Below are positions 1 through 64,000 of a DNA stretch of 64,000 bases, piece by piece (within the stretch, counting starts at the first letter, position 1; the number at the start of each line of letters is the position of its first letter). The position numbers were made by a program, and so were the translations under genes. Below the pieces are notes generated by a model. That model had not been told where the DNA came from and did not search any database. It saw nothing but the letters and a program-made list of their open reading frames with translations. Origin of the DNA: Phocaeicola faecium (lineage in GTDB: Bacteria > Bacteroidota > Bacteroidia > Bacteroidales > Bacteroidaceae). The stretch lies in contig NZ_JACSPQ010000001.1 in the NCBI RefSeq assembly GCF_014837055.1, positions 113,035-177,034 on the forward strand. Direction: 5' to 3'.

Positions 1-71
1 GGAAATAGCTCAGTTGGTAGAGCATAACCTTGCCAAGGTTAGGGTCGCGAGTTCGAGTCTCGTTTTCCGCT
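1..71 (+). tRNA. tRNA-Gly (GCC), first two bases outside window
   Basis: The cloverleaf is visible: anticodon stem TAACC/GGTTA around loop TTGCCAA gives anticodon GCC at 32-34, and the T arm holds GTTCGAGTC. The 3' acceptor strand TTTCCGC (64-70) needs GCGGAAA at the 5' end, but the window opens at GGAAA, so two bases are missing on the left. CCA is not encoded. A terminator hairpin follows directly. Confidence 0.95.
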
Positions 72-79
72 CTTTCGTG

Positions 80-106
80 AACCGGTTGAGCAAACCGGTT
101 TTTTTA
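80..106 (+). terminator. Intrinsic terminator after tRNA-Gly
   Basis: The self-complementary octamer AACCGGTT occurs twice, separated by a short loop, and is followed by a run of T. This is a typical rho-independent terminator closing the tRNA transcript. Confidence 0.85.
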
Positions 107-116
107 TTGCTTATAT

Positions 117-148
117 GTTGGTAGGAATAGAGGGAATTGATATATTTG
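117..148 (+). promoter_or_regulatory. Bacteroidales promoter for the small ORF-ribE unit
   Basis: The -7 box TATATTTG (141-148) matches the Bacteroides consensus TAnnTTTG. GTTG at 117-120 sits 20 bases upstream as a -33 element. It lies 40 bases before the 69-residue gene and just after the tRNA terminator. Confidence 0.65.
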
Positions 149-188
149 CGCCTGCTATTTAATAAAGATTTATCCAAACGAAAAGAGT

Positions 189-398
189 ATGAAAACTTAT
201 GACATTTACTTTTCTGACGGAAAAATGAGCGACAATAAAGGATTTGCGCTCAAAACGCTGGAAAAAGCTATTCACATGGCAGAAGACATGTTGCTAAAAG
301 GAAACAGTTATATTGATGATTATGCGGGCGGAATCATCTCGGTTGTCGATTCGGAAGGAGAGACCGTATGGAGCAGCCCGATACCCAAAAAGAATTAA
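189..398 (+). CDS. Small hypothetical protein upstream of riboflavin synthase
   Basis: A 69-residue acidic soluble protein with no signal peptide or membrane segment; I do not recognise a named family. The chain reads as a compact domain: a beta-like start (TYDIYFSDG), a helix rich in K, A and E (LKTLEKAIHMAEDML), then two strands (GGIISVVDSEGETVWSS). It sits between a good promoter and ribE, 22 bases before the ribE start, so the two are probably cotranscribed. No function can be assigned from sequence. The reading frame looks real because of its promoter, position and normal codon use. Confidence 0.7.
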   Translation: MKTYDIYFSDGKMSDNKGFALKTLEKAIHMAEDMLLKGNSYIDDYAGGIISVVDSEGETVWSSPIPKKN

Positions 399-420
399 AT
401 AAATTTATAGGAGAGAATAT

Positions 421-1026
421 ATGTTTTCAGGCATTGTAGAAGAATATGCGGAAGTGGTGAAGGTGGTAAAAGAGCAGGAAAACCTTCATCTTACTTTAAA
501 ATGTTCGTTTGTCGACGAGTTGAAAATCGATCAGAGTGTTTCTCATAATGGTGTATGTCTTACAGTAGTGAGCATTCAGGACGGAACGTATACGGTAACG
601 GCTATGAAAGAAACCATTGAGCGTTCTAATATCGGATTATTGAAGCCGGGAGATAAAGTCAACGTGGAGCGCAGCATGATGATGAACGGACGTTTAGACG
701 GACACATCGTACAGGGACATGTAGACCAGACTGCCGTATGTACAGCTATTGAAGATGCGGATGGCAGTTGGTATTTTACTTTTAAATACGATTTTAATCC
801 CGAAATGGCGAAGCGCGGTTACTTTACGGTAGATAAAGGTTCGGTAACCGTCAACGGCGTAAGCCTTACGGTTTGCAATCCTACGGAGGATACGTTTCAG
901 GTGGCTATTATTCCTTATACGTATGAGCATACGAACTTTCACACACTGAGCGTAGGCAGTGTGGTCAACATCGAGTTTGATATCATAGGCAAATACTTGA
1001 GCCGGATGATGCAGCTTAGCAAATAA
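421..1026 (+). CDS. ribE: Riboflavin synthase alpha subunit
   Basis: Cytoplasmic enzyme of the last step of riboflavin synthesis, dismutating two 6,7-dimethyl-8-ribityllumazine molecules to riboflavin. At 201 residues it has the usual family length and the usual internal duplication of the lumazine-binding barrel: repeat 1 starts MFSGIVEE and holds VSHNGVCLTV, and repeat 2 holds the matching KGSVTVNGVSLTV. AGGAGAG at 409-415 is an unusually good Shine-Dalgarno for this phylum and fixes the start. No FMN riboswitch is seen upstream; control is probably from the promoter before the small upstream gene. A terminator follows. Confidence 0.96.
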   Translation: MFSGIVEEYAEVVKVVKEQENLHLTLKCSFVDELKIDQSVSHNGVCLTVVSIQDGTYTVTAMKETIERSNIGLLKPGDKVNVERSMMMNGRLDGHIVQGHVDQTAVCTAIEDADGSWYFTFKYDFNPEMAKRGYFTVDKGSVTVNGVSLTVCNPTEDTFQVAIIPYTYEHTNFHTLSVGSVVNIEFDIIGKYLSRMMQLSK

Positions 1027-1053
1027 ACAGAAAATAAAAGGATAAAGAAAGAA

Positions 1054-1096
1054 GAGCGAAAGGAGGAATATTCCTCGATTTCGCTCTCTTTTTTTG
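1054..1096 (+). terminator. Terminator between ribE and the convergent YihY-like gene
   Basis: Stem GAGCGAAA (1054-1061) pairs with TTTCGCTC (1079-1086), with an inner AGGAATATTCCT palindrome, followed by a run of seven T. It ends the ribE transcript, and the A-rich left flank may let it also serve the convergent gene. Confidence 0.8.
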
Positions 1097-1112
1097 TCTC
1101 TTCGTCTTCGGT

Positions 1113-2426
1113 TTATAGGTCTTTCAGCAGAATCAGATTGTTTTTTCTTGTAAAATCCTCGCGGGCTTTGATTAAGGCTTCCCACGAATCGGAGTAAAGA
1201 TTACGGTCTATTTTGAAATCTTCCGAACCGTTGGCATCCAGTTTGGCAAGCAGCATACCCACTGTCAGTTGGTTGATGTCTACCCCCGGAATGTAACTGA
1301 CGTCCTGCTCCTTTCTTTCGTTTACCGTTTCATAAATCAGTTGCATGTCTTGCAGCTCATAAAGGATTCGTTTGGTGAGACGGATGGGAATCTTGTGTTC
1401 CCTGCTGATTCGTTCTGCGGTGTAAGGCGATTTCCCTTCTTCAAAGCGTTTGCAGATGGCAGACAGTATGATGGTACAGAAAAAATCGTGGAAACGGCGG
1501 CTGATATTTTCGGTTTCTTTCCCGAAGTTGAAAGAGGCGAGATTCTGACTCACATAACTCATTTCCGCTCCGAACAGACAGATTGTCCATGAGATTTGCG
1601 TCCACAGCAAAAACATCGGTATCGCGGCAAAACTTCCGTAGATGGCGTTGTAGTTTGAAATCCATATCTGGCTGTTGACGTAGATGTACTGAAAAGCCTG
1701 AAAAGCACTTCCGGCAAGTATACCCGGAAACCACGCATGGCTCAACCGCACTTTCGTGTTCGGAATAAAAACATACATTCCGATAAACATTCCCCAAATC
1801 AGCATGTACGGAATCAGCCGGATAAAAAACTTAATGACAGGCGCAAGCAGAAGGAAGTTTTCCATCTCCTTCAGGTAAGTCGTCATAAAGATAGTCAATC
1901 CTCCCGATACCACGATAAGGATAGGGAAGAGCAGCATCATCGAAAAGTAGTCGGTAATCTGGCGGAACATCGTGCGCGGATATTTCACCTGCCAGATGGT
2001 ATTGAAACTCAGCTCGATGTTGTCTATCAGATTATAAACCGTCCAAAGCAGCATGATTAAACCTACACCGATAAAGATGCCGCTTTGCGCGTGTTCAAGA
2101 TACGAGTTAATCCACGAAATGACCAGCTCGGCCTGTTCTTCGGTAACGTTGCTGCGGAACATGGTTTCTACGAACGAGTCGAACCCGAAGCCGCGGGCGA
2201 TGGCAAACAGCAAGGCAAGAATCGGGATGATGGAAAGCAGGGTACTGTATGTCAGGGCAGAGGCGCGTACCAGCACGCGGTCGTTCAGAAACTGGCGGAC
2301 GGACAGGATGATGATTTTGATGCAGGCATAGAGCCGTCGCTGTACGGGCGTCACTTCGTCTTCCGTAATGCGCCAGATGCCGTTGCTGAGAAATTGCAGC
2401 CAATACCTGATTGTTGCCTTTTTCAT
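1113..2426 (-). CDS. YihY/BrkB family inner-membrane protein with C-terminal winged-helix-like extension
   Basis: An integral membrane protein of the YihY (formerly 'ribonuclease BN'/BrkB) family, whose molecular function is not settled. The first ~300 residues hold the family's set of hydrophobic helices and conserved features (RASALTYSTLLSIIP, LPNTKVRLSHAWFPG-like segment, GSFAAIPMFLLWTQISW). The last ~130 residues are soluble, contain the stretch SPYTAERISREHKIP, and look like a winged-helix fold, an extension seen in Bacteroidetes members. The start is set at MKKATIRYW; an ATG seven codons upstream would run to within four bases of the RNase P RNA gene end. It is convergent with ribE and directly downstream of rnpB. 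Confidence 0.88.
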   Translation of the reverse strand: MKKATIRYWLQFLSNGIWRITEDEVTPVQRRLYACIKIIILSVRQFLNDRVLVRASALTYSTLLSIIPILALLFAIARGFGFDSFVETMFRSNVTEEQAELVISWINSYLEHAQSGIFIGVGLIMLLWTVYNLIDNIELSFNTIWQVKYPRTMFRQITDYFSMMLLFPILIVVSGGLTIFMTTYLKEMENFLLLAPVIKFFIRLIPYMLIWGMFIGMYVFIPNTKVRLSHAWFPGILAGSAFQAFQYIYVNSQIWISNYNAIYGSFAAIPMFLLWTQISWTICLFGAEMSYVSQNLASFNFGKETENISRRFHDFFCTIILSAICKRFEEGKSPYTAERISREHKIPIRLTKRILYELQDMQLIYETVNERKEQDVSYIPGVDINQLTVGMLLAKLDANGSEDFKIDRNLYSDSWEALIKAREDFTRKNNLILLKDL

Positions 2427-2450
2427 AAAGGATAGTATTAAATACAAAGA

Positions 2451-2820
2451 GATGCAGCCGGACTGTAAGCCGGGTTCTGTTTCCCTGACGGGCAGGGATG
2501 TCTGTCATTTATCTACATCTGCCGTCACCGGCAGACTCCAGCGGTCTACCCTCCGACGTGGGGCGAGCAACCCTCGTTAATGCCGGTTTACATGACCTTA
2601 CAACTCCTAAGACGCACAGCCCGCATGTCGCCATGCGGCTGGTAGGCTCTTACCCCACCTTCTCACCCTTACCTTTTTCCTTGCGGATCGAGGCGGTTAT
2701 TTTCTTCTGCGTTACTCCACCCTTGCGGATAGCTTTCTGTTAGGAAGTAGGATGCTCTGTGTTGCCCGGACTTTCCTCCTGTATGAAACATACCGGCGAC
2801 AGACCGTCCGACTGCATCTC
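2451..2820 (-). ncRNA. rnpB: RNase P RNA component
   Basis: The RNA subunit of ribonuclease P, which matures tRNA 5' ends. Read on the minus strand it starts GAGATGCAGTCGGACG and soon has the hallmark GAGGAAAGTCCGGGC. It ends with AGAACCCGGCTTACAGTCC, the conserved P2/P4 strand. The ends GATGCAGTCGGAC and GTCCGGCTGCATC pair to form P1. About 370 nt is normal for a bacterial A-type RNA. Reading frames predicted across it are spurious. Confidence 0.97.
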
Positions 2821-2827
2821 TCATCTG

Positions 2828-2835
2828 CAAAGGTA
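2828..2835 (-). promoter_or_regulatory. -7 box of rnpB promoter
   Basis: On the minus strand TACCTTTG matches the TAnnTTTG consensus and lies 8 bases before the 5' end of the RNase P RNA. No clear TTTG -33 element was found at the expected spacing. Confidence 0.6.
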
Positions 2836-3002
2836 CGGAAATAAACCGAATATATTGGTTTCGCTCGTGTTTTTTTATTTCAAACGCACTGTAAACTCTA
2901 CTTTCTGAAGTACCGGCTCGTGGAAATCTGAAACATTTGTGGTTTTATCGGTTTCATTTTTTTATTGAATTTGTGGCTATAATAAAATTCGTTACTTATT
3001 CG

Positions 3003-3111
3003 GCCGGAAAACTATCATAAATTCTACCGTATATGTCTCATAACACATGCGGTAGAGTGACCAACTCCATCCGCTTAGGTTGATAGACTTATGCGGATGC
3101 GTTTTTGCAGG
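3003..3111. repeat. Intergenic palindromic element A
   Basis: A member of the seven-copy element family described in the findings. The left end is CCGGAAAAC, the right end GCGTTTTTGCAGG. The first hairpin pairs TTCTACCGTATATGT with ACACATGCGGTAGAG (with G-T pairs); the second pairs CATCCGC (3068-3074) with GCGGATG (3093-3099). It lies in the divergent gap between rnpB and the HtrA gene, where the rest of 2836-3336 shows no gene. Confidence 0.7.
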
Positions 3112-3275
3112 AAAACTGAAAGGCTGTCAGAACCGACGGACGTGGGCACGACAGAGAGTGGTAACGAATGTAAATTTGGCAGATGTGCCCGTTAACTGCG
3201 GTTAATGGGTATTCTTTCTTTGTTAAAAGACGGAAAAAAGAACTGACAACGTGTACAACCGTATGGATTTTGTTC

Positions 3276-3283
3276 TACTTTAG
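3276..3283 (+). promoter_or_regulatory. Possible -7 box for htrA
   Basis: TACTTTAG differs from TAnnTTTG at one base and lies 54 bases before the protease start. No convincing -33 element; tentative. Confidence 0.35.
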
Positions 3284-3336
3284 CAACTGAAAAGTTAAAA
3301 CAAACTCGAAATTAACAAATAAAGAAATATAAGATT

Positions 3337-4836
3337 ATGAAAACGTCAACTAAATTTGCGATAGGGGCAGCAGCTATGATTGCTGTCAGTGCCGGAGTGG
3401 CAGGAGTTACGGCGTATGCTGTAATGCAGAACAAGACGGAGGCGAATGCTTCTTTTTACGATTCTTTCCAAACGGTTCCGCTGACACGTACGGCGGCGAT
3501 GGATGCTGCCAACATGCAGCCGGTTGATTTGACAAAAGCGGCTGAAAGTTCGTTGAACTCGGTGGTACACATCATGGCTATCCAGCGCAGCAAGACTCAG
3601 ATAGTACAGGGGCAGCCGGATATTTTCGACTTTTTCTTTGGCGACGGTCGCGGACGCCAGCGTGAGGTGCAGACTCCGGAGCAGCGCGGATTCGGTTCGG
3701 GTGTAATCATCTCGAAAGACGGATATATCGTAACCAATAACCACGTGGTGGACGATGCCGACGAAATCAGCGTGAAGCTGCACGACAGCCGCGAGCTGAA
3801 AGGCCGCGTGATAGGTACAGACCCCGACACAGACTTGGCTTTGGTGAAGATAGAGGGCGATGATTTTCCTGCCATCCCGGTTGGAAACTCCGACGCACTG
3901 AAGGTAGGAGAGTGGGTATTGGCCGTGGGAAACCCGTTCAACTTGGGTTCTACCGTAACGGCGGGCGTGGTGAGCGCAAAGGCACGCAGCCTGCGTGCCA
4001 ATCAGGTAGAATCGTTCATCCAGACCGATGCAGCCATCAATCAGGGAAACAGTGGAGGTGCGCTGGTTAATGCGCGCGGCGAGTTGGTTGGTATCAATGC
4101 CATGCTGGTTTCGCCCACCGGCGCCTATTCGGGCTACGGTTTCGCCATCCCCACAAGCATCATGACGAAAGTGGTGACGGACCTGAAAGAATACGGAACC
4201 GTACAGCGTGCACTTTTGGGCATCATGGGTATGGATATGGGACGCGAAGAATATCCTGAAGAAATCCGTAAAGAGCAGAAAGAACTGGGAATAGGTTACG
4301 GTGTACAGGTATCTGAAGTAACGGATGAAGGCTCGGCTGCCGGAATTTTGCAGAAGAACGATGTTATTATCGCGCTCGACGGCGAAAAGGTTGAATCAAT
4401 GGCAAGACTGCAAGGATTGCTCGCCAAGAAACGTCCGGGCGACAAGGTGAAAGTAACGGTATTCCGCGACAAGAAAGAAAAAGAATTTACCATCACGCTG
4501 AAAAATGCGCAGGGTAATACGAAAGTGGTTAAGAAAGCCGACATGCAGATTCTGGGAGCAGCCTTCCGCGAAGTGCCCGACGAACTGAAACGCCAGCTCA
4601 ACTTGGGTTACGGCGTACAGGTAACGGGAGTTTCAAACGGACGCATGGCAGACAGCGGCATCCGCAAGGGATTCATTATACTGAAAGCAAACGGCAAACA
4701 GCTACACAGCGTACAGGATTTGGAAGACGTGATGAAGGCAGCTTCGCAGTCGCCCGACCAAGTATTGTTCATGACAGGTGTCTATCCGTCAGGTAAACGT
4801 GCCAATTATGCAGTTGATTTGTCGCAAGCCGAATAA
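3337..4836 (+). CDS. htrA: DegP/DegQ-type HtrA periplasmic serine protease
   Basis: A 499-residue Do-family protease/chaperone that degrades misfolded envelope proteins. The N-terminus has a signal sequence or membrane anchor (residues ~5-30, MKTSTKFAIG then a hydrophobic stretch). The catalytic triad is complete: His136 in TNNHVV, Asp166 in DTDLALV and Ser239 in GNSGGAL, with the spacing seen in E. coli DegP. Two PDZ domains follow (~285-375 and ~400-495). The phenylalanine-rich FDFFFGDG segment resembles the LA loop of DegP. It is transcribed alone between element A and a terminator hairpin, with rpoD next downstream. Confidence 0.95.
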   Translation: MKTSTKFAIGAAAMIAVSAGVAGVTAYAVMQNKTEANASFYDSFQTVPLTRTAAMDAANMQPVDLTKAAESSLNSVVHIMAIQRSKTQIVQGQPDIFDFFFGDGRGRQREVQTPEQRGFGSGVIISKDGYIVTNNHVVDDADEISVKLHDSRELKGRVIGTDPDTDLALVKIEGDDFPAIPVGNSDALKVGEWVLAVGNPFNLGSTVTAGVVSAKARSLRANQVESFIQTDAAINQGNSGGALVNARGELVGINAMLVSPTGAYSGYGFAIPTSIMTKVVTDLKEYGTVQRALLGIMGMDMGREEYPEEIRKEQKELGIGYGVQVSEVTDEGSAAGILQKNDVIIALDGEKVESMARLQGLLAKKRPGDKVKVTVFRDKKEKEFTITLKNAQGNTKVVKKADMQILGAAFREVPDELKRQLNLGYGVQVTGVSNGRMADSGIRKGFIILKANGKQLHSVQDLEDVMKAASQSPDQVLFMTGVYPSGKRANYAVDLSQAE

Positions 4837-4886
4837 AAATATTCAACGGCAATAGGATTTCTTAAGGAAGAGATTAACATGGAAAG

Positions 4887-4922
4887 AAGGCGTGTTATGT
4901 TTTGTTAAACATACACGCCTTT
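4887..4922 (+). terminator. Hairpin between htrA and rpoD
   Basis: AAGGCGTGT-ATGTTT pairs with AAACATACACGCCTT, with one bulged T and a 4-base loop. The stem is strong but the T run is short (TT then GGC), so it may be a weak terminator or a 3'-end stabiliser of the htrA message. Confidence 0.6.
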
Positions 4923-5021
4923 GGCATATTTATTGGTGGTATAATTGTTGATATATGTAATTGATGAGATAGAATCTGAAAAACTTCCGTCCGAAAGGCG
5001 GATATTTTCAAATTTATTTTA

Positions 5022-5029
5022 TAACTTTG
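5022..5029 (+). promoter_or_regulatory. -7 box of rpoD promoter
   Basis: TAACTTTG matches TAnnTTTG exactly and lies 22 bases before the rpoD ATG, giving a very short leader. The -33 region (around 5001-5004) is AT-rich without a clear TTTG. Confidence 0.6.
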
Positions 5030-5051
5030 CATCCAAATCGTTTTATATAAA

Positions 5052-5912
5052 ATGAGACAATTAAAGATAACCAAAAGTATCACTAACCGAGAGAGCGCTT
5101 CTCTGGACAAGTATTTACAGGAAATCGGTCGTGAGGACTTGATTACTGTAGAAGAAGAGGTAGAACTCGCTCAGCGTATCCGTAAAGGAGACCGTGCGGC
5201 ATTAGAGAAGCTGACACGTGCTAATTTGCGATTTGTAGTATCAGTAGCTAAACAGTATCAGAATCAGGGATTGAGTTTGCCGGATTTGATAAACGAAGGT
5301 AACTTGGGTTTGATTAAAGCTGCCGAAAAGTTTGATGAAACCCGTGGTTTTAAGTTTATCAGTTACGCCGTTTGGTGGATTCGCCAGTCCATCTTGCAGG
5401 CTTTGGCAGAGCAGTCGCGTATCGTGCGTTTGCCGCTGAACCAAGTTGGGTCTTTGAACAAAATCAGCAAGGCATTCTCAAAGTTTGAACAAGAGAATGA
5501 GCGTCGTCCTTCTGCCGAAGAACTTGCTGACGAACTGGAAATTCCGGTTGATAAGATCTCGGATACACTGAAAGTATCAGGACGTCATATCTCTGTTGAT
5601 GCTCCTTTCGTTGAAGGAGAGGACAACAGTTTGTTAGACGTGTTGGTAAACGACGATTCGCCTATGGCAGACCGCTCGTTGGTTAATGAATCACTTTCGA
5701 GGGAAATCGACAGAGCACTTTCTACGTTAACCGAAAGAGAGAAGGATATCATCCAAATGTTTTTCGGTATTAACACGCAGGAAATGACGTTGGAAGAAAT
5801 TGGCGACAAATTTGGTTTGACTCGTGAGCGCGTCCGCCAGATTAAGGAAAAGGCCATCAGAAGATTAAGACAAAATTCACGTAGCAAGTTGCTCAAGTCT
5901 TATTTGGGATAA
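5052..5912 (+). CDS. rpoD: Primary sigma factor (sigma-70 family)
   Basis: The housekeeping sigma subunit of RNA polymerase, directing it to the TAnnTTTG promoters seen through this window. At 286 residues it is the short Bacteroidetes form lacking the region 1.1 extension. Region 1.2 opens near [12 protein letters not shown]; region 2 contains [20 protein letters not shown] and the core [15 protein letters not shown]; region 3 follows; region 4 ends with the helix-turn-helix [18 protein letters not shown]. The [14 protein letters not shown] start is typical of this group. Its own -7 box and a strong terminator mark it as a single-gene unit. Confidence 0.97.
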
Positions 5913-5940
5913 GAGAGCGTTTGGTTTCCGAAAAAGATTA

Positions 5941-5998
5941 ATGCCATCCCGCACAGATATATCGGTGGATATGATGAAGTGTGCGGAATGGCATTTTT
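5941..5998 (+). terminator. Terminator after rpoD
   Basis: ATGCCATCCCGCACA pairs with TGTGCGGAATGGCAT across a loop, and TTTTT follows. A second small hairpin (AGGCTGA/TCAGCCT, 6009-6026, followed by TTTT) lies just beyond as a back-up. Confidence 0.85.
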
Positions 5999-6008
5999 GT
6001 TTGTATGC

Positions 6009-6030
6009 AGGCTGAAGCGTCAGCCTTTTT
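6009..6030 (+). terminator. Second hairpin with T run, rpoD/apbE gap
   Basis: AGGCTGA-AGCG-TCAGCCT followed by TTTT. It lies 5 bases before the end of the convergent apbE gene and reads as a terminator on the plus strand. Confidence 0.6.
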
Positions 6031-6034
6031 CCTG

Positions 6035-7045
6035 TTAATGTTTGAGGTATTTTTTCATGCCGTCGGTATAGAATATCTGCATTTTCCCATTCTCGTCAGA
6101 ATATATTAAGTAAGCATCCAGTTCGTCGTGAGAGTTACAAATGGCACGTGCAGAGTCGAGTCCTAACACCATAAATGCAGTGGCATACGCATCGGCAGTG
6201 GCACAGTTGTCGGCAATAACCGTTGCCGAAAGTATATTATGCTGTACGGGGTAACCCGTGCGCGGGTCGATGGTGTGAGCAAATTTCTTTCCGTCTTTAT
6301 AATAATAATTACGGTAATTACCCGATGTTGCCATGCTTGCATTGCTTATTTCCAATACGGTTTGCAGCTCCTGATTTACGGCAAGTGAGTCATCTATCGG
6401 TTTGTTTATGCCGATATGCCACGGTTGCATACTGGCATTTTGCCCTTTCATAACCAGCTCTCCGCCTATTTCTATCATGTAATTTTTGACTCCTTTGCGG
6501 TCAAGCAGACGAGCCACGCAATCCACTCCGAACCCTTTTGCTACGGCACTGCAATCTAACGTTATCCGTGAATCGGTTTTTACTATTTCGCCGTTTACCA
6601 GATTGATTTTGTTGATTCCTATAAACTGGAGCAAACTGTCTACTTGTGCCGAATCAGGAAGAACAGAGTTTTTAAATCCGAATCCCCATGCGTTTACTAA
6701 CGGGGCTACGGTGATATCGAAAGCTCCCCCCGTTTCATCCGAAATCTGTTTCGACAGATTAAAAACCTGCGTAAACATGGTGTCGGCTTTCATGCTGGTG
6801 TTGTTGTTGATGGCAGTAATGGTCGACTTCTTGTTGAACGGCGATAACGAGTAATCTACCTTTTGTAGTTCAGTTTCAATTTCATCTTTCAAGTTATCGT
6901 CCGACTGGTAGGTTATTTTATACGTTGTGCCGAAAATGAGTCCTTGATTGGTTTGATACGGTGCCTGTTTACGCAGGATAAGGATGGTTCCTATGATAAG
7001 GAAAAGAAGAAACGGCAACTGCCATTTCAGTTGTTTATTTGCCAT
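6035..7045 (-). CDS. apbE: FAD:protein FMN transferase
   Basis: Attaches FMN covalently through a phosphoester to Ser/Thr in target flavoproteins such as NqrB/NqrC and RnfG, on the periplasmic side. The 336-residue chain has an N-terminal hydrophobic anchor (~8-27) and the ApbE fold. Visible motifs are the glycine-rich VAKGFGVDCVA segment, IEIGGELVMKG, and the HTIDPRTGYPV metal/flavin-site motif. It is the last gene of a six-gene minus-strand operon, 15 bases after mntP. Its target flavoproteins are not encoded in this window. Confidence 0.95.
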   Translation of the reverse strand: MANKQLKWQLPFLLFLIIGTILILRKQAPYQTNQGLIFGTTYKITYQSDDNLKDEIETELQKVDYSLSPFNKKSTITAINNNTSMKADTMFTQVFNLSKQISDETGGAFDITVAPLVNAWGFGFKNSVLPDSAQVDSLLQFIGINKINLVNGEIVKTDSRITLDCSAVAKGFGVDCVARLLDRKGVKNYMIEIGGELVMKGQNASMQPWHIGINKPIDDSLAVNQELQTVLEISNASMATSGNYRNYYYKDGKKFAHTIDPRTGYPVQHNILSATVIADNCATADAYATAFMVLGLDSARAICNSHDELDAYLIYSDENGKMQIFYTDGMKKYLKH

Positions 7046-7060
7046 GATGTGAAATAGCTT

Positions 7061-7639
7061 TTAATGATTCTGTAATAAATGTTCAATCAATATTTTTACT
7101 CCGATTCCGATAAGTACCAAACCTCCGAACAGCTCCATCCGCAGATTAAACCGTTTGCCGAAGAATACCCCTATGATACTTCCCGTTACGGATATGACAA
7201 ACGAAGCGATACCGATAGCCCAAAGCGGATAAGATAGCGAAGCAAGCGTGTTGAAACCTGTAAAGGCAAACGAAATGCCTACGGCGAGTGCATCGATACT
7301 GGTAGCTATGGCGAGGGTAAGGATGACGCTGAGGCGGGTAGGGTCGAAGCAGCATTGTTCTTCGTCTTCCCGGAAATGGGAGCGTATCATCCGGATACCC
7401 AAGAATGCCAGCAACCCGAATGCAATCCAATGGTCGTAAGCCTCAATCAGATGATTGAAACTGCTTGCACCTGCCCATCCGATAAGTGGCATTGCCGCCT
7501 GAAACAATCCGAAAAAGAACGCCATTTTCAGGAATATTCCCCATCGGATGCGGTGAAGAATAATTCCGCTTGTTACCGAAACTGTAAAACAATCGATGGC
7601 TAAGCTGACGGCTAAAAGCCAAATTTCCGCAAAACTCAT
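7061..7639 (-). CDS. mntP: Putative manganese efflux pump MntP
   Basis: A small inner-membrane Mn(II) exporter: 192 residues, six predicted membrane helices, and the family's two-fold internal repeat. The conserved acidic membrane motifs are present in both halves: LAIDCFTVSV near residue 13 and TSIDALAVGISFAF near 112. The start codon follows the stop of the preceding gene without a base between, so translation is probably coupled. No yybP-ykoY type leader is near, and as an internal operon gene it may not be Mn-controlled individually. Confidence 0.92.
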   Translation of the reverse strand: MSFAEIWLLAVSLAIDCFTVSVTSGIILHRIRWGIFLKMAFFFGLFQAAMPLIGWAGASSFNHLIEAYDHWIAFGLLAFLGIRMIRSHFREDEEQCCFDPTRLSVILTLAIATSIDALAVGISFAFTGFNTLASLSYPLWAIGIASFVISVTGSIIGVFFGKRFNLRMELFGGLVLIGIGVKILIEHLLQNH

Positions 7640-8359
7640 TTAGAAAGGTAGATTATAAATCAAATTATACATTATGTTAAAACTGCTGCTGGCGTTTTTC
7701 CCGAATCCGGGAACATACCACGGGATGGAGTTTTCGTGTCCCTTTACGTTCATCCGCATTTTGTAGCGTACGCTCCATCCCATGCAAAAACCTTTGTAGA
7801 TTTTCACTTTTAAACCTACAACGCCTTCCATCCAGCTGGCATTGCTTTTTAATCCGCTATATGAATAAGGGAGGGTGATGATTTCTCCGTAATTAGGGTC
7901 GGTCATATCCGGTCCGTTAACATCGTATAAAAAAGAACTCATACCGTAACGTAAGCCTACATATAAATAGCCCGGCAGGTGGGTTTTCTTATGAAATACA
8001 TTATAATCCATACCGATGCGGAAATAAGGAGCAGACGTTTTGTAATGAAGGTCATTCCCGTCATTAATAGCATCCGCCTTGCCGTATCCTATTTCCACCA
8101 CGGGCAGGAAGCGGTTCTTGAAGTTTGCCTGCATAGCTACTTCGCTGCTTATGATGTCGCTTCCTAAAAAATTACTTACCAGTCCGGCTATTTCTACCCC
8201 GATAGACGTCCCCTGATAAAAAGGTACCTCTTCTTTTTTTTCTTCTTTCGCCTCTTTGGATGCAGCTTTGTGTACTTGTCCGTAGCCGGAAAAAGGCGTT
8301 AGCAGGAAGCTACTCAGTATCAGCAACAGTGAAATATAATTTGAAATTCTCTTTTTCAT
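7640..8359 (-). CDS. DUF6048-like outer-membrane-associated protein
   Basis: About 239 residues with a signal peptide (MKKRISNYISLLLILSSFLL...GYGQ) and a Lys/Glu-rich linker (KEAKEEKKEE). The following ~190 residues are a chain of alternating amphipathic strands such as PYFRIGMDYNVFHK and GYLYVGLRYGMSSF, as expected for a small beta-barrel. I believe this is the Bacteroidetes DUF6048 family; the function is unknown. The start is placed three codons inside the longest frame. It overlaps the end of the preceding lipoprotein gene and abuts mntP, so the operon is tightly packed. Confidence 0.75.
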   Translation of the reverse strand: MKKRISNYISLLLILSSFLLTPFSGYGQVHKAASKEAKEEKKEEVPFYQGTSIGVEIAGLVSNFLGSDIISSEVAMQANFKNRFLPVVEIGYGKADAINDGNDLHYKTSAPYFRIGMDYNVFHKKTHLPGYLYVGLRYGMSSFLYDVNGPDMTDPNYGEIITLPYSYSGLKSNASWMEGVVGLKVKIYKGFCMGWSVRYKMRMNVKGHENSIPWYVPGFGKNASSSFNIMYNLIYNLPF

Positions 8360-8804
8360 TATTATCAATATTCGGATTAGTGATAACCAGTGAATCCATC
8401 ATTCGATTGGTAGATGTAGCTTCGGTAACTTCGTAAAACATCATTGTCCCACAGTCTAAGTTCATGAAGTAGGGAATGTTACGATGCTTCACCGTGATAA
8501 CATCTTGCCCCTGTCTGTTATATCGGATGATAAATTGAGTTTCGTTGTTGTAACTCAGCGGTAAGCTGAGCGAGCTTACGCTTGTTTCCCTGTTTATCAG
8601 CGTGTCATTAATGGTAGTATCGGCGGTAACCATTCGTCCTACTACGGTGAGCGTGTCTGTATATTCAATGCTTCGTCCGTACTGGTCGACAAAGTTGAAC
8701 TGGGCATACGTCAACGAGTTGGGCGGGCAATTCTCTACCTCGCACGCCGGAAAAAAGAATACCGACATCAACAATACGCATAAAATAACCGGTAGTTTCT
8801 TCAT
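8310..8804 (-). CDS. DUF6452-like lipoprotein
   Basis: A 164-residue exported protein whose N-terminus (MKKLPVILCVLLMSVFFFPACEVENC) ends in a lipobox with Cys21 as the lipidation site. The mature part is short beta-rich sequence with many Thr and Tyr, of the type grouped as DUF6452 in Bacteroides; the name is from memory and moderately sure. Its 3' end overlaps the next gene by about 50 bases, and its start is 4 bases after the glycosyltransferase stop. Pairing with the barrel-like neighbour suggests the two act together in the outer membrane, which is inference only. Confidence 0.7.
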   Translation of the reverse strand: MKKLPVILCVLLMSVFFFPACEVENCPPNSLTYAQFNFVDQYGRSIEYTDTLTVVGRMVTADTTINDTLINRETSVSSLSLPLSYNNETQFIIRYNRQGQDVITVKHRNIPYFMNLDCGTMMFYEVTEATSTNRMMDSLVITNPNIDNNEKENFKLYFTVADTE

Positions 8805-8808
8805 GGGA

Positions 8809-9759
8809 TTATAATTCTTTCTCGATTTGATATTTGTTTCTTTCCGGTGCGTTACGTACTATCAGCTCACCTATAAATCCGGCAAGGAATAGTTGAGTTC
8901 CTAATATCATGGTTGTCAGCGCCAGATAGAAATAAGGATTGTCTGTAACCAGTCCGTAAGGATTCCCGTGATACATGTCATACAGCTTGGTTGCTCCCAC
9001 GGTTATAACGGCTATAAAGCCTAAGATAAACATGATGGACCCCAAAAAGCCGAAGATGTGCATCGGTTTGATTCCGAATTTAGAGAGAAACCACAAGGTG
9101 AGCAAGTCCAAGTAGCCATTGACAAAACGGTTTAACCCGAATTTTGTCTTGCCATATTTGCGGGCTTGATGGTGAACGACCTTTTCTCCGATGCGGCAGA
9201 ACCCAGCATTTTTCGCCAGATAAGGAATATAGCGGTGCATTTCGCCGTATACTTCTATGTTTTTGATGACTTCACGGCGATATGCCTTCAGTCCGCAATT
9301 AAAGTCGTGCAGATTATGAATACCTGATACGGCACGCGCCGTAGCGTTGAAAAGTTTGGTGGGAATGGTTTTCGAAAGCGGGTCATAACGTTTTTGTTTC
9401 CATCCCGATACGAGGTCGTAACCATCTTGGGTAATCATGCGGTAAAGTTCCGGTATTTCATCGGGACTGTCTTGCAAGTCGGCATCCATAGTGATTACCA
9501 CATCGCCCTGCGCGCGCTCGAAACCGCAGTAGAGAGCCGGCGACTTCCCGTAATTCCGGCGGAACTTGATACCCTTTACTGCATCCGACTTACGGCTGAG
9601 TTCCTCAATGACCTGCCATGAACGGTCGGTGCTTCCGTCGTTCACGAAAATGATTTCATAGCTGAAGCCGTTGGCCTTCATTACCCTTGCAATCCATTCA
9701 TAGAGTTCGGGCAAAGATTCTTCCTCGTTATAAAGAGGTACGATAACTGAAATATCCAT
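8809..9759 (-). CDS. Family 2 glycosyltransferase with C-terminal membrane helices
   Basis: A membrane-anchored GT-A enzyme of 316 residues, of the type that moves sugars to polyprenyl phosphate or lipid carriers (DPM1/ArnC/GtrB-like). Residues 1-220 form the catalytic domain: the opening SVIVPLYNEEESL, the nucleotide-binding VNDGSTDRS, and the metal motif TMDADLQDSPDE. Two hydrophobic segments (~232-257 and ~272-297) follow. The donor and acceptor cannot be read from sequence. It is the second gene of the operon, 13 bases after the DUF4199 gene. Confidence 0.92.
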   Translation of the reverse strand: MDISVIVPLYNEEESLPELYEWIARVMKANGFSYEIIFVNDGSTDRSWQVIEELSRKSDAVKGIKFRRNYGKSPALYCGFERAQGDVVITMDADLQDSPDEIPELYRMITQDGYDLVSGWKQKRYDPLSKTIPTKLFNATARAVSGIHNLHDFNCGLKAYRREVIKNIEVYGEMHRYIPYLAKNAGFCRIGEKVVHHQARKYGKTKFGLNRFVNGYLDLLTLWFLSKFGIKPMHIFGFLGSIMFILGFIAVITVGATKLYDMYHGNPYGLVTDNPYFYLALTTMILGTQLFLAGFIGELIVRNAPERNKYQIEKEL

Positions 9760-9772
9760 TGTTTTTGATGTG

Positions 9773-10306
9773 CTATTGTTTTTTTCTTCTCATAACCAGC
9801 AAAGCGGTAGGTAACGCTAACAGAGTGCCGTATATAACGTTTTGCGATATGAGTTGGAATGTTATTTCAAGGGGAGACAGAGACGACACTACGCTGAAAG
9901 CCGTAATCAGTTGGTCGACCGAAGTCAGCATTTCGCCCGTTGCCGATGACTTGATAGCCTCTAACTGGTTCAGGTACATGTTAACCAGATATCCTTCGTC
10001 GATAAAGCGAAAGTAAATATAATGGGCTACCGCCGTCAGCATGGCTGCAAACACGTATGTGCAGAATGTAAAAGAAAACGCACGCGAAAAACTGATAACT
10101 CCCTCGCAGTAATAGTTTCTGAACTTGCGGGTATAAATGTAGCCCAATATGGGGACGAAACAAGTTAGCAAGATGAAGAACAGTTGTAACAACGGAATGG
10201 TAAAACCTAACGGGAGAAAAGCGAATTTGAAAATCCAGAAAATACCCATAAAAGTTCCGTATCGCATGGCATGTTGCTGTATGGTTGCCGGTTTGTCTGT
10301 TGTCAT
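9773..10306 (-). CDS. DUF4199 membrane protein
   Basis: A 177-residue integral membrane protein with four hydrophobic helices, matching the Bacteroidetes DUF4199 pattern (GIFWIFKFAF, LTCFVPILGYIYTRKFRNYYCEG). Function unknown. The longest frame begins 17 codons upstream at MDKRKNV, but a -7 box (10331-10338, minus) lies inside that extension. A transcript from it would begin near 10324, so MTTDKPATIQ is taken as the start. It is the first gene of the six-gene operon, next to the divergent SRP RNA gene. Confidence 0.82.
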   Translation of the reverse strand: MTTDKPATIQQHAMRYGTFMGIFWIFKFAFLPLGFTIPLLQLFFILLTCFVPILGYIYTRKFRNYYCEGVISFSRAFSFTFCTYVFAAMLTAVAHYIYFRFIDEGYLVNMYLNQLEAIKSSATGEMLTSVDQLITAFSVVSSLSPLEITFQLISQNVIYGTLLALPTALLVMRRKKQ

Positions 10307-10330
10307 GTCTGTTATATTGATTAATTCATG

Positions 10331-10338
10331 CAAAAGTA
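10331..10338 (-). promoter_or_regulatory. -7 box of the DUF4199-GT2-mntP-apbE operon
   Basis: Minus-strand TACTTTTG fits TAnnTTTG. It lies 25 bases upstream of the proposed DUF4199 start, inside the longest possible frame, and so argues for the shorter start. Confidence 0.6.
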
Positions 10339-10420
10339 CGTTTTTTCGCTTATCCATGCTATATAAAAGAATGAAAAATCACGTTTTTCAAGAAAAATGA
10401 GCAATTTTTTTTAATAGGGT

Positions 10421-10451
10421 ATTGCGGAATAAAAAATAATGTTTACCTTTG
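10421..10451 (+). promoter_or_regulatory. Promoter of the SRP RNA-tRNA-Thr transcript
   Basis: -7 box TACCTTTG (10444-10451), and ATTG (10421-10424) as the -33 element with a 19-base spacer. It lies about 40 bases before the SRP RNA helix. Confidence 0.7.
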
Positions 10452-10491
10452 CACCCGCAATCGAGAGAGATTGATGATGAAAATGAAATAT

Positions 10492-10587
10492 GGGTAAGTC
10501 CCATACGGCCAGCTCCCTTTGAATCCTCCAGGGCTTGATCGCAGCAAAGGTAGAAGGTTGTAGCGGCGCGATATGGACAGCTTACCC
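10492..10587 (+). ncRNA. ffs: Signal recognition particle RNA (small, 4.5S type)
   Basis: The RNA scaffold of the bacterial SRP, which binds Ffh and targets membrane proteins. The ~96-nt region folds as one long helix: GGGTAAG (10492-10498) pairs with CTTACCC (10581-10587), TCC with GGA, and CATA with TATG. The apical domain IV signature is present: CAGG, ten bases, then AGCA, as in the E. coli RNA, with the flanking CCTC...GAAGG internal loop. The tetraloop region GCTTGATCGC differs from the usual GGAA type. A promoter lies upstream and tRNA-Thr starts four bases downstream, so the two RNAs are probably processed from one precursor. Confidence 0.85.
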
Positions 10588-10591
10588 GCCT

Positions 10592-10665
10592 GCCTCTTTA
10601 GCTCAGTTGGCCAGAGCACGTGATTTGTAATCTCGGGGTCGTTGGTTCGAATCCGACAAGAGGCT
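10592..10665 (+). tRNA. tRNA-Thr (TGT)
   Basis: Acceptor GCCTCTT pairs with AAGAGGC. The D arm is TAGCTCAGTTGG, the anticodon loop TTTGTAA gives TGT (Thr, ACA codons), and the T arm is GTTGGTTCGAATCCGAC. The anticodon stem CGTGA/TCTCG carries one T-T mismatch. CCA is not encoded. It directly follows the SRP RNA. Confidence 0.95.
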
Positions 10666-10682
10666 CTCAATACTCGAACGAG

Positions 10683-10716
10683 GCTGTCTCAAAATGATTT
10701 TGGGACAGCTTTTTTT
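10683..10716 (+). terminator. Terminator of the SRP RNA-tRNA-Thr unit
   Basis: GCTGTCTCAAAA pairs with TTTTGGGACAGC (one G-T pair) over a 3-base loop, followed by seven T. Confidence 0.9.
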
Positions 10717-10789
10717 ATGTCAAAACTCAAATCTGCTTCAATTTCCTACACCCGACAGAGGTATAAGAAGATATTTTCCGACGTTATAA

Positions 10790-10890
10790 GCCTGAAAAAC
10801 GCTACCGTTAGTGTTGGCTGTTTCTAACGGTAGCGTTGAGCATTTCTACCCATAGTGTTGACCGGTTCTATGGGTAGCGTTTTTTCAGCC
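10790..10890. repeat. Intergenic palindromic element B
   Basis: Ends GCCTGAAAAAC and GTTTTTTCAGCC are inverted. Inner hairpin 1 is a perfect 10-bp stem, GCTACCGTTA (10801-10810) with TAACGGTAGC (10825-10834). Inner hairpin 2 is a perfect 10-bp stem, CTACCCATAG (10847-10856) with CTATGGGTAG. The outer arms can also pair through CGCTACC/GGTAGCG, which competes with the inner hairpins. It lies in the convergent gap between tRNA-Thr and the S9 peptidase gene. Confidence 0.8.
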
Positions 10891-10958
10891 TTCAGACAGA
10901 GGATGAACAGGCTGCCGCTGGCAGGAAAAGCTGTGTTCTGAAGGGAGAGGAAGCGCAT

Positions 10959-11013
10959 AAAAAAACGCTCAGATTATTATGGGAACGATGGCTGTTTCCA
11001 TAAAATCTGAGCG
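10959..11013 (-). terminator. Terminator of the S9 peptidase gene
   Basis: On the minus strand a long hairpin (CGCTCAGATTTTATGG with CCATAATAATCTGAGCG) is followed by TTTTTTT. It lies 33 bases after the S9 peptidase stop. Confidence 0.9.
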
Positions 11014-11045
11014 ATTCTTCTTATCTGTGGTTTCCGTATTTCAGG

Positions 11046-13172
11046 TTATTGTTTTTCCGGTTTCAACCATTTGTCTAACCATTTGAAGAACGTGCGTTGC
11101 CACAAGATTCCGTTCTGCGGCTTCAGCACCCAGTGGTTTTCATCCGGGAAGATAAGCAACTCGGCAGGCACTCCTCTCAGCTTGGCGGCATTAAAGGCTG
11201 CCATGCCCTGCGATGCAAGGATACGGTAATCTTTCTCGCCGTGGATGCAAAGAATCGGAGTATCCCATTTGTCGACAAAGAGGTGAGGAGAGTTGGCATA
11301 GCTGCGTTTCACAGCCGGATTGTTTTTCTCCCAGTACGCACCGCCTAAATCCCAATTCGTAAACCAAAGTTCTTCGGTTTCCAAGTATTGCTGTTCCATG
11401 TTGAAGAATCCATCGTGGGCGATGAATGCTTTGAAACGTTTGTTGTGGTGCCCGGCAAGCCAGTAAACAGAATAGCCTCCGAAACTTGCACCTACACATC
11501 CCAGCCGGTCTTTGTCTACGTAAGGCTCTTGAGCCATGTTGTCGATTGCCGTCAGGTAATCGTCCATGCAGTGTCCGCCGTAATTGGTGCTGATTTCTTC
11601 CAGCCATTCCATACCGAATCCCGGTAAGCCGCGGCGGTTGGGAGCTACGATAATGTAATCGTTTGCAGCCATGATTTGCAGGTTCCACCGATAACTCCAG
11701 AATTGGCTGACGGGACTTTGCGGACCGCCTTCACAGAACAACAGCGTAGGATATTTCTTATTGGGGTCGAAGTCGGCAGGATAAACCACCCATGAAAGCA
11801 TGTCTTTTCCATCCACGGTTTTCATCCAGCGCGGTTCTACCTTACCCAGTTTTAGCTGGCTGAAAATATGGTCATTTTCTTTGGTGATGCGGGTTACCGC
11901 GTTATTCGCCTGTAAATCTACCGTAAACAGTTCATCGGCTTCGCTGAGAGAATGACGTTTGGTGAGCAATTTCCCGTCGCCCAGCGTGGCTACCGATACA
12001 TAATCGTACATTCCGTCTGTCAACTGTTTTACGTCACCTTCCAGATTCGTGCTGTGAATCATGCTCGTGGCGTGCCATACACCGGTGAAATACAGCGTTT
12101 TGTTGTCGGCAGCCCAGCAGTAGTCGTCTACGCCCGACTGGAAAGACTCTGTTACGTATTTCTTTGCTCCGCTTTGAAGATTAAACACGCACAGGCGATT
12201 CCGGTCGCTCTCGTAGCCGTCGCGTTCCATGCTTTGCCAAGCAATGTATTGTCCGTCTGCCGAAAATTTAGGATTGGTATCATATCCCTTGTTCTTGTCG
12301 TTGGCATCTTCTTTGCACAAGTTGCGTGTTTCTTTGCTCTCCAGATTATATAAATAGATGTCCGAGTCTGTTGAAACAGCATATTCTTTGCCCGTCTTCT
12401 TGCGGCAGGTATAAGCTATCTGTTTTGAGTCCGGACTCCAAGCCAACTGTTCGATGCCTCCAAAGGGCTTCATGGGCGATTCGTACGGCTCGCCCGCCAG
12501 TATGTCGGTAGCTTTGCCCACTTCTTTGCCGTTAAAATCGGCTACAAATGGGTGAGGGATGGTTTGCACCCATTCATCCCAATGTTTATACATCAAGTCG
12601 TCTACGATGATTCCGCTTGCCTTATCCAAGTCGGGATAAACATCGGCGGTACGTTCGCCGTATTTGATTTGTGAGATGAAAAGCACTTTGGTTTCATCCG
12701 GCGAAAAGCGGAACCCTTCGATATCACCTTCGTAATGTGAGAGTTGCAGGCGTTCGGTTCCGTCCGGATTCATTTCCCAAATCTGGTTGCTTCCGCTTGC
12801 CGCGCTGAGGAAAGCTATTTTTGTTCCGCCTTTAATCCATACGAGTTCTCCTTCATTGGCAGAGGTCGTGGTAAGCAGAGTATTTTCTGTACCGTCGGCA
12901 TTCATCACATAAATGGCGAGGTGACTTTTGTTTTCTTTTACGCTGTAATAAGAAACAGTGTAAGCTATTTTTGTTCCGTCCGGCGAAACGCTTGAGCTGC
13001 CGATGCGCCCCATTGCCCATAATGCTTCGGGAGTAAGCCGACCGTCGGCAATGGTAATTTCTTGTCGTCCGATAATTGGACTGTCATCTGTGGTTGTGTT
13101 TTCAGGACTTACACAGGCAGAAGTAGCCAACATCATGGCAGCTGTCATTGTCATAAGATCTGTTTTTTTCAT
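11046..13172 (-). CDS. S9 family (prolyl oligopeptidase-type) peptidase
   Basis: A 708-residue exported serine peptidase that likely removes dipeptides or acyl-amino acids from peptides in the periplasm, similar to DPP5/acylaminoacyl-peptidases. The N-terminus has a lipobox-like end (MLATSACVSPEN). Residues ~40-430 form a WD40/TolB-like beta-propeller with repeats such as ISPDGTKIAYTV, FSPDETKVLFIS, WSPDSKQIAYTC and FSADGQYIAW. The alpha/beta-hydrolase domain carries Ser563 in GASFGGYS, Asp648 in HGEKDYRI and His680 in ENHWVL. It lies alone between two terminator-like hairpins, downstream of yidC. The exact cleavage preference is not deducible. Confidence 0.93.
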   Translation of the reverse strand: MKKTDLMTMTAAMMLATSACVSPENTTTDDSPIIGRQEITIADGRLTPEALWAMGRIGSSSVSPDGTKIAYTVSYYSVKENKSHLAIYVMNADGTENTLLTTTSANEGELVWIKGGTKIAFLSAASGSNQIWEMNPDGTERLQLSHYEGDIEGFRFSPDETKVLFISQIKYGERTADVYPDLDKASGIIVDDLMYKHWDEWVQTIPHPFVADFNGKEVGKATDILAGEPYESPMKPFGGIEQLAWSPDSKQIAYTCRKKTGKEYAVSTDSDIYLYNLESKETRNLCKEDANDKNKGYDTNPKFSADGQYIAWQSMERDGYESDRNRLCVFNLQSGAKKYVTESFQSGVDDYCWAADNKTLYFTGVWHATSMIHSTNLEGDVKQLTDGMYDYVSVATLGDGKLLTKRHSLSEADELFTVDLQANNAVTRITKENDHIFSQLKLGKVEPRWMKTVDGKDMLSWVVYPADFDPNKKYPTLLFCEGGPQSPVSQFWSYRWNLQIMAANDYIIVAPNRRGLPGFGMEWLEEISTNYGGHCMDDYLTAIDNMAQEPYVDKDRLGCVGASFGGYSVYWLAGHHNKRFKAFIAHDGFFNMEQQYLETEELWFTNWDLGGAYWEKNNPAVKRSYANSPHLFVDKWDTPILCIHGEKDYRILASQGMAAFNAAKLRGVPAELLIFPDENHWVLKPQNGILWQRTFFKWLDKWLKPEKQ

Positions 13173-13206
13173 TGATACAGTGATTTAGATTAGATATGAA
13201 ATAATA

Positions 13207-13247
13207 ACGAGTTGACCAATTCGCGGATTGCGGCTTGGCCAACTCGT
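13207..13247 (-). terminator. Hairpin between yidC and the S9 peptidase gene
   Basis: ACGAGTTG-CCAA pairs with TTGG-CAACTCGT across a 15-base loop. On the minus strand it is followed by TTATTATTT, a moderate U-rich tail. It probably ends the pyrG-yidC transcript. Confidence 0.6.
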
Positions 13248-13314
13248 AAAAGAGGTAACTTTAGTAAGTTGTTCTCAAGGGCAACGGGTTGACTTTTTTC
13301 GTCGCCGGAGAGTT

Positions 13315-15177
13315 TTATTCTTTGCGATATTTCTTCAAACGTTCTTCGCGTTCTTTTTGCAGACGTTCTTGTTCTTTTTGCAGAGCTTCCAGTTTTGCCA
13401 TCAGTCCGGTCGGTTTACGTGCTGAAGGAGCTTTTTTGTTAGCTTCAAGTTGTGCCAACAGTTTCTGCTCGTCTGTCATTTTACGCATAACCCACATCGT
13501 CAAGATACCGATAAGTCCGGAGATGAAGTAATAATAGCTTAATCCCGAAGCGTATTCATTGAATATAAAGAAGAACATAACGGGCATGATGTACATCATC
13601 CATTTCATTGCCGCCATTTGTGGGTTGCTTCCCGTATCCTGCTGTTTCATCATGATAATCTGGTTGACTACCGTAGTAACGCTGAATAACAAGCAGAACA
13701 AGCTGAGGTGGTTACCCAGCAGGGGGATATGTGTACTCCAACTGATAAGGTCGTCGTATGAAGACAAATCGTCAGCCCATAAGAAACTTTGCTGGCGAAG
13801 TTCGATAGCGTTCGGAACGAAGAAGAACAATGCCATGAAAACCGGTGTTTGAATCAGCATAGGCAAGCATCCTCCCATCGGGCTTACGTTATATTCCCGG
13901 TATAACGCCATGGTTTCCTGTTGTTTCTTCAGCGCATCTTCTTGCTTGGGATATTTGGCATTAATTTTATCTACATACGGTTTCAATGCCCGCATTTTTG
14001 CAGATGAGATAAATGATTTCCACGTAGTAGGCAATACGAGTATCTTGACGATGATAGTCATTAATAAAATAACTAATCCCATGCTCAGTCCCATACTTGA
14101 GAGCCAGTCGAACAGGTTGATTGTGAACCAACGGTTAATCAGACGTATAATCGGCCATCCAAGATAAACGAGGTCTTCCAATTCTTGGTCTTTATCTTTA
14201 AAGCTCAAATCGTTGCTTGCCAAAAGAGTCTTGAAGTGATTCGGTCCGAAATAGAATTGGAAATGACTTGGTTGTCCTCCTGTCGGGTCGAAGAAGCTCT
14301 GCATGTCGGCAGCATAATTCTTCATGTAACCGCTTCCTTGCTGCTCCATTTTAGATTCCAGCGTAGCGTTTTCAAAGCTCTTTTCTGCCATGAACACGCA
14401 AGAGAAATACTGGTTCTTAAATGCAACCCAATCCAATGTAGCCGGGATGGTCTCTTTTTCGTCTTTTGTTTCGCTCAAGTAATCAAAGCTGTCGTTTACC
14501 GGTTTGTAAGTCAACGAAGTATAACGTTGCTCAAACGTGTAACCTTTTTCCATTTGGCGAGCACGCTGCTTCCAGTCGATCGACATGTTTTTTACAGAAG
14601 GGGAGAAGAAATTCTCCATGCCGACTGCTTGCACACTCATATCTACGATGTAAGAGTTCGGAATCAGTCGGTAGTTAAAATCTAAATGTCCTCCGTTTTG
14701 TGCATTCAGTCGCATTGTTACCGTACTGTCTGTCACGTTTACCGGCTCAAAGAACAGTTGCTCGGTACGGATATTTTCATTTTTCCCTTCAAAGCCAAAA
14801 CTCAACGAAGCGTCTGTTCCGTCGAACAAAACCAGTGGCTGATGTTGTTGGTCGTTATAATCTTTCAGCGTAGCTTTATATACACGTCCTCCCTTGTTGG
14901 TAAGAACTAATTGAACCACATCGTTTTCTAACGTGGTAAATACTTCTTTTCCCTTTGAGGCTGTATAAAACAATGAGGCAGAGTCGTACTCTATGGTTTG
15001 TTGAGCAGCTACTTCCTGCATCATTTTTGTTTGCTCTTGTTCCTGAAGAACCTGCTGAATAGAGTCTTGATAATGCTGTGCGCGTTCTCTTTCTTCTTGA
15101 CTGGGGCGGTTGTAGATACCAAATCCTACGATAACCGCTCCAATCAGAACAAAGCCCACTAACGTGTTTTTATCCAT
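13315..15177 (-). CDS. yidC: Membrane protein insertase YidC
   Basis: Inserts and folds inner-membrane proteins alone or with SecYEG. The 620-residue protein has the Gram-negative plan: an N-terminal helix (NTLVGFVLIGAVIVGFGI), a large periplasmic beta domain (~60-345), then five membrane helices in the conserved Oxa1 core (GLSMGLVILLMTIIVKILVLP; GGCLPMLIQTPVFMALFFF). The very basic, coiled C-tail (residues ~590-620, rich in Lys, Glu and Arg) may touch the ribosome. It starts 27 bases after pyrG, suggesting an operon. Confidence 0.97.
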   Translation of the reverse strand: MDKNTLVGFVLIGAVIVGFGIYNRPSQEERERAQHYQDSIQQVLQEQEQTKMMQEVAAQQTIEYDSASLFYTASKGKEVFTTLENDVVQLVLTNKGGRVYKATLKDYNDQQHQPLVLFDGTDASLSFGFEGKNENIRTEQLFFEPVNVTDSTVTMRLNAQNGGHLDFNYRLIPNSYIVDMSVQAVGMENFFSPSVKNMSIDWKQRARQMEKGYTFEQRYTSLTYKPVNDSFDYLSETKDEKETIPATLDWVAFKNQYFSCVFMAEKSFENATLESKMEQQGSGYMKNYAADMQSFFDPTGGQPSHFQFYFGPNHFKTLLASNDLSFKDKDQELEDLVYLGWPIIRLINRWFTINLFDWLSSMGLSMGLVILLMTIIVKILVLPTTWKSFISSAKMRALKPYVDKINAKYPKQEDALKKQQETMALYREYNVSPMGGCLPMLIQTPVFMALFFFVPNAIELRQQSFLWADDLSSYDDLISWSTHIPLLGNHLSLFCLLFSVTTVVNQIIMMKQQDTGSNPQMAAMKWMMYIMPVMFFFIFNEYASGLSYYYFISGLIGILTMWVMRKMTDEQKLLAQLEANKKAPSARKPTGLMAKLEALQKEQERLQKEREERLKKYRKE

Positions 15178-15204
15178 TTGTTATAGTCTCAATTTATATG
15201 ATTG

Positions 15205-16800
15205 TTATTTATCAATAGCAGCTTTTATGAATGACAGGAATAACGGATGAGGCTTCAATACCGTACTGCTGTATTCAGGATGGAACTGTGTGCCGATAAA
15301 CCATTTCAAGGTAGGAATTTCTACGATTTCCACCAAGTCTGATTCCGGATTAGTTCCAACACATTTCATGCCTGCTTTTTCAAATTCAGCTTTATAGTCG
15401 TTGTTGAATTCGTAGCGATGGCGATGACGTTCTTGAATATGTTCGGTTCCGTATGCCTGATATACTTTTGATGTGGGGTCAAGTACACATTCGTAAGCTC
15501 CCAAACGCATTGTTCCGCCCATGTTGGTAATTGATTTTTGTTCCTCCATGATGTCGATAACGTTGTGAGGAGTCTTTTCATCCATTTCCCGGCTGTTGGC
15601 ATCAGCATATCCCAACACGTTACGGGCAAATTCGATAGCCATACATTGCATACCGAGGCAGATTCCGAAAGTCGGGACATTGTGTGTACGGCAATATTTG
15701 ATGGCTACGAATTTTCCTTCGATGCCGCGCTGTCCGAATCCCGGACAGATGATAATGCCGTCCATGTCTTTCAGTTGTTCCTCTACATTCTCGTCTGTTA
15801 TCTTTTCACTGTTGATGAACTGAATCTCGGCTTTACGGTCGTTATATGTTGCTGCTTGTGAAAGAGCCTCAAGGATAGACTTATAGGCATCTTGCAAATC
15901 GTATTTTCCTACCAACCCTATCTTTACGATCTGTGTAGCGTGATGACGACGGTTTAAGAACTCTCTCCACGGGCCCAACGTCGGGGTTTCTCCTACCGGG
16001 AGTCCCATCTTTTCAAGAATTGTCACGTCTAACTTTTGTTCCTGCATACGTAACGGCACTTCGTAAATGGTAGGCATGTCCATTGACTGTACTACGGCGC
16101 TTTCATCTACGTTGCAGAACAGAGCTACTTTCTTTCTTAAATTGCTGTTCAATTCATGTTCCGTGCGCAACACCAATATGTCGGGCTGGATACCTACCGA
16201 TTGAAGTTCTTTTACAGAGTGTTGGGTAGGTTTGGTTTTCAGTTCGCCTGCTGCTGCCAAGTAAGGCACGTAAGTAAGATGCACGCACAGCGCATTTTTC
16301 CCCAATTCCCATTTCAGCTGGCGGATACTTTCCAGATAAGGCAGAGATTCTATATCGCCCACCGTACCTCCGATTTCAGTAATTACAAAATCGAATTTAT
16401 ATTTGTTGCCTAACAATTTTACGTTACGCTTGATTTCGTCTGTAATGTGAGGGATAATTTGAATGGTTTTTCCCAAATAATCGCCACGGCGCTCTTTATC
16501 TATTACACTTTTATAGATACGTCCGGTGGTAATATTATTCGCTTTGGTTGTCTGTATACCCAAAAAACGTTCGTAATGTCCTAAGTCAAGGTCAGCTTCA
16601 TGACCGTCTACTGTCACGTAACACTCACCGTGTTCGTACGGATTAAGTGTTCCCGGGTCGATGTTAATATACGGGTCAAACTTTTGGATGGTTACGCTGT
16701 AGCCTCTGGCTTGCAGCAATTTGCCGATAGATGATGAAATGATACCTTTTCCTAAAGAAGAGGCTACACCACCTGTTACGAAGATATACTTTGTTTCTGC
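15205..16800 (-). CDS. pyrG: CTP synthase
   Basis: Makes CTP from UTP with glutamine or ammonia and ATP. The synthetase domain opens with KYIFVTGGVASSLGKG (P-loop) and has DPYINIDPGTLNP. The C-terminal class I glutaminase domain has the nucleophile Cys in GICLGMQC and the FHPEYSS segment. The start is taken as a GTG (VAETKY), giving 531 residues. The longer frame starts at 16851 next to a -7 box (16856-16863), too close to give a leader, and adds 17 residues (MEKRFQRKL...) foreign to the family. It is upstream of yidC and divergent from the DUF3078 gene. Confidence 0.96.
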   Translation of the reverse strand, partial: AETKYIFVTGGVASSLGKGIISSSIGKLLQARGYSVTIQKFDPYINIDPGTLNPYEHGECYVTVDGHEADLDLGHYERFLGIQTTKANNITTGRIYKSVIDKERRGDYLGKTIQIIPHITDEIKRNVKLLGNKYKFDFVITEIGGTVGDIESLPYLESIRQLKWELGKNALCVHLTYVPYLAAAGELKTKPTQHSVKELQSVGIQPDILVLRTEHELNSNLRKKVALFCNVDESAVVQSMDMPTIYEVPLRMQEQKLDVTILEKMGLPVGETPTLGPWREFLNRRHHATQIVKIGLVGKYDLQDAYKSILEALSQAATYNDRKAEIQFINSEKITDENVEEQLKDMDGIIICPGFGQRGIEGKFVAIKYCRTHNVPTFGICLGMQCMAIEFARNVLGYADANSREMDEKTPHNVIDIMEEQKSITNMGGTMRLGAYECVLDPTSKVYQAYGTEHIQERHRHRYEFNNDYKAEFEKAGMKCVGTNPESDLVEIVEIPTLKWFIGTQFHPEYSSTVLKPHPLFLSFIKAAIDK

Positions 16801-16855
16801 CACAATATTGAGTTTTTTAAAAATTAATTTCCTTTGAAATCTTTTTTCCAAGTTG

Positions 16856-16863
16856 CAAAATTA
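16856..16863 (-). promoter_or_regulatory. -7 box of the pyrG-yidC promoter
   Basis: Minus-strand TAATTTTG matches TAnnTTTG, 55 bases before the proposed GTG start. It faces a divergent -7 box 43 bases away. Confidence 0.65.
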
Positions 16864-16906
16864 GAAAAAAAAGCTGAATCATAGGTTATGGGGAAATAAA
16901 AATATG

Positions 16907-16914
16907 TAATTTTG
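16907..16914 (+). promoter_or_regulatory. -7 box of the DUF3078 gene
   Basis: TAATTTTG matches TAnnTTTG and lies 25 bases before the ATG at 16940. It is back to back with the pyrG promoter. Confidence 0.6.
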
Positions 16915-16939
16915 CGAAGAATACCGATTCAAAAACAAC

Positions 16940-18541
16940 ATGATGAAGAAATTAGGCACACTTTTATTAATAATCTATTCTTTGGGAAGTGGGTTATATG
17001 CGCAAGAAGCGCAACGAGATTTATTACAAGGGGGTGATTCGATAGTGACGGAGAAAGCAGTGCTGCTTGATACGCTGGATGCCGTGCGTGGTAATGCGAG
17101 GGCGGCAGGCGACTCCGCAGTAACGCTTAAAGATGTAATCGACATACAGGCTGATTCCTTGTTGCTTGAGATAGAAAGAGCTGCTGTTCATTTTGAAGAT
17201 TCAGTCAATCATTTGAAAGATTCATTGATGAAAGCGAAAATCATGCGTCAGGCAGCAGAGTCGAAACCTTTGCCGGAGGTGATCGCATTTAAGAATCTTA
17301 TTAAAAATTATCGTACATATTTTTCTGAATGGGAAGACCGCTGGGATGACCTTTATTTGCAGATTACCGGAATTAGGTCTGATGCTAATTTCTATAAGCT
17401 CGCCATGCCTGCCACGTATTATCGTGCGCCTATCGAGCAAAGCATGAGTATAGAGGGATGGAAGCCTGTGATACCTTTTGTGCAAGATGATTATAGAGAG
17501 AAGGATATTCAGAACTTGCCGGATTTGAGGCGGTCGGCAAAGGTGGATAATTACATCAACCGCCAGTTGTTAAACTTCTATGTGCAATATCCGAGCTTGG
17601 TTAAGCAGAACGAGGCTGTATTGGAAGGGGTAGAACCGCTGTCCGGCAATTTGGTAATTCAGAATAGGAAGAAAGAAAAAGTACGCTCGATGGCGCACCG
17701 GGAAAAGGTGGGTAAGGTAGATGAACAGGAATTGCTGGTGATAAAACCCAATTTCTGGAAATTTACCGGCGACAGTTACCTGCAATTCTCGCAAAACTAT
17801 ATTTCCCGTAACTGGTATAAGGGTGGTGAAAGTACGAAATCTATGTTGGCAGGATTTACGTGGACTGCCAATTACGATGACCGGCAGGGCATTCAGTTTG
17901 AAAACAAAATAGAGTGGAAGCTGGGTTTCGTAACGGCTCCTTCGGATACGCTTCATTCTTATAAGGCTAATAACGATATGTTGCGTCTTACTTCGAAGTT
18001 GGGATTGCGCGCCTTCGGTACGTGGTACTATACCATTTCCGGCGAATTTAAAACCCAGTTCTTTTCTAACTATGAAACCAACTCCGATAATTTGGTTTCG
18101 GCTTTCTTCTCTCCGGCTGAGTTGAACGTCGGTTTGGGTATGGACTATAAATATACGAAAGACGGGGTATGTAATCTTTCCGTTCTGATAAACCCGCTCA
18201 ACTATACGCTGTATAGCGTGGCGAACGACCGTATCGACCCTACCAAGTTCAATATAAAGGCGGGAAACAAGCGAGAGAGTGTATGGGGTTCACGTTTGGA
18301 AGCTACCCTGTCATGGAAGATTATTAAAAATCTTACTTGGGATTCGCGCTTTTCGTATACTACGAATTATGAAAAGGCGGTTGGCGAATGGGAAAATACA
18401 TTCACCTTTGCTTTCAATCGCTTTTTGTCTACGAAACTCTTTGTTCATGGGCGATTCGACGACAGTGTTCCCCGTGTAGAAGATTTAAGTTATCTGCAAT
18501 TACAGGAGTTGCTTAGCTTCGGATTGAATTATACATGGTAA
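16940..18541 (+). CDS. DUF3078 domain protein, probable outer-membrane protein
   Basis: A 533-residue exported protein with a signal peptide (MMKKLGTLLLIIYSLGSGLYAQE) and a charged coiled region around residues 70-115. The C-terminal ~290 residues are beta-rich and end in a barrel-like pattern with the final aromatic residue LNYTW. Segments such as NFWKFTGDSYLQFSQNYIS and NWYKGGE are typical of DUF3078 in Bacteroidetes. The function is unknown; an outer-membrane beta-barrel is inferred from strand alternation and the terminal W. It is a single gene with its own promoter, ending just before element C. Confidence 0.85.
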   Translation: MMKKLGTLLLIIYSLGSGLYAQEAQRDLLQGGDSIVTEKAVLLDTLDAVRGNARAAGDSAVTLKDVIDIQADSLLLEIERAAVHFEDSVNHLKDSLMKAKIMRQAAESKPLPEVIAFKNLIKNYRTYFSEWEDRWDDLYLQITGIRSDANFYKLAMPATYYRAPIEQSMSIEGWKPVIPFVQDDYREKDIQNLPDLRRSAKVDNYINRQLLNFYVQYPSLVKQNEAVLEGVEPLSGNLVIQNRKKEKVRSMAHREKVGKVDEQELLVIKPNFWKFTGDSYLQFSQNYISRNWYKGGESTKSMLAGFTWTANYDDRQGIQFENKIEWKLGFVTAPSDTLHSYKANNDMLRLTSKLGLRAFGTWYYTISGEFKTQFFSNYETNSDNLVSAFFSPAELNVGLGMDYKYTKDGVCNLSVLINPLNYTLYSVANDRIDPTKFNIKAGNKRESVWGSRLEATLSWKIIKNLTWDSRFSYTTNYEKAVGEWENTFTFAFNRFLSTKLFVHGRFDDSVPRVEDLSYLQLQELLSFGLNYTW

Positions 18542-18610
18542 AGTTTCTTGGAATTCTGTAATTACTTCTGTTTGAGGAGAGTATAAAAACAAATATCCTA
18601 CCGCTATATT

Positions 18611-18708
18611 CCGAAAAACGCAACCGTTAGCGTTGGTTGTTCCAAGCGGTAGCGTTGACCAACTCTACCCATAGAACGCCTTCGTTCTATGGGTAGTGTT
18701 TTTTCAGG
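18611..18708. repeat. Intergenic palindromic element C
   Basis: The cleanest copy after B. Ends are CCGAAAAACGC and GTGTTTTTTCAGG. The second hairpin is a perfect 13-bp stem: CTACCCATAGAAC (18665-18677), loop GCCTTC, GTTCTATGGGTAG (18684-18696). The first hairpin pairs AACGCAACCG with CGGTAGCGTT (one mismatch). It lies in the convergent gap between the DUF3078 and DUF4838 genes. Confidence 0.8.
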
Positions 18709-18715
18709 TCTAATA

Positions 18716-18760
18716 AAAAAGCATTGTCGCTTCCGTTTTTGCGGGGCAACAATGCTTTTT
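18716..18760 (-). terminator. Bidirectional terminator after the DUF4838 gene
   Basis: AAAAAGCATTGT pairs with ACAATGCTTTTT around a loop, giving A-tract/stem/T-tract symmetry. It lies 20 bases beyond the DUF4838 gene stop and 8 bases from element C. Confidence 0.85.
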
Positions 18761-18779
18761 CTCTTTCTCAGCCGTCGGC

Positions 18780-20972
18780 TTATCTTACAGTCACTTCATC
18801 GATAAAGAACCACGAGGGATTTCCTACGCCGTAATGCCAGTGCGGACAAACCTTCGTTCCGGTTACTTCCACTTTCAGGTAACGGGCTTTCAGAGGCTGT
18901 TTCGATTCCATTTTAACCCCTCTGAACAACACCATGTTCGAGCGTTCTTCTTCCATCTCTATCGTCCCCCATGCCTGATAGTTCTTCCCGTCTTCCGAAT
19001 AGCTGTATGTTACCTTCAGCGGGAAAAGAATCCAATGACCTATCTGGTGCAGAAAATCGGTTTCGATGTAGGATACGTCTTTTACTTCACCCAAGTCGAC
19101 GATAAAACCGCCGTCTTTGCCTTCCCAGCCTACCCAGCTCTCCACAAAGCTGGCTCCGCCGAACAAACCGTCGGTCAGCGCCGTTTTGCCCAACTCGGCA
19201 TATTTGCCCGTAGGTTCGGTAAGGTAAGTTACTTTAGCCCCTAAAGCTAAATTTTTTTCATTGCGCGGCATGTAACGTTCGCGGTATAACTTGCAGTAAT
19301 CCAGCGCGCGGTTGTTACGTTCGTTAATGGCAGGGTTGTTAAACCGTTTGGCTTCTGCTTCAAAGTAGTTCAGTTTGGCAGTTACGTCATCGAAATCTTT
19401 CTCCGGCTGTGTGCGGATGATTTCAAGTTCTGAATAAAGCAAAGGCAGGCGGGTACGTTTTACGCGCTCCAGCAGCACAGGGTCGCCCGCTACGGCTGCT
19501 TCCGCCTTGTCGAACAACTGTTTGTAGCGTTTCATCAATATCGGTTTCAGCATACCGTTTTTATGCGAGATGGGAGAGTCATAAATCCACAACCGGAGTC
19601 CGCTTCCCCACAGTGCGCCCTGTATGATTTTGATATACTGATATAAATATTCGCCTGCCGCACCGTAGTAACCTTTCAAGAAATGTTGCATCAACTTGTC
19701 GGCATCCGCATCGGGATTCCACATCAGTTTCGAAGCCAAGTAAGAACGCAGTTCGGCAAAGTCGCCTCCGTAACTGCTGGCTATCTGCGAGAAGTGCATT
19801 TTTACGTGGTGGTCGCGGAAGATGCGGATATTGTCTTGCATGATATGCAGGTTAGGGAAGGGCGACAGATAACCGTCGAAATTGATTCCGTAATCCCACA
19901 CGAATATGTTGTCCGTAATGTCCGACCATCCTTTCAGCGCCTTCATGAAATACTGTCCGCTTGGATTTTCCGTAAGTGATACCTCACGGTCGCAGTCGAT
20001 GTCGCAAAGCATCACCACCACGTTTGGCAGCGGTTTCACGTTCTTAGGCGGATTCATGGTATACAGATATGCCAGCGTAGCGATTTCCTTGTCCGGGAAA
20101 CGTGCCGCTAACTTATTGATGAAATAAATCAAGCTGCCCGACGGAGAGCCTGCTGCGTCGTCCAGCTTTTTACATTCAGGACACGTACAGTTGGTATTGT
20201 TTCCATCGTTTTGGCTTACGCTGATAATTTTCTTGTCGGGATTCGCCTTGAATATGGAGTCGATACGCTGTGCCACGATTTCGAATACCTCCGGATTAGT
20301 CAGACACCACTGTGCGCCCGGATGCCGTTTGCCGTCGAAGTAAGCATAATACTCCGGATGAGTAGTCCCGTACTCCGATACGGGCAACAGTTTGTTGAAT
20401 GTATGTACCCAGTAGTTCGCAGCAAACGCTTCGGCAGGTTCTTCCAACCGGTACCACCATTTGTATAAAGAGTCTGTCTGAAGCGCATAGTTCTGTGTCT
20501 GACGGTAACGGAAAGCCGGATTATCGGTTTTGTTGATAGATGGAAGCGAGATGTCAGAACGCTTTTCCAACTTATATTCATTATTTCCCCAATAATCTAC
20601 CCCCAAGTAATCTTCGAGCAATGATACCACGCCGTATACAGCTCCGTTGTCTTTTCCTGTAATAACCAGCTTGCCTCCGGTGGTAGAAATTTGGTAACCG
20701 TCTTCTTTTACATCGTCCGATGCCGAAGTACCAATCAAGATGTCGCCTGCAGCCGCTTTTCCTTTCTGCCGGATATCCAGTCGGCATCCGCTTATTTTTT
20801 GTACGAAATCTTGCAGGATGTTGGCAGCCGTGCGGTTCACTTCAATTTGTTCTGCCAATACGATTTTAGAATTGCTTTTCCCGTTTTTAACCAAGTCTAC
20901 CTGTGCGTATGCCGAGGTTCCCATAGAGATTGCTCCGGAGAGCAATAAAAGTTTAAAGAAATCTGTTTTCAT
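18780..20972 (-). CDS. DUF4838 (GH163-like) glycosidase with discoidin-type C-terminal domain
   Basis: A 730-residue exported protein (signal MKTDFFKLLLLSGAISMGTSAYAQ). It has an N-terminal alpha/beta domain like that before GH20/GH67 catalytic domains (~25-135), a DUF4838 catalytic-type region (~150-500) with VSQNDG...CTCPECKKLD and FVWDYGINFDGYLSP, a helical linker, and an F5/8 type C-like sugar-binding domain (~590-730, ending NPSWFFIDEVTV). From memory, DUF4838 proteins founded family GH163, endo-beta-N-acetylglucosaminidases acting on complex N-glycans; this is not confirmed here. Position 93 bases after a GH20 gene in an N-glycan-type locus supports that role. Confidence 0.8.
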   Translation of the reverse strand: MKTDFFKLLLLSGAISMGTSAYAQVDLVKNGKSNSKIVLAEQIEVNRTAANILQDFVQKISGCRLDIRQKGKAAAGDILIGTSASDDVKEDGYQISTTGGKLVITGKDNGAVYGVVSLLEDYLGVDYWGNNEYKLEKRSDISLPSINKTDNPAFRYRQTQNYALQTDSLYKWWYRLEEPAEAFAANYWVHTFNKLLPVSEYGTTHPEYYAYFDGKRHPGAQWCLTNPEVFEIVAQRIDSIFKANPDKKIISVSQNDGNNTNCTCPECKKLDDAAGSPSGSLIYFINKLAARFPDKEIATLAYLYTMNPPKNVKPLPNVVVMLCDIDCDREVSLTENPSGQYFMKALKGWSDITDNIFVWDYGINFDGYLSPFPNLHIMQDNIRIFRDHHVKMHFSQIASSYGGDFAELRSYLASKLMWNPDADADKLMQHFLKGYYGAAGEYLYQYIKIIQGALWGSGLRLWIYDSPISHKNGMLKPILMKRYKQLFDKAEAAVAGDPVLLERVKRTRLPLLYSELEIIRTQPEKDFDDVTAKLNYFEAEAKRFNNPAINERNNRALDYCKLYRERYMPRNEKNLALGAKVTYLTEPTGKYAELGKTALTDGLFGGASFVESWVGWEGKDGGFIVDLGEVKDVSYIETDFLHQIGHWILFPLKVTYSYSEDGKNYQAWGTIEMEEERSNMVLFRGVKMESKQPLKARYLKVEVTGTKVCPHWHYGVGNPSWFFIDEVTVR

Positions 20973-20997
20973 GATTGATTTTGGTTTATTAATATAA

Positions 20998-21035
20998 GGG
21001 GTGTACCGTCATTGTTGTCAAACGCGATACACCCC
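20998..21035 (-). other. Hairpin between the GH20 and DUF4838 genes
   Basis: GGGGTGTA pairs with TACACCCC over a 22-base loop, in the 93-base gap. On the minus strand the tail is CTTATATTAAT rather than a pure T run. It could be a weak terminator or an mRNA-processing site that sets unequal expression of the two enzymes. Confidence 0.45.
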
Positions 21036-21065
21036 AAGATGCTGGTATGTGATTAGTGTGTTTAG

Positions 21066-23387
21066 TTATTCCAGACCGATTTCGTCAACGAAAATAAACG
21101 CCGGGTCACCTTTTCCCCAATGCCATGCCGGGATATGATATTCCGGCTGAGCGATGATTTTTACATACCGGGCGTTTGTAGGTTCGAAAGTCAACTCATG
21201 AGTATAGATACCGTCTTTGGCATCTTTGGTAGCCACCGGGTAAGTTTCCGATTTTACTTCCTTGTAATTCTTTCCGTCGGCAGATACCGCCACGGTCAAT
21301 TTGCGCAGATCAAGAACTTCATCTACGATTACCACGTCCGTCCGTACCCACGCTTTGCTGATGGATGTTTCTTCCTGCAAGTCAATCACGGCTTCCATGT
21401 CGTTTTTGTAGAAAGCAATCCAGCGTCCGGTACGGTAGTTGTTCGTACCCGTCAATCCGTCTATCAGCGTGTTGGCTCCTTCGTATTTATATTTTTCATT
21501 GATAGGCTGAAGCATGGTTATGGGTTTCATGGTCGCTTTGTTGAACGCGATTTCTTCTTTCAGCGCATTGCTGCTTCCGTTTGCACGTATCGCTGCGGCT
21601 TTCAGCGTACAGCTTTTGTCTATTTTCAGCGTATCGGTGTAACGTTCAGAAGAAGCCGTAGGCTCACTGCCGTCCAGCGTATAGTAGATGGGAGCATCGT
21701 CTATTGTACTGAGAACCACATCGAGCACGTTTTCTGCCGTATTGGGGAGATAAGTGGCTCTTACTCCGAACACGTGTTTCGCATAATTGTAGTTTTCTGT
21801 ATCATAGATGTTGATGAGTCGAGTAAGGCGTTTCAAGAAGTTGTCATAATTCTTCTTTTCCGGCATAGTCCATTGGATTTCTGACAAAGCAGCCATACGT
21901 GGCAATTCCATGTATTCCACTTGACGGAAAGTAGGAATGTATTCTGTCCATAAGTTCGCTTGCACACCGATGATGTGTTTAGCTTCTTCCGGGGTAAGAG
22001 CCGAGGGCACGGGTTCGTAGTTGTACACCCGGTCAACCGGAATGTAGCCGCCGATGGCAATCGGTTCGTTCTCCGTATCGGTAGTCTGATAATAATCGAA
22101 ATACAGATGTGAACTTGGTGTCATGATGGCGTCGTGACCTTGCTTGGCAGCTTCGATTCCACCTTCAATTCCGCGCCATGACATGATGGTAGCGTTAGGA
22201 GCCAGTCCGCCTTCCAGCGTTTCGTCCCAGCCAATCATTTGCCGTCCCTTAGAATTCAAGAACTTCTCGGCATGATTGATGATGAAGCTCTGTAACTTCT
22301 GTTCGGCAGTATGATGCGCATCGTCCTTCAATCCCAAAGCCTTGATGCGTGCCTGACATTTCGGGCATTTCTCCCAGCGTACCTTCGGACATTCGTCACC
22401 ACCCACGTGGATGTATTCCGACGGGAAGATTTCAACGATTTCTCCCAAAACATCATCGATGAATTCCAGCGTCTTGTCGTTGCCTGCGCAAAGCACATCA
22501 TCAGAGATACCCCATTGCTTCCATACCTCATACGGACCGCCCGTACAGCCCAGTTCGGGATATACCGTCAAGGCAGCCTGCATGTGTCCGGGCATGTCGA
22601 TTTCCGGAATTACCGTGATATGACGCTCTTGTGCATATTTTACAATGTCTTTAGCTTCTTCCTGTGTATAGAATCCACCGTAAGGCATATTGTCGTATTC
22701 GCCCGAATTGTGTCCGATAACCGTTCCTGAGCGTTTTGAGCCTATTTCAGTCAGTTTAGGATGTTTCTTTATTTCGATGCGCCAGCCCTGATCATCGGTA
22801 AGGTGCCAATGAAGACGGTTGATGTTATGTAGCGCCAGCATGTCGATGAAACGTTTTACAGAGTCGGCGGTGAAGAAATGGCGTGAAACGTCGAAGTGCG
22901 CTCCGCGGTACGCAAAGCGGGGATAGTCATTAACCACCGTAGCAGGGAACACCACATCTCCCTGCGCCGTAGGCATTGCCTTGCGCAGCGTCTGGATACC
23001 GTAGAACACACCAGCTTCCGAAGCTCCGGTCAGCGTAATCTGCTGTTTCGAAACCTCCAGCCGATAAGCCTCCTGATTGCTGTCACTCAGTCCGAGTGCC
23101 AAAACAATAGCATTCGAAGACGGAGCTTCATCGGTAACCTGTATGGTTTTCCCTGTTTGTTCGCCGATGTATTCTGCCAGAAACTCAGCATTCCGTTTCA
23201 TTACTTCATTTCCTTTGGGATATACGATAACCGTATTGTCGGTCAGCGTAAAGTCTCCTGTCGTGCTTGCCTGTATGTCTTGCGGCAACGGAATCACTTC
23301 AAAATTAGCTTGGTTCACTGTGCCCGGAGAACAAGCAAAAAGCCCTCCGCACAAAAAGAACAATCCTAAGATGTACTGTTTTTTCAT
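21066..23387 (-). CDS. GH20 beta-N-acetylhexosaminidase lipoprotein
   Basis: Removes terminal GlcNAc or GalNAc from glycans. The N-terminus is a lipoprotein signal (GLFACS lipobox), so it is probably tethered in the periplasm or on the surface. Order: GH20 N-terminal domain (~30-150), TIM-barrel catalytic domain (~155-500) with the catalytic pair Asp331-Glu332 in HVGGDECP, a chitobiase C-terminal-type module (YYTLDGSEPT, ~555-620), and a discoidin-like domain (~640-773). The last ~25 residues resemble the end of the DUF4838 neighbour (WHWGKGDPAFIFVDEIGL), suggesting a shared module. It sits downstream of the PUL core after a large terminator. Confidence 0.95.
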   Translation of the reverse strand: MKKQYILGLFFLCGGLFACSPGTVNQANFEVIPLPQDIQASTTGDFTLTDNTVIVYPKGNEVMKRNAEFLAEYIGEQTGKTIQVTDEAPSSNAIVLALGLSDSNQEAYRLEVSKQQITLTGASEAGVFYGIQTLRKAMPTAQGDVVFPATVVNDYPRFAYRGAHFDVSRHFFTADSVKRFIDMLALHNINRLHWHLTDDQGWRIEIKKHPKLTEIGSKRSGTVIGHNSGEYDNMPYGGFYTQEEAKDIVKYAQERHITVIPEIDMPGHMQAALTVYPELGCTGGPYEVWKQWGISDDVLCAGNDKTLEFIDDVLGEIVEIFPSEYIHVGGDECPKVRWEKCPKCQARIKALGLKDDAHHTAEQKLQSFIINHAEKFLNSKGRQMIGWDETLEGGLAPNATIMSWRGIEGGIEAAKQGHDAIMTPSSHLYFDYYQTTDTENEPIAIGGYIPVDRVYNYEPVPSALTPEEAKHIIGVQANLWTEYIPTFRQVEYMELPRMAALSEIQWTMPEKKNYDNFLKRLTRLINIYDTENYNYAKHVFGVRATYLPNTAENVLDVVLSTIDDAPIYYTLDGSEPTASSERYTDTLKIDKSCTLKAAAIRANGSSNALKEEIAFNKATMKPITMLQPINEKYKYEGANTLIDGLTGTNNYRTGRWIAFYKNDMEAVIDLQEETSISKAWVRTDVVIVDEVLDLRKLTVAVSADGKNYKEVKSETYPVATKDAKDGIYTHELTFEPTNARYVKIIAQPEYHIPAWHWGKGDPAFIFVDEIGLE

Positions 23388-23695
23388 ATAAATAATATTG
23401 ATTAAATATGTGTGTAAATTGGATAATAACTTTATCGCGATGAATTTAAAAACAAGCCGACAACTTTATGAATACGAAAGCATATTCTGACTGATGTGCG
23501 GGGTTGTTTTTTGCTTTTATAGCTAAATGATTTAAGCATGTGTTTGTAAAGTTTTTATTGAGTCAACAAAAAGTAGTTACCGTTTTTCACTGTTATTTTT
23601 TAGTGCAACAAACTTACAATTTTTTTCGGATATATTTATGTAATACTGAAAAAATTTGCTTTCTCCGCGCAAGAAAAACTTTTTTTATAAAAATG

Positions 23696-23772
23696 ATAGG
23701 GGTGGAATCTGTCCTCCTGAATACATCGGTTTACCTGCCTCGTGCATTCAGGAGGATGATTCCAACCCCTAT
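23696..23772 (-). terminator. Large terminator hairpin at the end of the susCD operon
   Basis: ATAGGGGT-GGAATC-TCCTCCTGAAT pairs with ATTCAGGAGGA-GATTCC-ACCCCTAT around a ~23-base loop. On the minus strand it is followed by CATTTTTATAAAAAAAG. It lies 28 bases after the last SusC-operon gene and separates it from GH20. The rest of the gap (23388-23695) is AT-rich with no gene seen. Confidence 0.85.
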
Positions 23773-23799
23773 ATGATAATTATCGAAATGTTTTCCGGA

Positions 23800-24747
23800 T
23801 TATTCGTTAGCTACGTAAACATAAAATGCAGTAACATCTACACGACCCGGTACAGTAATCATTTGATATTTTAGATAACGGGTAGCTCTTGGTTCTTTGA
23901 ATGCAATTGCTTGAGCAGAACCGTACGTTTGTACCGTATTCATCGATTTCCAATCTGTGCCATTATCGGAAGTAAACACTTCTATTTCTGTTGGTGCATA
24001 TCCGGCTCCCCAATGTCTGGTTTGAATACCGGTTACGTTATAAACTTCTCCGAAATCTACAGTAAACCAGAAAGGAACTCCGTTTGTGGCAACATCACTT
24101 CCACCGGTGCCGGCTACAGTATTGGAGTTCGGATTTTCTACACCTTCCATGAATTCGAACGTCCAATCAGTTTTGTTCGTCATGAGTGTGCTGTTTTCAG
24201 GAGCATAACCGAAGAATAAGAACTCTTCAGGTTTTGCCTGTTCCTTTTTGATGTTAACTTTAATACTTTGATTAAATTCAGAATTGGTAACATCGGCAGC
24301 TGTAGTAGAAATTCCATCCATCTGTATGGTTAGTACCATATCACATTCTGCATTGTTGGTTACAATATCCGACCAGTCGGTGATGCTGATTGTTACATCT
24401 TCCGATTTAGTTTCTCCTGCTTTGATTGTTGCAGTATTGGAAGATAATATCACTTTGTCCGCACTAATGCTATCGCAAGTAGCCGTAATGTTCACAGTAA
24501 CATCTTGACTTGTTGGTTTATTCAGTGTAGCCATAACTTTATATTCTACACTGCCTTCTATGCCTTTATCTTCTACGTGTTTCAGTGTAAAAGATTCAAT
24601 GGGTCTGAGGTAATCTGATTGCAGCAGTGAAACGTAGCTCATGTTCCATTCGTTCACTTGATTTTCATCATCATCGTTACACGAAGTGAAAGAAACCGTT
24701 CCGCCAATGAATGCTGCCATCAGCATATATTGAAAAAACTTTTTCAT
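23800..24747 (-). CDS. Surface lipoprotein with BT_3987-like and discoidin domains
   Basis: A predicted cell-surface glycan-binding lipoprotein of the PUL, 315 residues. The lipoprotein signal ends FTSCNDDDEN, the acidic run after Cys being the Bacteroides surface-export signature. A DUF1735/BT_3987-type Ig-like domain follows (~45-180). The C-terminal F5/8 type C-like domain (~195-315) carries VDFGEVYNVTGIQTRHWGAG. The start is set at MKKFFQYM, since the longest frame runs back into the preceding gene. No catalytic residues are recognised, so binding rather than hydrolysis is inferred. It is the last gene of the operon. Confidence 0.8.
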   Translation of the reverse strand: MKKFFQYMLMAAFIGGTVSFTSCNDDDENQVNEWNMSYVSLLQSDYLRPIESFTLKHVEDKGIEGSVEYKVMATLNKPTSQDVTVNITATCDSISADKVILSSNTATIKAGETKSEDVTISITDWSDIVTNNAECDMVLTIQMDGISTTAADVTNSEFNQSIKVNIKKEQAKPEEFLFFGYAPENSTLMTNKTDWTFEFMEGVENPNSNTVAGTGGSDVATNGVPFWFTVDFGEVYNVTGIQTRHWGAGYAPTEIEVFTSDNGTDWKSMNTVQTYGSAQAIAFKEPRATRYLKYQMITVPGRVDVTAFYVYVANE

Positions 24748-24776
24748 ATCGTTTATTTGTTTATTTATAATATGTA

Positions 24777-26003
24777 TTATTTCCAATCTGTAGCTGTATC
24801 GGTAGACAAGATACCGTCAACCCACGTAATAGGTTGGCTGGTTTCCAATGTGTGTCCCTTTCCGGTTGCATCTTCGAAGATGGTATAAGTTCTTCCGTCT
24901 CTTGTTTCAGTTGTACCTTTATCCATGCGCCAGTATGCTTCCAATCCGGTAGAGTTCGGGCTTACCTGTGTCATGCTGTTGGCTATTTGTGTGGCATTGC
25001 GTGCAACAGACCAGATACGTACTTGGCTGACCAAAATTTGACATCCTCTCCACCAGCCGCTTTGGTCGCCGTCGCCATCTGTAAACCAACCGATTCCTTT
25101 AAATTTCAGACACGGATCTGAGCAAGCTAATTGTCCGCTCTCGATGCCATTAACGTAGATACGGTAAGTAGCTCCGTCGAATGTTACTGCCAAATGTTGC
25201 CACTTGTTAGATTCGAAGTTATGGCTCGGGTTTACATAACCATTGTGTAACTGGATTTGAACCAATGAGTGAGCAGCCCATCCGTTTGCTTCATCAGGAC
25301 TTTGCGGGTCTTCAAAGCGTAAAAGAACCGATCTGTTTTCGCCGTCGCTTGTAGTAAATACGGCACGGTTACGGTTATTCGTGTCACTTACTTGGAAACG
25401 AACTTCAACGGTATATTGTGAATAAGTTTCCGGATTTGCAGCATACTCGGGTGAAGACAAGTTAGCTCCATGAATGAACTGCGGAGCAGAGAATTCAACT
25501 ATATTTTCTGCCAAGATGATATAAGTACCCGTGTTAGGCATTACCGGATAATTACCATCGGTTGATTCCAATCGTACCGGCAGTGCGTATGCTTCTCCGG
25601 AATAAACCATTTCTTCCGAAAAGGCTTTTAATGTTACGATAGAGGCTTCGGCATTATAATTTCCTGCTTTGATTACGATGTCTTCTGGTAATGTATACTG
25701 TCCTTCCGGAATAGCAATGTAGCTTGTACCGTTTTTGGTATTATATTCATCTAAGATAGTTGGGTCAACTACTAATTTGAAGTGGCTGTCAGTTGAAACA
25801 GCATTACTTACATGAATATTCAATGTGGTAGAACTTTCGCCCGTAGCTTGTACGGTCAGTTTTGCGCTGCTTCCCGAGAGTGCTTCATCAATGTAAGCAT
25901 GTGTGTCGAGAGCTTGATATTCAGCATTGTCACATGCTGTAAATGTTCCTAATCCGGCAATGGAAGCCGATAGCAACAATGTTTTGATATAATTTAGTTT
26001 CAT
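24777..26003 (-). CDS. Surface lipoprotein with BT_3987-like and LamG domains
   Basis: A 408-residue lipoprotein (lipobox TFTAC) with a DUF1735/BT_3987-type N-terminal domain (~30-160, PEDIVIKAGNYNAEASIV) and a concanavalin-like Laminin-G domain (~170-400). The second domain holds WQHLAVTFDGATYRIYVNG and WRMDKGTTE. In related N-glycan loci such proteins sit between the GH18 enzyme and other surface binders, so it is probably a glycan-binding accessory protein. No hydrolase motif was seen. The start at the second Met (MKLNYIKTLLL) is preferred slightly over three codons upstream. Confidence 0.82.
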   Translation of the reverse strand: MKLNYIKTLLLSASIAGLGTFTACDNAEYQALDTHAYIDEALSGSSAKLTVQATGESSTTLNIHVSNAVSTDSHFKLVVDPTILDEYNTKNGTSYIAIPEGQYTLPEDIVIKAGNYNAEASIVTLKAFSEEMVYSGEAYALPVRLESTDGNYPVMPNTGTYIILAENIVEFSAPQFIHGANLSSPEYAANPETYSQYTVEVRFQVSDTNNRNRAVFTTSDGENRSVLLRFEDPQSPDEANGWAAHSLVQIQLHNGYVNPSHNFESNKWQHLAVTFDGATYRIYVNGIESGQLACSDPCLKFKGIGWFTDGDGDQSGWWRGCQILVSQVRIWSVARNATQIANSMTQVSPNSTGLEAYWRMDKGTTETRDGRTYTIFEDATGKGHTLETSQPITWVDGILSTDTATDWK

Positions 26004-26015
26004 AAGTTTCATCTG

Positions 26016-27146
26016 TTAATATTTAACCAATGAGTGTGAAGAAGGATTCATAATCTGAATCGCATTACGCAGATTCTTATACTCTGGAGTAGTTCCGTAT
26101 TCAGCTTCCATGTGGTAAGTTCCTACGCCGCCTTTACGGAAACCGTTGCTCGGTTGCCAGCGAGCCATGCCTTCCAATGATTTCATTGTATTTCCGTAAC
26201 GGTCAGTGTAATTATATCCACCGTTCATGGCAGCGTCTACTGCCTCGAAGTTTTCAGTCATGATAGTCATGTTGGTAACACGTTCTTCGCCAAGTTCTTC
26301 TCCGTAGGTCTGAATCAGTCCCGGTCCCGCAACTCCGCCATTAATCAAGCGTCTGTCTAAGTTTGAATCTCCTGAAGCGTTATAAGCCTGAATTACAAAA
26401 TAATCAAAGTAATGTCCGATTTCCGGTCGGCTTGTAATACTTTGGGGTTCACCGTCAATCAGCAGCAATTTTCCTGTGCCCGATTTCGGTCCGAAATATT
26501 TGCCCAATTCATCCACGAAGATAAACATACGATCGTCATCATCTACAATGTTACCATTGTTTCCATAGTTAGGCTCATAATCAATGTCGAATCCGTCGTA
26601 ACCATACTTGGTAATTGTATCGGCTATTGCCGAAGCATATTTACGGATAGAAGCCTCTACTGCTGCTTCGTCGCTTTCGTCTTCAGGCCATTCCCAAAAA
26701 TCGTTTACAGCTTCTTGTTCAGAACTGTACCCTTTTTCTTCCCATGTGTCATAAACTTCTTGAGGAGTAATTTGAGTTCCTACCGAAGTGATAATGAAAC
26801 ATAAAGTAAAGCGTGTACCTTTAGTTTTCTGACAGAACTCCAAATCTTTCTTTTGAGCTTCTGTAAGGTTACTCCAATTTCCCCAAATAGAAACAATATC
26901 CACGCTGTCCGGAATACCGGCTAAAGAGTTTTTCATAAAAGCTCCTTCACCTGTCCAGTTACCAAACCATCCGAATGCAATTTGATGGTCTGTTTGTTTG
27001 TATGCACGAAGTGCAGCATAATATTCTTCCGAAGTCATTTCTTCAGGAAAGACTTCGCGTTCTGCGTCTGTCCAGTCGCTGCAACTGATGAATAGCGATG
27101 TAATTACCGACAAGAACAAACCGTATAATAAATATATTTTCTTCAT
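26016..27146 (-). CDS. GH18 endo-beta-N-acetylglucosaminidase-type lipoprotein
   Basis: Likely cuts the chitobiose core of N-glycans on the cell surface so that SusCD can import the glycan. 376 residues with a lipobox (LFISCSDW). The family signature DGFDIDYE is intact, with Asp184, Asp187, Asp189 and the catalytic acid Glu191; substrate-assisted catalysis is expected. Unlike B. thetaiotaomicron BT_3987 it has no DUF1735 domain in the same chain; that domain occurs in the next two genes. High-mannose versus complex glycan preference cannot be read, though the gene order resembles the complex-N-glycan locus BT_1042-1046. Confidence 0.88.
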   Translation of the reverse strand: MKKIYLLYGLFLSVITSLFISCSDWTDAEREVFPEEMTSEEYYAALRAYKQTDHQIAFGWFGNWTGEGAFMKNSLAGIPDSVDIVSIWGNWSNLTEAQKKDLEFCQKTKGTRFTLCFIITSVGTQITPQEVYDTWEEKGYSSEQEAVNDFWEWPEDESDEAAVEASIRKYASAIADTITKYGYDGFDIDYEPNYGNNGNIVDDDDRMFIFVDELGKYFGPKSGTGKLLLIDGEPQSITSRPEIGHYFDYFVIQAYNASGDSNLDRRLINGGVAGPGLIQTYGEELGEERVTNMTIMTENFEAVDAAMNGGYNYTDRYGNTMKSLEGMARWQPSNGFRKGGVGTYHMEAEYGTTPEYKNLRNAIQIMNPSSHSLVKY

Positions 27147-27164
27147 ATAGATTTGATTTAGATA

Positions 27165-28718
27165 TTAGTTTTTCTTTGCCCATTTCAAGTCCGTAGCAGG
27201 AGAGTCTGAGCCATTTAAGTCTGCTGCTCCGGCTGAACAGTTTGCTTGATTATTGGTAGTTTCTGTATACGGATATTTCAAACGGCGCATACCGCGTTGA
27301 CTGTTTATTACGCCATTAGACAAATTATCGATGCAAGGATAAAGTTCCGGATAACCTGTACGGCGGTATTCTGCCCATGCCTCGAAGCCTAACGGGTAAT
27401 TGGCAATCCATTTTTGAGTAATGATGCGCTGGAAGTTCTTTCCGGTCAGCGTATTATCAGAATCATCCCATTTTACACTTACAGTATTAGTATTAGATAT
27501 AGTAGCAGGTGCTTTCTGAACATCATCATTTGCATGGATTACATCGGGAGCTTGATCGATTTCCATATATTCACTTCCTGAAACAGAATATTGTGACATG
27601 GAATTTTCAATGCCCTCTTCGTAATACTCTTTTGCAGATTTGCTTCCTACATTCCACCCACGCAGTTTACCTTCAGCGCGCAGGAAAGATGTCTCAGCAG
27701 CGCAAAATACCAACATTTTGTCAGTAGCAGTATAGTTAGGCATAGAAAAGCCGGAAGCTGCATTCTTATCGAAATCAGAATCGCCGGTGCGCATTCCTAC
27801 GTATTGTCCTTCCATGTTGGCTATTGTAGATGTTGTGAAATATTTAGAACGGCGCGGGTCATTATAAGCATTCATATAATCTACAATATTTGCATTTACG
27901 CGCAAGTCGCCCCAACTTACAGCTGCTAACTGGTAGGGATTGGTTTGTGTTCCGCAAGACATCATTGCATTATCGGCATTGGTTTCGATAAGTCCTGCCG
28001 GATGTGAAGTAGCTGCTTCTGCATTCTGTTGAGCCACATCGGGTAAGAAACTGCTGATACGCATCGCTACACGCAAGCGCATTGAATTAGCCAGTTTTGC
28101 CCAACTTGCATAATTACCGTTATAAACAGGGTCGTTTGAACCTAACGGGGCATTACCGTTAGTGTCTACATGATAATTATAGAGTACGTCAGCAGCATTT
28201 GCAAGGTCATCAAGGATAGCTTTGTACACCTCTTCTTGCGTATCGTATGCCACATAGAAATTACCTTTTTGTACTTGGCTGTAAGGCATCGGACCATACG
28301 TGTCAGCAACACGCAACATTGTAATGGCGCGCACCATACGAGCAAACGCATAGTAGTGTCCGGTTGAATTGGTTGCTTCTTGAACTTGGAAGAAGTTTCC
28401 GTAAATTTTTTCGAACGGTGTGTTCCACGGATTGGCATTCCAAGCATCGCTCGGATTATATGTTCCAAAATTGGTTCCACTCCAAGTGTTGGAAGGGCAT
28501 AAATAACCTCCATACTGACCTACCATTTGTTCCTGCATCTGAGAATCATTTTGTTGAATATTTACAATGGTCTCAATCATGTTTTTCATCAATGTAGCAG
28601 GATCAGCTTCATGAATCTGATATTGATTCGTATTATATTCTTCGAACTTGCTGGTACAGCCTCCTGCCAAGAGTAATAGCGCAGCACCAGTTGTTATGTT
28701 TAATAGATATTTTTTCAT
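27165..28718 (-). CDS. susD: SusD/RagB family glycan-binding lipoprotein
   Basis: Outer-membrane lid protein that captures glycans for the SusC channel. 517 residues with lipobox LLAGGCTSK. The chain is largely alpha-helical with TPR-like segments, of the SusD-like group whose members begin FEEYNTNQYQIHEADP. The C-terminal region has the usual FQRIITQKWIANYPLGFEAWAEYRRTG-type segment. It directly follows the SusC gene (17-base gap) and precedes the GH18 gene (18 bases). Confidence 0.93.
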   Translation of the reverse strand: MKKYLLNITTGAALLLLAGGCTSKFEEYNTNQYQIHEADPATLMKNMIETIVNIQQNDSQMQEQMVGQYGGYLCPSNTWSGTNFGTYNPSDAWNANPWNTPFEKIYGNFFQVQEATNSTGHYYAFARMVRAITMLRVADTYGPMPYSQVQKGNFYVAYDTQEEVYKAILDDLANAADVLYNYHVDTNGNAPLGSNDPVYNGNYASWAKLANSMRLRVAMRISSFLPDVAQQNAEAATSHPAGLIETNADNAMMSCGTQTNPYQLAAVSWGDLRVNANIVDYMNAYNDPRRSKYFTTSTIANMEGQYVGMRTGDSDFDKNAASGFSMPNYTATDKMLVFCAAETSFLRAEGKLRGWNVGSKSAKEYYEEGIENSMSQYSVSGSEYMEIDQAPDVIHANDDVQKAPATISNTNTVSVKWDDSDNTLTGKNFQRIITQKWIANYPLGFEAWAEYRRTGYPELYPCIDNLSNGVINSQRGMRRLKYPYTETTNNQANCSAGAADLNGSDSPATDLKWAKKN

Positions 28719-28735
28719 GACCTTAGTCTATCTCT

Positions 28736-31700
28736 TTAGAATTGTACTTTTACATTAAAACCTATATTACGCAAGCTGGGTTGCATAAAGTAGTCAACAT
28801 TCATATAGAAGTTACTTGCCGTAGATGCAGACAATTCAGGATCGAACGGAGCTTTACAGTAAATCATCCATAAGTTACGTCCTACTAAACCTACGGTAAC
28901 GTTTGCTATATTTTTAAACCATTTCTTAGGAAGTGTATAGTTCAGGCTTAATTCTTGCAGGCGAACGTTCGTTGCGCTATACAAGTAGTAACGTCCGTAA
29001 CCACCTTCACCGGTACCGATAGTCTGATAATATTTTTGTGCGTCTACCATGCCATTGTTAACCGGTACGCCACCGTTCTCACGGGCTACAGCCGATGCTT
29101 CTGATACTCCGTAATAGTCTAATACACCCTGAGTAGCAGAGTAAGCCAAACCACCTACACGTGCCGACAGTACGATGCCGAGGTCGATGCCTTTATAAGT
29201 AAAATGGTTTGTCCATCCCAAGTTGAAGTCAGCATCCAAATCGCCCACTTTAGTCGGAGTAGAAGAACTTGTCATGCTGATATTTCCGTTTTGGTCAACA
29301 CGGATATTTCCGTTGTTATCTCTGGTCAGTTGGTTATATACATAAATATCTGTCATAGAGCCTCCTTCAGTCAGAATAACGCGGGGAGCTACGTTTTCTT
29401 TACCCAACCAGCCTACATACATTTCGGGCATGTTGATTTCTTCGCCGGTTACCGGGTTGATACTTCCGCTGGCAAGACGAATTACTTTGTTGCGGTTTAG
29501 CGTAAAGGTAGCGTTAGATGACCATCCGAAACCTGCCCATTCGTCTTGGAATCCTAATGCAAGTTCAAGACCTTGATTTTGTACGTTACCGGCTTGTACT
29601 ACGGCCTGTTTGTAACCGGAAGAAGACGGAATATCGACTTTAAACGTTTGGTTCAAGGTGTTTGAACGATAGTAGGTTGCGTCCAAATTAAAGCGGTTAT
29701 CCCAGAACTTTAAGTTCAAACCGATTTCCCAAGATTTGGTTTTCTCGGGTTTCATGTTGTCCATCGGGTACAAAGTCGGGTTCTCCCAGTTGTGAGTTTG
29801 ACCGTTATAGATAAATCCCGGATTGGTAAGGAAGCGGTCGAATGAAGAAGCTACTACGGTATAAGAACCGCGAACTTTTGCATAGGTTATCCATTCGGGG
29901 AGCGACATCATTTCAGACAATACTGCTGAAAGACCTACTGACGGATAGAAGAAAGAAGATTGGTTAGAGAAAGCTAATTTAGAATCCCAGTCATTACGTC
30001 CGGTAAGCGTTAAGTATAATTGGTTTCTCCAACTCAGTTCGGCACTTGCGAATACACTTTGGATTTCGTCAACATATCCCGACGGTTCCGGTTTGTAGTT
30101 GGCAGACCAGTTGATGTTGTTCATCTGGAAGAAATTTGGGATAATCAAGTCGCCGGCTACTGACAATTCGTCAGAAGATACGTGGTAAATAGAACCACCC
30201 ACATTGGCATTCAAACGGAATTCGCCGAATGTTTTGTCAATAGTAGCCAATACGTCGGCATACAGCGAGCGTTCTTGGCGCATAACGTCTTTCAAGCCAC
30301 CTGCCAAACCACAGAAAGTAGTCAGGGTAGAAGCCGATTTTTCTTCACGGTTACGGTAATCAGAATTATCCAAATTAACACGACCTGTGATGTTAAACCA
30401 GTCTGTGACTTTCCATTTCAATGATGCGTTCAGCATGTAACGTTTCTTTTCTGAAGTACGAACGATACGGTTCTGAATCCAATACGGGTTTTGCAGAGAC
30501 ATACCTCCGTCGCCGTATGGCCAATACTGCTCCATATAACCAAAGTTCGTGTTATAACGTTCGTACAGACGGATTTCATCGAAATTGTCGCCGCGTGGGA
30601 ATAAATACAGAGCAGGCAATGGGTTATAGTATTGACCTTGCGATACCATGTTTTTATTGTTCTGTACGATGTATTGAGCACCAATATCCAATGTTAATCT
30701 GTCGTTCAAGAAGTTAGTTGTATTGCGGGCAGTAAAGTTATAACGGTTATAACTGTTGTTCGGAAGAATTCCGTCCGTGTTTGTAGTAGAAGCTGACAGA
30801 TAAGTTTGATTCTTGTCATTTCCGGTCGACAAAGATATAGAGTTTATAATATTTGTTCCGGTATTAAAGAAATCCGACGGGTCATATCTGTTGCTTGTTG
30901 GTGCCCCCCAACTGTATAATCCCGAACTTGTACCGAAGCGGTTCTGCATTTCGGGCATGATATATGCCTTTGAGAATGTAGTACTGTTGGATACAGTTAG
31001 AGAAGTACGTTCTGTAGCTCCTTTTTTGGTGGTGATCAAAACTACACCGTTAGCTGCTGCTGAACCGTACAATGCTGCTGCCGAAGGGCCGGTCATCATG
31101 CTGACGCTTTGGATGTCATCCGGGTTAAGGTCGGCTACAGCATCTGAGCCTCCCATGTCGCCGTACTGTCCTTCACCGCCACTCTTACCTGTGTTAAACA
31201 TCGGCACACCATCGATTACATACAATGCGTTGTTGTCTTTAGTCAATGATTTCATACCACGCATTACCACACGAGTGGCACCACCGGCTCCGGTAGCACC
31301 GCTGCTGATTTGCACACCAGCTACTTTACCGGCCAATGAATTCATGAAGTTCGCATCTTTGACGGCAGTCAAAGCCTCGCCTTTTACCTCTTGTACGTTA
31401 TAACTTAACGCTTTTTGCGAACGCTTGATACCCAATGCAGTTACAACAACCTCGTCTAACACTTCAGTGTCTTCCGACATGGTAATTTGTCCGAAATCGG
31501 GTTTGGCGGTCAGTGATAACGTTTTATAACCGATATAAGACACTTCAATTGTAGCGCCTTCGGTTACAGAAAGCGTAAAGTTACCGTCGATATCCGTAAT
31601 CGTACCATTGTTCGTTCCTTTTTCAAGGATGCTTACACCTATTAAAGGTTCTCCTTTGGCATCTACCACAGTGCCTTTTACTGTAACTGTTCCAGCCTGT

Positions 31701-31816
31701 TGTGATGCAGATAAATCGCTGAAATAAGATGTTCCGTTAGGATTCGCAAATGTTATACCACTTCCCGGAACCATCAGCAAAAGCAATAATAATTGCGAAA
31801 ATTTGCCTCTTTTCAT
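28736..31816 (-). CDS. susC: SusC/RagA family TonB-dependent outer-membrane transporter
   Basis: TonB-driven importer of glycans released at the surface. 1026 residues: signal peptide (~1-24), a carboxypeptidase-regulatory-like domain (~43-125, VKGTVVDAKGEPLIGVSI), a plug domain (~150-270) with the family motif YVIDGVPMF, then a 22-strand barrel ending FNVKVQF. There is no STN domain before the CarboxypepD domain, so it does not look like a partner of an anti-sigma factor. It is first in the operon, with an unusually long upstream gap holding element D, and no regulator gene is adjacent. Confidence 0.95.
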   Translation of the reverse strand: MKRGKFSQLLLLLLMVPGSGITFANPNGTSYFSDLSASQQAGTVTVKGTVVDAKGEPLIGVSILEKGTNNGTITDIDGNFTLSVTEGATIEVSYIGYKTLSLTAKPDFGQITMSEDTEVLDEVVVTALGIKRSQKALSYNVQEVKGEALTAVKDANFMNSLAGKVAGVQISSGATGAGGATRVVMRGMKSLTKDNNALYVIDGVPMFNTGKSGGEGQYGDMGGSDAVADLNPDDIQSVSMMTGPSAAALYGSAAANGVVLITTKKGATERTSLTVSNSTTFSKAYIMPEMQNRFGTSSGLYSWGAPTSNRYDPSDFFNTGTNIINSISLSTGNDKNQTYLSASTTNTDGILPNNSYNRYNFTARNTTNFLNDRLTLDIGAQYIVQNNKNMVSQGQYYNPLPALYLFPRGDNFDEIRLYERYNTNFGYMEQYWPYGDGGMSLQNPYWIQNRIVRTSEKKRYMLNASLKWKVTDWFNITGRVNLDNSDYRNREEKSASTLTTFCGLAGGLKDVMRQERSLYADVLATIDKTFGEFRLNANVGGSIYHVSSDELSVAGDLIIPNFFQMNNINWSANYKPEPSGYVDEIQSVFASAELSWRNQLYLTLTGRNDWDSKLAFSNQSSFFYPSVGLSAVLSEMMSLPEWITYAKVRGSYTVVASSFDRFLTNPGFIYNGQTHNWENPTLYPMDNMKPEKTKSWEIGLNLKFWDNRFNLDATYYRSNTLNQTFKVDIPSSSGYKQAVVQAGNVQNQGLELALGFQDEWAGFGWSSNATFTLNRNKVIRLASGSINPVTGEEINMPEMYVGWLGKENVAPRVILTEGGSMTDIYVYNQLTRDNNGNIRVDQNGNISMTSSSTPTKVGDLDADFNLGWTNHFTYKGIDLGIVLSARVGGLAYSATQGVLDYYGVSEASAVARENGGVPVNNGMVDAQKYYQTIGTGEGGYGRYYLYSATNVRLQELSLNYTLPKKWFKNIANVTVGLVGRNLWMIYCKAPFDPELSASTASNFYMNVDYFMQPSLRNIGFNVKVQF

Positions 31817-32005
31817 AGATTGGGTTAATTAAAATTGATTGATTATAGGTTTGATAAATCTTACATGATTAGCATTTCTCTATGTAAGTCTGTGTTTCTC
31901 TTAGGTTAGAGCCTGTTGTTTAAAGGACTTAGTAATATGTTTTTTCATAATAAATAAATTGTGTTTGTTATTCAAGTATTTTAATATAAGTTGTGATTAG
32001 CGGTG

Positions 32006-32013
32006 CAAATATA
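32006..32013 (-). promoter_or_regulatory. Possible -7 box for susC
   Basis: Minus-strand TATATTTG fits TAnnTTTG, about 190 bases before the SusC start, implying a long leader. No clear -33 element. The leader region 31817-32005 shows no gene. Confidence 0.45.
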
Positions 32014-32130
32014 TGTATTTTATTTAATAGATGATAGGATGAATTGAAAAAAAACTATTTTTTAATTAGAGAAATATGAATCTTTTGTTTAATTAGTGGG
32101 TGAATTGAATTTTTGGGGTTGGATATAAGA

Positions 32131-32228
32131 CCTGAAAAACACATGCGGTAGAACTGGTCGGTTCTATGGGTAGAAATGGTCAACGCTTCCGCATGAGATG
32201 AGTAACACTAACGGTTGCGTTTTTCGGG
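32131..32228. repeat. Intergenic palindromic element D (inverted orientation, shuffled arms)
   Basis: Its reverse complement aligns end to end with element C over 98 bases: CCGAAAAACGCAACCGTTAG at one end and GTGTTTTTCAGG at the other. The expected partner of CTACCCATAG has been replaced by CTACCGCATG, which can instead pair with CATGCGGAAG elsewhere in the element. It lies between the divergent susC and TRIC genes; the flanking DNA from 32229 to 32532 shows no gene. Confidence 0.75.
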
Positions 32229-32532
32229 GATGTATGAGCGGCGGATTTTTTTGTGCTTTCGTAAAGTAAATGAAATTTAATTGGTTGTATATCAGAGAAA
32301 TGTCGGAAGGTGGGATGTGGGGTCGATATGGAATATCGTTTTGCTGTTAAGATTGTATGCAAGGTGTTTGCCAACTGTTTGCTTTGAAATTTGGTTGCCG
32401 TTTTAATTTGTTGTATTTTTACGCTCGAAAAATAAGGGTGGCAGTTGGACGCGTTTTGATAAGACGTTTTGCCCGGCTGCGGGATAAAAAATAATCGGAT
32501 ACATATATTATATATTGTGTAAGTAAAACTCA

Positions 32533-33168
32533 ATGGACTTGATAGAAATACCATCGTTTGTTACCGTACTTGATTTTATCGGTACGTTTGCTTTTGCGAT
32601 AAGCGGAATTCGTTTGGCGTCGGCTAAACGTTTTGACTGGTTTGGCGCATACATTGTAGGGTTTGCCACTGCTGTAGGCGGCGGTACCATTCGTGATTTG
32701 TTGTTGGATGTAACCCCTCCGTGGATGATTGATCCGATGTATTTGGTTTGTACGGCATTTGCCATGCTGTTTGTCATTATTTTCGGCAAATACCTGATCC
32801 GGCTTAACAATACTTTCTTTTTGTTCGACAGTATCGGGCTCGCTTTGTTTACGGTAGTAGGGTTCAGCAAGGCGTATTCGATGGGGTATTCGTGTTGGAT
32901 AGCTATCATCATGGGTAGCATAACCGGAGCTGCCGGTGGTGTGCTGCGCGATGTGTTTATCAATGAAATACCGTTGATTTTCCGCAAAGAAATCTATGCG
33001 ATGGCGTGTGTGGTAGGCGGGCTGGTTTATTGGTTTTGCCTGAAGGCAGGAATTGAAGATTATTTGGGGCAGATTATAGGTGGGGTGACTGTCTTTTTGG
33101 TTCGTATCCTTGCCGTGAAGTATCGGATTACTTTACCTATTCTGAAAGGAGACCCCGAAAATTTATAA
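32533..33168 (+). CDS. TRIC-type (UPF0126/YadS) cation channel family protein
   Basis: A 211-residue inner-membrane protein with about seven hydrophobic helices and the family's internal repeat. The first repeat holds VGGGTIRDLLLDVTPPW and the second holds AAGGVLRDVFINEIPLIF, the glycine-rich kinks and Arg-Asp pair of prokaryotic TRIC channels, which conduct monovalent cations as homotrimers. Its physiological job in Bacteroidetes is unknown. The next gene starts 3 bases after the stop, so the two are probably translated from one message. Confidence 0.9.
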   Translation: MDLIEIPSFVTVLDFIGTFAFAISGIRLASAKRFDWFGAYIVGFATAVGGGTIRDLLLDVTPPWMIDPMYLVCTAFAMLFVIIFGKYLIRLNNTFFLFDSIGLALFTVVGFSKAYSMGYSCWIAIIMGSITGAAGGVLRDVFINEIPLIFRKEIYAMACVVGGLVYWFCLKAGIEDYLGQIIGGVTVFLVRILAVKYRITLPILKGDPENL

Positions 33169-33171
33169 ACC

Positions 33172-34026
33172 GTGGGTTCGATTTGTTGCGTTTGGATGCG
33201 GTGGGTAGCCGTGGGAATGTTGCTGTTTTTGTTGCCACTGCAGGCGGTGGGGCAGGACAGTGTAAAGGTAGAACGACTGTTGTCGTGTGCTGCCCGGTTG
33301 CCGTCCGATAGCTGCCGGACACTTTTCTTTGCCCGCAATCTGTTGGGAGTTCCGTATGTGGCGGGTACGCTGGAGGAGAACGGACCGGAGAGGCTGGTTG
33401 TCTCGTTGCAGAAACTCGACTGTACTACGTTTGTCGAAACAGTGGTGGCACTTGTGGAATGCAATAAGCGGGGACAGTGTTCGTTTGCCGATTTCAAAAA
33501 GAACCTCGTCCGTGTAAGATACCGGGGCGGAAAGATAGACGGTTATGCTTCGCGTCTCCATTATTTCAGTGATTGGATTCATGAGAATGAAGCGCGAGGG
33601 ATTGTCAGCGAACTGACAGACTCGATGAATCCGAGCATACGCATTGTTTCGTTAAATTTCATGACAGAACATCCCGATGCCTATCCTGCGTTTCGGAATT
33701 CTCCATCGGCTTACGCTGCAATGCAACAGGTAGAGCGGGCATGGGTGGATTATCGGATGCCCTATATCCCGAAAAGCCGAGTGATTTCCTCGGCTGACAG
33801 TTTGGATATACAAGATGGCGACATCATTGTTCTCACTACTTCTGTTGCGGGATTGGATGTGTCTCATGTGGGATTTGCCTGCCGGGTGGGTACGGTAGTT
33901 CATTTGCTTCACGCATCGTCCCGCTATAAGCAGGTAACCATTGAACCGGTTTCTTTATCGGATTATCTGCAATCTCAAAAAACGATTATGGGAATAAGAA
34001 TAGTCCGTGTGAATGAACGTCGCTGA
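33172..34026 (+). CDS. DUF1460 (N-acetylmuramoyl-L-alanine amidase-like) exported protein
   Basis: A 284-residue exported protein of the DUF1460 family, whose fold is that of NlpC/P60-like cysteine peptidases active on cell-wall peptides. LQKLDCTTFVETVVAL carries the putative nucleophile Cys; the later DVSHVGFACRVGTVVHLLHASS segment holds the conserved His residues. The N-terminus is hydrophobic (WVAVGMLLFLLPLQAVGQ). The start is uncertain: a GTG at 33172 or an ATG at 33196 (MRWVAVGM), the latter giving a cleaner signal peptide. It is coupled to the TRIC gene. Confidence 0.88.
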   Translation: MGSICCVWMRWVAVGMLLFLLPLQAVGQDSVKVERLLSCAARLPSDSCRTLFFARNLLGVPYVAGTLEENGPERLVVSLQKLDCTTFVETVVALVECNKRGQCSFADFKKNLVRVRYRGGKIDGYASRLHYFSDWIHENEARGIVSELTDSMNPSIRIVSLNFMTEHPDAYPAFRNSPSAYAAMQQVERAWVDYRMPYIPKSRVISSADSLDIQDGDIIVLTTSVAGLDVSHVGFACRVGTVVHLLHASSRYKQVTIEPVSLSDYLQSQKTIMGIRIVRVNERR

Positions 34027-34072
34027 GAGTGATAGAACTGAAACCTTACGGTTATGTTGCGGCAGACTGACG

Positions 34073-35545
34073 TCAGTCTTGGAAATCTTCCAAATTGTTT
34101 AATTCGCCGTTTTCCATCATGTGTTTTATTTTCAGCCCTATCCTGATGAAATCTTGGCTGGTTGAATCCATCAGCCCGTTGGTAGCGGCACGTTCTAATA
34201 AGTCGGGCTGCTGGATGGTACCTTTGATGATAGCCCGAATCATCTGTTCCTGATTATTTAAAATGTAGTAGCAATACGCAATGGAGAAATAGCATGATTT
34301 GACGAGCAAAGGATATTCTTGCTCTAACCGTTTGAAAAACAAGAGTGCATCTTTTATCAATGCGTTGCGGAACAGCATTTTCGCAGTTTCTTCGATGATT
34401 TCTCCTTTGTCGATGGCCAATGCTTCCGCATAGGCTATTTCGGTGCGTGCTTTATCAATATCCTTTATACGAATGTAATACTCGGCAAGAGTAAGATAAA
34501 GTTGGGCATATTCGCTGTCGTGTTTTAGTGCATCGTCGATGTCTTTTTTCGACAACTCTAACTGATTGGTAAACAGATAGCAGGTAGCCCTTCTCTGAAG
34601 TGTGACACCCCATTCCAAGTCGGAAAGTTGGGTTTTGTTTATAATCAGGTTTAAATATCTGATTGCCTTTTCGTAATCTTGTATCGAGATGTAACATTCT
34701 GCCAGTACCTGCCAGATTTGTCCTTTATATGGATGGGTTTCTTCTATTTTGTGGAAACATTCGATAGCTTTCTGTAAATTTTCATTCTGCACATAGCAAA
34801 GCCCCTTTATTTCAATAGCCATTGGGTTGTCAGGCTCGATAGCCAGTGCAAATTCAATGGATTCAACGGCTTTTTCCGTGTTTTCTAATTGTAGGTAACA
34901 GCGGGAAAGGTTAATCCAATGTATAATGTCGTAAGGATTGTCATCCAGTAACCGGTTGGTATAATAGACAGACTTTTCAATATTGCCAAGATCAAAATGA
35001 CAACTTGCCAGAAACTGCCATGTCTCACGGTTTTCGGAGTTTGCTTTATATGCTTTTTTCAGCCATTTGTACGCATGTTCCTTATGGTTTGTTTCCATAT
35101 AGACGTCAGCAATGTCAAGCAGCGTTTCTACTCTTTCCTCTTCATCTTCTTCATCTTCTACCATCTTGGTGAAAATTTCTTCTGCTGCTTTGATTTTCCC
35201 TTGTTCCACCCAAAGTGTGGCGCGCAGAAACAGCACCTCGCTGTCTTGCTGGTCGGGTAAAAGCTCCAAAGCCTTTTCCGCTTGGTCGTATTTACCTTTT
35301 GCAATTAAGTTGTGGCAGCAATATATCATTACATCAAGGTCGTTCGGATGAAGTTTAAAAGCATACGCAATAGCCTGCTCAGATTCGGCTATCATATTTT
35401 TACTGGCATAATATTCGGCTATTTGTGTCAGTTCGTTACTCTCAAAGTACGTTGATGTATTTTCACGTACCATGTTTTCGTATTTTGCCAGTAATTCTTT
35501 AAACTTGGGGTGTTCAAAAGAAGAAGATAAATCGTTTCTCATCAT
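34073..35545 (-). CDS. Tetratricopeptide repeat protein
   Basis: A 490-residue soluble protein made almost wholly of helical TPR-type repeats, for example AIEIKGLCYVQNENLQKAIE, IWQVLAECYISIQDYEKAIR and QLYLTLAEYYIRIKDIDKAR. No signal peptide or membrane segment is present, so it is a cytoplasmic scaffold or adaptor of unknown partner. Two adjacent ATG codons open the frame. A long interrupted hairpin lies in the leader between this gene and glnS. Confidence 0.9.
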   Translation of the reverse strand: MMRNDLSSSFEHPKFKELLAKYENMVRENTSTYFESNELTQIAEYYASKNMIAESEQAIAYAFKLHPNDLDVMIYCCHNLIAKGKYDQAEKALELLPDQQDSEVLFLRATLWVEQGKIKAAEEIFTKMVEDEEDEEERVETLLDIADVYMETNHKEHAYKWLKKAYKANSENRETWQFLASCHFDLGNIEKSVYYTNRLLDDNPYDIIHWINLSRCYLQLENTEKAVESIEFALAIEPDNPMAIEIKGLCYVQNENLQKAIECFHKIEETHPYKGQIWQVLAECYISIQDYEKAIRYLNLIINKTQLSDLEWGVTLQRRATCYLFTNQLELSKKDIDDALKHDSEYAQLYLTLAEYYIRIKDIDKARTEIAYAEALAIDKGEIIEETAKMLFRNALIKDALLFFKRLEQEYPLLVKSCYFSIAYCYYILNNQEQMIRAIIKGTIQQPDLLERAATNGLMDSTSQDFIRIGLKIKHMMENGELNNLEDFQD

Positions 35546-35577
35546 GAAAAGAGAGCGGACAGAATAGATTTGTTTTT

Positions 35578-35649
35578 ATACCGTGATGAGGAAACTGTAT
35601 CATGAAAAATCATGAATTTGTTTCATAATCAGTCCCCTCCTCACGGTAT
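35578..35649. other. Long interrupted hairpin between glnS and the TPR gene
   Basis: ATACCGTGA-GAGG pairs with CCTC-TCACGGTAT, and inside it ACTG-TATCATGAAA pairs with TTTCATAAT-CAGT, spanning 72 bases. On the minus strand it is followed by AAAAAC rather than T, so it is not a classic terminator. It would sit in the leader of the TPR gene or the tail of glnS. Confidence 0.6.
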
Positions 35650-35657
35650 GTGTTAGT

Positions 35658-37397
35658 TTATTTATTAATCTTGCTCCATGTATCTTTCAGTGATACTGTG
35701 CGGTTGAATACCAAGTGTTCCGGTGTAGAATCTTTGTCGACGTTGAAATATCCGATACGCTGGAATTGCAAGTAATCAAGCGGCTTGGCATTGGCAAGGA
35801 ATTTTTCTACATAACATTCCTTTAATACCTTCAGCGAATCCGGATTAATCATTTCCTGCATGGCTTCCAGTGCCGAACAGTTTTTCTCTTCGCGGATGGC
35901 AGCCATCGTGTCGCGCGGATTTTCTACTTTCCACAAGCGGTCATACAAGCGTACTTCTGCCGTCAGACAGTGATTGCAGCTAACCCAGTGAAGCGTACCT
36001 TTTACTTTCCGGTTGGCTTCCGGCATTCCGCTTTTCGTATTCGGATCGTATTCAGCATATACCTCTGTCACGTTACCGTCTTCGTCTTTTTTACATCCGG
36101 TACATTTTACGATATATGCATTTTTCAGTCTCACTTCTTGTCCCGGAGTCATGCGGAAGTATTTCTTCGGCGCATTTTCCATAAAGTCTTCTCGTTCTAT
36201 CCATAATTCGCGGCTGAACTCGATGATGTGGGTGGGCGAGTTGGGATCTTCCGGATTATTGATAGCCTCCATCTCTTCTACTTTACCCTCCGGATAATTG
36301 GTAAGAATCAGTTTGACCGGATTTAATACAGCAGATACACGGGTGGCACGGGTATTCAAATCTTCGCGAACTGCACTTTCAAGCAAGGCAAAGTCGTTTA
36401 ACGCATCATAGGTAGTATAACCGATTTTGTCGATAAACTTATGAATGGATTCCGGCGAATAGCCTCTGCGTCGGAAACCGCAAAGTGTCGGCATACGAGG
36501 GTCATCCCATCCGCTTACCAGTCCTTCTTTAACCAGAACCAGTAAGTTACGTTTGCTCATCAGCGTATAGTTCAGGTTGAGCTTATTAAACTCATACTGA
36601 TGAGGACGATTATCGTCGAGGTCTTTGCCGTCTTTAACCCAATCAACGAACAGGTCATAAAGCGGACGGTGTACCACGAACTCCAGTGTACAGAGAGAGT
36701 GGGTTACACCTTCGAAAAAGTCGCTTTGACCATGTGCGAAGTCATACATCGGATAAGCCTTCCATTTGTCTCCCGTGCGATGGTGAGGAGTTTTTACAAC
36801 CCGGTAAATGATAGGGTCACGGAAGTGCATGTTAGGGTTAGCCATGTCAATTTTTGCACGGAGTACCATTTTCCCCTCCTCAATTTCGCCGCTGTTCATT
36901 TTCTGGAACAGTTCAAGGCTCTCTTCGATAGGGCGATTCCGATACGGGCTTTCCACTCCCGGTTGGGTAGGTGTTCCCTTCTGTGCAGCAATTTCTTCCG
37001 AAGTTTGCTCGTCTACATACGCTTTTCCTTCCTTGATGAGGCGGATGGCGAAATCCCACAACTGTTGAAAATAGTCGGAAGCATAATATTCATGTCCCCA
37101 TTGGAAACCTAACCATTGGATATCCTCTTTGATAGCTTCTACATATTCCACGTCTTCTTTGGTGGGGTTGGTATCATCGAAACGCAAGTTACATACGCCA
37201 CCATACTTTTTTGCAATACCAAAATCGAGACAGATGGCTTTAGCATGTCCGATATGTAAATATCCATTAGGTTCAGGCGGAAAACGAGTTTGTATTCTTC
37301 CCCCGTTTTTCCCTTCTTTTAAATCTTTTTCTACGATTTGTTCGATAAAGTTCAGACTCTTTTTTTCCGAACTTTCTGTTACATTCATTTCAGTCAT
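35658..37397 (-). CDS. glnS: Glutaminyl-tRNA synthetase
   Basis: Charges tRNA-Gln with glutamine in the cytoplasm. 579 residues; a class I synthetase with the HIGH motif at residues 48-51 (GYLHIGHAK) and the KMSKS equivalent in LMSKRNL. The acceptor-binding DFAHGQSDFFEGVTHSLCTLEF region and two C-terminal anticodon-binding beta-barrels are present. Its presence implies direct Gln-tRNA charging. It lies downstream of glutamine synthetase with its own -7 box, a functionally sensible pair. Confidence 0.97.
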   Translation of the reverse strand: MTEMNVTESSEKKSLNFIEQIVEKDLKEGKNGGRIQTRFPPEPNGYLHIGHAKAICLDFGIAKKYGGVCNLRFDDTNPTKEDVEYVEAIKEDIQWLGFQWGHEYYASDYFQQLWDFAIRLIKEGKAYVDEQTSEEIAAQKGTPTQPGVESPYRNRPIEESLELFQKMNSGEIEEGKMVLRAKIDMANPNMHFRDPIIYRVVKTPHHRTGDKWKAYPMYDFAHGQSDFFEGVTHSLCTLEFVVHRPLYDLFVDWVKDGKDLDDNRPHQYEFNKLNLNYTLMSKRNLLVLVKEGLVSGWDDPRMPTLCGFRRRGYSPESIHKFIDKIGYTTYDALNDFALLESAVREDLNTRATRVSAVLNPVKLILTNYPEGKVEEMEAINNPEDPNSPTHIIEFSRELWIEREDFMENAPKKYFRMTPGQEVRLKNAYIVKCTGCKKDEDGNVTEVYAEYDPNTKSGMPEANRKVKGTLHWVSCNHCLTAEVRLYDRLWKVENPRDTMAAIREEKNCSALEAMQEMINPDSLKVLKECYVEKFLANAKPLDYLQFQRIGYFNVDKDSTPEHLVFNRTVSLKDTWSKINK

Positions 37398-37426
37398 AGC
37401 GTTTTTTTCCTTTACACTTTTGTCGA

Positions 37427-37434
37427 CAAAAATA
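37427..37434 (-). promoter_or_regulatory. -7 box of glnS
   Basis: Minus-strand TATTTTTG fits TAnnTTTG, in the 67-base gap after glnN and 30 bases before the glnS start. Confidence 0.5.
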
Positions 37435-37464
37435 AGTGTTTTCCTGCGAATAACCTAATTCTTG

Positions 37465-39654
37465 TTAGCGTATAAACAATAGTTCGCGATATTTGGGCAA
37501 TGTCCACATCTGGTCATCAATAATAAGTTCGAGCTTGTCGATGTGGTAGCGTATCTCTTCGAGCATAGGTGCGATGGTATCGTGATAAGCGATAGCTTTT
37601 TCCCTTTCTTCAGCAATTCGGTTGGCAACCTTTCGTGCTTCCACCATAGCGTCAACACGTTCTTTGATGAATGCCGTATGCTGGGCTATCTCTCGGATAA
37701 TCGCCAGATTCTCAGCTGAAAGCGAAGCTGCTTCATCGGCAGGGAAAAGAGATTTCATCTTGTAGGCATTGTCGATGAGCTTCGTCTGATACTCGATAGC
37801 CACCGGAACGACGTGATTCATTACCAAATCGCCCAATACCCGGGCCTCGATTTGAATCTTTTTGGTATACATGTCCCATTTTACCTCGTTGCGTGCCTTT
37901 AATTCCTTGCGGTTCATTACACCTGTTGATTCAAACATCTGAATGGTTTCAGGTTTCAAATAGTTATCGAAGATTACAGGACAACTGGTTTCGCAATCCA
38001 ATCCGCGGCGTGCAGCTTCTTCTTTCCATTCTTCGCTGTATCCGTTTCCGTCAAAGCGGATGGGTTTGCATTCTTTTATATAACGGCGGATGACTTGAAT
38101 GATGGCAGAAATTTTAGGTTCGCCTTGTTCGATTAATACATCTACGTCTTTTTTGAATTGAATCAGTTGTTCGGCTACGGCAGCATTGAGGGCAATCATC
38201 GCACTGGCACAGTTGGCTTCTGAACCCGGCGCACGGAACTCAAAGCGATTTCCGGTGAAAGCAAACGGAGACGTGCGGTTACGGTCGGTATTGTCGATTA
38301 ACAACTCCGGTATCTGGGGAATATCCAGTTTCATACCTTGTTTGCCGGCCAAAGATATCAAATCGTCGTTGGTGCTTTCTTCCAAATGATCTAACACTTT
38401 GCTGAGCTGAGTACCGAGGAAAGAAGAAATAATGGCAGGAGGAGCTTCGTGCGCACCTAAGCGATGAGCGTTTGTAGCACTCATGATAGAAGCCTTCAGT
38501 AATCCGTTATGATGATAAACAGCCATCAGCGTGTTGACTACGAATGTTATGAATCGGAGATTTTCTTCAGCCGTTTTACCCGGAGCCATTAAAAGCACGC
38601 CTGAATCTGTTCCTAATGACCAGTTGTTGTGTTTACCTGAACCGTTTACGCCCTTGAATGGCTTTTCATGTAATAACACACGGAATCCATGATTGCGGGC
38701 TATTTTGCGCATCAAAGACATGATAAGCATGTTGTGGTCTACTGCCAAGTTACATTCTTCGAAGATAGGAGCCAGCTCAAACTGATTCGGAGCTACTTCG
38801 TTATGGCGCGTTTTCACCGGAATGCCCAATTCCAAAGCCTGTATTTCAAGGTCTTTCATGAATGCAGCGACACGAGAAGGAATAGCGCCGAAATAATGGT
38901 CTTCCAACTGCTGGTTCTTGGAAGCCTCATGTCCCATCAATGTACGTCCGGTAAGTAATAAGTCGGGGCGAGCTGCATATAATCCTTCGTCTACAAGGAA
39001 ATATTCTTGTTCCCATCCGAGGTACGAAACTATCTTCTTTACAGAGGGGTCGAAATAATGCATTACGTCTAAAGCCGCTTTGGTCACAGCGCGAAGTGCT
39101 TTCAGCAAGGGGGCTTTATAGTCTAAAGACTCACCGGTGTAAGCTATGAAAATGGTAGGAATACACAGGGTATCGTCTACAACGAATACAGGTGAAGAAG
39201 GGTCCCAAGCACTATACCCGCGAGCCTCGAACGTATTGCGGATACCACCGTTGGGGAAAGAAGAACCGTCTGATTCTTGTTGAACCAAAAGTTTTCCTGA
39301 AAACTCTTCTAACATACCTCCTTTGCCGTCGTGTTCAACAAAAGCATCGTGTTTCTCAGCCGTACCTTCTGTCAGGGGTTGGAACCAGTGTGTATAATGA
39401 GTAACTCCTAATTCCACCGCCCACTTTTTCATGCCGGCTGCCACTTCATCAGCAATGCTTCGGTCGAGTGCTGCTCCGTTATCTATTACGTCTATCATTT
39501 TTGCGTAGACTTTGCTCGGCAGATATTTAAACATTTTCTCCCGATTGAAAACATATTTGGCAAAATATTCGCTCGGACGTTCGGTGGGATGCGGAACATC
39601 AACGGGCTTTTTGTGGAATGCTTCTTCTACGACTCTAAATCTTAATTTTGACAT
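37465..39654 (-). CDS. glnN: Glutamine synthetase, type III
   Basis: ATP-dependent synthesis of glutamine from glutamate and ammonium. At 729 residues this is the long GSIII form first known from Bacteroides fragilis, not GSI or GSII. Visible motifs are KTRHNEVAPNQFELAP (metal/glutamate site), LLHEKPFKGVNGSGKHNNWSL (ATP site) and NRTSPFAFTGNRFEFRAPGS. The C-terminal ~150 residues are a helical GSIII-specific domain. It lies 39 bases after dapL and before glnS; all three may share a nitrogen/amino-acid transcript. Confidence 0.97.
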   Translation of the reverse strand: MSKLRFRVVEEAFHKKPVDVPHPTERPSEYFAKYVFNREKMFKYLPSKVYAKMIDVIDNGAALDRSIADEVAAGMKKWAVELGVTHYTHWFQPLTEGTAEKHDAFVEHDGKGGMLEEFSGKLLVQQESDGSSFPNGGIRNTFEARGYSAWDPSSPVFVVDDTLCIPTIFIAYTGESLDYKAPLLKALRAVTKAALDVMHYFDPSVKKIVSYLGWEQEYFLVDEGLYAARPDLLLTGRTLMGHEASKNQQLEDHYFGAIPSRVAAFMKDLEIQALELGIPVKTRHNEVAPNQFELAPIFEECNLAVDHNMLIMSLMRKIARNHGFRVLLHEKPFKGVNGSGKHNNWSLGTDSGVLLMAPGKTAEENLRFITFVVNTLMAVYHHNGLLKASIMSATNAHRLGAHEAPPAIISSFLGTQLSKVLDHLEESTNDDLISLAGKQGMKLDIPQIPELLIDNTDRNRTSPFAFTGNRFEFRAPGSEANCASAMIALNAAVAEQLIQFKKDVDVLIEQGEPKISAIIQVIRRYIKECKPIRFDGNGYSEEWKEEAARRGLDCETSCPVIFDNYLKPETIQMFESTGVMNRKELKARNEVKWDMYTKKIQIEARVLGDLVMNHVVPVAIEYQTKLIDNAYKMKSLFPADEAASLSAENLAIIREIAQHTAFIKERVDAMVEARKVANRIAEEREKAIAYHDTIAPMLEEIRYHIDKLELIIDDQMWTLPKYRELLFIR

Positions 39655-39693
39655 AATACCTAATGTTTGTATAGTTTTAATAGTTGGTTATTC

Positions 39694-40923
39694 TTATAAA
39701 TATTGGCAGATACGTCTCATGCCTTCTTCACATTGTTTCCGTTCGCCGAAAGCAGTCAGTCGGATGTATCCTTCTCCGTTCGGTCCGAATCCCACACCGG
39801 GGGTACTTACTACATGGGCTTCATATAAAAGGTGTTCGAAAAATTGCCATGATGTAAAGCCTTTAGGAGCTTTTACCCAAAGATAAGGGGCGTTTTCTCC
39901 TCCTGAAACTTTAAGTCCTGTTCCGTCAAGATACCGTTTCATAAGACGGGCATTGTCCATATAATAATCTGTCATGGCTTTTACCTGCTCTTTTCCTTCG
40001 GGAGTATAAATAGCGGCAGCTCCTCGTTGGGCGATGTAAGAAGCTCCGTTGAACTTTGTGTTTTGGCGTTTGCTCCATAATTTGTTCAGGCTGATTCGTT
40101 CTCCTGTCAATGTGGCTGCTGTTACCTCTTTAGGGATAACGGTATATCCGCATCTCACTCCTGTAAATCCTGCCGTTTTTGAAAAGCTGCGTATTTCGAT
40201 TGCCACCTTTTTCGCTCCTTTTATCTCATAAATGGAATGCGGAATATCCGGCTGGCGAATATATGCTTCGTACGCAGCATCGAATAAAATAAGCGTGTCG
40301 TTGGCAAGCGCATAGTGTACCCACTTCTTTAATTCGTTTTTGCTTAATACGCTACCTGTCGGATTGTTGGGATAGCATAAATATATAATGTCTACCCGCT
40401 GGGTAGGAAGCTCCGGTATAAAATTGTTTTCCGGTATGCACGGCATATAAACCACATTGCTCCATTGATGGTTTGTTCCCAAGATTCCTGCCCGTCCGCA
40501 CGACACGTTCGAGTCTATATAAGCCGGATAGATAGGGTCGGTTACACCGATGCTGTTGTCATGGCGCAAGATGTCGCCGATATTTCCCGTATCCGATTTG
40601 GCTCCGTCGCTGATGAATATCTCGCTTGGACTTAAACTGATACCTCGCTGTGCATAATCGTTTCTCAGTATGGCTTCAATCAGAAAATCGTATCCTTGCT
40701 CCGGACCATAGCCATGAAACGTTTCGGGGCGAGTGAGATCATCAACCGCAGCTTTCATAGCTTGGGCGCACGCCTCGGGGATAGGACGGGTTACATCTCC
40801 TATTCCTAAATGAATTATGTCTGCCTTTGGATGGGTTACCCGGAATGAATTAACCTTTTTGGCTATATCCGTAAACAGGTAATTATCCGGAAGTTTCATC
40901 AGATGTTCGTTGACTAATGCCAT
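39694..40923 (-). CDS. dapL: LL-diaminopimelate aminotransferase
   Basis: A PLP enzyme that makes LL-diaminopimelate from tetrahydrodipicolinate in one step, bypassing the succinylase branch of lysine/peptidoglycan synthesis. At 409 residues it opens with MALVNEHLMKLPDNYLFTDI and carries LGIGDVTRP, the YPNNPTG cofactor segment, and the PLP-lysine motif SFSKTAGFTG. It is first gene before glnN, with a -7 box 30 bases upstream and divergent from yitT. Confidence 0.96.
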   Translation of the reverse strand: MALVNEHLMKLPDNYLFTDIAKKVNSFRVTHPKADIIHLGIGDVTRPIPEACAQAMKAAVDDLTRPETFHGYGPEQGYDFLIEAILRNDYAQRGISLSPSEIFISDGAKSDTGNIGDILRHDNSIGVTDPIYPAYIDSNVSCGRAGILGTNHQWSNVVYMPCIPENNFIPELPTQRVDIIYLCYPNNPTGSVLSKNELKKWVHYALANDTLILFDAAYEAYIRQPDIPHSIYEIKGAKKVAIEIRSFSKTAGFTGVRCGYTVIPKEVTAATLTGERISLNKLWSKRQNTKFNGASYIAQRGAAAIYTPEGKEQVKAMTDYYMDNARLMKRYLDGTGLKVSGGENAPYLWVKAPKGFTSWQFFEHLLYEAHVVSTPGVGFGPNGEGYIRLTAFGERKQCEEGMRRICQYL

Positions 40924-40952
40924 GCTAACTTTAACGCGTTCTATATTTGCGG

Positions 40953-40960
40953 CAAAATTA
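40953..40960 (-). promoter_or_regulatory. -7 box of dapL
   Basis: Minus-strand TAATTTTG fits TAnnTTTG, 30 bases upstream of the dapL ATG and divergent from the yitT promoter 47 bases away. Confidence 0.6.
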
Positions 40961-41006
40961 CGAAATTTATGTTATTTTTACTGCGATACGTATTAGTTTT
41001 TTTTCG

Positions 41007-41014
41007 TACTTTTG
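41007..41014 (+). promoter_or_regulatory. -7 box of yitT
   Basis: TACTTTTG fits TAnnTTTG. The longest frame would start from a TTG inside this box (41012), so the true start must be the ATG at 41039. Confidence 0.65.
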
Positions 41015-41038
41015 CGCCAAATTAAAATCATAGAAAAA

Positions 41039-41926
41039 ATGAATCCGGCTTTGATAGTTACTCGCAAGCAGAGAATACTGAGAGAAATTAAAGATTACTT
41101 GATGATCGGTTTAGGAATGATTATGTATGGTATTGGATGGACAGGCTTCCTTTTGCCCAGCGATATCCCTTCTGGTGCCGTTCCCGGCATTGCTTCTATT
41201 ATTTATTGGGGGACGGGATTTCCGGTGCAATATACTTATTTAATTATTAATTTCTTATTATTGCTTCTTGCGCTGAAGATATTAGGATTGAGGTTTTGTT
41301 TGAAAACCATATTTGCTGTTTTTACGTTGACGGCTATATTGGCGGTAATCCAGAATGTGGTTACAGGACCGCTGATTCATGACCAGCCTTTCATGTCTTG
41401 CGTTTTAGGTGCTTCTTTCTGTGGCGCAGGTATTGGTGTGGCTTTTTCGGCAAACGGCAGTACGGGCGGAACAGATATTATTGCTGCCATCGTCAATAAG
41501 TATCGCGATATATCATTAGGACGTGTTATCTTGATTTGTGATGTGATTATTATTTCATCCAGTTATCTGGTATTGCATAATTGGGAGAAGGTGGTTTACG
41601 GTTATGTAGTGCTCTTCATCTCAAGTTTTGTACTCGATCAGGTAGTAAACAGTGCACGTCAGTCTGTTCAGTTCTTCATCATATCGAAAAAATATGAGGA
41701 GATAGGAAAGCGAATCAATAAGGACATGCACCGTGGCGTAACGTTTCTTGACGGGGTAGGGTGTTATACCAATAACCATGTGAAGATGATGTTCGTGTTA
41801 GCCAAGAAAAGTGAATCGAATACCATATTTCGTTTGATTAAAGATATAGACCCTCAGGCTTTTGTTTCCCAAAGTGCCGTTATTGGTGTTTTTGGTGAAG
41901 GATTTGATAGGATTAAGGTTAAATAG
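41039..41926 (+). CDS. YitT family membrane protein with DUF2179 domain
   Basis: A 295-residue protein with five or six membrane helices (~20-200; GLGMIMYGIGWTGFLLPSDIPSG, GVAFSANGSTGGTDIIAAIVNK) followed by a soluble DUF2179 domain (~215-290, GVTFLDGVGCYTNNHVKMMFVLAKKSE). Transport has been proposed for the family, but no substrate is established. The start is set by the promoter, nine codons inside the longest frame. A Crp-type regulator gene follows after 21 bases, probably in the same operon. Confidence 0.9.
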   Translation: MNPALIVTRKQRILREIKDYLMIGLGMIMYGIGWTGFLLPSDIPSGAVPGIASIIYWGTGFPVQYTYLIINFLLLLLALKILGLRFCLKTIFAVFTLTAILAVIQNVVTGPLIHDQPFMSCVLGASFCGAGIGVAFSANGSTGGTDIIAAIVNKYRDISLGRVILICDVIIISSSYLVLHNWEKVVYGYVVLFISSFVLDQVVNSARQSVQFFIISKKYEEIGKRINKDMHRGVTFLDGVGCYTNNHVKMMFVLAKKSESNTIFRLIKDIDPQAFVSQSAVIGVFGEGFDRIKVK

Positions 41927-41947
41927 ATTTATAAAAGCAAGAAATTT

Positions 41948-42541
41948 ATGGTGACAACAAGTGTAGATATTGTAAGAAAGTTGGCGGCTCAATATCATTG
42001 CCTGATGAGCCGCGAACAGATTCATGCGTTGGCAGATATAATAACTTGTAAGAAGTATAAGAAGGGTGAACGGATATTAGACGAGAAAGAGACCTGTAAG
42101 GCGATGTTGTACCTTGAAAAAGGGATGACGCGCCAATTCTATTTTAAATATGACAAAGATTTAACCGAACATATTGCTTATGAAGGCGGGATTGTGGTAT
42201 GTTTGGAGAGCTATTTGAAGCAAGAACCCACCCGCTTGATGATAGAAACGCTTGAACCTACCGTATTGTGGGAGATTCCGAAAGAGGAAATCGAACATTT
42301 ATCGTTGCAAGAAGCAGAAATAGGTGTGCTTTACCGTAAGTTTTTCGAATATTCACTGATTGAATCTCAGGTAAAAGCCGATACCTTACGGTTTGAGCCT
42401 GCTCACGAACGTTATAACAAATTGCTTCAGCTTCATCCGGAGATTTTAAAGCGTGCTCCTTTGGTGTATATAGCATCTCTGCTCCAGATGACCCCTGAAA
42501 CATTAAGTCGTGTACGCTCTGCGAATCTGAACGATAAATGA
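41948..42541 (+). CDS. Crp/Fnr family transcriptional regulator
   Basis: A 197-residue regulator with an N-terminal cyclic-nucleotide-binding-like beta-roll (~20-120, YKKGERILDEKETCKAMLYLEKG) and a C-terminal helix-turn-helix of the short Bacteroidetes type (ASLLQMTPETLSRVRS). There are no Fnr-type cysteine clusters and no clear cAMP-binding RxS motif, so the effector is unknown. It is coupled to yitT, which may be its partner or target. The stop lies 7 bases from the stop of the convergent repeat-protein gene. Confidence 0.9.
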   Translation: MVTTSVDIVRKLAAQYHCLMSREQIHALADIITCKKYKKGERILDEKETCKAMLYLEKGMTRQFYFKYDKDLTEHIAYEGGIVVCLESYLKQEPTRLMIETLEPTVLWEIPKEEIEHLSLQEAEIGVLYRKFFEYSLIESQVKADTLRFEPAHERYNKLLQLHPEILKRAPLVYIASLLQMTPETLSRVRSANLNDK

Positions 42542-42548
42542 GTGTTTC

Positions 42549-43799
42549 TCAGAATAATACGAGACCTATTTCAAAAACACCTTTGTCGTCGAATTTTCCT
42601 TCTCCCTTATAACGGCGCAACCATTCATAACCGCCCGATGCAAATACTCCCAAGCGGCGGGTTATGCTATACTCTAAATTAAGGCGCGGTTGTAAGGCAT
42701 AGAGGCGGGCAGGGTAGCCATTGTTTTTATTATCTAATGTCTCAATGTGGTAAAATCCCATGTCTGCGCTGATGTCAAAGCGAGAAGTAATCGGATAATG
42801 AACGCCCGCCCGATAAAATCCGCTTACTGAAAAATCTTTGTCGAATCCAAGATGATAAGTTCCCGCTCCCAGTGTGGTATAAGTAAAGCGGTTCTTAAAG
42901 CGTACGGCGAGGTTCAGCTTGCTGGTGTTTCCTCCGGATATAATCATCTGGATGCGTGTTTCCGGCTTCACGTTGATACATCCTATCTGTCTTGTCTTGT
43001 CGCTTTGGCTGACGTTCACGATACCCAGTTGCAATCCTTTTTGGCTTTCATTGACTACGTTGCCTATCCCAACCTGAAGTCCGTTATTCTGCGCGCTATA
43101 ATTAGAAATACCAAGCTGTACACCCTTGTTTTCTACACTGACGTTTCCTAACCCCGCCAGTTGTAAACCACGGTTTTCTTTACCTGCCACATTTAATAAA
43201 GACGTCAGTTGAAGTCCGCAGGTGTTTTCGCCTACCACGTTCATCAGTCCTCCGATGGCTACTCCTTTGTTGGTTTTCGAACTGATGTTTCCCAATCCGG
43301 CTATCTGTAAACCTCCGGTGTTGTTTCCTCCAAGATTTATCAGTCCTCCTAAAGAAAATCCTTTTAAGTCTTTACCAGTTACATTTCCGAGCCCCGATAA
43401 CTGAAAACCTTTGGCAGATTCTCCGTTGATGTTCATCAATCCGGCAAGGAGTACGCCTTTCGAGTTATCCCCTGTAACGTTGGCTAACCCGGCAAGTTGG
43501 AAAGCAGATACGTTTAGCCCCGTAACGTTGGCAAATCCGGAAATCTGTACACCGTCTACCTTATAGTGTACAATGCTGGATATAAGGTTAATACCTACTC
43601 CGTTTAGTCTACTGAAATTACTGAGCAATCCTATGTTAAGGCCGGTCTTGGGCGGAAAATTCTTTTTGTTTGTAATATTAAGCGATATATTCGCCGTTTT
43701 CTTCAGGCCTTTCTTCTTAGTTTGGGCTGAAAGAGGAATTGCCTCTGCCGATAGACATATCAGCAGAAGCAATGCTATGGTTTGCTTGTTCAGTTTCAT
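42549..43799 (-). CDS. Exported protein with eleven 16-residue repeats (LA_2272-like)
   Basis: A 416-residue exported protein (signal MKLNKQTIALLLLICLSAEAIPLSAQ). Residues ~85-270 are about eleven tandem repeats of period 16 with consensus GLxNVxGxNxxGxQLA, for example GLANVTGDNSKGVLLA and GLGNVTGKDLKGFSLG. The last ~130 residues alternate like an outer-membrane barrel and end in FEIGLVLF. It resembles what databases call the LA_2272 surface-repeat family; that name is from memory. The regular Asn/Gly turns suggest a beta-solenoid. It lies 8 bases after the acyl-CoA ligase gene. Confidence 0.75.
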   Translation of the reverse strand: MKLNKQTIALLLLICLSAEAIPLSAQTKKKGLKKTANISLNITNKKNFPPKTGLNIGLLSNFSRLNGVGINLISSIVHYKVDGVQISGFANVTGLNVSAFQLAGLANVTGDNSKGVLLAGLMNINGESAKGFQLSGLGNVTGKDLKGFSLGGLINLGGNNTGGLQIAGLGNISSKTNKGVAIGGLMNVVGENTCGLQLTSLLNVAGKENRGLQLAGLGNVSVENKGVQLGISNYSAQNNGLQVGIGNVVNESQKGLQLGIVNVSQSDKTRQIGCINVKPETRIQMIISGGNTSKLNLAVRFKNRFTYTTLGAGTYHLGFDKDFSVSGFYRAGVHYPITSRFDISADMGFYHIETLDNKNNGYPARLYALQPRLNLEYSITRRLGVFASGGYEWLRRYKGEGKFDDKGVFEIGLVLF

Positions 43800-43807
43800 T
43801 TTGTTGT

Positions 43808-45466
43808 TTATTTTACGTCTTGATACAAGAAACGTTTGATACTCTTCTTGGGAGTCTTTTCAAACTCTTCCGGATAAATCTTTACGCGGGCTATCTGGGA
43901 GTAAGCGGGCAACTCTTGGTTGAGTGCTACCCGGTTTTCTTCCATAACCTTTTCTATATCTTCTTTGGATAATCCTTGTGCAAAGGCTTCATCGAAATCC
44001 GGATAAATCAGTGCGGCAAGTTTATTGTCGCTTTGCTGAATGATAATACATTCGCTCACATAAGGCATGGTATTCAGTCTGTCTTCTATTTCCTCCGGAT
44101 AAATGTTTTGTCCGGACGGACCCAAAAGCATGTTTTTGCTGCGTCCTTTAATGGTCACGTTTCCGTCGGCATCCATAATACCGAGGTCGCCCGTATGCAG
44201 CCATCCGTCTTTGTCGATAACTTGCCGGGTCGATTCCGGATTCTTATAATATCCCAGCATTACGTTATCTCCCCTTGTCAGGATTTCACCCACGATATGT
44301 GCCGGGTCGGGACTGTCGATACGCAGTTCCATACGCGGTACTACCTTTCCGCACGAACCGGGCTTAAAGCGTTTCCAGTCTTCGTAACAAATAATGGGGG
44401 CACATTCCGTCATGCCGTAACCTACGGTGTACGGAAAATCAATGCTGCGGAGCAACTTTTCTACATCTTGGTTAAAGGCAGCTCCACCCACAATCAGTTC
44501 GTAGAAATTGTTTCCGAACGCCCGAATCATGTGTTCGCGTACGGTTTCTTTTATTTTGTCGTTGATGATGGGTACTCGCAGTAAGATTTTCATCTTCAGC
44601 GTTTCCAGTTTCGGAAGTATATTCTTTTTGATAATTTTCTCAACGATGAGGGGAACCGAAATCACGATATGAGGCTTTACTTCGGCAAAGGCTTGGAATA
44701 TGATTTTCGGACTCGGCATACGGTTGAGGAAATAAACGTGACAACCGCAGCAGAACTCGTAGATGAACTCAAATGCCAGACCATACATGTGTGCCATCGG
44801 CAATATGGAGATAACCCGATTTCCGGGCTGAAGTGTCAGCACGTCGAAAGCGAATTGTGTGTTCGACCATAAAGCACGATAAGGAATCATTACACCTTTC
44901 GAGAAACTCGTCGTCCCCGATGTATAATTGATAATGGCAAGTTCCTCGGTTTCATCTCGGCGGTAACTCACGTGTTCGCGCCGGAAATTGCGGGGAAATT
45001 TCTTCCCGAACATTTCGTTCAGATGTTCGCGGGCATACTCCAAATGTTTGCTCCGGCATACCAGCAACGTAAAGTCGGTCATTAAAATAATCCCTTCAAG
45101 GTTAGGCATTTCGGCTTCGTTAAGTCCCTCCCATACGAAATCGCCCACAAATAGCAGTCGTGCATCCGAGTGGTTTACGATATTATGTACGGTATCCGGT
45201 TTAAACTCGTGCAAGATAGGTACGGCTACTGCACCGTAGGTAAGGATTGCGAGAAAAGCTACTCCCCAGTGCGAACTGTTTCGTCCGCAAAGAGCCACCT
45301 TGTCGCCGGGTTTTACTCCGCTTTCGGCAAGTAAGATGTGGAGCTTTTCTATTTTGCGTGCTACATCTTTATATTGTAACGTCGCTCCTTTGTAGTCGGT
45401 TAAGGCATCTAAATCCCAATTATTTTTGATACTGTTTTCAATAAACGCCAAAAAACTTTTTTCCAT
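43808..45466 (-). CDS. AMP-binding long-chain acyl-CoA/acyl-acid ligase
   Basis: An ANL-superfamily enzyme of 552 residues that activates a carboxylic acid, probably a fatty acid, as an acyl-adenylate. The adenylate motif is NYTSGTTSFSKG, differing from the usual TSGTTGxPKG; others are VGYGMTECAPII and GWLHTGDLGIMD, plus the catalytic-type TPKKSIKRFLY near the C-terminus. The start MEKSFLAF is chosen because a -7 box lies 42 bases upstream and too close to the longer start. It is divergent from a MaoC hydratase, which suggests a shared acyl-CoA pathway. Confidence 0.9.
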   Translation of the reverse strand: MEKSFLAFIENSIKNNWDLDALTDYKGATLQYKDVARKIEKLHILLAESGVKPGDKVALCGRNSSHWGVAFLAILTYGAVAVPILHEFKPDTVHNIVNHSDARLLFVGDFVWEGLNEAEMPNLEGIILMTDFTLLVCRSKHLEYAREHLNEMFGKKFPRNFRREHVSYRRDETEELAIINYTSGTTSFSKGVMIPYRALWSNTQFAFDVLTLQPGNRVISILPMAHMYGLAFEFIYEFCCGCHVYFLNRMPSPKIIFQAFAEVKPHIVISVPLIVEKIIKKNILPKLETLKMKILLRVPIINDKIKETVREHMIRAFGNNFYELIVGGAAFNQDVEKLLRSIDFPYTVGYGMTECAPIICYEDWKRFKPGSCGKVVPRMELRIDSPDPAHIVGEILTRGDNVMLGYYKNPESTRQVIDKDGWLHTGDLGIMDADGNVTIKGRSKNMLLGPSGQNIYPEEIEDRLNTMPYVSECIIIQQSDNKLAALIYPDFDEAFAQGLSKEDIEKVMEENRVALNQELPAYSQIARVKIYPEEFEKTPKKSIKRFLYQDVK

Positions 45467-45507
45467 AAATTTGTTTTTAATATTGCACAAAGTTGAATGC
45501 CTTTGTG

Positions 45508-45515
45508 CAAAGATA
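45508..45515 (-). promoter_or_regulatory. -7 box of the acyl-CoA ligase gene
   Basis: Minus-strand TATCTTTG fits TAnnTTTG; GTTG 20 bases upstream (45536-45539 on the plus strand as CAAC) may be the -33 element. Confidence 0.65.
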
Positions 45516-45716
45516 TAGTATTGTTTTGTTTAATCCAACAGTTTCAATGTTTAAAATGTTTTTCTTTCAAGGTATGTTTTTCAGTTTTATTATAAAATAA
45601 ATGGCAGGCTGATGTGGGATGGAAAAATCGTACTGTATGTCGGAGAAAAAGACCACCTCTTCTGCGTAGAGGGTTTATTTTTATAAATAAATAATGCAGA
45701 AATCGAATAAATTTTC

Positions 45717-45724
45717 TATCTTTG
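45717..45724 (+). promoter_or_regulatory. -7 box of the MaoC gene
   Basis: TATCTTTG fits TAnnTTTG and is identical to the divergent ligase box. It lies inside the longest MaoC frame, so the start must be downstream. Confidence 0.65.
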
Positions 45725-45756
45725 TCTACGGTTTAAGTGATATTAATAGATATTGT

Positions 45757-46221
45757 ATGGAGAAAGTTATTATCAACTCGTACGAAGATTTTGAAAAGTT
45801 AGTCGGACATCAGATAGGAGTTTCCGACTGGATAGAAATTCCTCAAGAGCGTATTAATCAGTTTGCAGACGCTACGCTGGATCATCAGTGGATTCATGTA
45901 GATACGGAACGGGCGAAGGTAGAAAGCCCTTATAAGAGTACGATTGTACATGGGTATCTTACTCTTTCTTTGCTTCCTCATTTGTGGAATCAGATTATTG
46001 AGGTGAATAACCTGAAGATGATGGTTAATTATGGTATGGATAAGATGCGCTTCGGACAGGCTGTTCTGTCAGGGCAGCGTGTTCGTCTGGTAGCCGATTT
46101 GCAGTCGCTCGTAAACTTGCGCGGGGTGGCCAAAGCGGAAATCAAATTTTCCATCGAGATTGAAGGGGCTAAAAAGAAAGCCCTTGAAGGTGTTGCCACC
46201 TTTTTGTATTATTTTAATTGA
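45757..46221 (+). CDS. MaoC family (R)-specific enoyl-CoA hydratase
   Basis: A 154-residue hot-dog-fold protein. The hydratase motif is clear: FADATLDHQWIHVDTERA with the catalytic Asp and His, then SPYKSTIVHGYLTLSLLP. It likely hydrates short or medium trans-2-enoyl-CoA to (R)-3-hydroxyacyl-CoA, as in NodN-like members. The start MEKVIINS is set by the -7 box at 45717; the longest frame would begin 63 bases earlier, upstream of the promoter. Divergent from the acyl-CoA ligase with matching promoters. Confidence 0.9.
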   Translation: MEKVIINSYEDFEKLVGHQIGVSDWIEIPQERINQFADATLDHQWIHVDTERAKVESPYKSTIVHGYLTLSLLPHLWNQIIEVNNLKMMVNYGMDKMRFGQAVLSGQRVRLVADLQSLVNLRGVAKAEIKFSIEIEGAKKKALEGVATFLYYFN

Positions 46222-46276
46222 TAGAGATAATCTTAACTTATTGAATATCATCGGTGTTTCGAAAGAGCGCCTGTGT

Positions 46277-46372
46277 GCTTAAACGCTATGGGATGAACTT
46301 GTTGAAATATCCGCATGTGTCAGTGAACACATCCGTATGTGTAGGGTTACACATGCGGATGCGTTTTTAAGC
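46277..46372. repeat. Intergenic palindromic element E (divergent type)
   Basis: Ends GCTTAAACGC (46277-46286) and GCGTTTTTAAGC (46361-46372) are inverted. A perfect 12-bp stem, ATCCGCATGTGT (46309-46320) with ACACATGCGGAT (46349-46360), encloses a second palindrome, ACACAT-CCGT-ATGTGT. It lies between the tandem MaoC and TIGR02757 genes; nothing else is seen in the gap. Confidence 0.75.
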
Positions 46373-46466
46373 GCGGGCATGGATTGCGTGTTCTGCTTCC
46401 GGCAAGGTAAAAACAGGGAGGGGGAGACGTGATTCATGCCTGACTTTTATGGGATAGAAATTAGTT

Positions 46467-47171
46467 ATGACTGACGAAGTGAAACAACGATTGTGCGCGT
46501 GGGCACAGGCTTATCACTGTACGGATTTTATAGATACCGACCCGGTACAGTTTCCGCATCGTTATCGTGAGCAAAGGGACATTGAAATCAGCGGATTGCT
46601 TACTGCTGTATTGAGTTTCGGAAACCGGAGCATGATACTGAAGAAGGCGGATGAGCTGGATGCCTTAATGGGACATTCTCCTTTGCGCTATGTATTGTCC
46701 CGGCGTTGGGATGATGATTTTAAAAGCAATGACTGGCGGAGTTTTTATCGCATGGTTTCTTATGCTGCTTTCCGCTGTTATTTTGAAAAGTTGTATGCGG
46801 TTTATGCTGCCGGTAAAACGTTAGAAGACGCTTTGCTCGGTTATTCAGGCATTCCGATGCAGCAGTTATGTGCCTTTTTGGGGGTATCCGACCGTAATCC
46901 GCAGAAAAAGTTGAACATGTTTTTAAGATGGATGATTCGACGCGATTCGGAAGTTGACTTCGGTGTATGGAAACGCATGAATCCTGCCGATTTGTTAATT
47001 CCGCTGGATACGCATGTTTGCCGTGTAGCATATCATATTGGGCTGACAGACAAGTCTTCGTTTTCCCTGACTAATGCCCGGCGGATAACCGAAGCGTTGG
47101 CACAGGTTTTTCCCGGAGACCCGTGTCTGGGCGACTTTGCCCTGTTCGGTTATGGGGTGACGCACAAGTAG
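46467..47171 (+). CDS. TIGR02757 family protein
   Basis: A 234-residue soluble protein of the TIGR02757/DUF2400 family, distantly like helix-hairpin-helix DNA glycosylases but of unproven function. The conserved core is visible: RDIEISGLLTAVLSFGNR near the start, FLRWMIRRDSEVDFGVW, then IPLDTHVCRVAYHIGL with the conserved Asp-Thr-His. Length is typical. The stop lies 3 bases from the stop of the convergent PAP2 gene. Confidence 0.88.
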   Translation: MTDEVKQRLCAWAQAYHCTDFIDTDPVQFPHRYREQRDIEISGLLTAVLSFGNRSMILKKADELDALMGHSPLRYVLSRRWDDDFKSNDWRSFYRMVSYAAFRCYFEKLYAVYAAGKTLEDALLGYSGIPMQQLCAFLGVSDRNPQKKLNMFLRWMIRRDSEVDFGVWKRMNPADLLIPLDTHVCRVAYHIGLTDKSSFSLTNARRITEALAQVFPGDPCLGDFALFGYGVTHK

Positions 47172-47174
47172 CCT

Positions 47175-47732
47175 TTAAAATTTCATCGAAGCATAGAAAC
47201 CGTAATGACCGTCTCCGGCAACGGGGCTGATGGTGAGTTCGTGTTTCTTTGCAAAAGGACGGGTAAAGATGTACGAACTTCCGGCTCCGATAGCAGCTCC
47301 GGCAGCAACGTCCCACCAGTCGTGTTTCTTCCCGTAGACTCGGCTCCATCCTACGTAAGTGGATAAGACATAAGCCGGAAGTCCCCATTTCCATCCGTAG
47401 CGGCGTTGGATAAAAGCTGCTGCCGTAAACGATACGGAAGTGTGCATGGAGGGGAAAGAGTGGTTGTCGCTGTGGTCGGGGCGGTCTTTCTTTACAATGT
47501 ATTTTAGCGCATACGTAACGCCAAGTGTGGTTGCGCCTGCGAATACTCCCTGTTTTAATCCTTCCCAATCTTTATTGATTAAAATGGCAGTCAGTCCGGC
47601 TACCGGAAGAAGAATTGCGCCTACGTCTCCCGATGTACGTACCGCTTTGCGGCTGCCCGTAACTGCTATTTCTTGTGCTTGGATGGAGACTGCAAGGCAG
47701 AGAGCTGTCAGAAAACAAATAATTGATTTCAT
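47175..47732 (-). CDS. PAP2 family phosphatase
   Basis: A 185-residue membrane-associated phosphatase of the type-2 phosphatidic-acid phosphatase family, acting on lipid phosphates such as undecaprenyl-PP or PA. The three motifs are present: KYIVKKDRP, the PSMHT version of PSGH, and SRVYGKKHDWWDV with the catalytic His. A signal peptide (MKSIICFLTALCLAVSIQAQ) suggests periplasmic activity, and the sequence carries several weak hydrophobic helices. It lies 7 bases after a lipid kinase gene, so kinase and phosphatase of lipid carriers are coexpressed. Confidence 0.9.
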   Translation of the reverse strand: MKSIICFLTALCLAVSIQAQEIAVTGSRKAVRTSGDVGAILLPVAGLTAILINKDWEGLKQGVFAGATTLGVTYALKYIVKKDRPDHSDNHSFPSMHTSVSFTAAAFIQRRYGWKWGLPAYVLSTYVGWSRVYGKKHDWWDVAAGAAIGAGSSYIFTRPFAKKHELTISPVAGDGHYGFYASMKF

Positions 47733-47739
47733 CTTTTGA

Positions 47740-48108
47740 CTAAAATAGTTTGGGGATAAATATAATAAGTCCTATCGTGGCTGCTGCTACGGCTAACATC
47801 AGAACAGCTCCTGCTGCCATGTCTTTTGCCCGCCCGATGGCTTCATTGTAATCCGGTGAAATGACATCGGCAAGGGCTTCGATGGCAGAATTGACGGCTT
47901 CTGCCGCCAGCACGGAGCCTATAGAAAAAACAACAGCAATCCACTCTCCGGCAGATAACCGAACGATTAATCCGGCTACGATGACGCACACCGCCGCAAA
48001 ACAATGTATCCATGCGTTATGCTCGTGCCTGATTAACCATTTGATTCCGTTGAAAGCATAGCGGAAGCTGAGCAACCGCTTGCGCAGAGTGAAGCCGTCG
48101 TTTTTCAT
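47740..48108 (-). CDS. dgkA: Diacylglycerol/undecaprenol kinase family protein
   Basis: A small membrane kinase of 122 residues with three hydrophobic helices. The family signature is intact: EAVNSAIEALADVISPDYNEAIGRAKDMAAGAV, with the catalytic Glu and metal-binding residues. It could phosphorylate diacylglycerol or undecaprenol; sequence does not decide. It lies between the ExoIII gene (6 bases) and the PAP2 gene (7 bases), implying one operon. Confidence 0.92.
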   Translation of the reverse strand: MKNDGFTLRKRLLSFRYAFNGIKWLIRHEHNAWIHCFAAVCVIVAGLIVRLSAGEWIAVVFSIGSVLAAEAVNSAIEALADVISPDYNEAIGRAKDMAAGAVLMLAVAAATIGLIIFIPKLF

Positions 48109-48114
48109 TACGTA

Positions 48115-48870
48115 CTACCAGTTTATCGTAACTTCTACCGGGCAATGGTCTGACCCGAAGATTTCCGTGTGAATTTTAGCGCCGGATAATTTGTCAGCCA
48201 AACGTTCGGAAGCGAGGAAATAGTCGATACGCCACCCTGCGTTTTTTTCGCGTGCCTTAAAGCGGTACGACCACCACGAATAAATGTTCTCCTGTTCGGG
48301 ATAAAAGTATCGGAACGTATCTATGAATCCGGCATCCAGCAGCGTCTGGAACTTTTCGCGTTCTTGGTCGGTGAATCCTGCATTCATACGGTTGGTTTTC
48401 GGATTCTTTAAGTCGATTTCCTTGTGTGCCACGTTCAAGTCTCCGCATACCAATACGGGTTTCTTGGCATCTAATGACTTTAAGAACTTCCTGAAGTCAT
48501 CTTCCCACGTCATTCGGTAATCCAGCCGTTTCAGTCCGTCCTGCGAGTTGGGAGTATATACAGTGACCAGATAAAAATTCTCCATTTCCAGTGTTATGAC
48601 ACGTCCTTCGTGGTCGTGCTCATCAATACCCAGCCCGTAGCTGACGTTCAGCGGTTGATGTTTGGTAAATATGGCTGTACCGGAATAACCTTTCTTTTCG
48701 GCATAGTTCCAGTAAGAAGTATATCCATCGAAGGCAAGATCAAGCTGTCCTTCCTGCATCTTTGTTTCTTGCAGACAGAAAAAGTCGGCATCAAGTTGCT
48801 TGAAAGCATCTCGGAATCCTTTGTCACAGCAAGCGCGTATGCCGTTTACGTTCCATGAAATAAGTTTCAT
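48115..48870 (-). CDS. xth: Exodeoxyribonuclease III / AP endonuclease
   Basis: Cleaves at abasic sites and has 3'-5' exonuclease activity in base excision repair. 251 residues from the second of two adjacent ATG codons. Diagnostic motifs: ISWNVNGIRA, LQETKMQ (catalytic Glu), CGDLNVAHKEIDL (Asp/Asn), and the C-terminal GSDHCPVEV (Asp-His pair). First gene of the xth-dgkA-PAP2 operon. Confidence 0.96.
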   Translation of the reverse strand: MKLISWNVNGIRACCDKGFRDAFKQLDADFFCLQETKMQEGQLDLAFDGYTSYWNYAEKKGYSGTAIFTKHQPLNVSYGLGIDEHDHEGRVITLEMENFYLVTVYTPNSQDGLKRLDYRMTWEDDFRKFLKSLDAKKPVLVCGDLNVAHKEIDLKNPKTNRMNAGFTDQEREKFQTLLDAGFIDTFRYFYPEQENIYSWWSYRFKAREKNAGWRIDYFLASERLADKLSGAKIHTEIFGSDHCPVEVTINW

Positions 48871-48904
48871 CATAAAAGAGTATAGGGGTTAGATAAAAAG
48901 AATA

Positions 48905-49600
48905 TTATTTTTTTAAGTCGAACAGATAAGTCAGCTTTCCTCCGATGTAAGAGTGAGCCGAGCGTGAGAAAAAGTCTTTCTTTGTACTGTTATAAAAGTC
49001 GCTTAGTCCGAAGTAGTACCTTGCTTCCAGAATGAAATTGCCGATACCGGTGCGCGCTTCCAGTCCTCCTCCGCCGATGATACCATAGTCGAATTTGTTT
49101 TCAGCCATTTTGCCGTATTGTTCATTGACTCCGTTCGGACGTTCTGACGGATGCCACGGGTCGCTTTTTTTCTCATTCTCGCTAAGCAGGAAGCCGACTT
49201 GTGGACCAAGATTAATGATGAACCTCACTCCATGTCCTTTGTCTTTACCGAAAGCAAGGTGTGCCATTAATGGAATCTCAATATAATTCATGGCGCGCTG
49301 ATAAGTATCGCCACTCCCGTCTTCAATACTTTCTTTCCAGCCTCGTTGCGAGTAATTGATTTCCATTTGGATACCGCAAATCATTTTGAAATATTTTTCG
49401 GAGATATAACGGGCTGTCACGCCGATATTCGGACCGATTAATTTGCTTTGCTTAATGCTGGGGTCGAAGCTGACGTTGCTTAAATTCACCCCTCCGTTGA
49501 CTCCGACTGAGAAGTTATGCCGTTCGTCCTGCAACTGGGCTTGGGCAGACAGGCTGATTAAACAAAAAAGCCCACAGATAATTATTTGGTATATTCTCAT
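48905..49600 (-). CDS. Outer-membrane beta-barrel protein (PorT-like family)
   Basis: A 231-residue exported protein with a signal peptide (MRIYQIIICGLFCLISLSAQAQ) and eight or so amphipathic strands, for example FSVGVNGGVNLSN, RFIINLGPQVGFLLSE and FILEARYYFGLSD. It ends YLFDLKK. It belongs to the large Bacteroidetes 'porin family/outer membrane beta-barrel' group; there is no evidence that it forms a transport pore. It follows the LysM gene by 48 bases on the same strand, so the two may be cotranscribed. Confidence 0.85.
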   Translation of the reverse strand: MRIYQIIICGLFCLISLSAQAQLQDERHNFSVGVNGGVNLSNVSFDPSIKQSKLIGPNIGVTARYISEKYFKMICGIQMEINYSQRGWKESIEDGSGDTYQRAMNYIEIPLMAHLAFGKDKGHGVRFIINLGPQVGFLLSENEKKSDPWHPSERPNGVNEQYGKMAENKFDYGIIGGGGLEARTGIGNFILEARYYFGLSDFYNSTKKDFFSRSAHSYIGGKLTYLFDLKK

Positions 49601-49648
49601 GAATCGATTGCTTCGTTATGTATGTTAAGTTCTGCTTTATGTAGAAGG

Positions 49649-51439
49649 TTAGTCAAAATCAAGTTTTATCAATTCGAAATCTTTGGTAAGATGAACGAAG
49701 AAAACCTTTCGGTTGATAAACCCTCCCCAATTATTAACGCGCTCAAACTTGAATCCGGTTTGTATCGGGATAACTTGGATGGCATTTAAATTTTCTTCCA
49801 GTTTATTTCCGTGTTGAGACAATCCTTTCAAGAAAAAGTAGCCGGTATCAAAGCCTAACATGCCGTACTTCGGAAAGATGTTTGCCATGTCTTTGCTATA
49901 CCAGCGACGATAGCTTTGAGTGAAGTCTACGGCAGCCGGAAATAGATTGTTGGTATAGAAAGAAGAATAGAAATAAGTGTCAAGTTCGTAAAAACTTGCC
50001 AGATAATCTTGTGTATAAGTTTGCCATTCCGGATAGCCAAACAGATGGATATCTGCCTCCGGATGGCTGCGCCGTATCTGCGTTAGCTGAGGAACCAGTC
50101 TGTTCAAAGCCAAATCCTGTCCGGATGTAGGGATGAATATGTTTGTTTTATTCGCGTCAATGGCAGCAAGCAGTTTAAGCGTATCTACGTTGGTTATCGA
50201 TTGATAGTTAATCTGATTATTGCTCAACTCCGTCTTCATGCCTTTGATAAATTCGTCTTTATCCTTGCTTCCTGTTCCCGCATCGAGAAAGACTACATTG
50301 GCTTTACTGAATTTGCGGAGGAAGTGTTCGTATACCTCTGAGTAAAGGTAAGACTGAGGCGTGTTTACCTGATAGACATACGGATTGCGGAATACTTGTT
50401 TTACTTCCGGAGAAAAAGGTATAACCACACGGACTTTGTTCTTTTCGGCAAAATCGGTCAGCTGATTGATACTGTTGGCATGTACAGCCCCGAATATGAT
50501 ATCCATATCCTTTAGTTCCGGTTTTGACAGAATAGTACCGGTCGAAGCCGTGTTCCCTTTTGTGTCATAGGTATAAATATCCAAAGAAACGCCTTGCTTC
50601 TTTAAACTGTCTACCGCAATAAGAAAACCTTCATAATATTCTATCATGCGTAATTGCTCGTCGTGGCTTTGACCTTCTGTGAAAGGTAATATGACGGCGG
50701 CTTTTACGGTTTGTATTTTACGGGGCGAGGGCTCACTCTGTTTGAATAATTCTTCATTGGAGGGAGCGTTGACCGGAGTCTTTTCCTGCGTGTCTTTTAC
50801 CGGTTGTGATGCGGGATAAGGTATGAAAAGAAACATCCCCCGTTTCAGTTTTCCGTTTTTTAATTCAGGGTTGGCTGCAATTAGTTCTTCTTGTGTGATG
50901 CCATACTTCCTGCTGATGCTGAATATGGTTTCCTTGCGGGCCACCTTGTGCATATCCCGCCACTCGTTGCTGTGTGCGTTTGCTTCAGAGTCTTTGCCTG
51001 CGTTTGCCAGATTCTCCTGAGGTTGTTTTATAGCGCTCTGTGCCGGAATGGAGATTACCTGTCCGATACGGAAATTGCTTGCGCTCAGTCCCGGATTGGC
51101 ATCGCAGATGGCTTGTGCCGTTACGTTGTATTTAACGGTCAGTTGATACAGTGTTTCTCCAGCCTGTATTGTATGGAAAGTTGGCTTTTCTTGATTTGAA
51201 CCACTGTTTACCTGCGGGATTTTTAAGGTTTCTCCTGCCCGTATTTGTTTTTCGCAACCGGGGTTCAAACGTACGATGTCTTCTATCGTTACGTTATACA
51301 TGCTGGATATGGAGTAAAGACTCTGTCCTTTGGTTATCGTGTGTAAAAAATATTCGTTTCCGTTCTGCGCCTGTACGGGGGTTCCCATGCTGCCGAACGT
51401 TAATACCAAAGACAAGCAAAGTGTATGAATGAATTTCAT
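49649..51439 (-). CDS. LysM protein fused to a periplasmic-binding-protein-like domain
   Basis: A 596-residue exported protein (signal MKFIHTLCLSLVLTFGS...QAQ). Three LysM domains follow, at ~33-78 (HTITKGQSLYSISSMYNVT), ~90-135 (HTIQAGETLYQLTVKYNVT) and ~160-210 (HKVARKETIFSISRKYGIT), which should bind peptidoglycan. After a linker, residues ~240-596 form a type 1 periplasmic-binding fold (KAAVILPFTEGQSHDEQLRMIEYYEGFL, DIIFGAVHANSINQL). The start is moved 21 codons downstream because a -7 box lies at 51470-51477. It could sense or bind a small molecule at the wall; no transporter genes are adjacent. Confidence 0.87.
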   Translation of the reverse strand: MKFIHTLCLSLVLTFGSMGTPVQAQNGNEYFLHTITKGQSLYSISSMYNVTIEDIVRLNPGCEKQIRAGETLKIPQVNSGSNQEKPTFHTIQAGETLYQLTVKYNVTAQAICDANPGLSASNFRIGQVISIPAQSAIKQPQENLANAGKDSEANAHSNEWRDMHKVARKETIFSISRKYGITQEELIAANPELKNGKLKRGMFLFIPYPASQPVKDTQEKTPVNAPSNEELFKQSEPSPRKIQTVKAAVILPFTEGQSHDEQLRMIEYYEGFLIAVDSLKKQGVSLDIYTYDTKGNTASTGTILSKPELKDMDIIFGAVHANSINQLTDFAEKNKVRVVIPFSPEVKQVFRNPYVYQVNTPQSYLYSEVYEHFLRKFSKANVVFLDAGTGSKDKDEFIKGMKTELSNNQINYQSITNVDTLKLLAAIDANKTNIFIPTSGQDLALNRLVPQLTQIRRSHPEADIHLFGYPEWQTYTQDYLASFYELDTYFYSSFYTNNLFPAAVDFTQSYRRWYSKDMANIFPKYGMLGFDTGYFFLKGLSQHGNKLEENLNAIQVIPIQTGFKFERVNNWGGFINRKVFFVHLTKDFELIKLDFD

Positions 51440-51469
51440 CGTTTTCTTGTTTCGAGATTTGTTGATTGG

Positions 51470-51477
51470 CAAAAGTA
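51470..51477 (-). promoter_or_regulatory. -7 box of the LysM gene
   Basis: Minus-strand TACTTTTG fits TAnnTTTG, 31 bases upstream of the proposed MKFIHTL start and inside the longest frame. Confidence 0.6.
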
Positions 51478-51540
51478 CAAAAAAGTTCGGTATAGCTTTC
51501 AATGTATGATATAAAACTTTTAAAATTCGCTGATAAATCT

Positions 51541-51580
51541 TTTAGAGCTTGTTTAATCGGAAAATTTAAACAGGCTCTTA
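51541..51580. other. Hairpin AGAGC-TTGTTTAAT in the LysM/MFS divergent gap
   Basis: AGAGC-TTGTTTAAT pairs with TTTAAACA-GGCTCT around a short A-rich loop, followed by TAAAACAACCC. A similar half (AGAGCCTGTTGTTTAAA) occurs at 31907 upstream of susC. Confidence 0.5.
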
Positions 51581-51613
51581 AAACAACCCTTTTGTTAAAT
51601 TTGTGCTCTTCCG

Positions 51614-51644
51614 ATTGTTCTTACGGGGAAAAGCCTTACTTTCG
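51614..51644 (+). promoter_or_regulatory. Probable promoter of the MFS gene
   Basis: ATTG (51614-51617), 19-base spacer, then TACTTTCG (51637-51644), one base off the TAnnTTTG box. It implies a leader of nearly 90 bases. Confidence 0.45.
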
Positions 51645-51738
51645 CATCCGCAATTTTGTGGGATGAATTTTGCTCGAATTGATATCTTTCAGACAGCGGT
51701 TTATCGGAAGAAACGTTAATAATGGAAACTAAATAAAG

Positions 51739-52959
51739 ATGGAAAATATTTTTAATAAACTTAAAGGGCATCCGCATGTTAAAGCGGAGACTACGTATGC
51801 GATATTGTTTGCGGTAGGTTTCTGTCATTTGTTGAATGACATGATTCAGTCGGTCATTCCGGCGATGTACCCCATTTTAAAGGATAACTTGGGGCTGACG
51901 TTTGCCCAGATAGGTGTTATTACATTGGTCTTTCAATTAACTTCTTCTATTTTCCAACCCTTTGTGGGCCGTTATGCCGACAAGCATCCGCAGCCTTACT
52001 CATTGTCTGCCGGGATGTGTTTTACGCTGGTTGGCTTGTTGTGTCTGGCTTTTTCGTCTCATTTTTTTACCATCCTTTTTGCCGTTGCGATTATTGGTTG
52101 CGGCTCTTCGGTATTTCATCCGGAGGCTTCACGGGTGGCACAGATGGCATCGGGCGGACGGAAAAGTCTGGCTCAGTCCATCTTTCAGGTAGGGGGGAAT
52201 GGAGGCAGTGCCATCGGTCCGCTGTTGGCTGCGTTGATCATCCTTCCTTATGGCCAACATGCCGTGGGATGGTTTGCGGTAGCGGCATTGCTTGCCTCTG
52301 CCATCTTGGTGAGGGTGGGAAGTTGGTATAGCCTGATGCTCGCCAGCGCGGGAGCGTTGAAGCGTGCGCGGCAGACGGTGGCTTGCAATTTGTCGGAAAG
52401 CCGCATACGCTGGGCGTTGGCTATACTGGTAATCATGATATTCTCGAAATATTTCTTTAATGCCTGCATGACAAGTTACTTTACGTTTTTCCTGATTGAG
52501 AAATTCGGACTCACGGTACAGCAGTCGCAGTTTTGTCTTTTCGCTTATTTGGCGGCATTCGCCGCAGGAACACTCCTCGGAGGATTTATGGGAGACCGTT
52601 ACGGGCGAAAGTATGTGATTTTGTTCTCCATCCTCGGCGCTGCTCCGTTTACGCTGGCGTTGCCTTACCTGAATTTGTTTTGGACGCTCGTTGTGGCTAT
52701 CCTTATCGGACTGATTATTTCATCGGCTTTTTCAGCCATTGTAGTGTATGCCACCGACTTGAAACCCGATAAGGTAGGAATGATTGCAGGTGTGTTTTTC
52801 GGACTGATGTTCGGGCTGGGAGGAATCGGTTCTGCCTTTTTCGGATGGTTGGCAGATAAGACCAGTATCGAGTTTATTTTCCGCATCAGTACATGGCTGC
52901 CTTTGCTGGGTGTTATCGCTGTCTTTTTGCCGAACACAAAGTCGGTAAATAACGCCTGA
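51739..52959 (+). CDS. MFS transporter of the fosmidomycin-resistance (Fsr) type
   Basis: A 406-residue inner-membrane exporter with 12 predicted helices. The N-terminus FAVGFCHLLNDMIQSVIPAMYP and the CGSSVFHPEASRVAQ segment are typical of the Fsr subgroup; GDRYGRKYVILFS is the standard MFS loop motif. The substrate is unknown; resistance to fosmidomycin is a family-based guess. Its last codons run into element F: the TGA stop at 52957-52959 is part of the element's CCTGAAAAC end. Confidence 0.9.
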   Translation: MENIFNKLKGHPHVKAETTYAILFAVGFCHLLNDMIQSVIPAMYPILKDNLGLTFAQIGVITLVFQLTSSIFQPFVGRYADKHPQPYSLSAGMCFTLVGLLCLAFSSHFFTILFAVAIIGCGSSVFHPEASRVAQMASGGRKSLAQSIFQVGGNGGSAIGPLLAALIILPYGQHAVGWFAVAALLASAILVRVGSWYSLMLASAGALKRARQTVACNLSESRIRWALAILVIMIFSKYFFNACMTSYFTFFLIEKFGLTVQQSQFCLFAYLAAFAAGTLLGGFMGDRYGRKYVILFSILGAAPFTLALPYLNLFWTLVVAILIGLIISSAFSAIVVYATDLKPDKVGMIAGVFFGLMFGLGGIGSAFFGWLADKTSIEFIFRISTWLPLLGVIAVFLPNTKSVNNA

Positions 52960-53050
52960 AAACACTCCGAATAGAAACCTGTTACACATGCGTTAGAATG
53001 GTCGAAGATATGCGGTTGTGTTATGCAAAACATGCGGTTGCGTTTTGACG
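52954..53050. repeat. Intergenic palindromic element F, overlapping two coding ends
   Basis: The left end GCCTGAAAACAC contains the MFS stop codon. The right part holds ACATGCGGTTGCGTTTT, containing both candidate ogt start codons. Arms ACACATGCG and ATGCGG repeats relate it to elements A and E, but the internal pairing is degraded. Confidence 0.65.
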
Positions 53051-53346
53051 AGTTTCGTCGGGGTGTTTATGCGGTAGTAATGGCTGTTCCTTGTGGTAAG
53101 GTTATCACTTACGGGCAGGTGGCGCAACTGGCGGGTTATCCTCGCCATGCGCGCATGGTAGGGCGCGTGTTGCGCGATGCGCCTGCTTCGTCCGGGCTTC
53201 CTTGCCACCGTGTGGTAAACAGTGTCGGGCGGACGGCTCCGCACTGGGAGGAACAAAGAAACCTGCTTGAAGCCGAAGGGGTGGTTTTCCGAAGCAACGG
53301 ATGTGTGAATATGGGAATTTGTCGGTGGAATTTTACCGACGAATAG
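53023..53346 (+). CDS. ogt: Short O6-alkylguanine-DNA alkyltransferase family protein (MGMT/Ogt C-terminal domain)
   Basis: Only the ~85-residue active-site domain of the alkyltransferase family is present (107 residues in all). The motif GLPCHRVVNSVG is intact with Cys61, so it is of the active PCHR type rather than the alkyltransferase-like PWHR type. GKVITYGQVAQLAG is the DNA-binding helix-turn-helix and its arginine-finger region follows. There is no N-terminal ribonuclease-like domain. Starts at 53023 or 53032 both lie inside element F, so the first 5-8 residues (MRLRF...) are encoded by repeat DNA. uvrA follows after 51 bases. Confidence 0.88.
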   Translation: MQNMRLRFDEFRRGVYAVVMAVPCGKVITYGQVAQLAGYPRHARMVGRVLRDAPASSGLPCHRVVNSVGRTAPHWEEQRNLLEAEGVVFRSNGCVNMGICRWNFTDE

Positions 53347-53356
53347 ATTTTTTCAG

Positions 53357-53364
53357 TAGTTTTG
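53357..53364 (+). promoter_or_regulatory. -7 box of uvrA
   Basis: TAGTTTTG fits TAnnTTTG, 33 bases before the uvrA ATG and just after the ogt stop. Confidence 0.6.
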
Positions 53365-53397
53365 CAAAGATGTTATTTACCCGGTTAAAAAGAACGC

Positions 53398-56226
53398 ATG
53401 ACAGACGATAAAGAAACAATCAGTGTGCTGGGCGCACGTGTACATAATCTGAAAAATATAGATGTAGAGATTCCACGAAACAGCCTTACCGTGATAACGG
53501 GGCTGAGCGGAAGCGGGAAATCGTCGTTGGCTTTCGATACGATTTTTGCGGAAGGACAGCGGAGGTATATCGAAACTTTCTCGGCTTACGCCCGTAATTT
53601 CTTGGGAGGAATGGAGCGTCCGGACGTGGATAAAATAACCGGATTAAGTCCGGTTATTTCCATCGAACAGAAAACCACGAACAAGAATCCGCGTTCTACC
53701 GTAGGTACCACCACCGAAATTTACGATTACCTGCGTTTGCTTTTCGCTCGTGCCGGAACAGCCTATTCGTATCTGTCGGGCGAGAAGATGGTGAAATATA
53801 CCGAAGAACAGATATTAGACCTCATCCGTAAAGATTACAAGGGGAAACGAATCTATATATTGGCGCCGTTGGTGCGTACCCGCAAGGGACACTACAAAGA
53901 ACTCTTTGAGCAGGTGCGCAAGAAAGGATATTTGTACGTGCGTGTAGACGGCGAAATAAAAGAGATAGTCCACGGGATGAAGCTCGACCGTTATAAGAAT
54001 CACGACATCGAAGTGGTGATAGATAAAACGGTGGTGACTGAAAAGGAAGAAAAACGGCTGAAGCAAAGCGTGGAAACGGCGATGAGGCAGGGCGACGGGC
54101 TGCTGATGATACTGGACGCGCAGACAGAAAGCGTGCGTCATTACAGCAAACGCCTGATGTGTCCTGTTACGGGCTTGTCGTATAAAGAGCCTGCGCCTCA
54201 TAATTTTTCGTTCAACTCGCCGCAGGGAGCTTGTCCGCGCTGTAAAGGGCTGGGTTACGTTAATCAGATTGATGTGGATAAGGTAATCCCCGACCGTTCG
54301 CTGTCGATTTACGAAGGCGCCATCGCTCCGCTGGGGAAATACCGGAGCGTTATGATATTTTGGCAGATAGACGCGCTGTTAGAGCGTTATGAGTTTACGC
54401 TGAAAACACCGGTCGACCAACTGCCGGAGGATGTCATCAATGAAATTCTGTATGGGTGCGACGAGCGTTTGAAGATAAAAGGCTCTTTGCTCCATTCATC
54501 TTCTGATTATTTTGTGGCTTACGAAGGCATCGTGAAATATATCCAGATGATGCAGGAGAAAGATGCTTCTGCCACTGCGCAAAAGTGGGCAGAACAGTTT
54601 GCGAAAACCGACGTTTGTCCGGAGTGTAAGGGTGCGCGTCTGAACAAAGAAGCCCTTTACTTCCGGATTCACGATAAAAACATCTACCAGTTGGCTACGA
54701 TGGACGTAAGCGAACTGTATGAATGGCTGCTTCACGTGGAGCCTCATTTGGAAGAAAAACAGCGGCGGATAGCCGAAGAGATACTGAAAGAAATCCGTAC
54801 GCGACTGAAATTCCTGCTCGACGTTGGGCTTGATTACTTGTCGCTGAACCGTTCGTCGGTCAGTCTTTCGGGCGGAGAGAGCCAGCGCATCCGCTTGGCT
54901 ACTCAGATCGGTTCGCAACTGGTGAACGTGCTTTATATCCTCGACGAGCCGAGCATCGGACTGCACCAGCGCGATAATATCCGTCTGATAAACTCGCTGA
55001 AAGAACTGCGCGACTTGGGCAATTCGGTAATCGTGGTAGAGCATGACAAAGACATGATGCTTGCCGCCGATTACATCGTGGATATGGGGCCGAAAGCAGG
55101 CAGACTGGGCGGCGAAGTGGTATTTGCCGGTACGCCCGAAGAAATGTTGAAAACCGATACCCTGACCTCGCAATACCTGAACGGGAAGATGAAGATAGAA
55201 TTGCCTGCCGAGCGGCGTAAGGGCAACGGCAAATCGTTGTGGCTGCGCGGGGCAAGAGGCAATAACCTGAAAGGGGTGGATGTAGAGTTCCCGTTGGGCA
55301 AACTGATTTGCGTGACGGGGGTTTCGGGCAGTGGAAAGTCGACACTGATAAATGATACCTTGCAACCCATCTTGTCGCAACACTTCTATCGCTCGCTGCA
55401 AGACCCTCTGCCTTACGATGCTGTGGAAGGACTGGAGTACATTGATAAGGTGGTGAATGTAGACCAATCTCCGCTGGGGCGTACCCCTCGTTCCAATCCC
55501 GCTACTTATACAGGCGTGTTTTCCGACATCCGCAACCTGTTCGTAGGACTCCCGGAAGCGAAGATTCGCGGTTATAAGCCGGGACGTTTCTCATTCAATG
55601 TTTCGGGCGGACGCTGCGAGGCATGTGGAGGAAACGGCTATAAGACCATCGAAATGAACTTCCTGCCCGACGTGTTGGTGCCCTGCGAAGTGTGTCACGG
55701 CAAGCGTTATAACCGCGAAACGCTGGAGGTAAGATATAAAGGAAAATCCATAGCCGATGTACTTGATATGACCATCAACCTCGCCGTGGAATTTTTCGAT
55801 AATGTTCCGCAGATATTGAACAAGATAAAAGTATTGCAGGAAGTGGGGTTGGGGTATATCAAGTTAGGGCAACCTTCAACCACTCTTTCGGGCGGAGAGA
55901 GCCAGCGTGTGAAGTTGGCTACCGAACTTGCCAAACGCGACACGGGGAAAACGGTCTATATTCTTGACGAACCGACCACAGGACTTCACTTTGAAGACAT
56001 CCGCGTATTGATGACCGTGCTTGAAAGGCTGGTAGACAAGGGGAATACGGTAATCGTTATCGAGCATAATCTGGATGTGATAAAGATGGCAGATTATATT
56101 ATTGACATGGGACCGGAAGGAGGAAAAGACGGCGGAATGCTTCTTGCACACGGTACGCCGGAAGAAGTAGCCCTTTCCGGTAAAGGCTATACCTCGAAAT
56201 TTATCAAAGAAGAACTTGGTCTCTGA
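53398..56226 (+). CDS. uvrA: UvrABC excinuclease subunit A
   Basis: Damage-recognition ATPase of nucleotide excision repair. 942 residues, full length. Two ABC ATPase modules: Walker [15 protein letters not shown] (~33-46) and [14 protein letters not shown] (~640-653), each with a signature LSGGESQRI / LSGGESQRV and a DEPSIGLH / DEPTTGLH Walker B. Zinc-binding CPRCKGLG and [11 protein letters not shown]...CEVCHGKRY clusters are intact. An alkyltransferase gene lies just upstream, so two alkyl/bulky-lesion repair genes are neighbours. Confidence 0.98.
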
Positions 56227-56264
56227 CCATGCAGTCTTATACATATATATTATTATAGAGAAAA

Positions 56265-56753
56265 ATGGCAAAAGAAAAAATAGCCAAAACAAACGCGGCA
56301 CGTTTGTTAGACAAAGATAAAATCAGCTACGAGCTGGTGCCCTACGAAGTAGACGAGAACGATTTGAGTTGCGTGCATGTGGCGGCAAGCCTGAACGAAA
56401 ACATCGAACAAGTGTTTAAAACCCTCGTTCTCCACGGTGATAAATCCGGATATTTCGTTTGTGTGATACCGGGTGAGCATGAAGTTGATTTAAAGTTGGC
56501 AGCGAAGGTATCCGGCAATAAAAAATGTGATTTGATACCGATGAAAGAATTGCTTCCGCTGACGGGATATATCCGTGGCGGCTGTTCGCCCATCGGCATG
56601 AAAAAACATTTTCCCACTTACATCCACCACACATGTAATGATTTTCCATTCATTTATGTGAGTGCAGGGATTCGTGGACTTCAAGTGAAGATTGCGCCGG
56701 CAGACCTGATAAAAGTCAGTCGGGCAGAAGTCTGTACTTTATTCGCCGACTAA
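56265..56753 (+). CDS. ybaK: Cys-tRNA(Pro)/Cys-tRNA(Cys) deacylase YbaK family
   Basis: A trans-acting editing enzyme that hydrolyses mischarged Cys-tRNA(Pro). 162 residues, near the family length, with conserved segments NAARLLDKDKISYEL, VFKTLVLHG, VIPGEHEVDLKLAAKVSG and TGYIRGGCSPIGMKK. It lies 38 bases after uvrA and 89 bases before aspS, on the same strand. Confidence 0.94.
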   Translation: MAKEKIAKTNAARLLDKDKISYELVPYEVDENDLSCVHVAASLNENIEQVFKTLVLHGDKSGYFVCVIPGEHEVDLKLAAKVSGNKKCDLIPMKELLPLTGYIRGGCSPIGMKKHFPTYIHHTCNDFPFIYVSAGIRGLQVKIAPADLIKVSRAEVCTLFAD

Positions 56754-56764
56754 GCGAAAACGCA

Positions 56765-56796
56765 GTTGCATAAATCAAAAACAAGTGCTACCTTTG
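56765..56796 (+). promoter_or_regulatory. Promoter of aspS
   Basis: GTTG (56765-56768), 20-base spacer, then a perfect -7 box TACCTTTG (56789-56796), 46 bases before the ATG. Confidence 0.7.
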
Positions 56797-56842
56797 CCGT
56801 TCAATAAAAAATAGATAAAATTTAACATTCATATATAAAGAT

Positions 56843-58600
56843 ATGTTCAGAAGTCATACTTGCGGTGAGTTAAGACTTACCGATGCAGGAAAAAATGTGA
56901 CGCTGGCCGGATGGGTACAGCGTACACGCAAAATGGGGGGAATGACTTTCGTCGACCTCCGAGACCGTTATGGCATTACCCAGTTGGTGTTTAATACTGA
57001 AGTGAATGCCGCTCTGTGTGAACGTGCGAACCATTTGGGACGTGAATTTGTGATTCAGGTACAGGGAACAGTGAGCGAACGTTCCAGCAAGAACCAGAAT
57101 CTACCTACGGGTGAAATTGAGATTATTGTATCGGAACTGAACGTTCTGAATACCGCTCAAACGCCTCCTTTCACCATCGAAGACAATACCGACGGTGGTG
57201 ATGACCTCCGTATGAAGTATCGTTATTTGGATTTGCGCCGTACGGCTGTGCGTAAGAACCTTGAACTTCGTCACCGGATGACGATGGAGGTGCGTCGCTA
57301 TCTTGACAGTAAAGGATTCTTGGAAGTAGAAACCCCGATGCTTATCGGTTCGACACCGGAAGGTGCGCGCGACTTTGTTGTGCCTTCTCGCATGAATCCG
57401 GGACAGTTCTACGCCTTGCCTCAGTCTCCGCAGACCTTGAAGCAGCTGTTGATGGTTTCAGGTTTCGACCGTTACTTCCAAATCGTAAAATGTTTCCGCG
57501 ATGAAGATTTACGTGCCGACCGCCAGCCGGAATTTACACAGATAGACTGCGAAATGAGTTTCGTAGAACAGGAAGACATTATTCAGATGTTCGAAGGAAT
57601 GGCTAAACATCTGTTTAAAGAACTCCGTGGCGTGGAATTGACAGAGCCGTTCTTGCGGATGCCGTGGGCAGACGCTATGAAATATTACGGTAGCGACAAA
57701 CCTGATTTGCGTTTCGGCATGAAGTTCGTTGAACTGATGGATATCATGAAAGGATATGGATTCTCTGTGTTCGACAATGCTGCTTACATCGGAGGTATCT
57801 GTGCCGAAGGAGCTGCGCACTATACCCGTAAACAACTTGACCAACTGACGGAATTTGTAAAACGTCCTCAGATTGGTGCGAAAGGTATGGTATATGCCCG
57901 CATAGAAGCAGATGGCAATGTAAAATCGAGCGTAGACAAGTTCTATTCGCAAGAAGTATTGCAGCAAATGAAAGAAGCATTTGGTGCTAAGCCCGGCGAT
58001 TTGATTCTGATATTAAGCGGAGACGATGCCATGAAGACGCGCAAGCAGCTTTGTGAATTGCGTTTGGAAATGGGTAATCAGCTCGGCTTGCGCGACAAGA
58101 ATACTTTTGCTTGTCTGTGGGTGGTTGACTTCCCGATGTTTGAATGGAGCGAAGAAGAAGGCAGACTGATGGCTATGCATCATCCGTTTACTCATCCGAA
58201 AGACGAAGATATTCCGTTGTTGGATACCAATCCGGCGGCTGTCCGTGCAGATGCTTACGATATGGTTATCAATGGAGTGGAAGTTGGTGGTGGTTCTATT
58301 CGTATTCACGATTCGGAACTTCAGGCAAAGATGTTCGAGATATTGGGCTTCACACCCGAAAAGGCACAAGAACAGTTCGGATTCCTGATGAATGCGTTCA
58401 AATTTGGTGCGCCTCCTCACGGAGGATTGGCTTACGGGCTTGACCGTTGGGTATCCTTGTTTGCCGGTTTGGATTCAATTCGCGACTGCATTGCATTCCC
58501 GAAAAACAACTCAGGACGCGACGTGATGTTAGACGCTCCGGGATTCCTCGACCAAAAACAGTTGGATGAACTGAACCTGAAAATTGATATTAAAGAGTAA
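56843..58600 (+). CDS. aspS: Aspartyl-tRNA synthetase
   Basis: Charges tRNA-Asp; class IIb synthetase of 585 residues, the bacterial size. An N-terminal OB anticodon-binding domain ([23 protein letters not shown]) is followed by catalytic motifs RYLDLRR (motif 1 region), [19 protein letters not shown] (motif 2) and [10 protein letters not shown] (motif 3), with a GAD insertion domain between motifs 2 and 3. The bacterial insertion supports the discriminating or standard bacterial type; the tRNA specificity was not examined further. A GtrA gene follows after 14 bases. Confidence 0.97.
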
Positions 58601-58614
58601 TTGCAAATACACGA

Positions 58615-59004
58615 ATGAAAGAACCTGTACGTATATTCCGCTTTGCGGTAGTAGGTACGCTGAATGCCATCATTACTGCCATTGTGGTATGGCTGATGAT
58701 GCACATTGAAGGCGAGGACTATATTACGGCAAACATCGTGGCGTATGTGGTGGCTCAAGTTCATAATTTCGTGTGGTGCAAATATTGGATATTTCCGATA
58801 GAGCAAGATACAAAAAAGAATAGCATCTGGCATCAGATGCTATTCTTTGCTTGTGCTTTTGCCATGTCATACAGCGCACAATTCCTATTCCTCTTAATGT
58901 TAGTCGAACTGTTTCATTGTAACGAATACCTTGCCCAGTTCCTCGGGCTTTTTGTTTACGGCGCGGTTAACTTTATGAGCAATAAGCATATCACTTTCCG
59001 TTAA
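58615..59004 (+). CDS. GtrA family membrane protein
   Basis: A 129-residue protein with four hydrophobic helices, of the GtrA family thought to help move polyprenyl-linked sugars across the membrane. The signature elements are FAVVGTLNAIITAIVVW at the first helix and QFLGLFVYGAVNFMSNKHITF at the end. No partner glycosyltransferase is adjacent here. Its stop overlaps the stop of the convergent ACT gene by 3 bases. Confidence 0.9.
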   Translation: MKEPVRIFRFAVVGTLNAIITAIVVWLMMHIEGEDYITANIVAYVVAQVHNFVWCKYWIFPIEQDTKKNSIWHQMLFFACAFAMSYSAQFLFLLMLVELFHCNEYLAQFLGLFVYGAVNFMSNKHITFR

Positions 59005-59429
59005 ACCATTTTTATCAAATCCTTTTCTTCCACGTAGCTTAGTCCGTCACTCAGGATGACTTGCCGTGTCTTTTCGGTATTGTCTGTGCGGAATACGAGT
59101 ATGCCTTTCCCTGCCAGTAAAAACGAGTAGAGGTAAGAAATACCTATGTCCGCACGTGTGAAACTGCGTATGGCGTCTGCCGCCCGTCCGGGCTGGTTAT
59201 CGAGGGTGATAGCAAATACGTCGGAAAGGTTAGCCGATATACCGGCATTCTTTAATGTCTCATAGGCACGCATCGGCTCCGAACAGATGATGCGGTAAAT
59301 GCCATATTCCACAGTATCGGAAATGGTAGAGGCTATGAGCTGGATATTGGCTTCTTTCAATAGCTCAAGCACTTGCAGCAGTGTTCCCGATTTGTTTTCT
59401 ACAAATACGGATAATTGATGGATGGTCAT
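59001..59429 (-). CDS. Tandem ACT-domain amino-acid-binding protein
   Basis: A 142-residue soluble protein of two ACT domains (~4-70, QLSVFVENKSGTLLQVLELL; ~72-142, VFAITLDNQPGRAADAIRSF), each with the ligand-binding loop between first strand and helix. It carries no catalytic domain, so it should act as a stand-alone sensor or regulatory subunit. It starts 44 bases after the phenylacetate-CoA ligase gene; this pairing is common in Bacteroidetes and suggests it senses aromatic or branched amino acids. Confidence 0.92.
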   Translation of the reverse strand: MTIHQLSVFVENKSGTLLQVLELLKEANIQLIASTISDTVEYGIYRIICSEPMRAYETLKNAGISANLSDVFAITLDNQPGRAADAIRSFTRADIGISYLYSFLLAGKGILVFRTDNTEKTRQVILSDGLSYVEEKDLIKMV

Positions 59430-59473
59430 AATTCTCTGAAGTTTAAAGATTCTTTTATTTGTGTTTCCTGCCG

Positions 59474-60787
59474 TCAGATTAAAGTCTTTCGTAAATCTTT
59501 CACGCGCACCGCCTTGCCTTCTTGTTTCGGCAGACTGCCTTTCGAGACTAACTTCACACGCGGCGTGATTAAGATTTCGTCTTTCAGCTGTCGGGTAATT
59601 TCTTTGGTCAGCCTTTGCAAGAATCCATAATCGTCGGTAAAGTCGTTCAGTTCTACCTCTACGGTCATCTCGTCATTGGCTTCAAGGTTGGTGAGAGTGA
59701 TAAGATACTCGTTACCCAGTTCTTTGAACTGCATCAGGATGTTTTCTATCTGAATCGGGAAGATGTTTACTCCTTTCAGGATAATCATATCGTCACTCCG
59801 TCCCTTCATCCGGTCGAGGCGTTTGTGATGGCGGCCGCACGGACATTCGCCGGGCAGGATGCGAGTAAGGTCTCTCGTGCGGTAACGCAGCAGCGGCATT
59901 GCTTCGCGGTTGATGGTAGTCAGCACCAGTTCGCCTACCTCTCCTTCGGGAACTGGTTCCAGCGTTTGCGGGTCTACTATCTCCACGATGTAATAGTCCT
60001 CCCAAATGTGGAGTCCGTTTTGCTCCAGACACTCGAAAGCCACACCCGGACCACACATCTCTGACATGCCGAACGAGTTATAGGCTTTTACTCCCAGCAT
60101 GTTTTCTATGCGCCGGCGTTGTTCGTCTGAGTGCGGTTCCGCACCGATGATAAGCGTTTTCAGTCGGGTGTCGCGGCGCGGGTCGATACCCATTTCTTCC
60201 ATTACCTCATATAAGCGTCCGGCATAGCTGGGGATGGCATGGAGGGCAGTGGTTCCGAAGTCGGTGATGAACTTAATCTGCCGTTTGGTGTTGCCCGCAG
60301 CGGCTGGAACGGTGAGCATCCCCAAGCGTTCGGCGCCATACTGGAAGCCCAGTCCGCCGGTAAACATGCCGTAGCCCGACGAGTTTTGGAAAATATCTCC
60401 CTTGCGCAGTCCCACCATGTACAGACAGCGCGCCACTGCGTTTGCCCATTCGTCCAAGTCGTGTTGCGTATGCAAGATAACGGTAGGCGTGCCCGTGGTT
60501 CCACTTGATGAATGCAGGCGCACCACCTGTTCCAACGGGACGGCAGACAATCCGAAAGGATAATTGTCGCGCAGGTCTTGTTTGGTAGTGAACGGAATTT
60601 TTGTCAGGTCGTCCAGCGAGCGGATGTCGTCGGGCGTTAAACCTATTTCGTCGAACCGTCGTTTATAGAAAGGAGAGCGCATACACTGGCGAAGCGTTTT
60701 TTGCAGCCTCTCCAACTGAAGTCTTTCTATTTCCGGACGGGTTAAAGTCTCCATTTCCGGATGTAAGTACATGTTGTAGTTTTTCAT
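59474..60787 (-). CDS. paaK: Phenylacetate-CoA ligase family protein
   Basis: An ANL-type ligase of 437 residues that forms a CoA thioester of phenylacetate or a related aryl acid. Motifs: HSSSGTTGTPTV (P-loop-like), SFGMSEMCGPG, YRTRDLTRI and KGRSDDMIILKGVNIFP. The longest frame starts 37 codons upstream, but a -7 box at 60811-60818 lies within that extension, and the family begins MYLHPEMETL, so MKNYNMYL is chosen. No other paa genes are present; the enzyme may serve 2-oxoacid ferredoxin oxidoreductase products. Confidence 0.92.
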   Translation of the reverse strand: MKNYNMYLHPEMETLTRPEIERLQLERLQKTLRQCMRSPFYKRRFDEIGLTPDDIRSLDDLTKIPFTTKQDLRDNYPFGLSAVPLEQVVRLHSSSGTTGTPTVILHTQHDLDEWANAVARCLYMVGLRKGDIFQNSSGYGMFTGGLGFQYGAERLGMLTVPAAAGNTKRQIKFITDFGTTALHAIPSYAGRLYEVMEEMGIDPRRDTRLKTLIIGAEPHSDEQRRRIENMLGVKAYNSFGMSEMCGPGVAFECLEQNGLHIWEDYYIVEIVDPQTLEPVPEGEVGELVLTTINREAMPLLRYRTRDLTRILPGECPCGRHHKRLDRMKGRSDDMIILKGVNIFPIQIENILMQFKELGNEYLITLTNLEANDEMTVEVELNDFTDDYGFLQRLTKEITRQLKDEILITPRVKLVSKGSLPKQEGKAVRVKDLRKTLI

Positions 60788-60810
60788 ATTATTTGTTTCT
60801 GGTTTGAGTG

Positions 60811-60818
60811 CAAACATA
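60811..60818 (-). promoter_or_regulatory. -7 box of the paaK-ACT operon
   Basis: Minus-strand TATGTTTG fits TAnnTTTG, 24 bases before the proposed paaK start. Confidence 0.6.
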
Positions 60819-60888
60819 TAAAAAAATGACGAAACAAACGAATCTGTGCAGCAAAATGTAGTCTCTTCGGAATTGTTTTTCATTTGCG

Positions 60889-60983
60889 TGTAACGCAACC
60901 GTTAGCGTTGGTCATCGCAAGCGGATGAATTGCCCGGTTCTACCCATAGAACAGGCTCGTCCTATGGGTAGTGTTTTTTCAGG
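60889..60983. repeat. Intergenic palindromic element G
   Basis: The right end GTGTTTTTTCAGG is intact; the left end is degraded to GTGTAACGC. AACGCAACCGTTAGCGTTGG matches element C exactly over 20 bases. The second hairpin is a perfect 10-bp stem, CTACCCATAG (60940-60949) with CTATGGGTAG (60962-60971). It lies between the paaK promoter and the broken antiterminator gene. Confidence 0.78.
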
Positions 60984-61079
60984 CTCCTGACCAAGCAGGA
61001 TAATGGTTTAAATAAGTTCGGAATAATGGCTTCAGCGGCATGAAAAGGAGTGTTGTCCGCTCTGTTTTTTTAAGATTGT

Positions 61080-61354
61080 TTATTGGGGAGATTGCTCTTT
61101 TTTGACATACCCCACGGGCATTTCGATGGATGCACAGCCCAGTTGGGAGATGCGTATCACGACGTGCGACTTTCCGTTCAGCTCAAGCAATTCGCCCCGC
61201 AATCCGCTCAGCGGACCTTTTTGCGGTCGCTCCACTGGCGGGTTACTTCTTGTACGGGCAGGTAATAGGTTACTCCCAAGTTGGCCAACTTCTCTGCCGC
61301 TTTCTTCTCATGGTGCATCCGTACGTAAAATACATACCAATGTTGGTTATCCAT
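61080..61354 (-). pseudogene. Broken UpxY-type (NusG-like) transcription antiterminator
   Basis: Two pieces of a capsule-locus antiterminator remain in different frames. Piece 1 (61354-61208, 48 codons) starts MDNQHWYVFYVRMHHEKKAA, the NGN-domain start of UpxY proteins, runs through TYYLPVQEVTRQWSDRKK and stops at TGA. Piece 2 (~61215-61080) reads GPLSGLRGELLELNG...SQLGCASIEMPVGYVKK, the C-terminal KOW domain. UpxY proteins are about 170-180 residues; about 80 residues between the pieces are gone. It starts 10 bases after the fcl stop, so it is the tail of the gmd-fcl transcript. Confidence 0.82.
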
Positions 61355-61364
61355 TGCGTAAAAG

Positions 61365-62465
61365 TCAGATTGTCTGATGATTGATACAAATACCTTTCAG
61401 ATACCACTCATACAAGCGATGAATCCCCTCGTCGATTTCTATTTTATGATGCCATCCCAGCTCGTGCAGCTTGGTTACGTCGGTGAGCTTGCGCAGGGTT
61501 CCGTCGGGTTTCGAAGCATCCCAGCGTAACTCTCCTTTGAATCCGATTTCCTTTACTATTTTTTCTGCCAGCTCGCGGATGCTCAGTTCCTTGCCTGTTC
61601 CTACGTTGATGTGACAGTTTCGTATCTCGCGTTCACCTTCTTTGTAAGTGTCTTTGAAATCCACGTTCAGCAATACGTGTACGCTTGCGTCTGCCATCTC
61701 CTCGCTCCAAAGGAATTCGCGCAAGGGTTTTCCCGTGCCCCACAGCGTAACGGCATCGGGCGCAATACCGAATCGGGCAAGTTTTTCAAGAATCTCGGCC
61801 TCTGTATTGCTTCCGTTTACTCCCTCTACCGGACGCAGGTCGATGTCTTTGCGCACTGCCTCCCAGTTACCTTCGTTCAAGCATTTGGCAAGATAGATTT
61901 TGCGTATCATGGCAGGGAGCACATGGCTGTTTTCCAGATGGAAATTGTCATTCGGCCCGTACAGATTGGTAGGCATGACCGCAATATAGTTCGTACCATA
62001 TTGCAGGTTAAAGCTCTCACACATCTTCAGTCCGGCTATCTTGGCGATGGCGTAAGGCTCGTTGGTATATTCCAGCGGGGAAGTAAGAAGCACATCTTCA
62101 CGCATCGGCTGGGTAGCCTCACGCGGATAAATACACGTGCTTCCGAGGAAAAGCAGCTTTTTAACGCCGTGGCGGAAACTTTCCCCGATGACGTTTTGCT
62201 GGATTTGCAGGTTTTGGTAAATGAAATCTGCACGGTATTGCAGGTTGGCCATGATGCCTCCCACGTGTGCAGCAGCCAGTACCACGGCTTCGGGTTGTTC
62301 CGCATCGAAAAAGGCGCGTACGGCAACGGGGTCGAGCAAATCAAGCTCTTTGTGCGAGCGGCCCACCAAATTGTCGTATCCTCTCTGTTTGAGGTTGTTC
62401 CAAATGGCAGAACCCACCAATCCGTGATGTCCTGCCACATATATTTTTGTCGATTTGCTTAGCAT
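61365..62465 (-). CDS. fcl: GDP-L-fucose synthase
   Basis: NADPH-dependent epimerase/reductase converting GDP-4-keto-6-deoxymannose to GDP-L-fucose. 366 residues, an extended SDR: the Rossmann motif is VAGHHGLVGSAI, the catalytic site is YAIAKIAG (Tyr-x-x-x-Lys) with the Ser/Cys in LGSTCIYP. It is directly downstream of gmd (42 bases), together giving GDP-fucose for capsule and glycoprotein fucosylation. Confidence 0.96.
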   Translation of the reverse strand: MLSKSTKIYVAGHHGLVGSAIWNNLKQRGYDNLVGRSHKELDLLDPVAVRAFFDAEQPEAVVLAAAHVGGIMANLQYRADFIYQNLQIQQNVIGESFRHGVKKLLFLGSTCIYPREATQPMREDVLLTSPLEYTNEPYAIAKIAGLKMCESFNLQYGTNYIAVMPTNLYGPNDNFHLENSHVLPAMIRKIYLAKCLNEGNWEAVRKDIDLRPVEGVNGSNTEAEILEKLARFGIAPDAVTLWGTGKPLREFLWSEEMADASVHVLLNVDFKDTYKEGEREIRNCHINVGTGKELSIRELAEKIVKEIGFKGELRWDASKPDGTLRKLTDVTKLHELGWHHKIEIDEGIHRLYEWYLKGICINHQTI

Positions 62466-62507
62466 GATAATCGTATTTTCGTGATAATAGGGACTGTGTT
62501 CTTCGGC

Positions 62508-63581
62508 TTAATTCATCTTGGCATGTAGTTTCTTTACAAACGCCATGTCGTGTTCTACCATGATTTTAACCAAGTCGGCGAACGATGTTTTGGTAGGGTT
62601 CCATCCCAAGAGCGTTTTGGCTTTGGTAGGGTCGCCCAACAACTGTTCTACTTCGCACGGACGGAAATACTTGGGATCTACTTCCACCAATATGCGTCCG
62701 GTTGCCGTATCAATGCCTTTCTCGTTTACGCCTTCTCCTTCCCATTTAAGTTCGATACCCAAATAATGGAAAGCCAATGTGCAAAACTCGCGTACCGTAT
62801 GCATTTCCCCGGTTGCGATAACGAAATCTTCCGGTGTGTCGTGTTGCAGGATGAGCCACATACATTCCACATAATCTTTGGCATATCCCCAGTCGCGTTG
62901 TGCGTTCAGGTTTCCCAGATACAACTTGTCCTGATAGCCCTGCTTGATGCGTGCCGCTGCCAGCGTGATTTTTCGCGTTACGAACGTCTCTCCCCGGCGT
63001 TCACTTTCGTGGTTAAACAGAATACCGTTTACTGCAAACATGCCATAGCTTTCACGGTAGTTCTTTGTAATCCAGAAGCCGTATTGCTTAGCCACTCCGT
63101 AGGGTGAGCGCGGATAAAACGGCGTTGTTTCTTTTTGCGGGATTTCCTGCACCTTGCCAAACAGTTCGGATGTAGAAGCCTGATAGATTCTGCATGTTTT
63201 CTCCAGCCCGCAGATACGCACAGCCTCCAGCAGTCTTAGCGTACCTACCGCGTCGGTTTCTGCCGTATATTCAGGAACGTCGAACGATACTTTTACGTGG
63301 CTTTGGGCAGCCAGATTATAGATTTCGGTAGGCTGGGTTTCCCGGATGATGCGGATTAACGAGCTTGAGTCGGTCATATCCCCCCAATGTAAATTTACCA
63401 GTCGGCTTCGTTTCATGTCGCGCACCCACTCATCTAAGTATAAATGTTCGATGCGTCCGGTGTTGAATGAAGAAGACCGGCGCAGAATGCCGTGTACCTC
63501 ATAGCCTTTTTCAATTAAAAATTCAGCCAGATAAGAGCCGTCTTGTCCGGTAATACCCGTGATTAAAGCTATCTTTTTCAT
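62508..63581 (-). CDS. gmd: GDP-mannose 4,6-dehydratase
   Basis: First committed enzyme of GDP-L-fucose synthesis. 357 residues, an extended SDR with the NADP-binding [29 protein letters not shown] and the catalytic [12 protein letters not shown]. It starts 16 bases after the upstream lipoprotein gene and is followed by fcl, so a DUF-lipoprotein-gmd-fcl operon is likely. Its substrate GDP-mannose must be made by genes outside this window. Confidence 0.97.
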
Positions 63582-63597
63582 ATAACAATGTAGTATT

Positions 63598-64000
63598 TTA
63601 GAATCTTCTTAATGTTAGTGTTGCGTAATCAGACCGGATAACCAAGTTTTTTCCATCGGCTTTTATCACCTCAAATTCCGTGTTGGCAGAGTTAAGTCCG
63701 TAGCCATTCAGCATATCGGTGTCGGGCGTGGAAAAATCTCCGGTGCCTCCGCTTTGGTAGTATAATTGGTTTATCGTAATCCGGTTCAGAGCTTCGTCAT
63801 ACCGATATAATCCTTTGAGGGTAGGCAAGCCTAACGAACCGCCTTTTTCTGAAAGCTCGGCTATCTGGAGCTGGATGCTGTAATAAATGCGTTCGCAAGG
63901 ATGCACTTTCTCATCGCTCGTTGTAGTAAATTCCGTCAGTTGCCAAAAACCTTCAATGTCTCTGTTTATCGGCTCTTTCTTGCAACTGCTTAGGATGAAT
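63598..64000 (-). CDS. Lipocalin-like lipoprotein (DUF4847-like), N-terminus outside window
   Basis: The reading frame is open to the window edge, giving at least 133 residues; the first codons lie beyond it. The visible N-terminal residues are [10 protein letters not shown], a lipobox end with the Lys-rich mark after Cys, so it is a lipoprotein. The next part, [12 protein letters not shown], resembles the opening of lipocalin-like DUFs, and the chain ends [11 protein letters not shown], beta-rich. A GTG at 63906 could be mistaken for a start, but the frame continues upstream. The family name (DUF4847) is from memory and unsure. The gene leads gmd by 16 bases. Confidence 0.7.

Follow-up and report, generated by a model that had tools for sequence, protein, structure and literature searches.

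A diverged copy of a dispersed 22-nt-period repeat at a transporter gene junction holds the stop codon of one gene and the putative start codon of the next

A diverged copy of an abundant intergenic repeat spans the junction between an MFS transporter gene and a short MGMT-domain gene in the 64,000-nt stretch of DNA analysed here (the window), which belongs to a genome of 3.48 Mb. The TGA of the transporter gene and both candidate start codons of the short gene (ATG at 53023 and at 53032) lie inside this copy, at the positions given by the initial annotation. In our judgement, comparison of the sequences makes it likely that a copy of a genome-wide repeat between the two genes donates the start of the second and coincides with the stop of the first. 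More specifically, we posit that such a copy came to occupy the gap, probably by insertion, as a comparison with one element-free relative (G012) suggests; that its right-most word, CATGCGGTTG, together with the adjoining CGTTTT, held an in-frame ATG at the distance from the protein core that is usual for the protein family; that this ATG would now act as the start of the short gene; and that the left end of the element, CCTGAAAAC, would coincide with the MFS stop. The new first residues are presumably tolerated because they fall outside the conserved domain. The junction would be a clear small example of dispersed repeat DNA turned protein-coding at the start of a gene, the same 15-mer being present in two other copies where it hardly codes. 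Features of the locus and the other element copies of the window are listed in Table 1.

Table 1. Positions in the window of the genes, the codons and words of the junction copy, and the other copies of the element
Feature	Position	Strand	Basis
MFS transporter gene, 406 aa	51739–52959	+	Pfam MFS_1, E 9.2e-42
Full-length but diverged copy of the intergenic element with 22-nt period; core of conservation approximately 52957–53046	52951–53054	+	R2, 22.7 bits
TGA, MFS stop codon; element columns 7–9, left end	52957–52959	+	Sequence and R2 alignment
Element word 1, CTCCGAATAG; ends in the in-frame TAG that precedes the second gene	52965–52974	+	R2 register, frame translation
Element word 2, CATGCGTTAG; only 3 of its 10 positions complement word 1	52987–52996	+	
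Element word 3, TATGCGGTTG	53009–53018	+	
Element word 4, CATGCGGTTG; holds the putative start codon ATG 53032–53034	53031–53040	+	
Short gene with an MGMT domain; 104 aa if started at ATG 53032 (preferred), 107 aa if at ATG 53023	53032–53346	+	PF01035, E 1.2e-24
uvrA, next gene on the same strand	53398–56226	+	NF001503, 1392.8 bits
Other element copy, diverged	3010–3113		R2, 20.7 bits (+), 18.4 bits (−)
Other element copy	10788–10891	−	R2, 104.4 bits
Other element copy	18607–18710	−	R2, 103.5 bits
Other element copy	32128–32231	+	R2, 108.2 bits
Other element copy, diverged	46272–46375	+	R2, 24.5 bits
Other element copy	60882–60985	−	R2, 96.6 bits

A model built from four strong copies in the window (R1) has at least 150 matches in the whole genome, the weakest at E 4.5e-7, with 150 of 1,480 first-look candidates scored; the 90 best of these matches were fetched with their flanks. 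The R1 match is exactly 100 nt long in 76 of the 90 copies and off by one or two bases in the 14 others, which were left out of column counts, and conservation is confined to approximately 93 nt with only weak signal outside. In 20 preset 20-kb stretches (400 kb), a covariance model (R2) derived from the 72 copies of exact length that lie outside the window marked 29 separate places at E < 0.01, part of which had gone into the model itself; this extrapolates to approximately 250 copies in the genome. The unit consists of four 10-nt words with 12-nt spacers, giving a spacing of 22 nt; the commonest words are CTACCCATAG, CTATGGGTAG, CTACCGCATG and CTAACGGTAG, and words 1 and 2, like words 3 and 4, are often complementary across the family. 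Self-identity of the family is 0.49 at a lag of 22 nt and 0.475 at 44, compared with 0.21 at 21 and 0.28 at 23. Copies occur in both orientations (41 plus and 49 minus among the 90) and in all four arrangements of neighbouring open reading frames (ORFs; 35, 26, 17 and 11 copies, with one copy lacking a left ORF). By a crude ORF rule 76 of the 90 touch no called ORF of at least 80 aa and 14 overlap one, several of the overlapped ORFs being short or doubtful. No Rfam family was listed at the element copies of the window at gathering scores. A family of this abundance lends itself to tests of mobility or of a part in chromosome organisation. The copy at 10788–10891 matches the element model on the opposite strand too, at 43.4 bits, so that here the unit approaches a full palindrome; a Bacteroidales small SRP RNA directly before a tRNA is found at 10485–10665, approximately 120 nt upstream of this copy.

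Membership of the junction site in this dispersed intergenic family, as proposed in the initial annotation, is confirmed by a full-length R2 match, by control searches with a weight matrix and by conservation of the 22-nt phase. R2 aligns without gaps to 104 of the 104 positions (E 0.002 for the window, R2 E-values being rough), while R1 gave only 12.8 bits (E 0.11) and was too narrow for this copy, hence the use of R2 in its stead. An ungapped weight matrix from the same 72 copies scores the site at −25.7, a value reached by none of 1,379,900 positions on both strands of loci from other genomes (best −54.1; element-bearing loci by R1 were left out, and a few loci duplicate each other) and by none of 3,833,820 positions in 30 first-order Markov copies of the window (best −66.3). 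Self-identity of the junction copy is 56% at lag 22, against 18% at 21 and 26% at 23. That ordinary intergenic DNA resembles the repeat here by chance, as the weak score with the four-copy model might suggest, can be dismissed as most improbable given the matrix controls, the periodicity in phase and a 15-mer shared in register (see below). The junction copy is old, or comes from another subfamily: of 80 copies compared with it, the closest shares 56 of 92 positions, where the median mutual identity within a set of 76 copies from among the best-scoring is 67 of 92, and a BLAST search of the genome with 52930–53060 gave partial matches at just two further places (E 9e-6 and 2e-4).

Both candidate start codons are situated in the right half of the element. 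That at 53023 occupies column 73 and is the first ATG, GTG or TTG after the in-frame TAG at 52972–52974; that at 53032 occupies column 82. The 15-mer ATGCGGTTGCGTTTT (53032–53046; codons ATG CGG TTG CGT TTT, encoding MRLRF) has three occurrences in the genome, all three at column 82 of an element copy, with register scores of −25.7 (junction), 35.0 and 29.0, and in the two other copies it opens only 7 and 18 codons. Since it always stands at column 82 and hardly codes elsewhere, MRLRF is repeat sequence, and the earlier proposal that a repeat arm encodes these residues holds. The start-bearing arm is a minority variant: none of the 76 exact-length copies has ATG at columns 82–84, and the ATGCGG form of word 4 is also present in the window copies at 3010 and 46272. 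Among 134 loci examined for homologues of the short gene, 112 gave a match at E ≤ 1e-20, with some genomes contributing more than one. The nearest ATG, which need not be the true start of a homologue, lies 2–10 residues before the core position in 102 of the 112, at 0 in 4 and at 27 in one, while 5 loci have none; distances of 7 (36 loci), 4 (25) and 6 (21) are the most frequent. A start at 53032 gives a distance of 6 and one at 53023 a distance of 9, which four loci have; these distances favour 53032, where we infer that translation starts. The 107 of 112 loci with an upstream ATG yield 87 distinct N-termini, two of which begin with MR (G012 and one other). An orthologue with the same N-terminus but no element-like DNA would have spoken for an origin outside the repeat; none of the 87 contains RLRF or MRL, and no control position scores like the junction copy.

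The MFS gene is present at E ≤ 1e-150 in 13 of the 61 genomes of the genus, namely the window's own and 12 others, which provide 13 loci besides that of the window. The short MGMT gene stands behind it in one of these 13 loci, in G012, where the junction reads TGA ATCTT ATG and then MRRAVVDIEKFRK; R2, run on 12 of the loci, has no match there. R1 likewise finds no copy in G012 at E ≤ 1e-4 among 67 scored of 496 candidates. The N-terminus of the G012 short gene differs from that in the window and so does the gene behind it, which is uvrA in the window with no uvrA match in the G012 locus; because of this, G012 and the window are not a comparison of otherwise identical loci, and insertion in place is not proved by it. 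When a 10.2-kb stretch with two elements was compared with G012, the flanks of the first element matched different contigs, and no match was reported beyond the second. A weaker MGMT match, at 29–37.5% identity, occurs behind the MFS gene in 7 of the 13 other loci (L141, L142, L143, L145, L146, L147 and L150). It starts approximately 260–285 nt past the MFS stop and reads as a longer gene, so that two kinds of MGMT gene appear to be found behind the same transporter; in the remaining 5 loci there is no MGMT match within the fetched flank.

The initial annotation further held that the repeat supplies the MFS stop codon and, if mobile or spreading, has remodelled the end of that gene. The TGA does sit within CCTGAAAAC of the element, but it may be older than the repeat with which it coincides, and the C-terminal end is not visibly remodelled as far as protein length can tell: the MFS protein has 8 residues after a conserved LP, where 13 orthologous loci have 5–14. 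Two of these loci (L145 and L146) also end 8 residues after LP, with their own TGA at the same distance and no element, which is why the stop is possibly ancestral. It may well be, though we lean slightly the other way, that only the start is repeat-derived and that the element settled just behind a TGA whose surroundings resemble its left end by chance. The endings in L145 and L146 are consistent with this, as are the weak conservation of the outer left edge of the element and the presence of TGAAAA at that edge in only 46 of 90 copies; the recurrence of GCCTGAAAA in the copy L232, as GCCTGAAAAAC, where it ends a gene too, argues for a stop that belongs to the repeat. At least three of the 90 other copies include the stop codon of an adjacent gene with a Pfam domain, a count drawn from the 14 overlaps flagged by the crude ORF rule, 6 of which were translated and 3 searched against Pfam. 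These are a GlcNAc 2-epimerase gene ending in the left end of L232 with the same local string as at the junction, a sensor kinase with response regulator whose TAA lies in the left end of L240, and a methyltransferase gene on the opposite strand ending in the right end of L247.

The earlier suggestion that the repeat may be mobile or spreading is upheld in so far as this is a dispersed, high-copy family. Mobility, though plausible, is not proven: whatever boundary or length is taken, flanking direct repeats that would indicate target-site duplication are not in excess among 76 copies, and the element-free comparison is a single one. A Y1 (RAYT) transposase was considered as mobiliser and rejected, as PF01797 has no match at E ≤ 0.001 in the window's genome, the same search finding it in 5 of 14 known genomes. 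Searches of viral contigs (with one exact pattern), plasmids and phages returned no match to the element. Examined for the terminal inverted repeats of a MITE, the consensus ends, AAAAACnCTAC and GTAGCGTTTT, are inverted, but the same stretches form the outer portions of the word pattern.

We doubt, while taking it seriously, the reading that the family, instead of being mobile DNA, consists of binding arrays that form and turn over where they stand, each with four 10-bp sites at a spacing of approximately two helical turns. The 22-nt period would fit such arrays, as would the missing target duplication and Y1 transposase matches, and four relatives (G025, G017, G005 and G221) have 22-nt arrays with other words. 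The near-constant length of the unit (76 of the 90 copies) points instead to the copying of a unit, and so does the contrast between the many similar copies in this species and the few or none detected by R1 in 60 relatives; with stricter filters and at most 67 candidates scored per genome, R1 finds copies at E ≤ 1e-4 in at least 5 of the 61 genomes, counting that of the window. Arrays built on different 10-nt words, including CATACGCATG and CATGCGGATG, were observed at L183, L188, L191, L193, L195, L196, L198 and L200–L202 in G025, where Tandem Repeats Finder reports a period of 22 in both loci tried, and further arrays with other words at L184, L187, L190, L192 and L194 in G017; some of the relatives' arrays exceed four units. 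It is as if the words of the arrays turned over in concert in each species. The pattern CATNCGNATG-12-CATNCGNATG has 47 forward matches in 11 of 301 genomes of the family, compared with one match in each of 3 of 301 genomes for the reversed pattern. We speculate, with little confidence, that these are an undescribed Bacteroidaceae class of intergenic arrays, whose 10-bp words two helical turns apart change in concert between species as if following the site recognised by some DNA-binding or mobilising protein, and which supply start and stop codons and create new N-termini.

Returning to the junction copy as a donor of the start codon, coupling of expression of the second gene to the structure of the repeat, as suggested initially, is not supported by the predicted folding. 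The junction copy is no more stably folded than shuffled sequence (z +1.0 for the sense strand, +0.8 for the other), whereas six other window copies fold at z −3.1 to −6.7, and at −17.7 kcal/mol it is the least stable of 77 copies, the 76 others ranging from −50.5 to −21.5. Complementarity of its words 1 and 2 is below that in all 76 other copies; that of words 3 and 4 (5 of 10 positions) is low, yet equalled or undercut by 17 of the 76. An open start site was tried as the reason for the lost hairpins and rejected, the unpaired probability around 53032 being an ordinary 0.37, with 50 of the 76 copies as open or more so. It seems improbable that the element acts positively here as an mRNA structure between the two cistrons, adjusting how the second gene is translated. 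Most copies of the family are able to pair: 87.3% of cells do so in two named helices, compared with 85.8% in shuffles, and double-sided changes number 24, somewhat above the 13.1 of shuffles. REP sequences within 15 nt of a stop codon are described as reducing translation in E. coli (PMC12306157). The instability of the junction copy, its poorly complementary words and its ordinary start region oppose such a role, and an RNAalifold consensus of 72 copies retains no more than 3 pairs. By these computations, there is no regulation by folding at the junction. Since the junction copy has lost its complementary word pairs, any effect of the element on expression would probably come from the distance between stop and start, which is 72 nt (63 nt to the earlier ATG) as opposed to 5 nt in G012; a longer distance would be expected to weaken translational coupling.

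No description of this element family was found in the literature searched, mostly without subscription papers. Porphyromonas gingivalis, a member of the order Bacteroidales, carries a tandem-repeat element that is similar in kind. This is the BrickBuilt MITE, with a 23-nt unit, AGAYCATARTATCCTCTCRTRTG, that differs by eye from the 22-nt unit here, and with terminal inverted repeats described as close to those of IS elements in that species; 19 elements are described in one strain, as opposed to at least 150 places here, and one of them has 18 full repeats, as opposed to four words (PMC4596501). Identity with BrickBuilt was rejected because of the 22-nt unit (self-identity of 0.49 at lag 22 and 0.28 at lag 23) and the different sequence. 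The GTAG- and CGTC-tagged REP and REPIN sequences are likewise short palindromic units, often paired, intergenic and present in high copy (PMC3733652). The family described here has short inverted palindromic units in many intergenic copies, while the junction copy itself does not fold, and it differs from REPs in its four 10-nt words at 22-nt spacing, its near-fixed unit length and the lack of a RAYT match in this genome. Repeats that give stop codons are already in print: REP termini are described as often providing the stop codon of flanking ORFs, and some REPs as lying inside ORFs, while the terms 'start codon' and 'initiation codon' are absent from the main text of the same paper (PMC3733652). 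G-rich heptamer repeats of Xanthomonas and Nostoc are also intergenic, overlap stop codons and prefer four units; they differ in having 7-nt, quadruplex-forming units of unrelated sequence (PMC4692102).

The second gene had been called ogt, a name that does not fit, as it encodes a short single-domain MGMT protein and not full-length Ogt according to Pfam and the nearest PDB sequences. PF01035 matches residues 10–87 of the 107-aa form at 86.3 bits and is the only Pfam family matched, TIGR00589 scores 54.2 bits against a cut-off of 46.4, and the translation contains LPCHRVV, the mark of an MGMT/Ogt-superfamily DNA-binding domain with a PCHR active site. The N-terminal domain of full-length Ogt is absent from this protein of 104–107 aa in all. 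Its nearest PDB sequences, 2kif and 3gva, are short MGMT or alkyltransferase-like (ATL) proteins that also consist of a single MGMT DNA-binding domain of approximately 105 aa. ATL proteins such as Atl1 have tryptophan at the position of the PCHRV cysteine, whereas the cysteine is kept in the short gene as read from its sequence. At 53032–53400 the short gene is directly followed by uvrA on its own strand, and ATL proteins act together with nucleotide excision repair; the pairing of the short MGMT-type gene with uvrA may be functional, although the active-site cysteine is kept.
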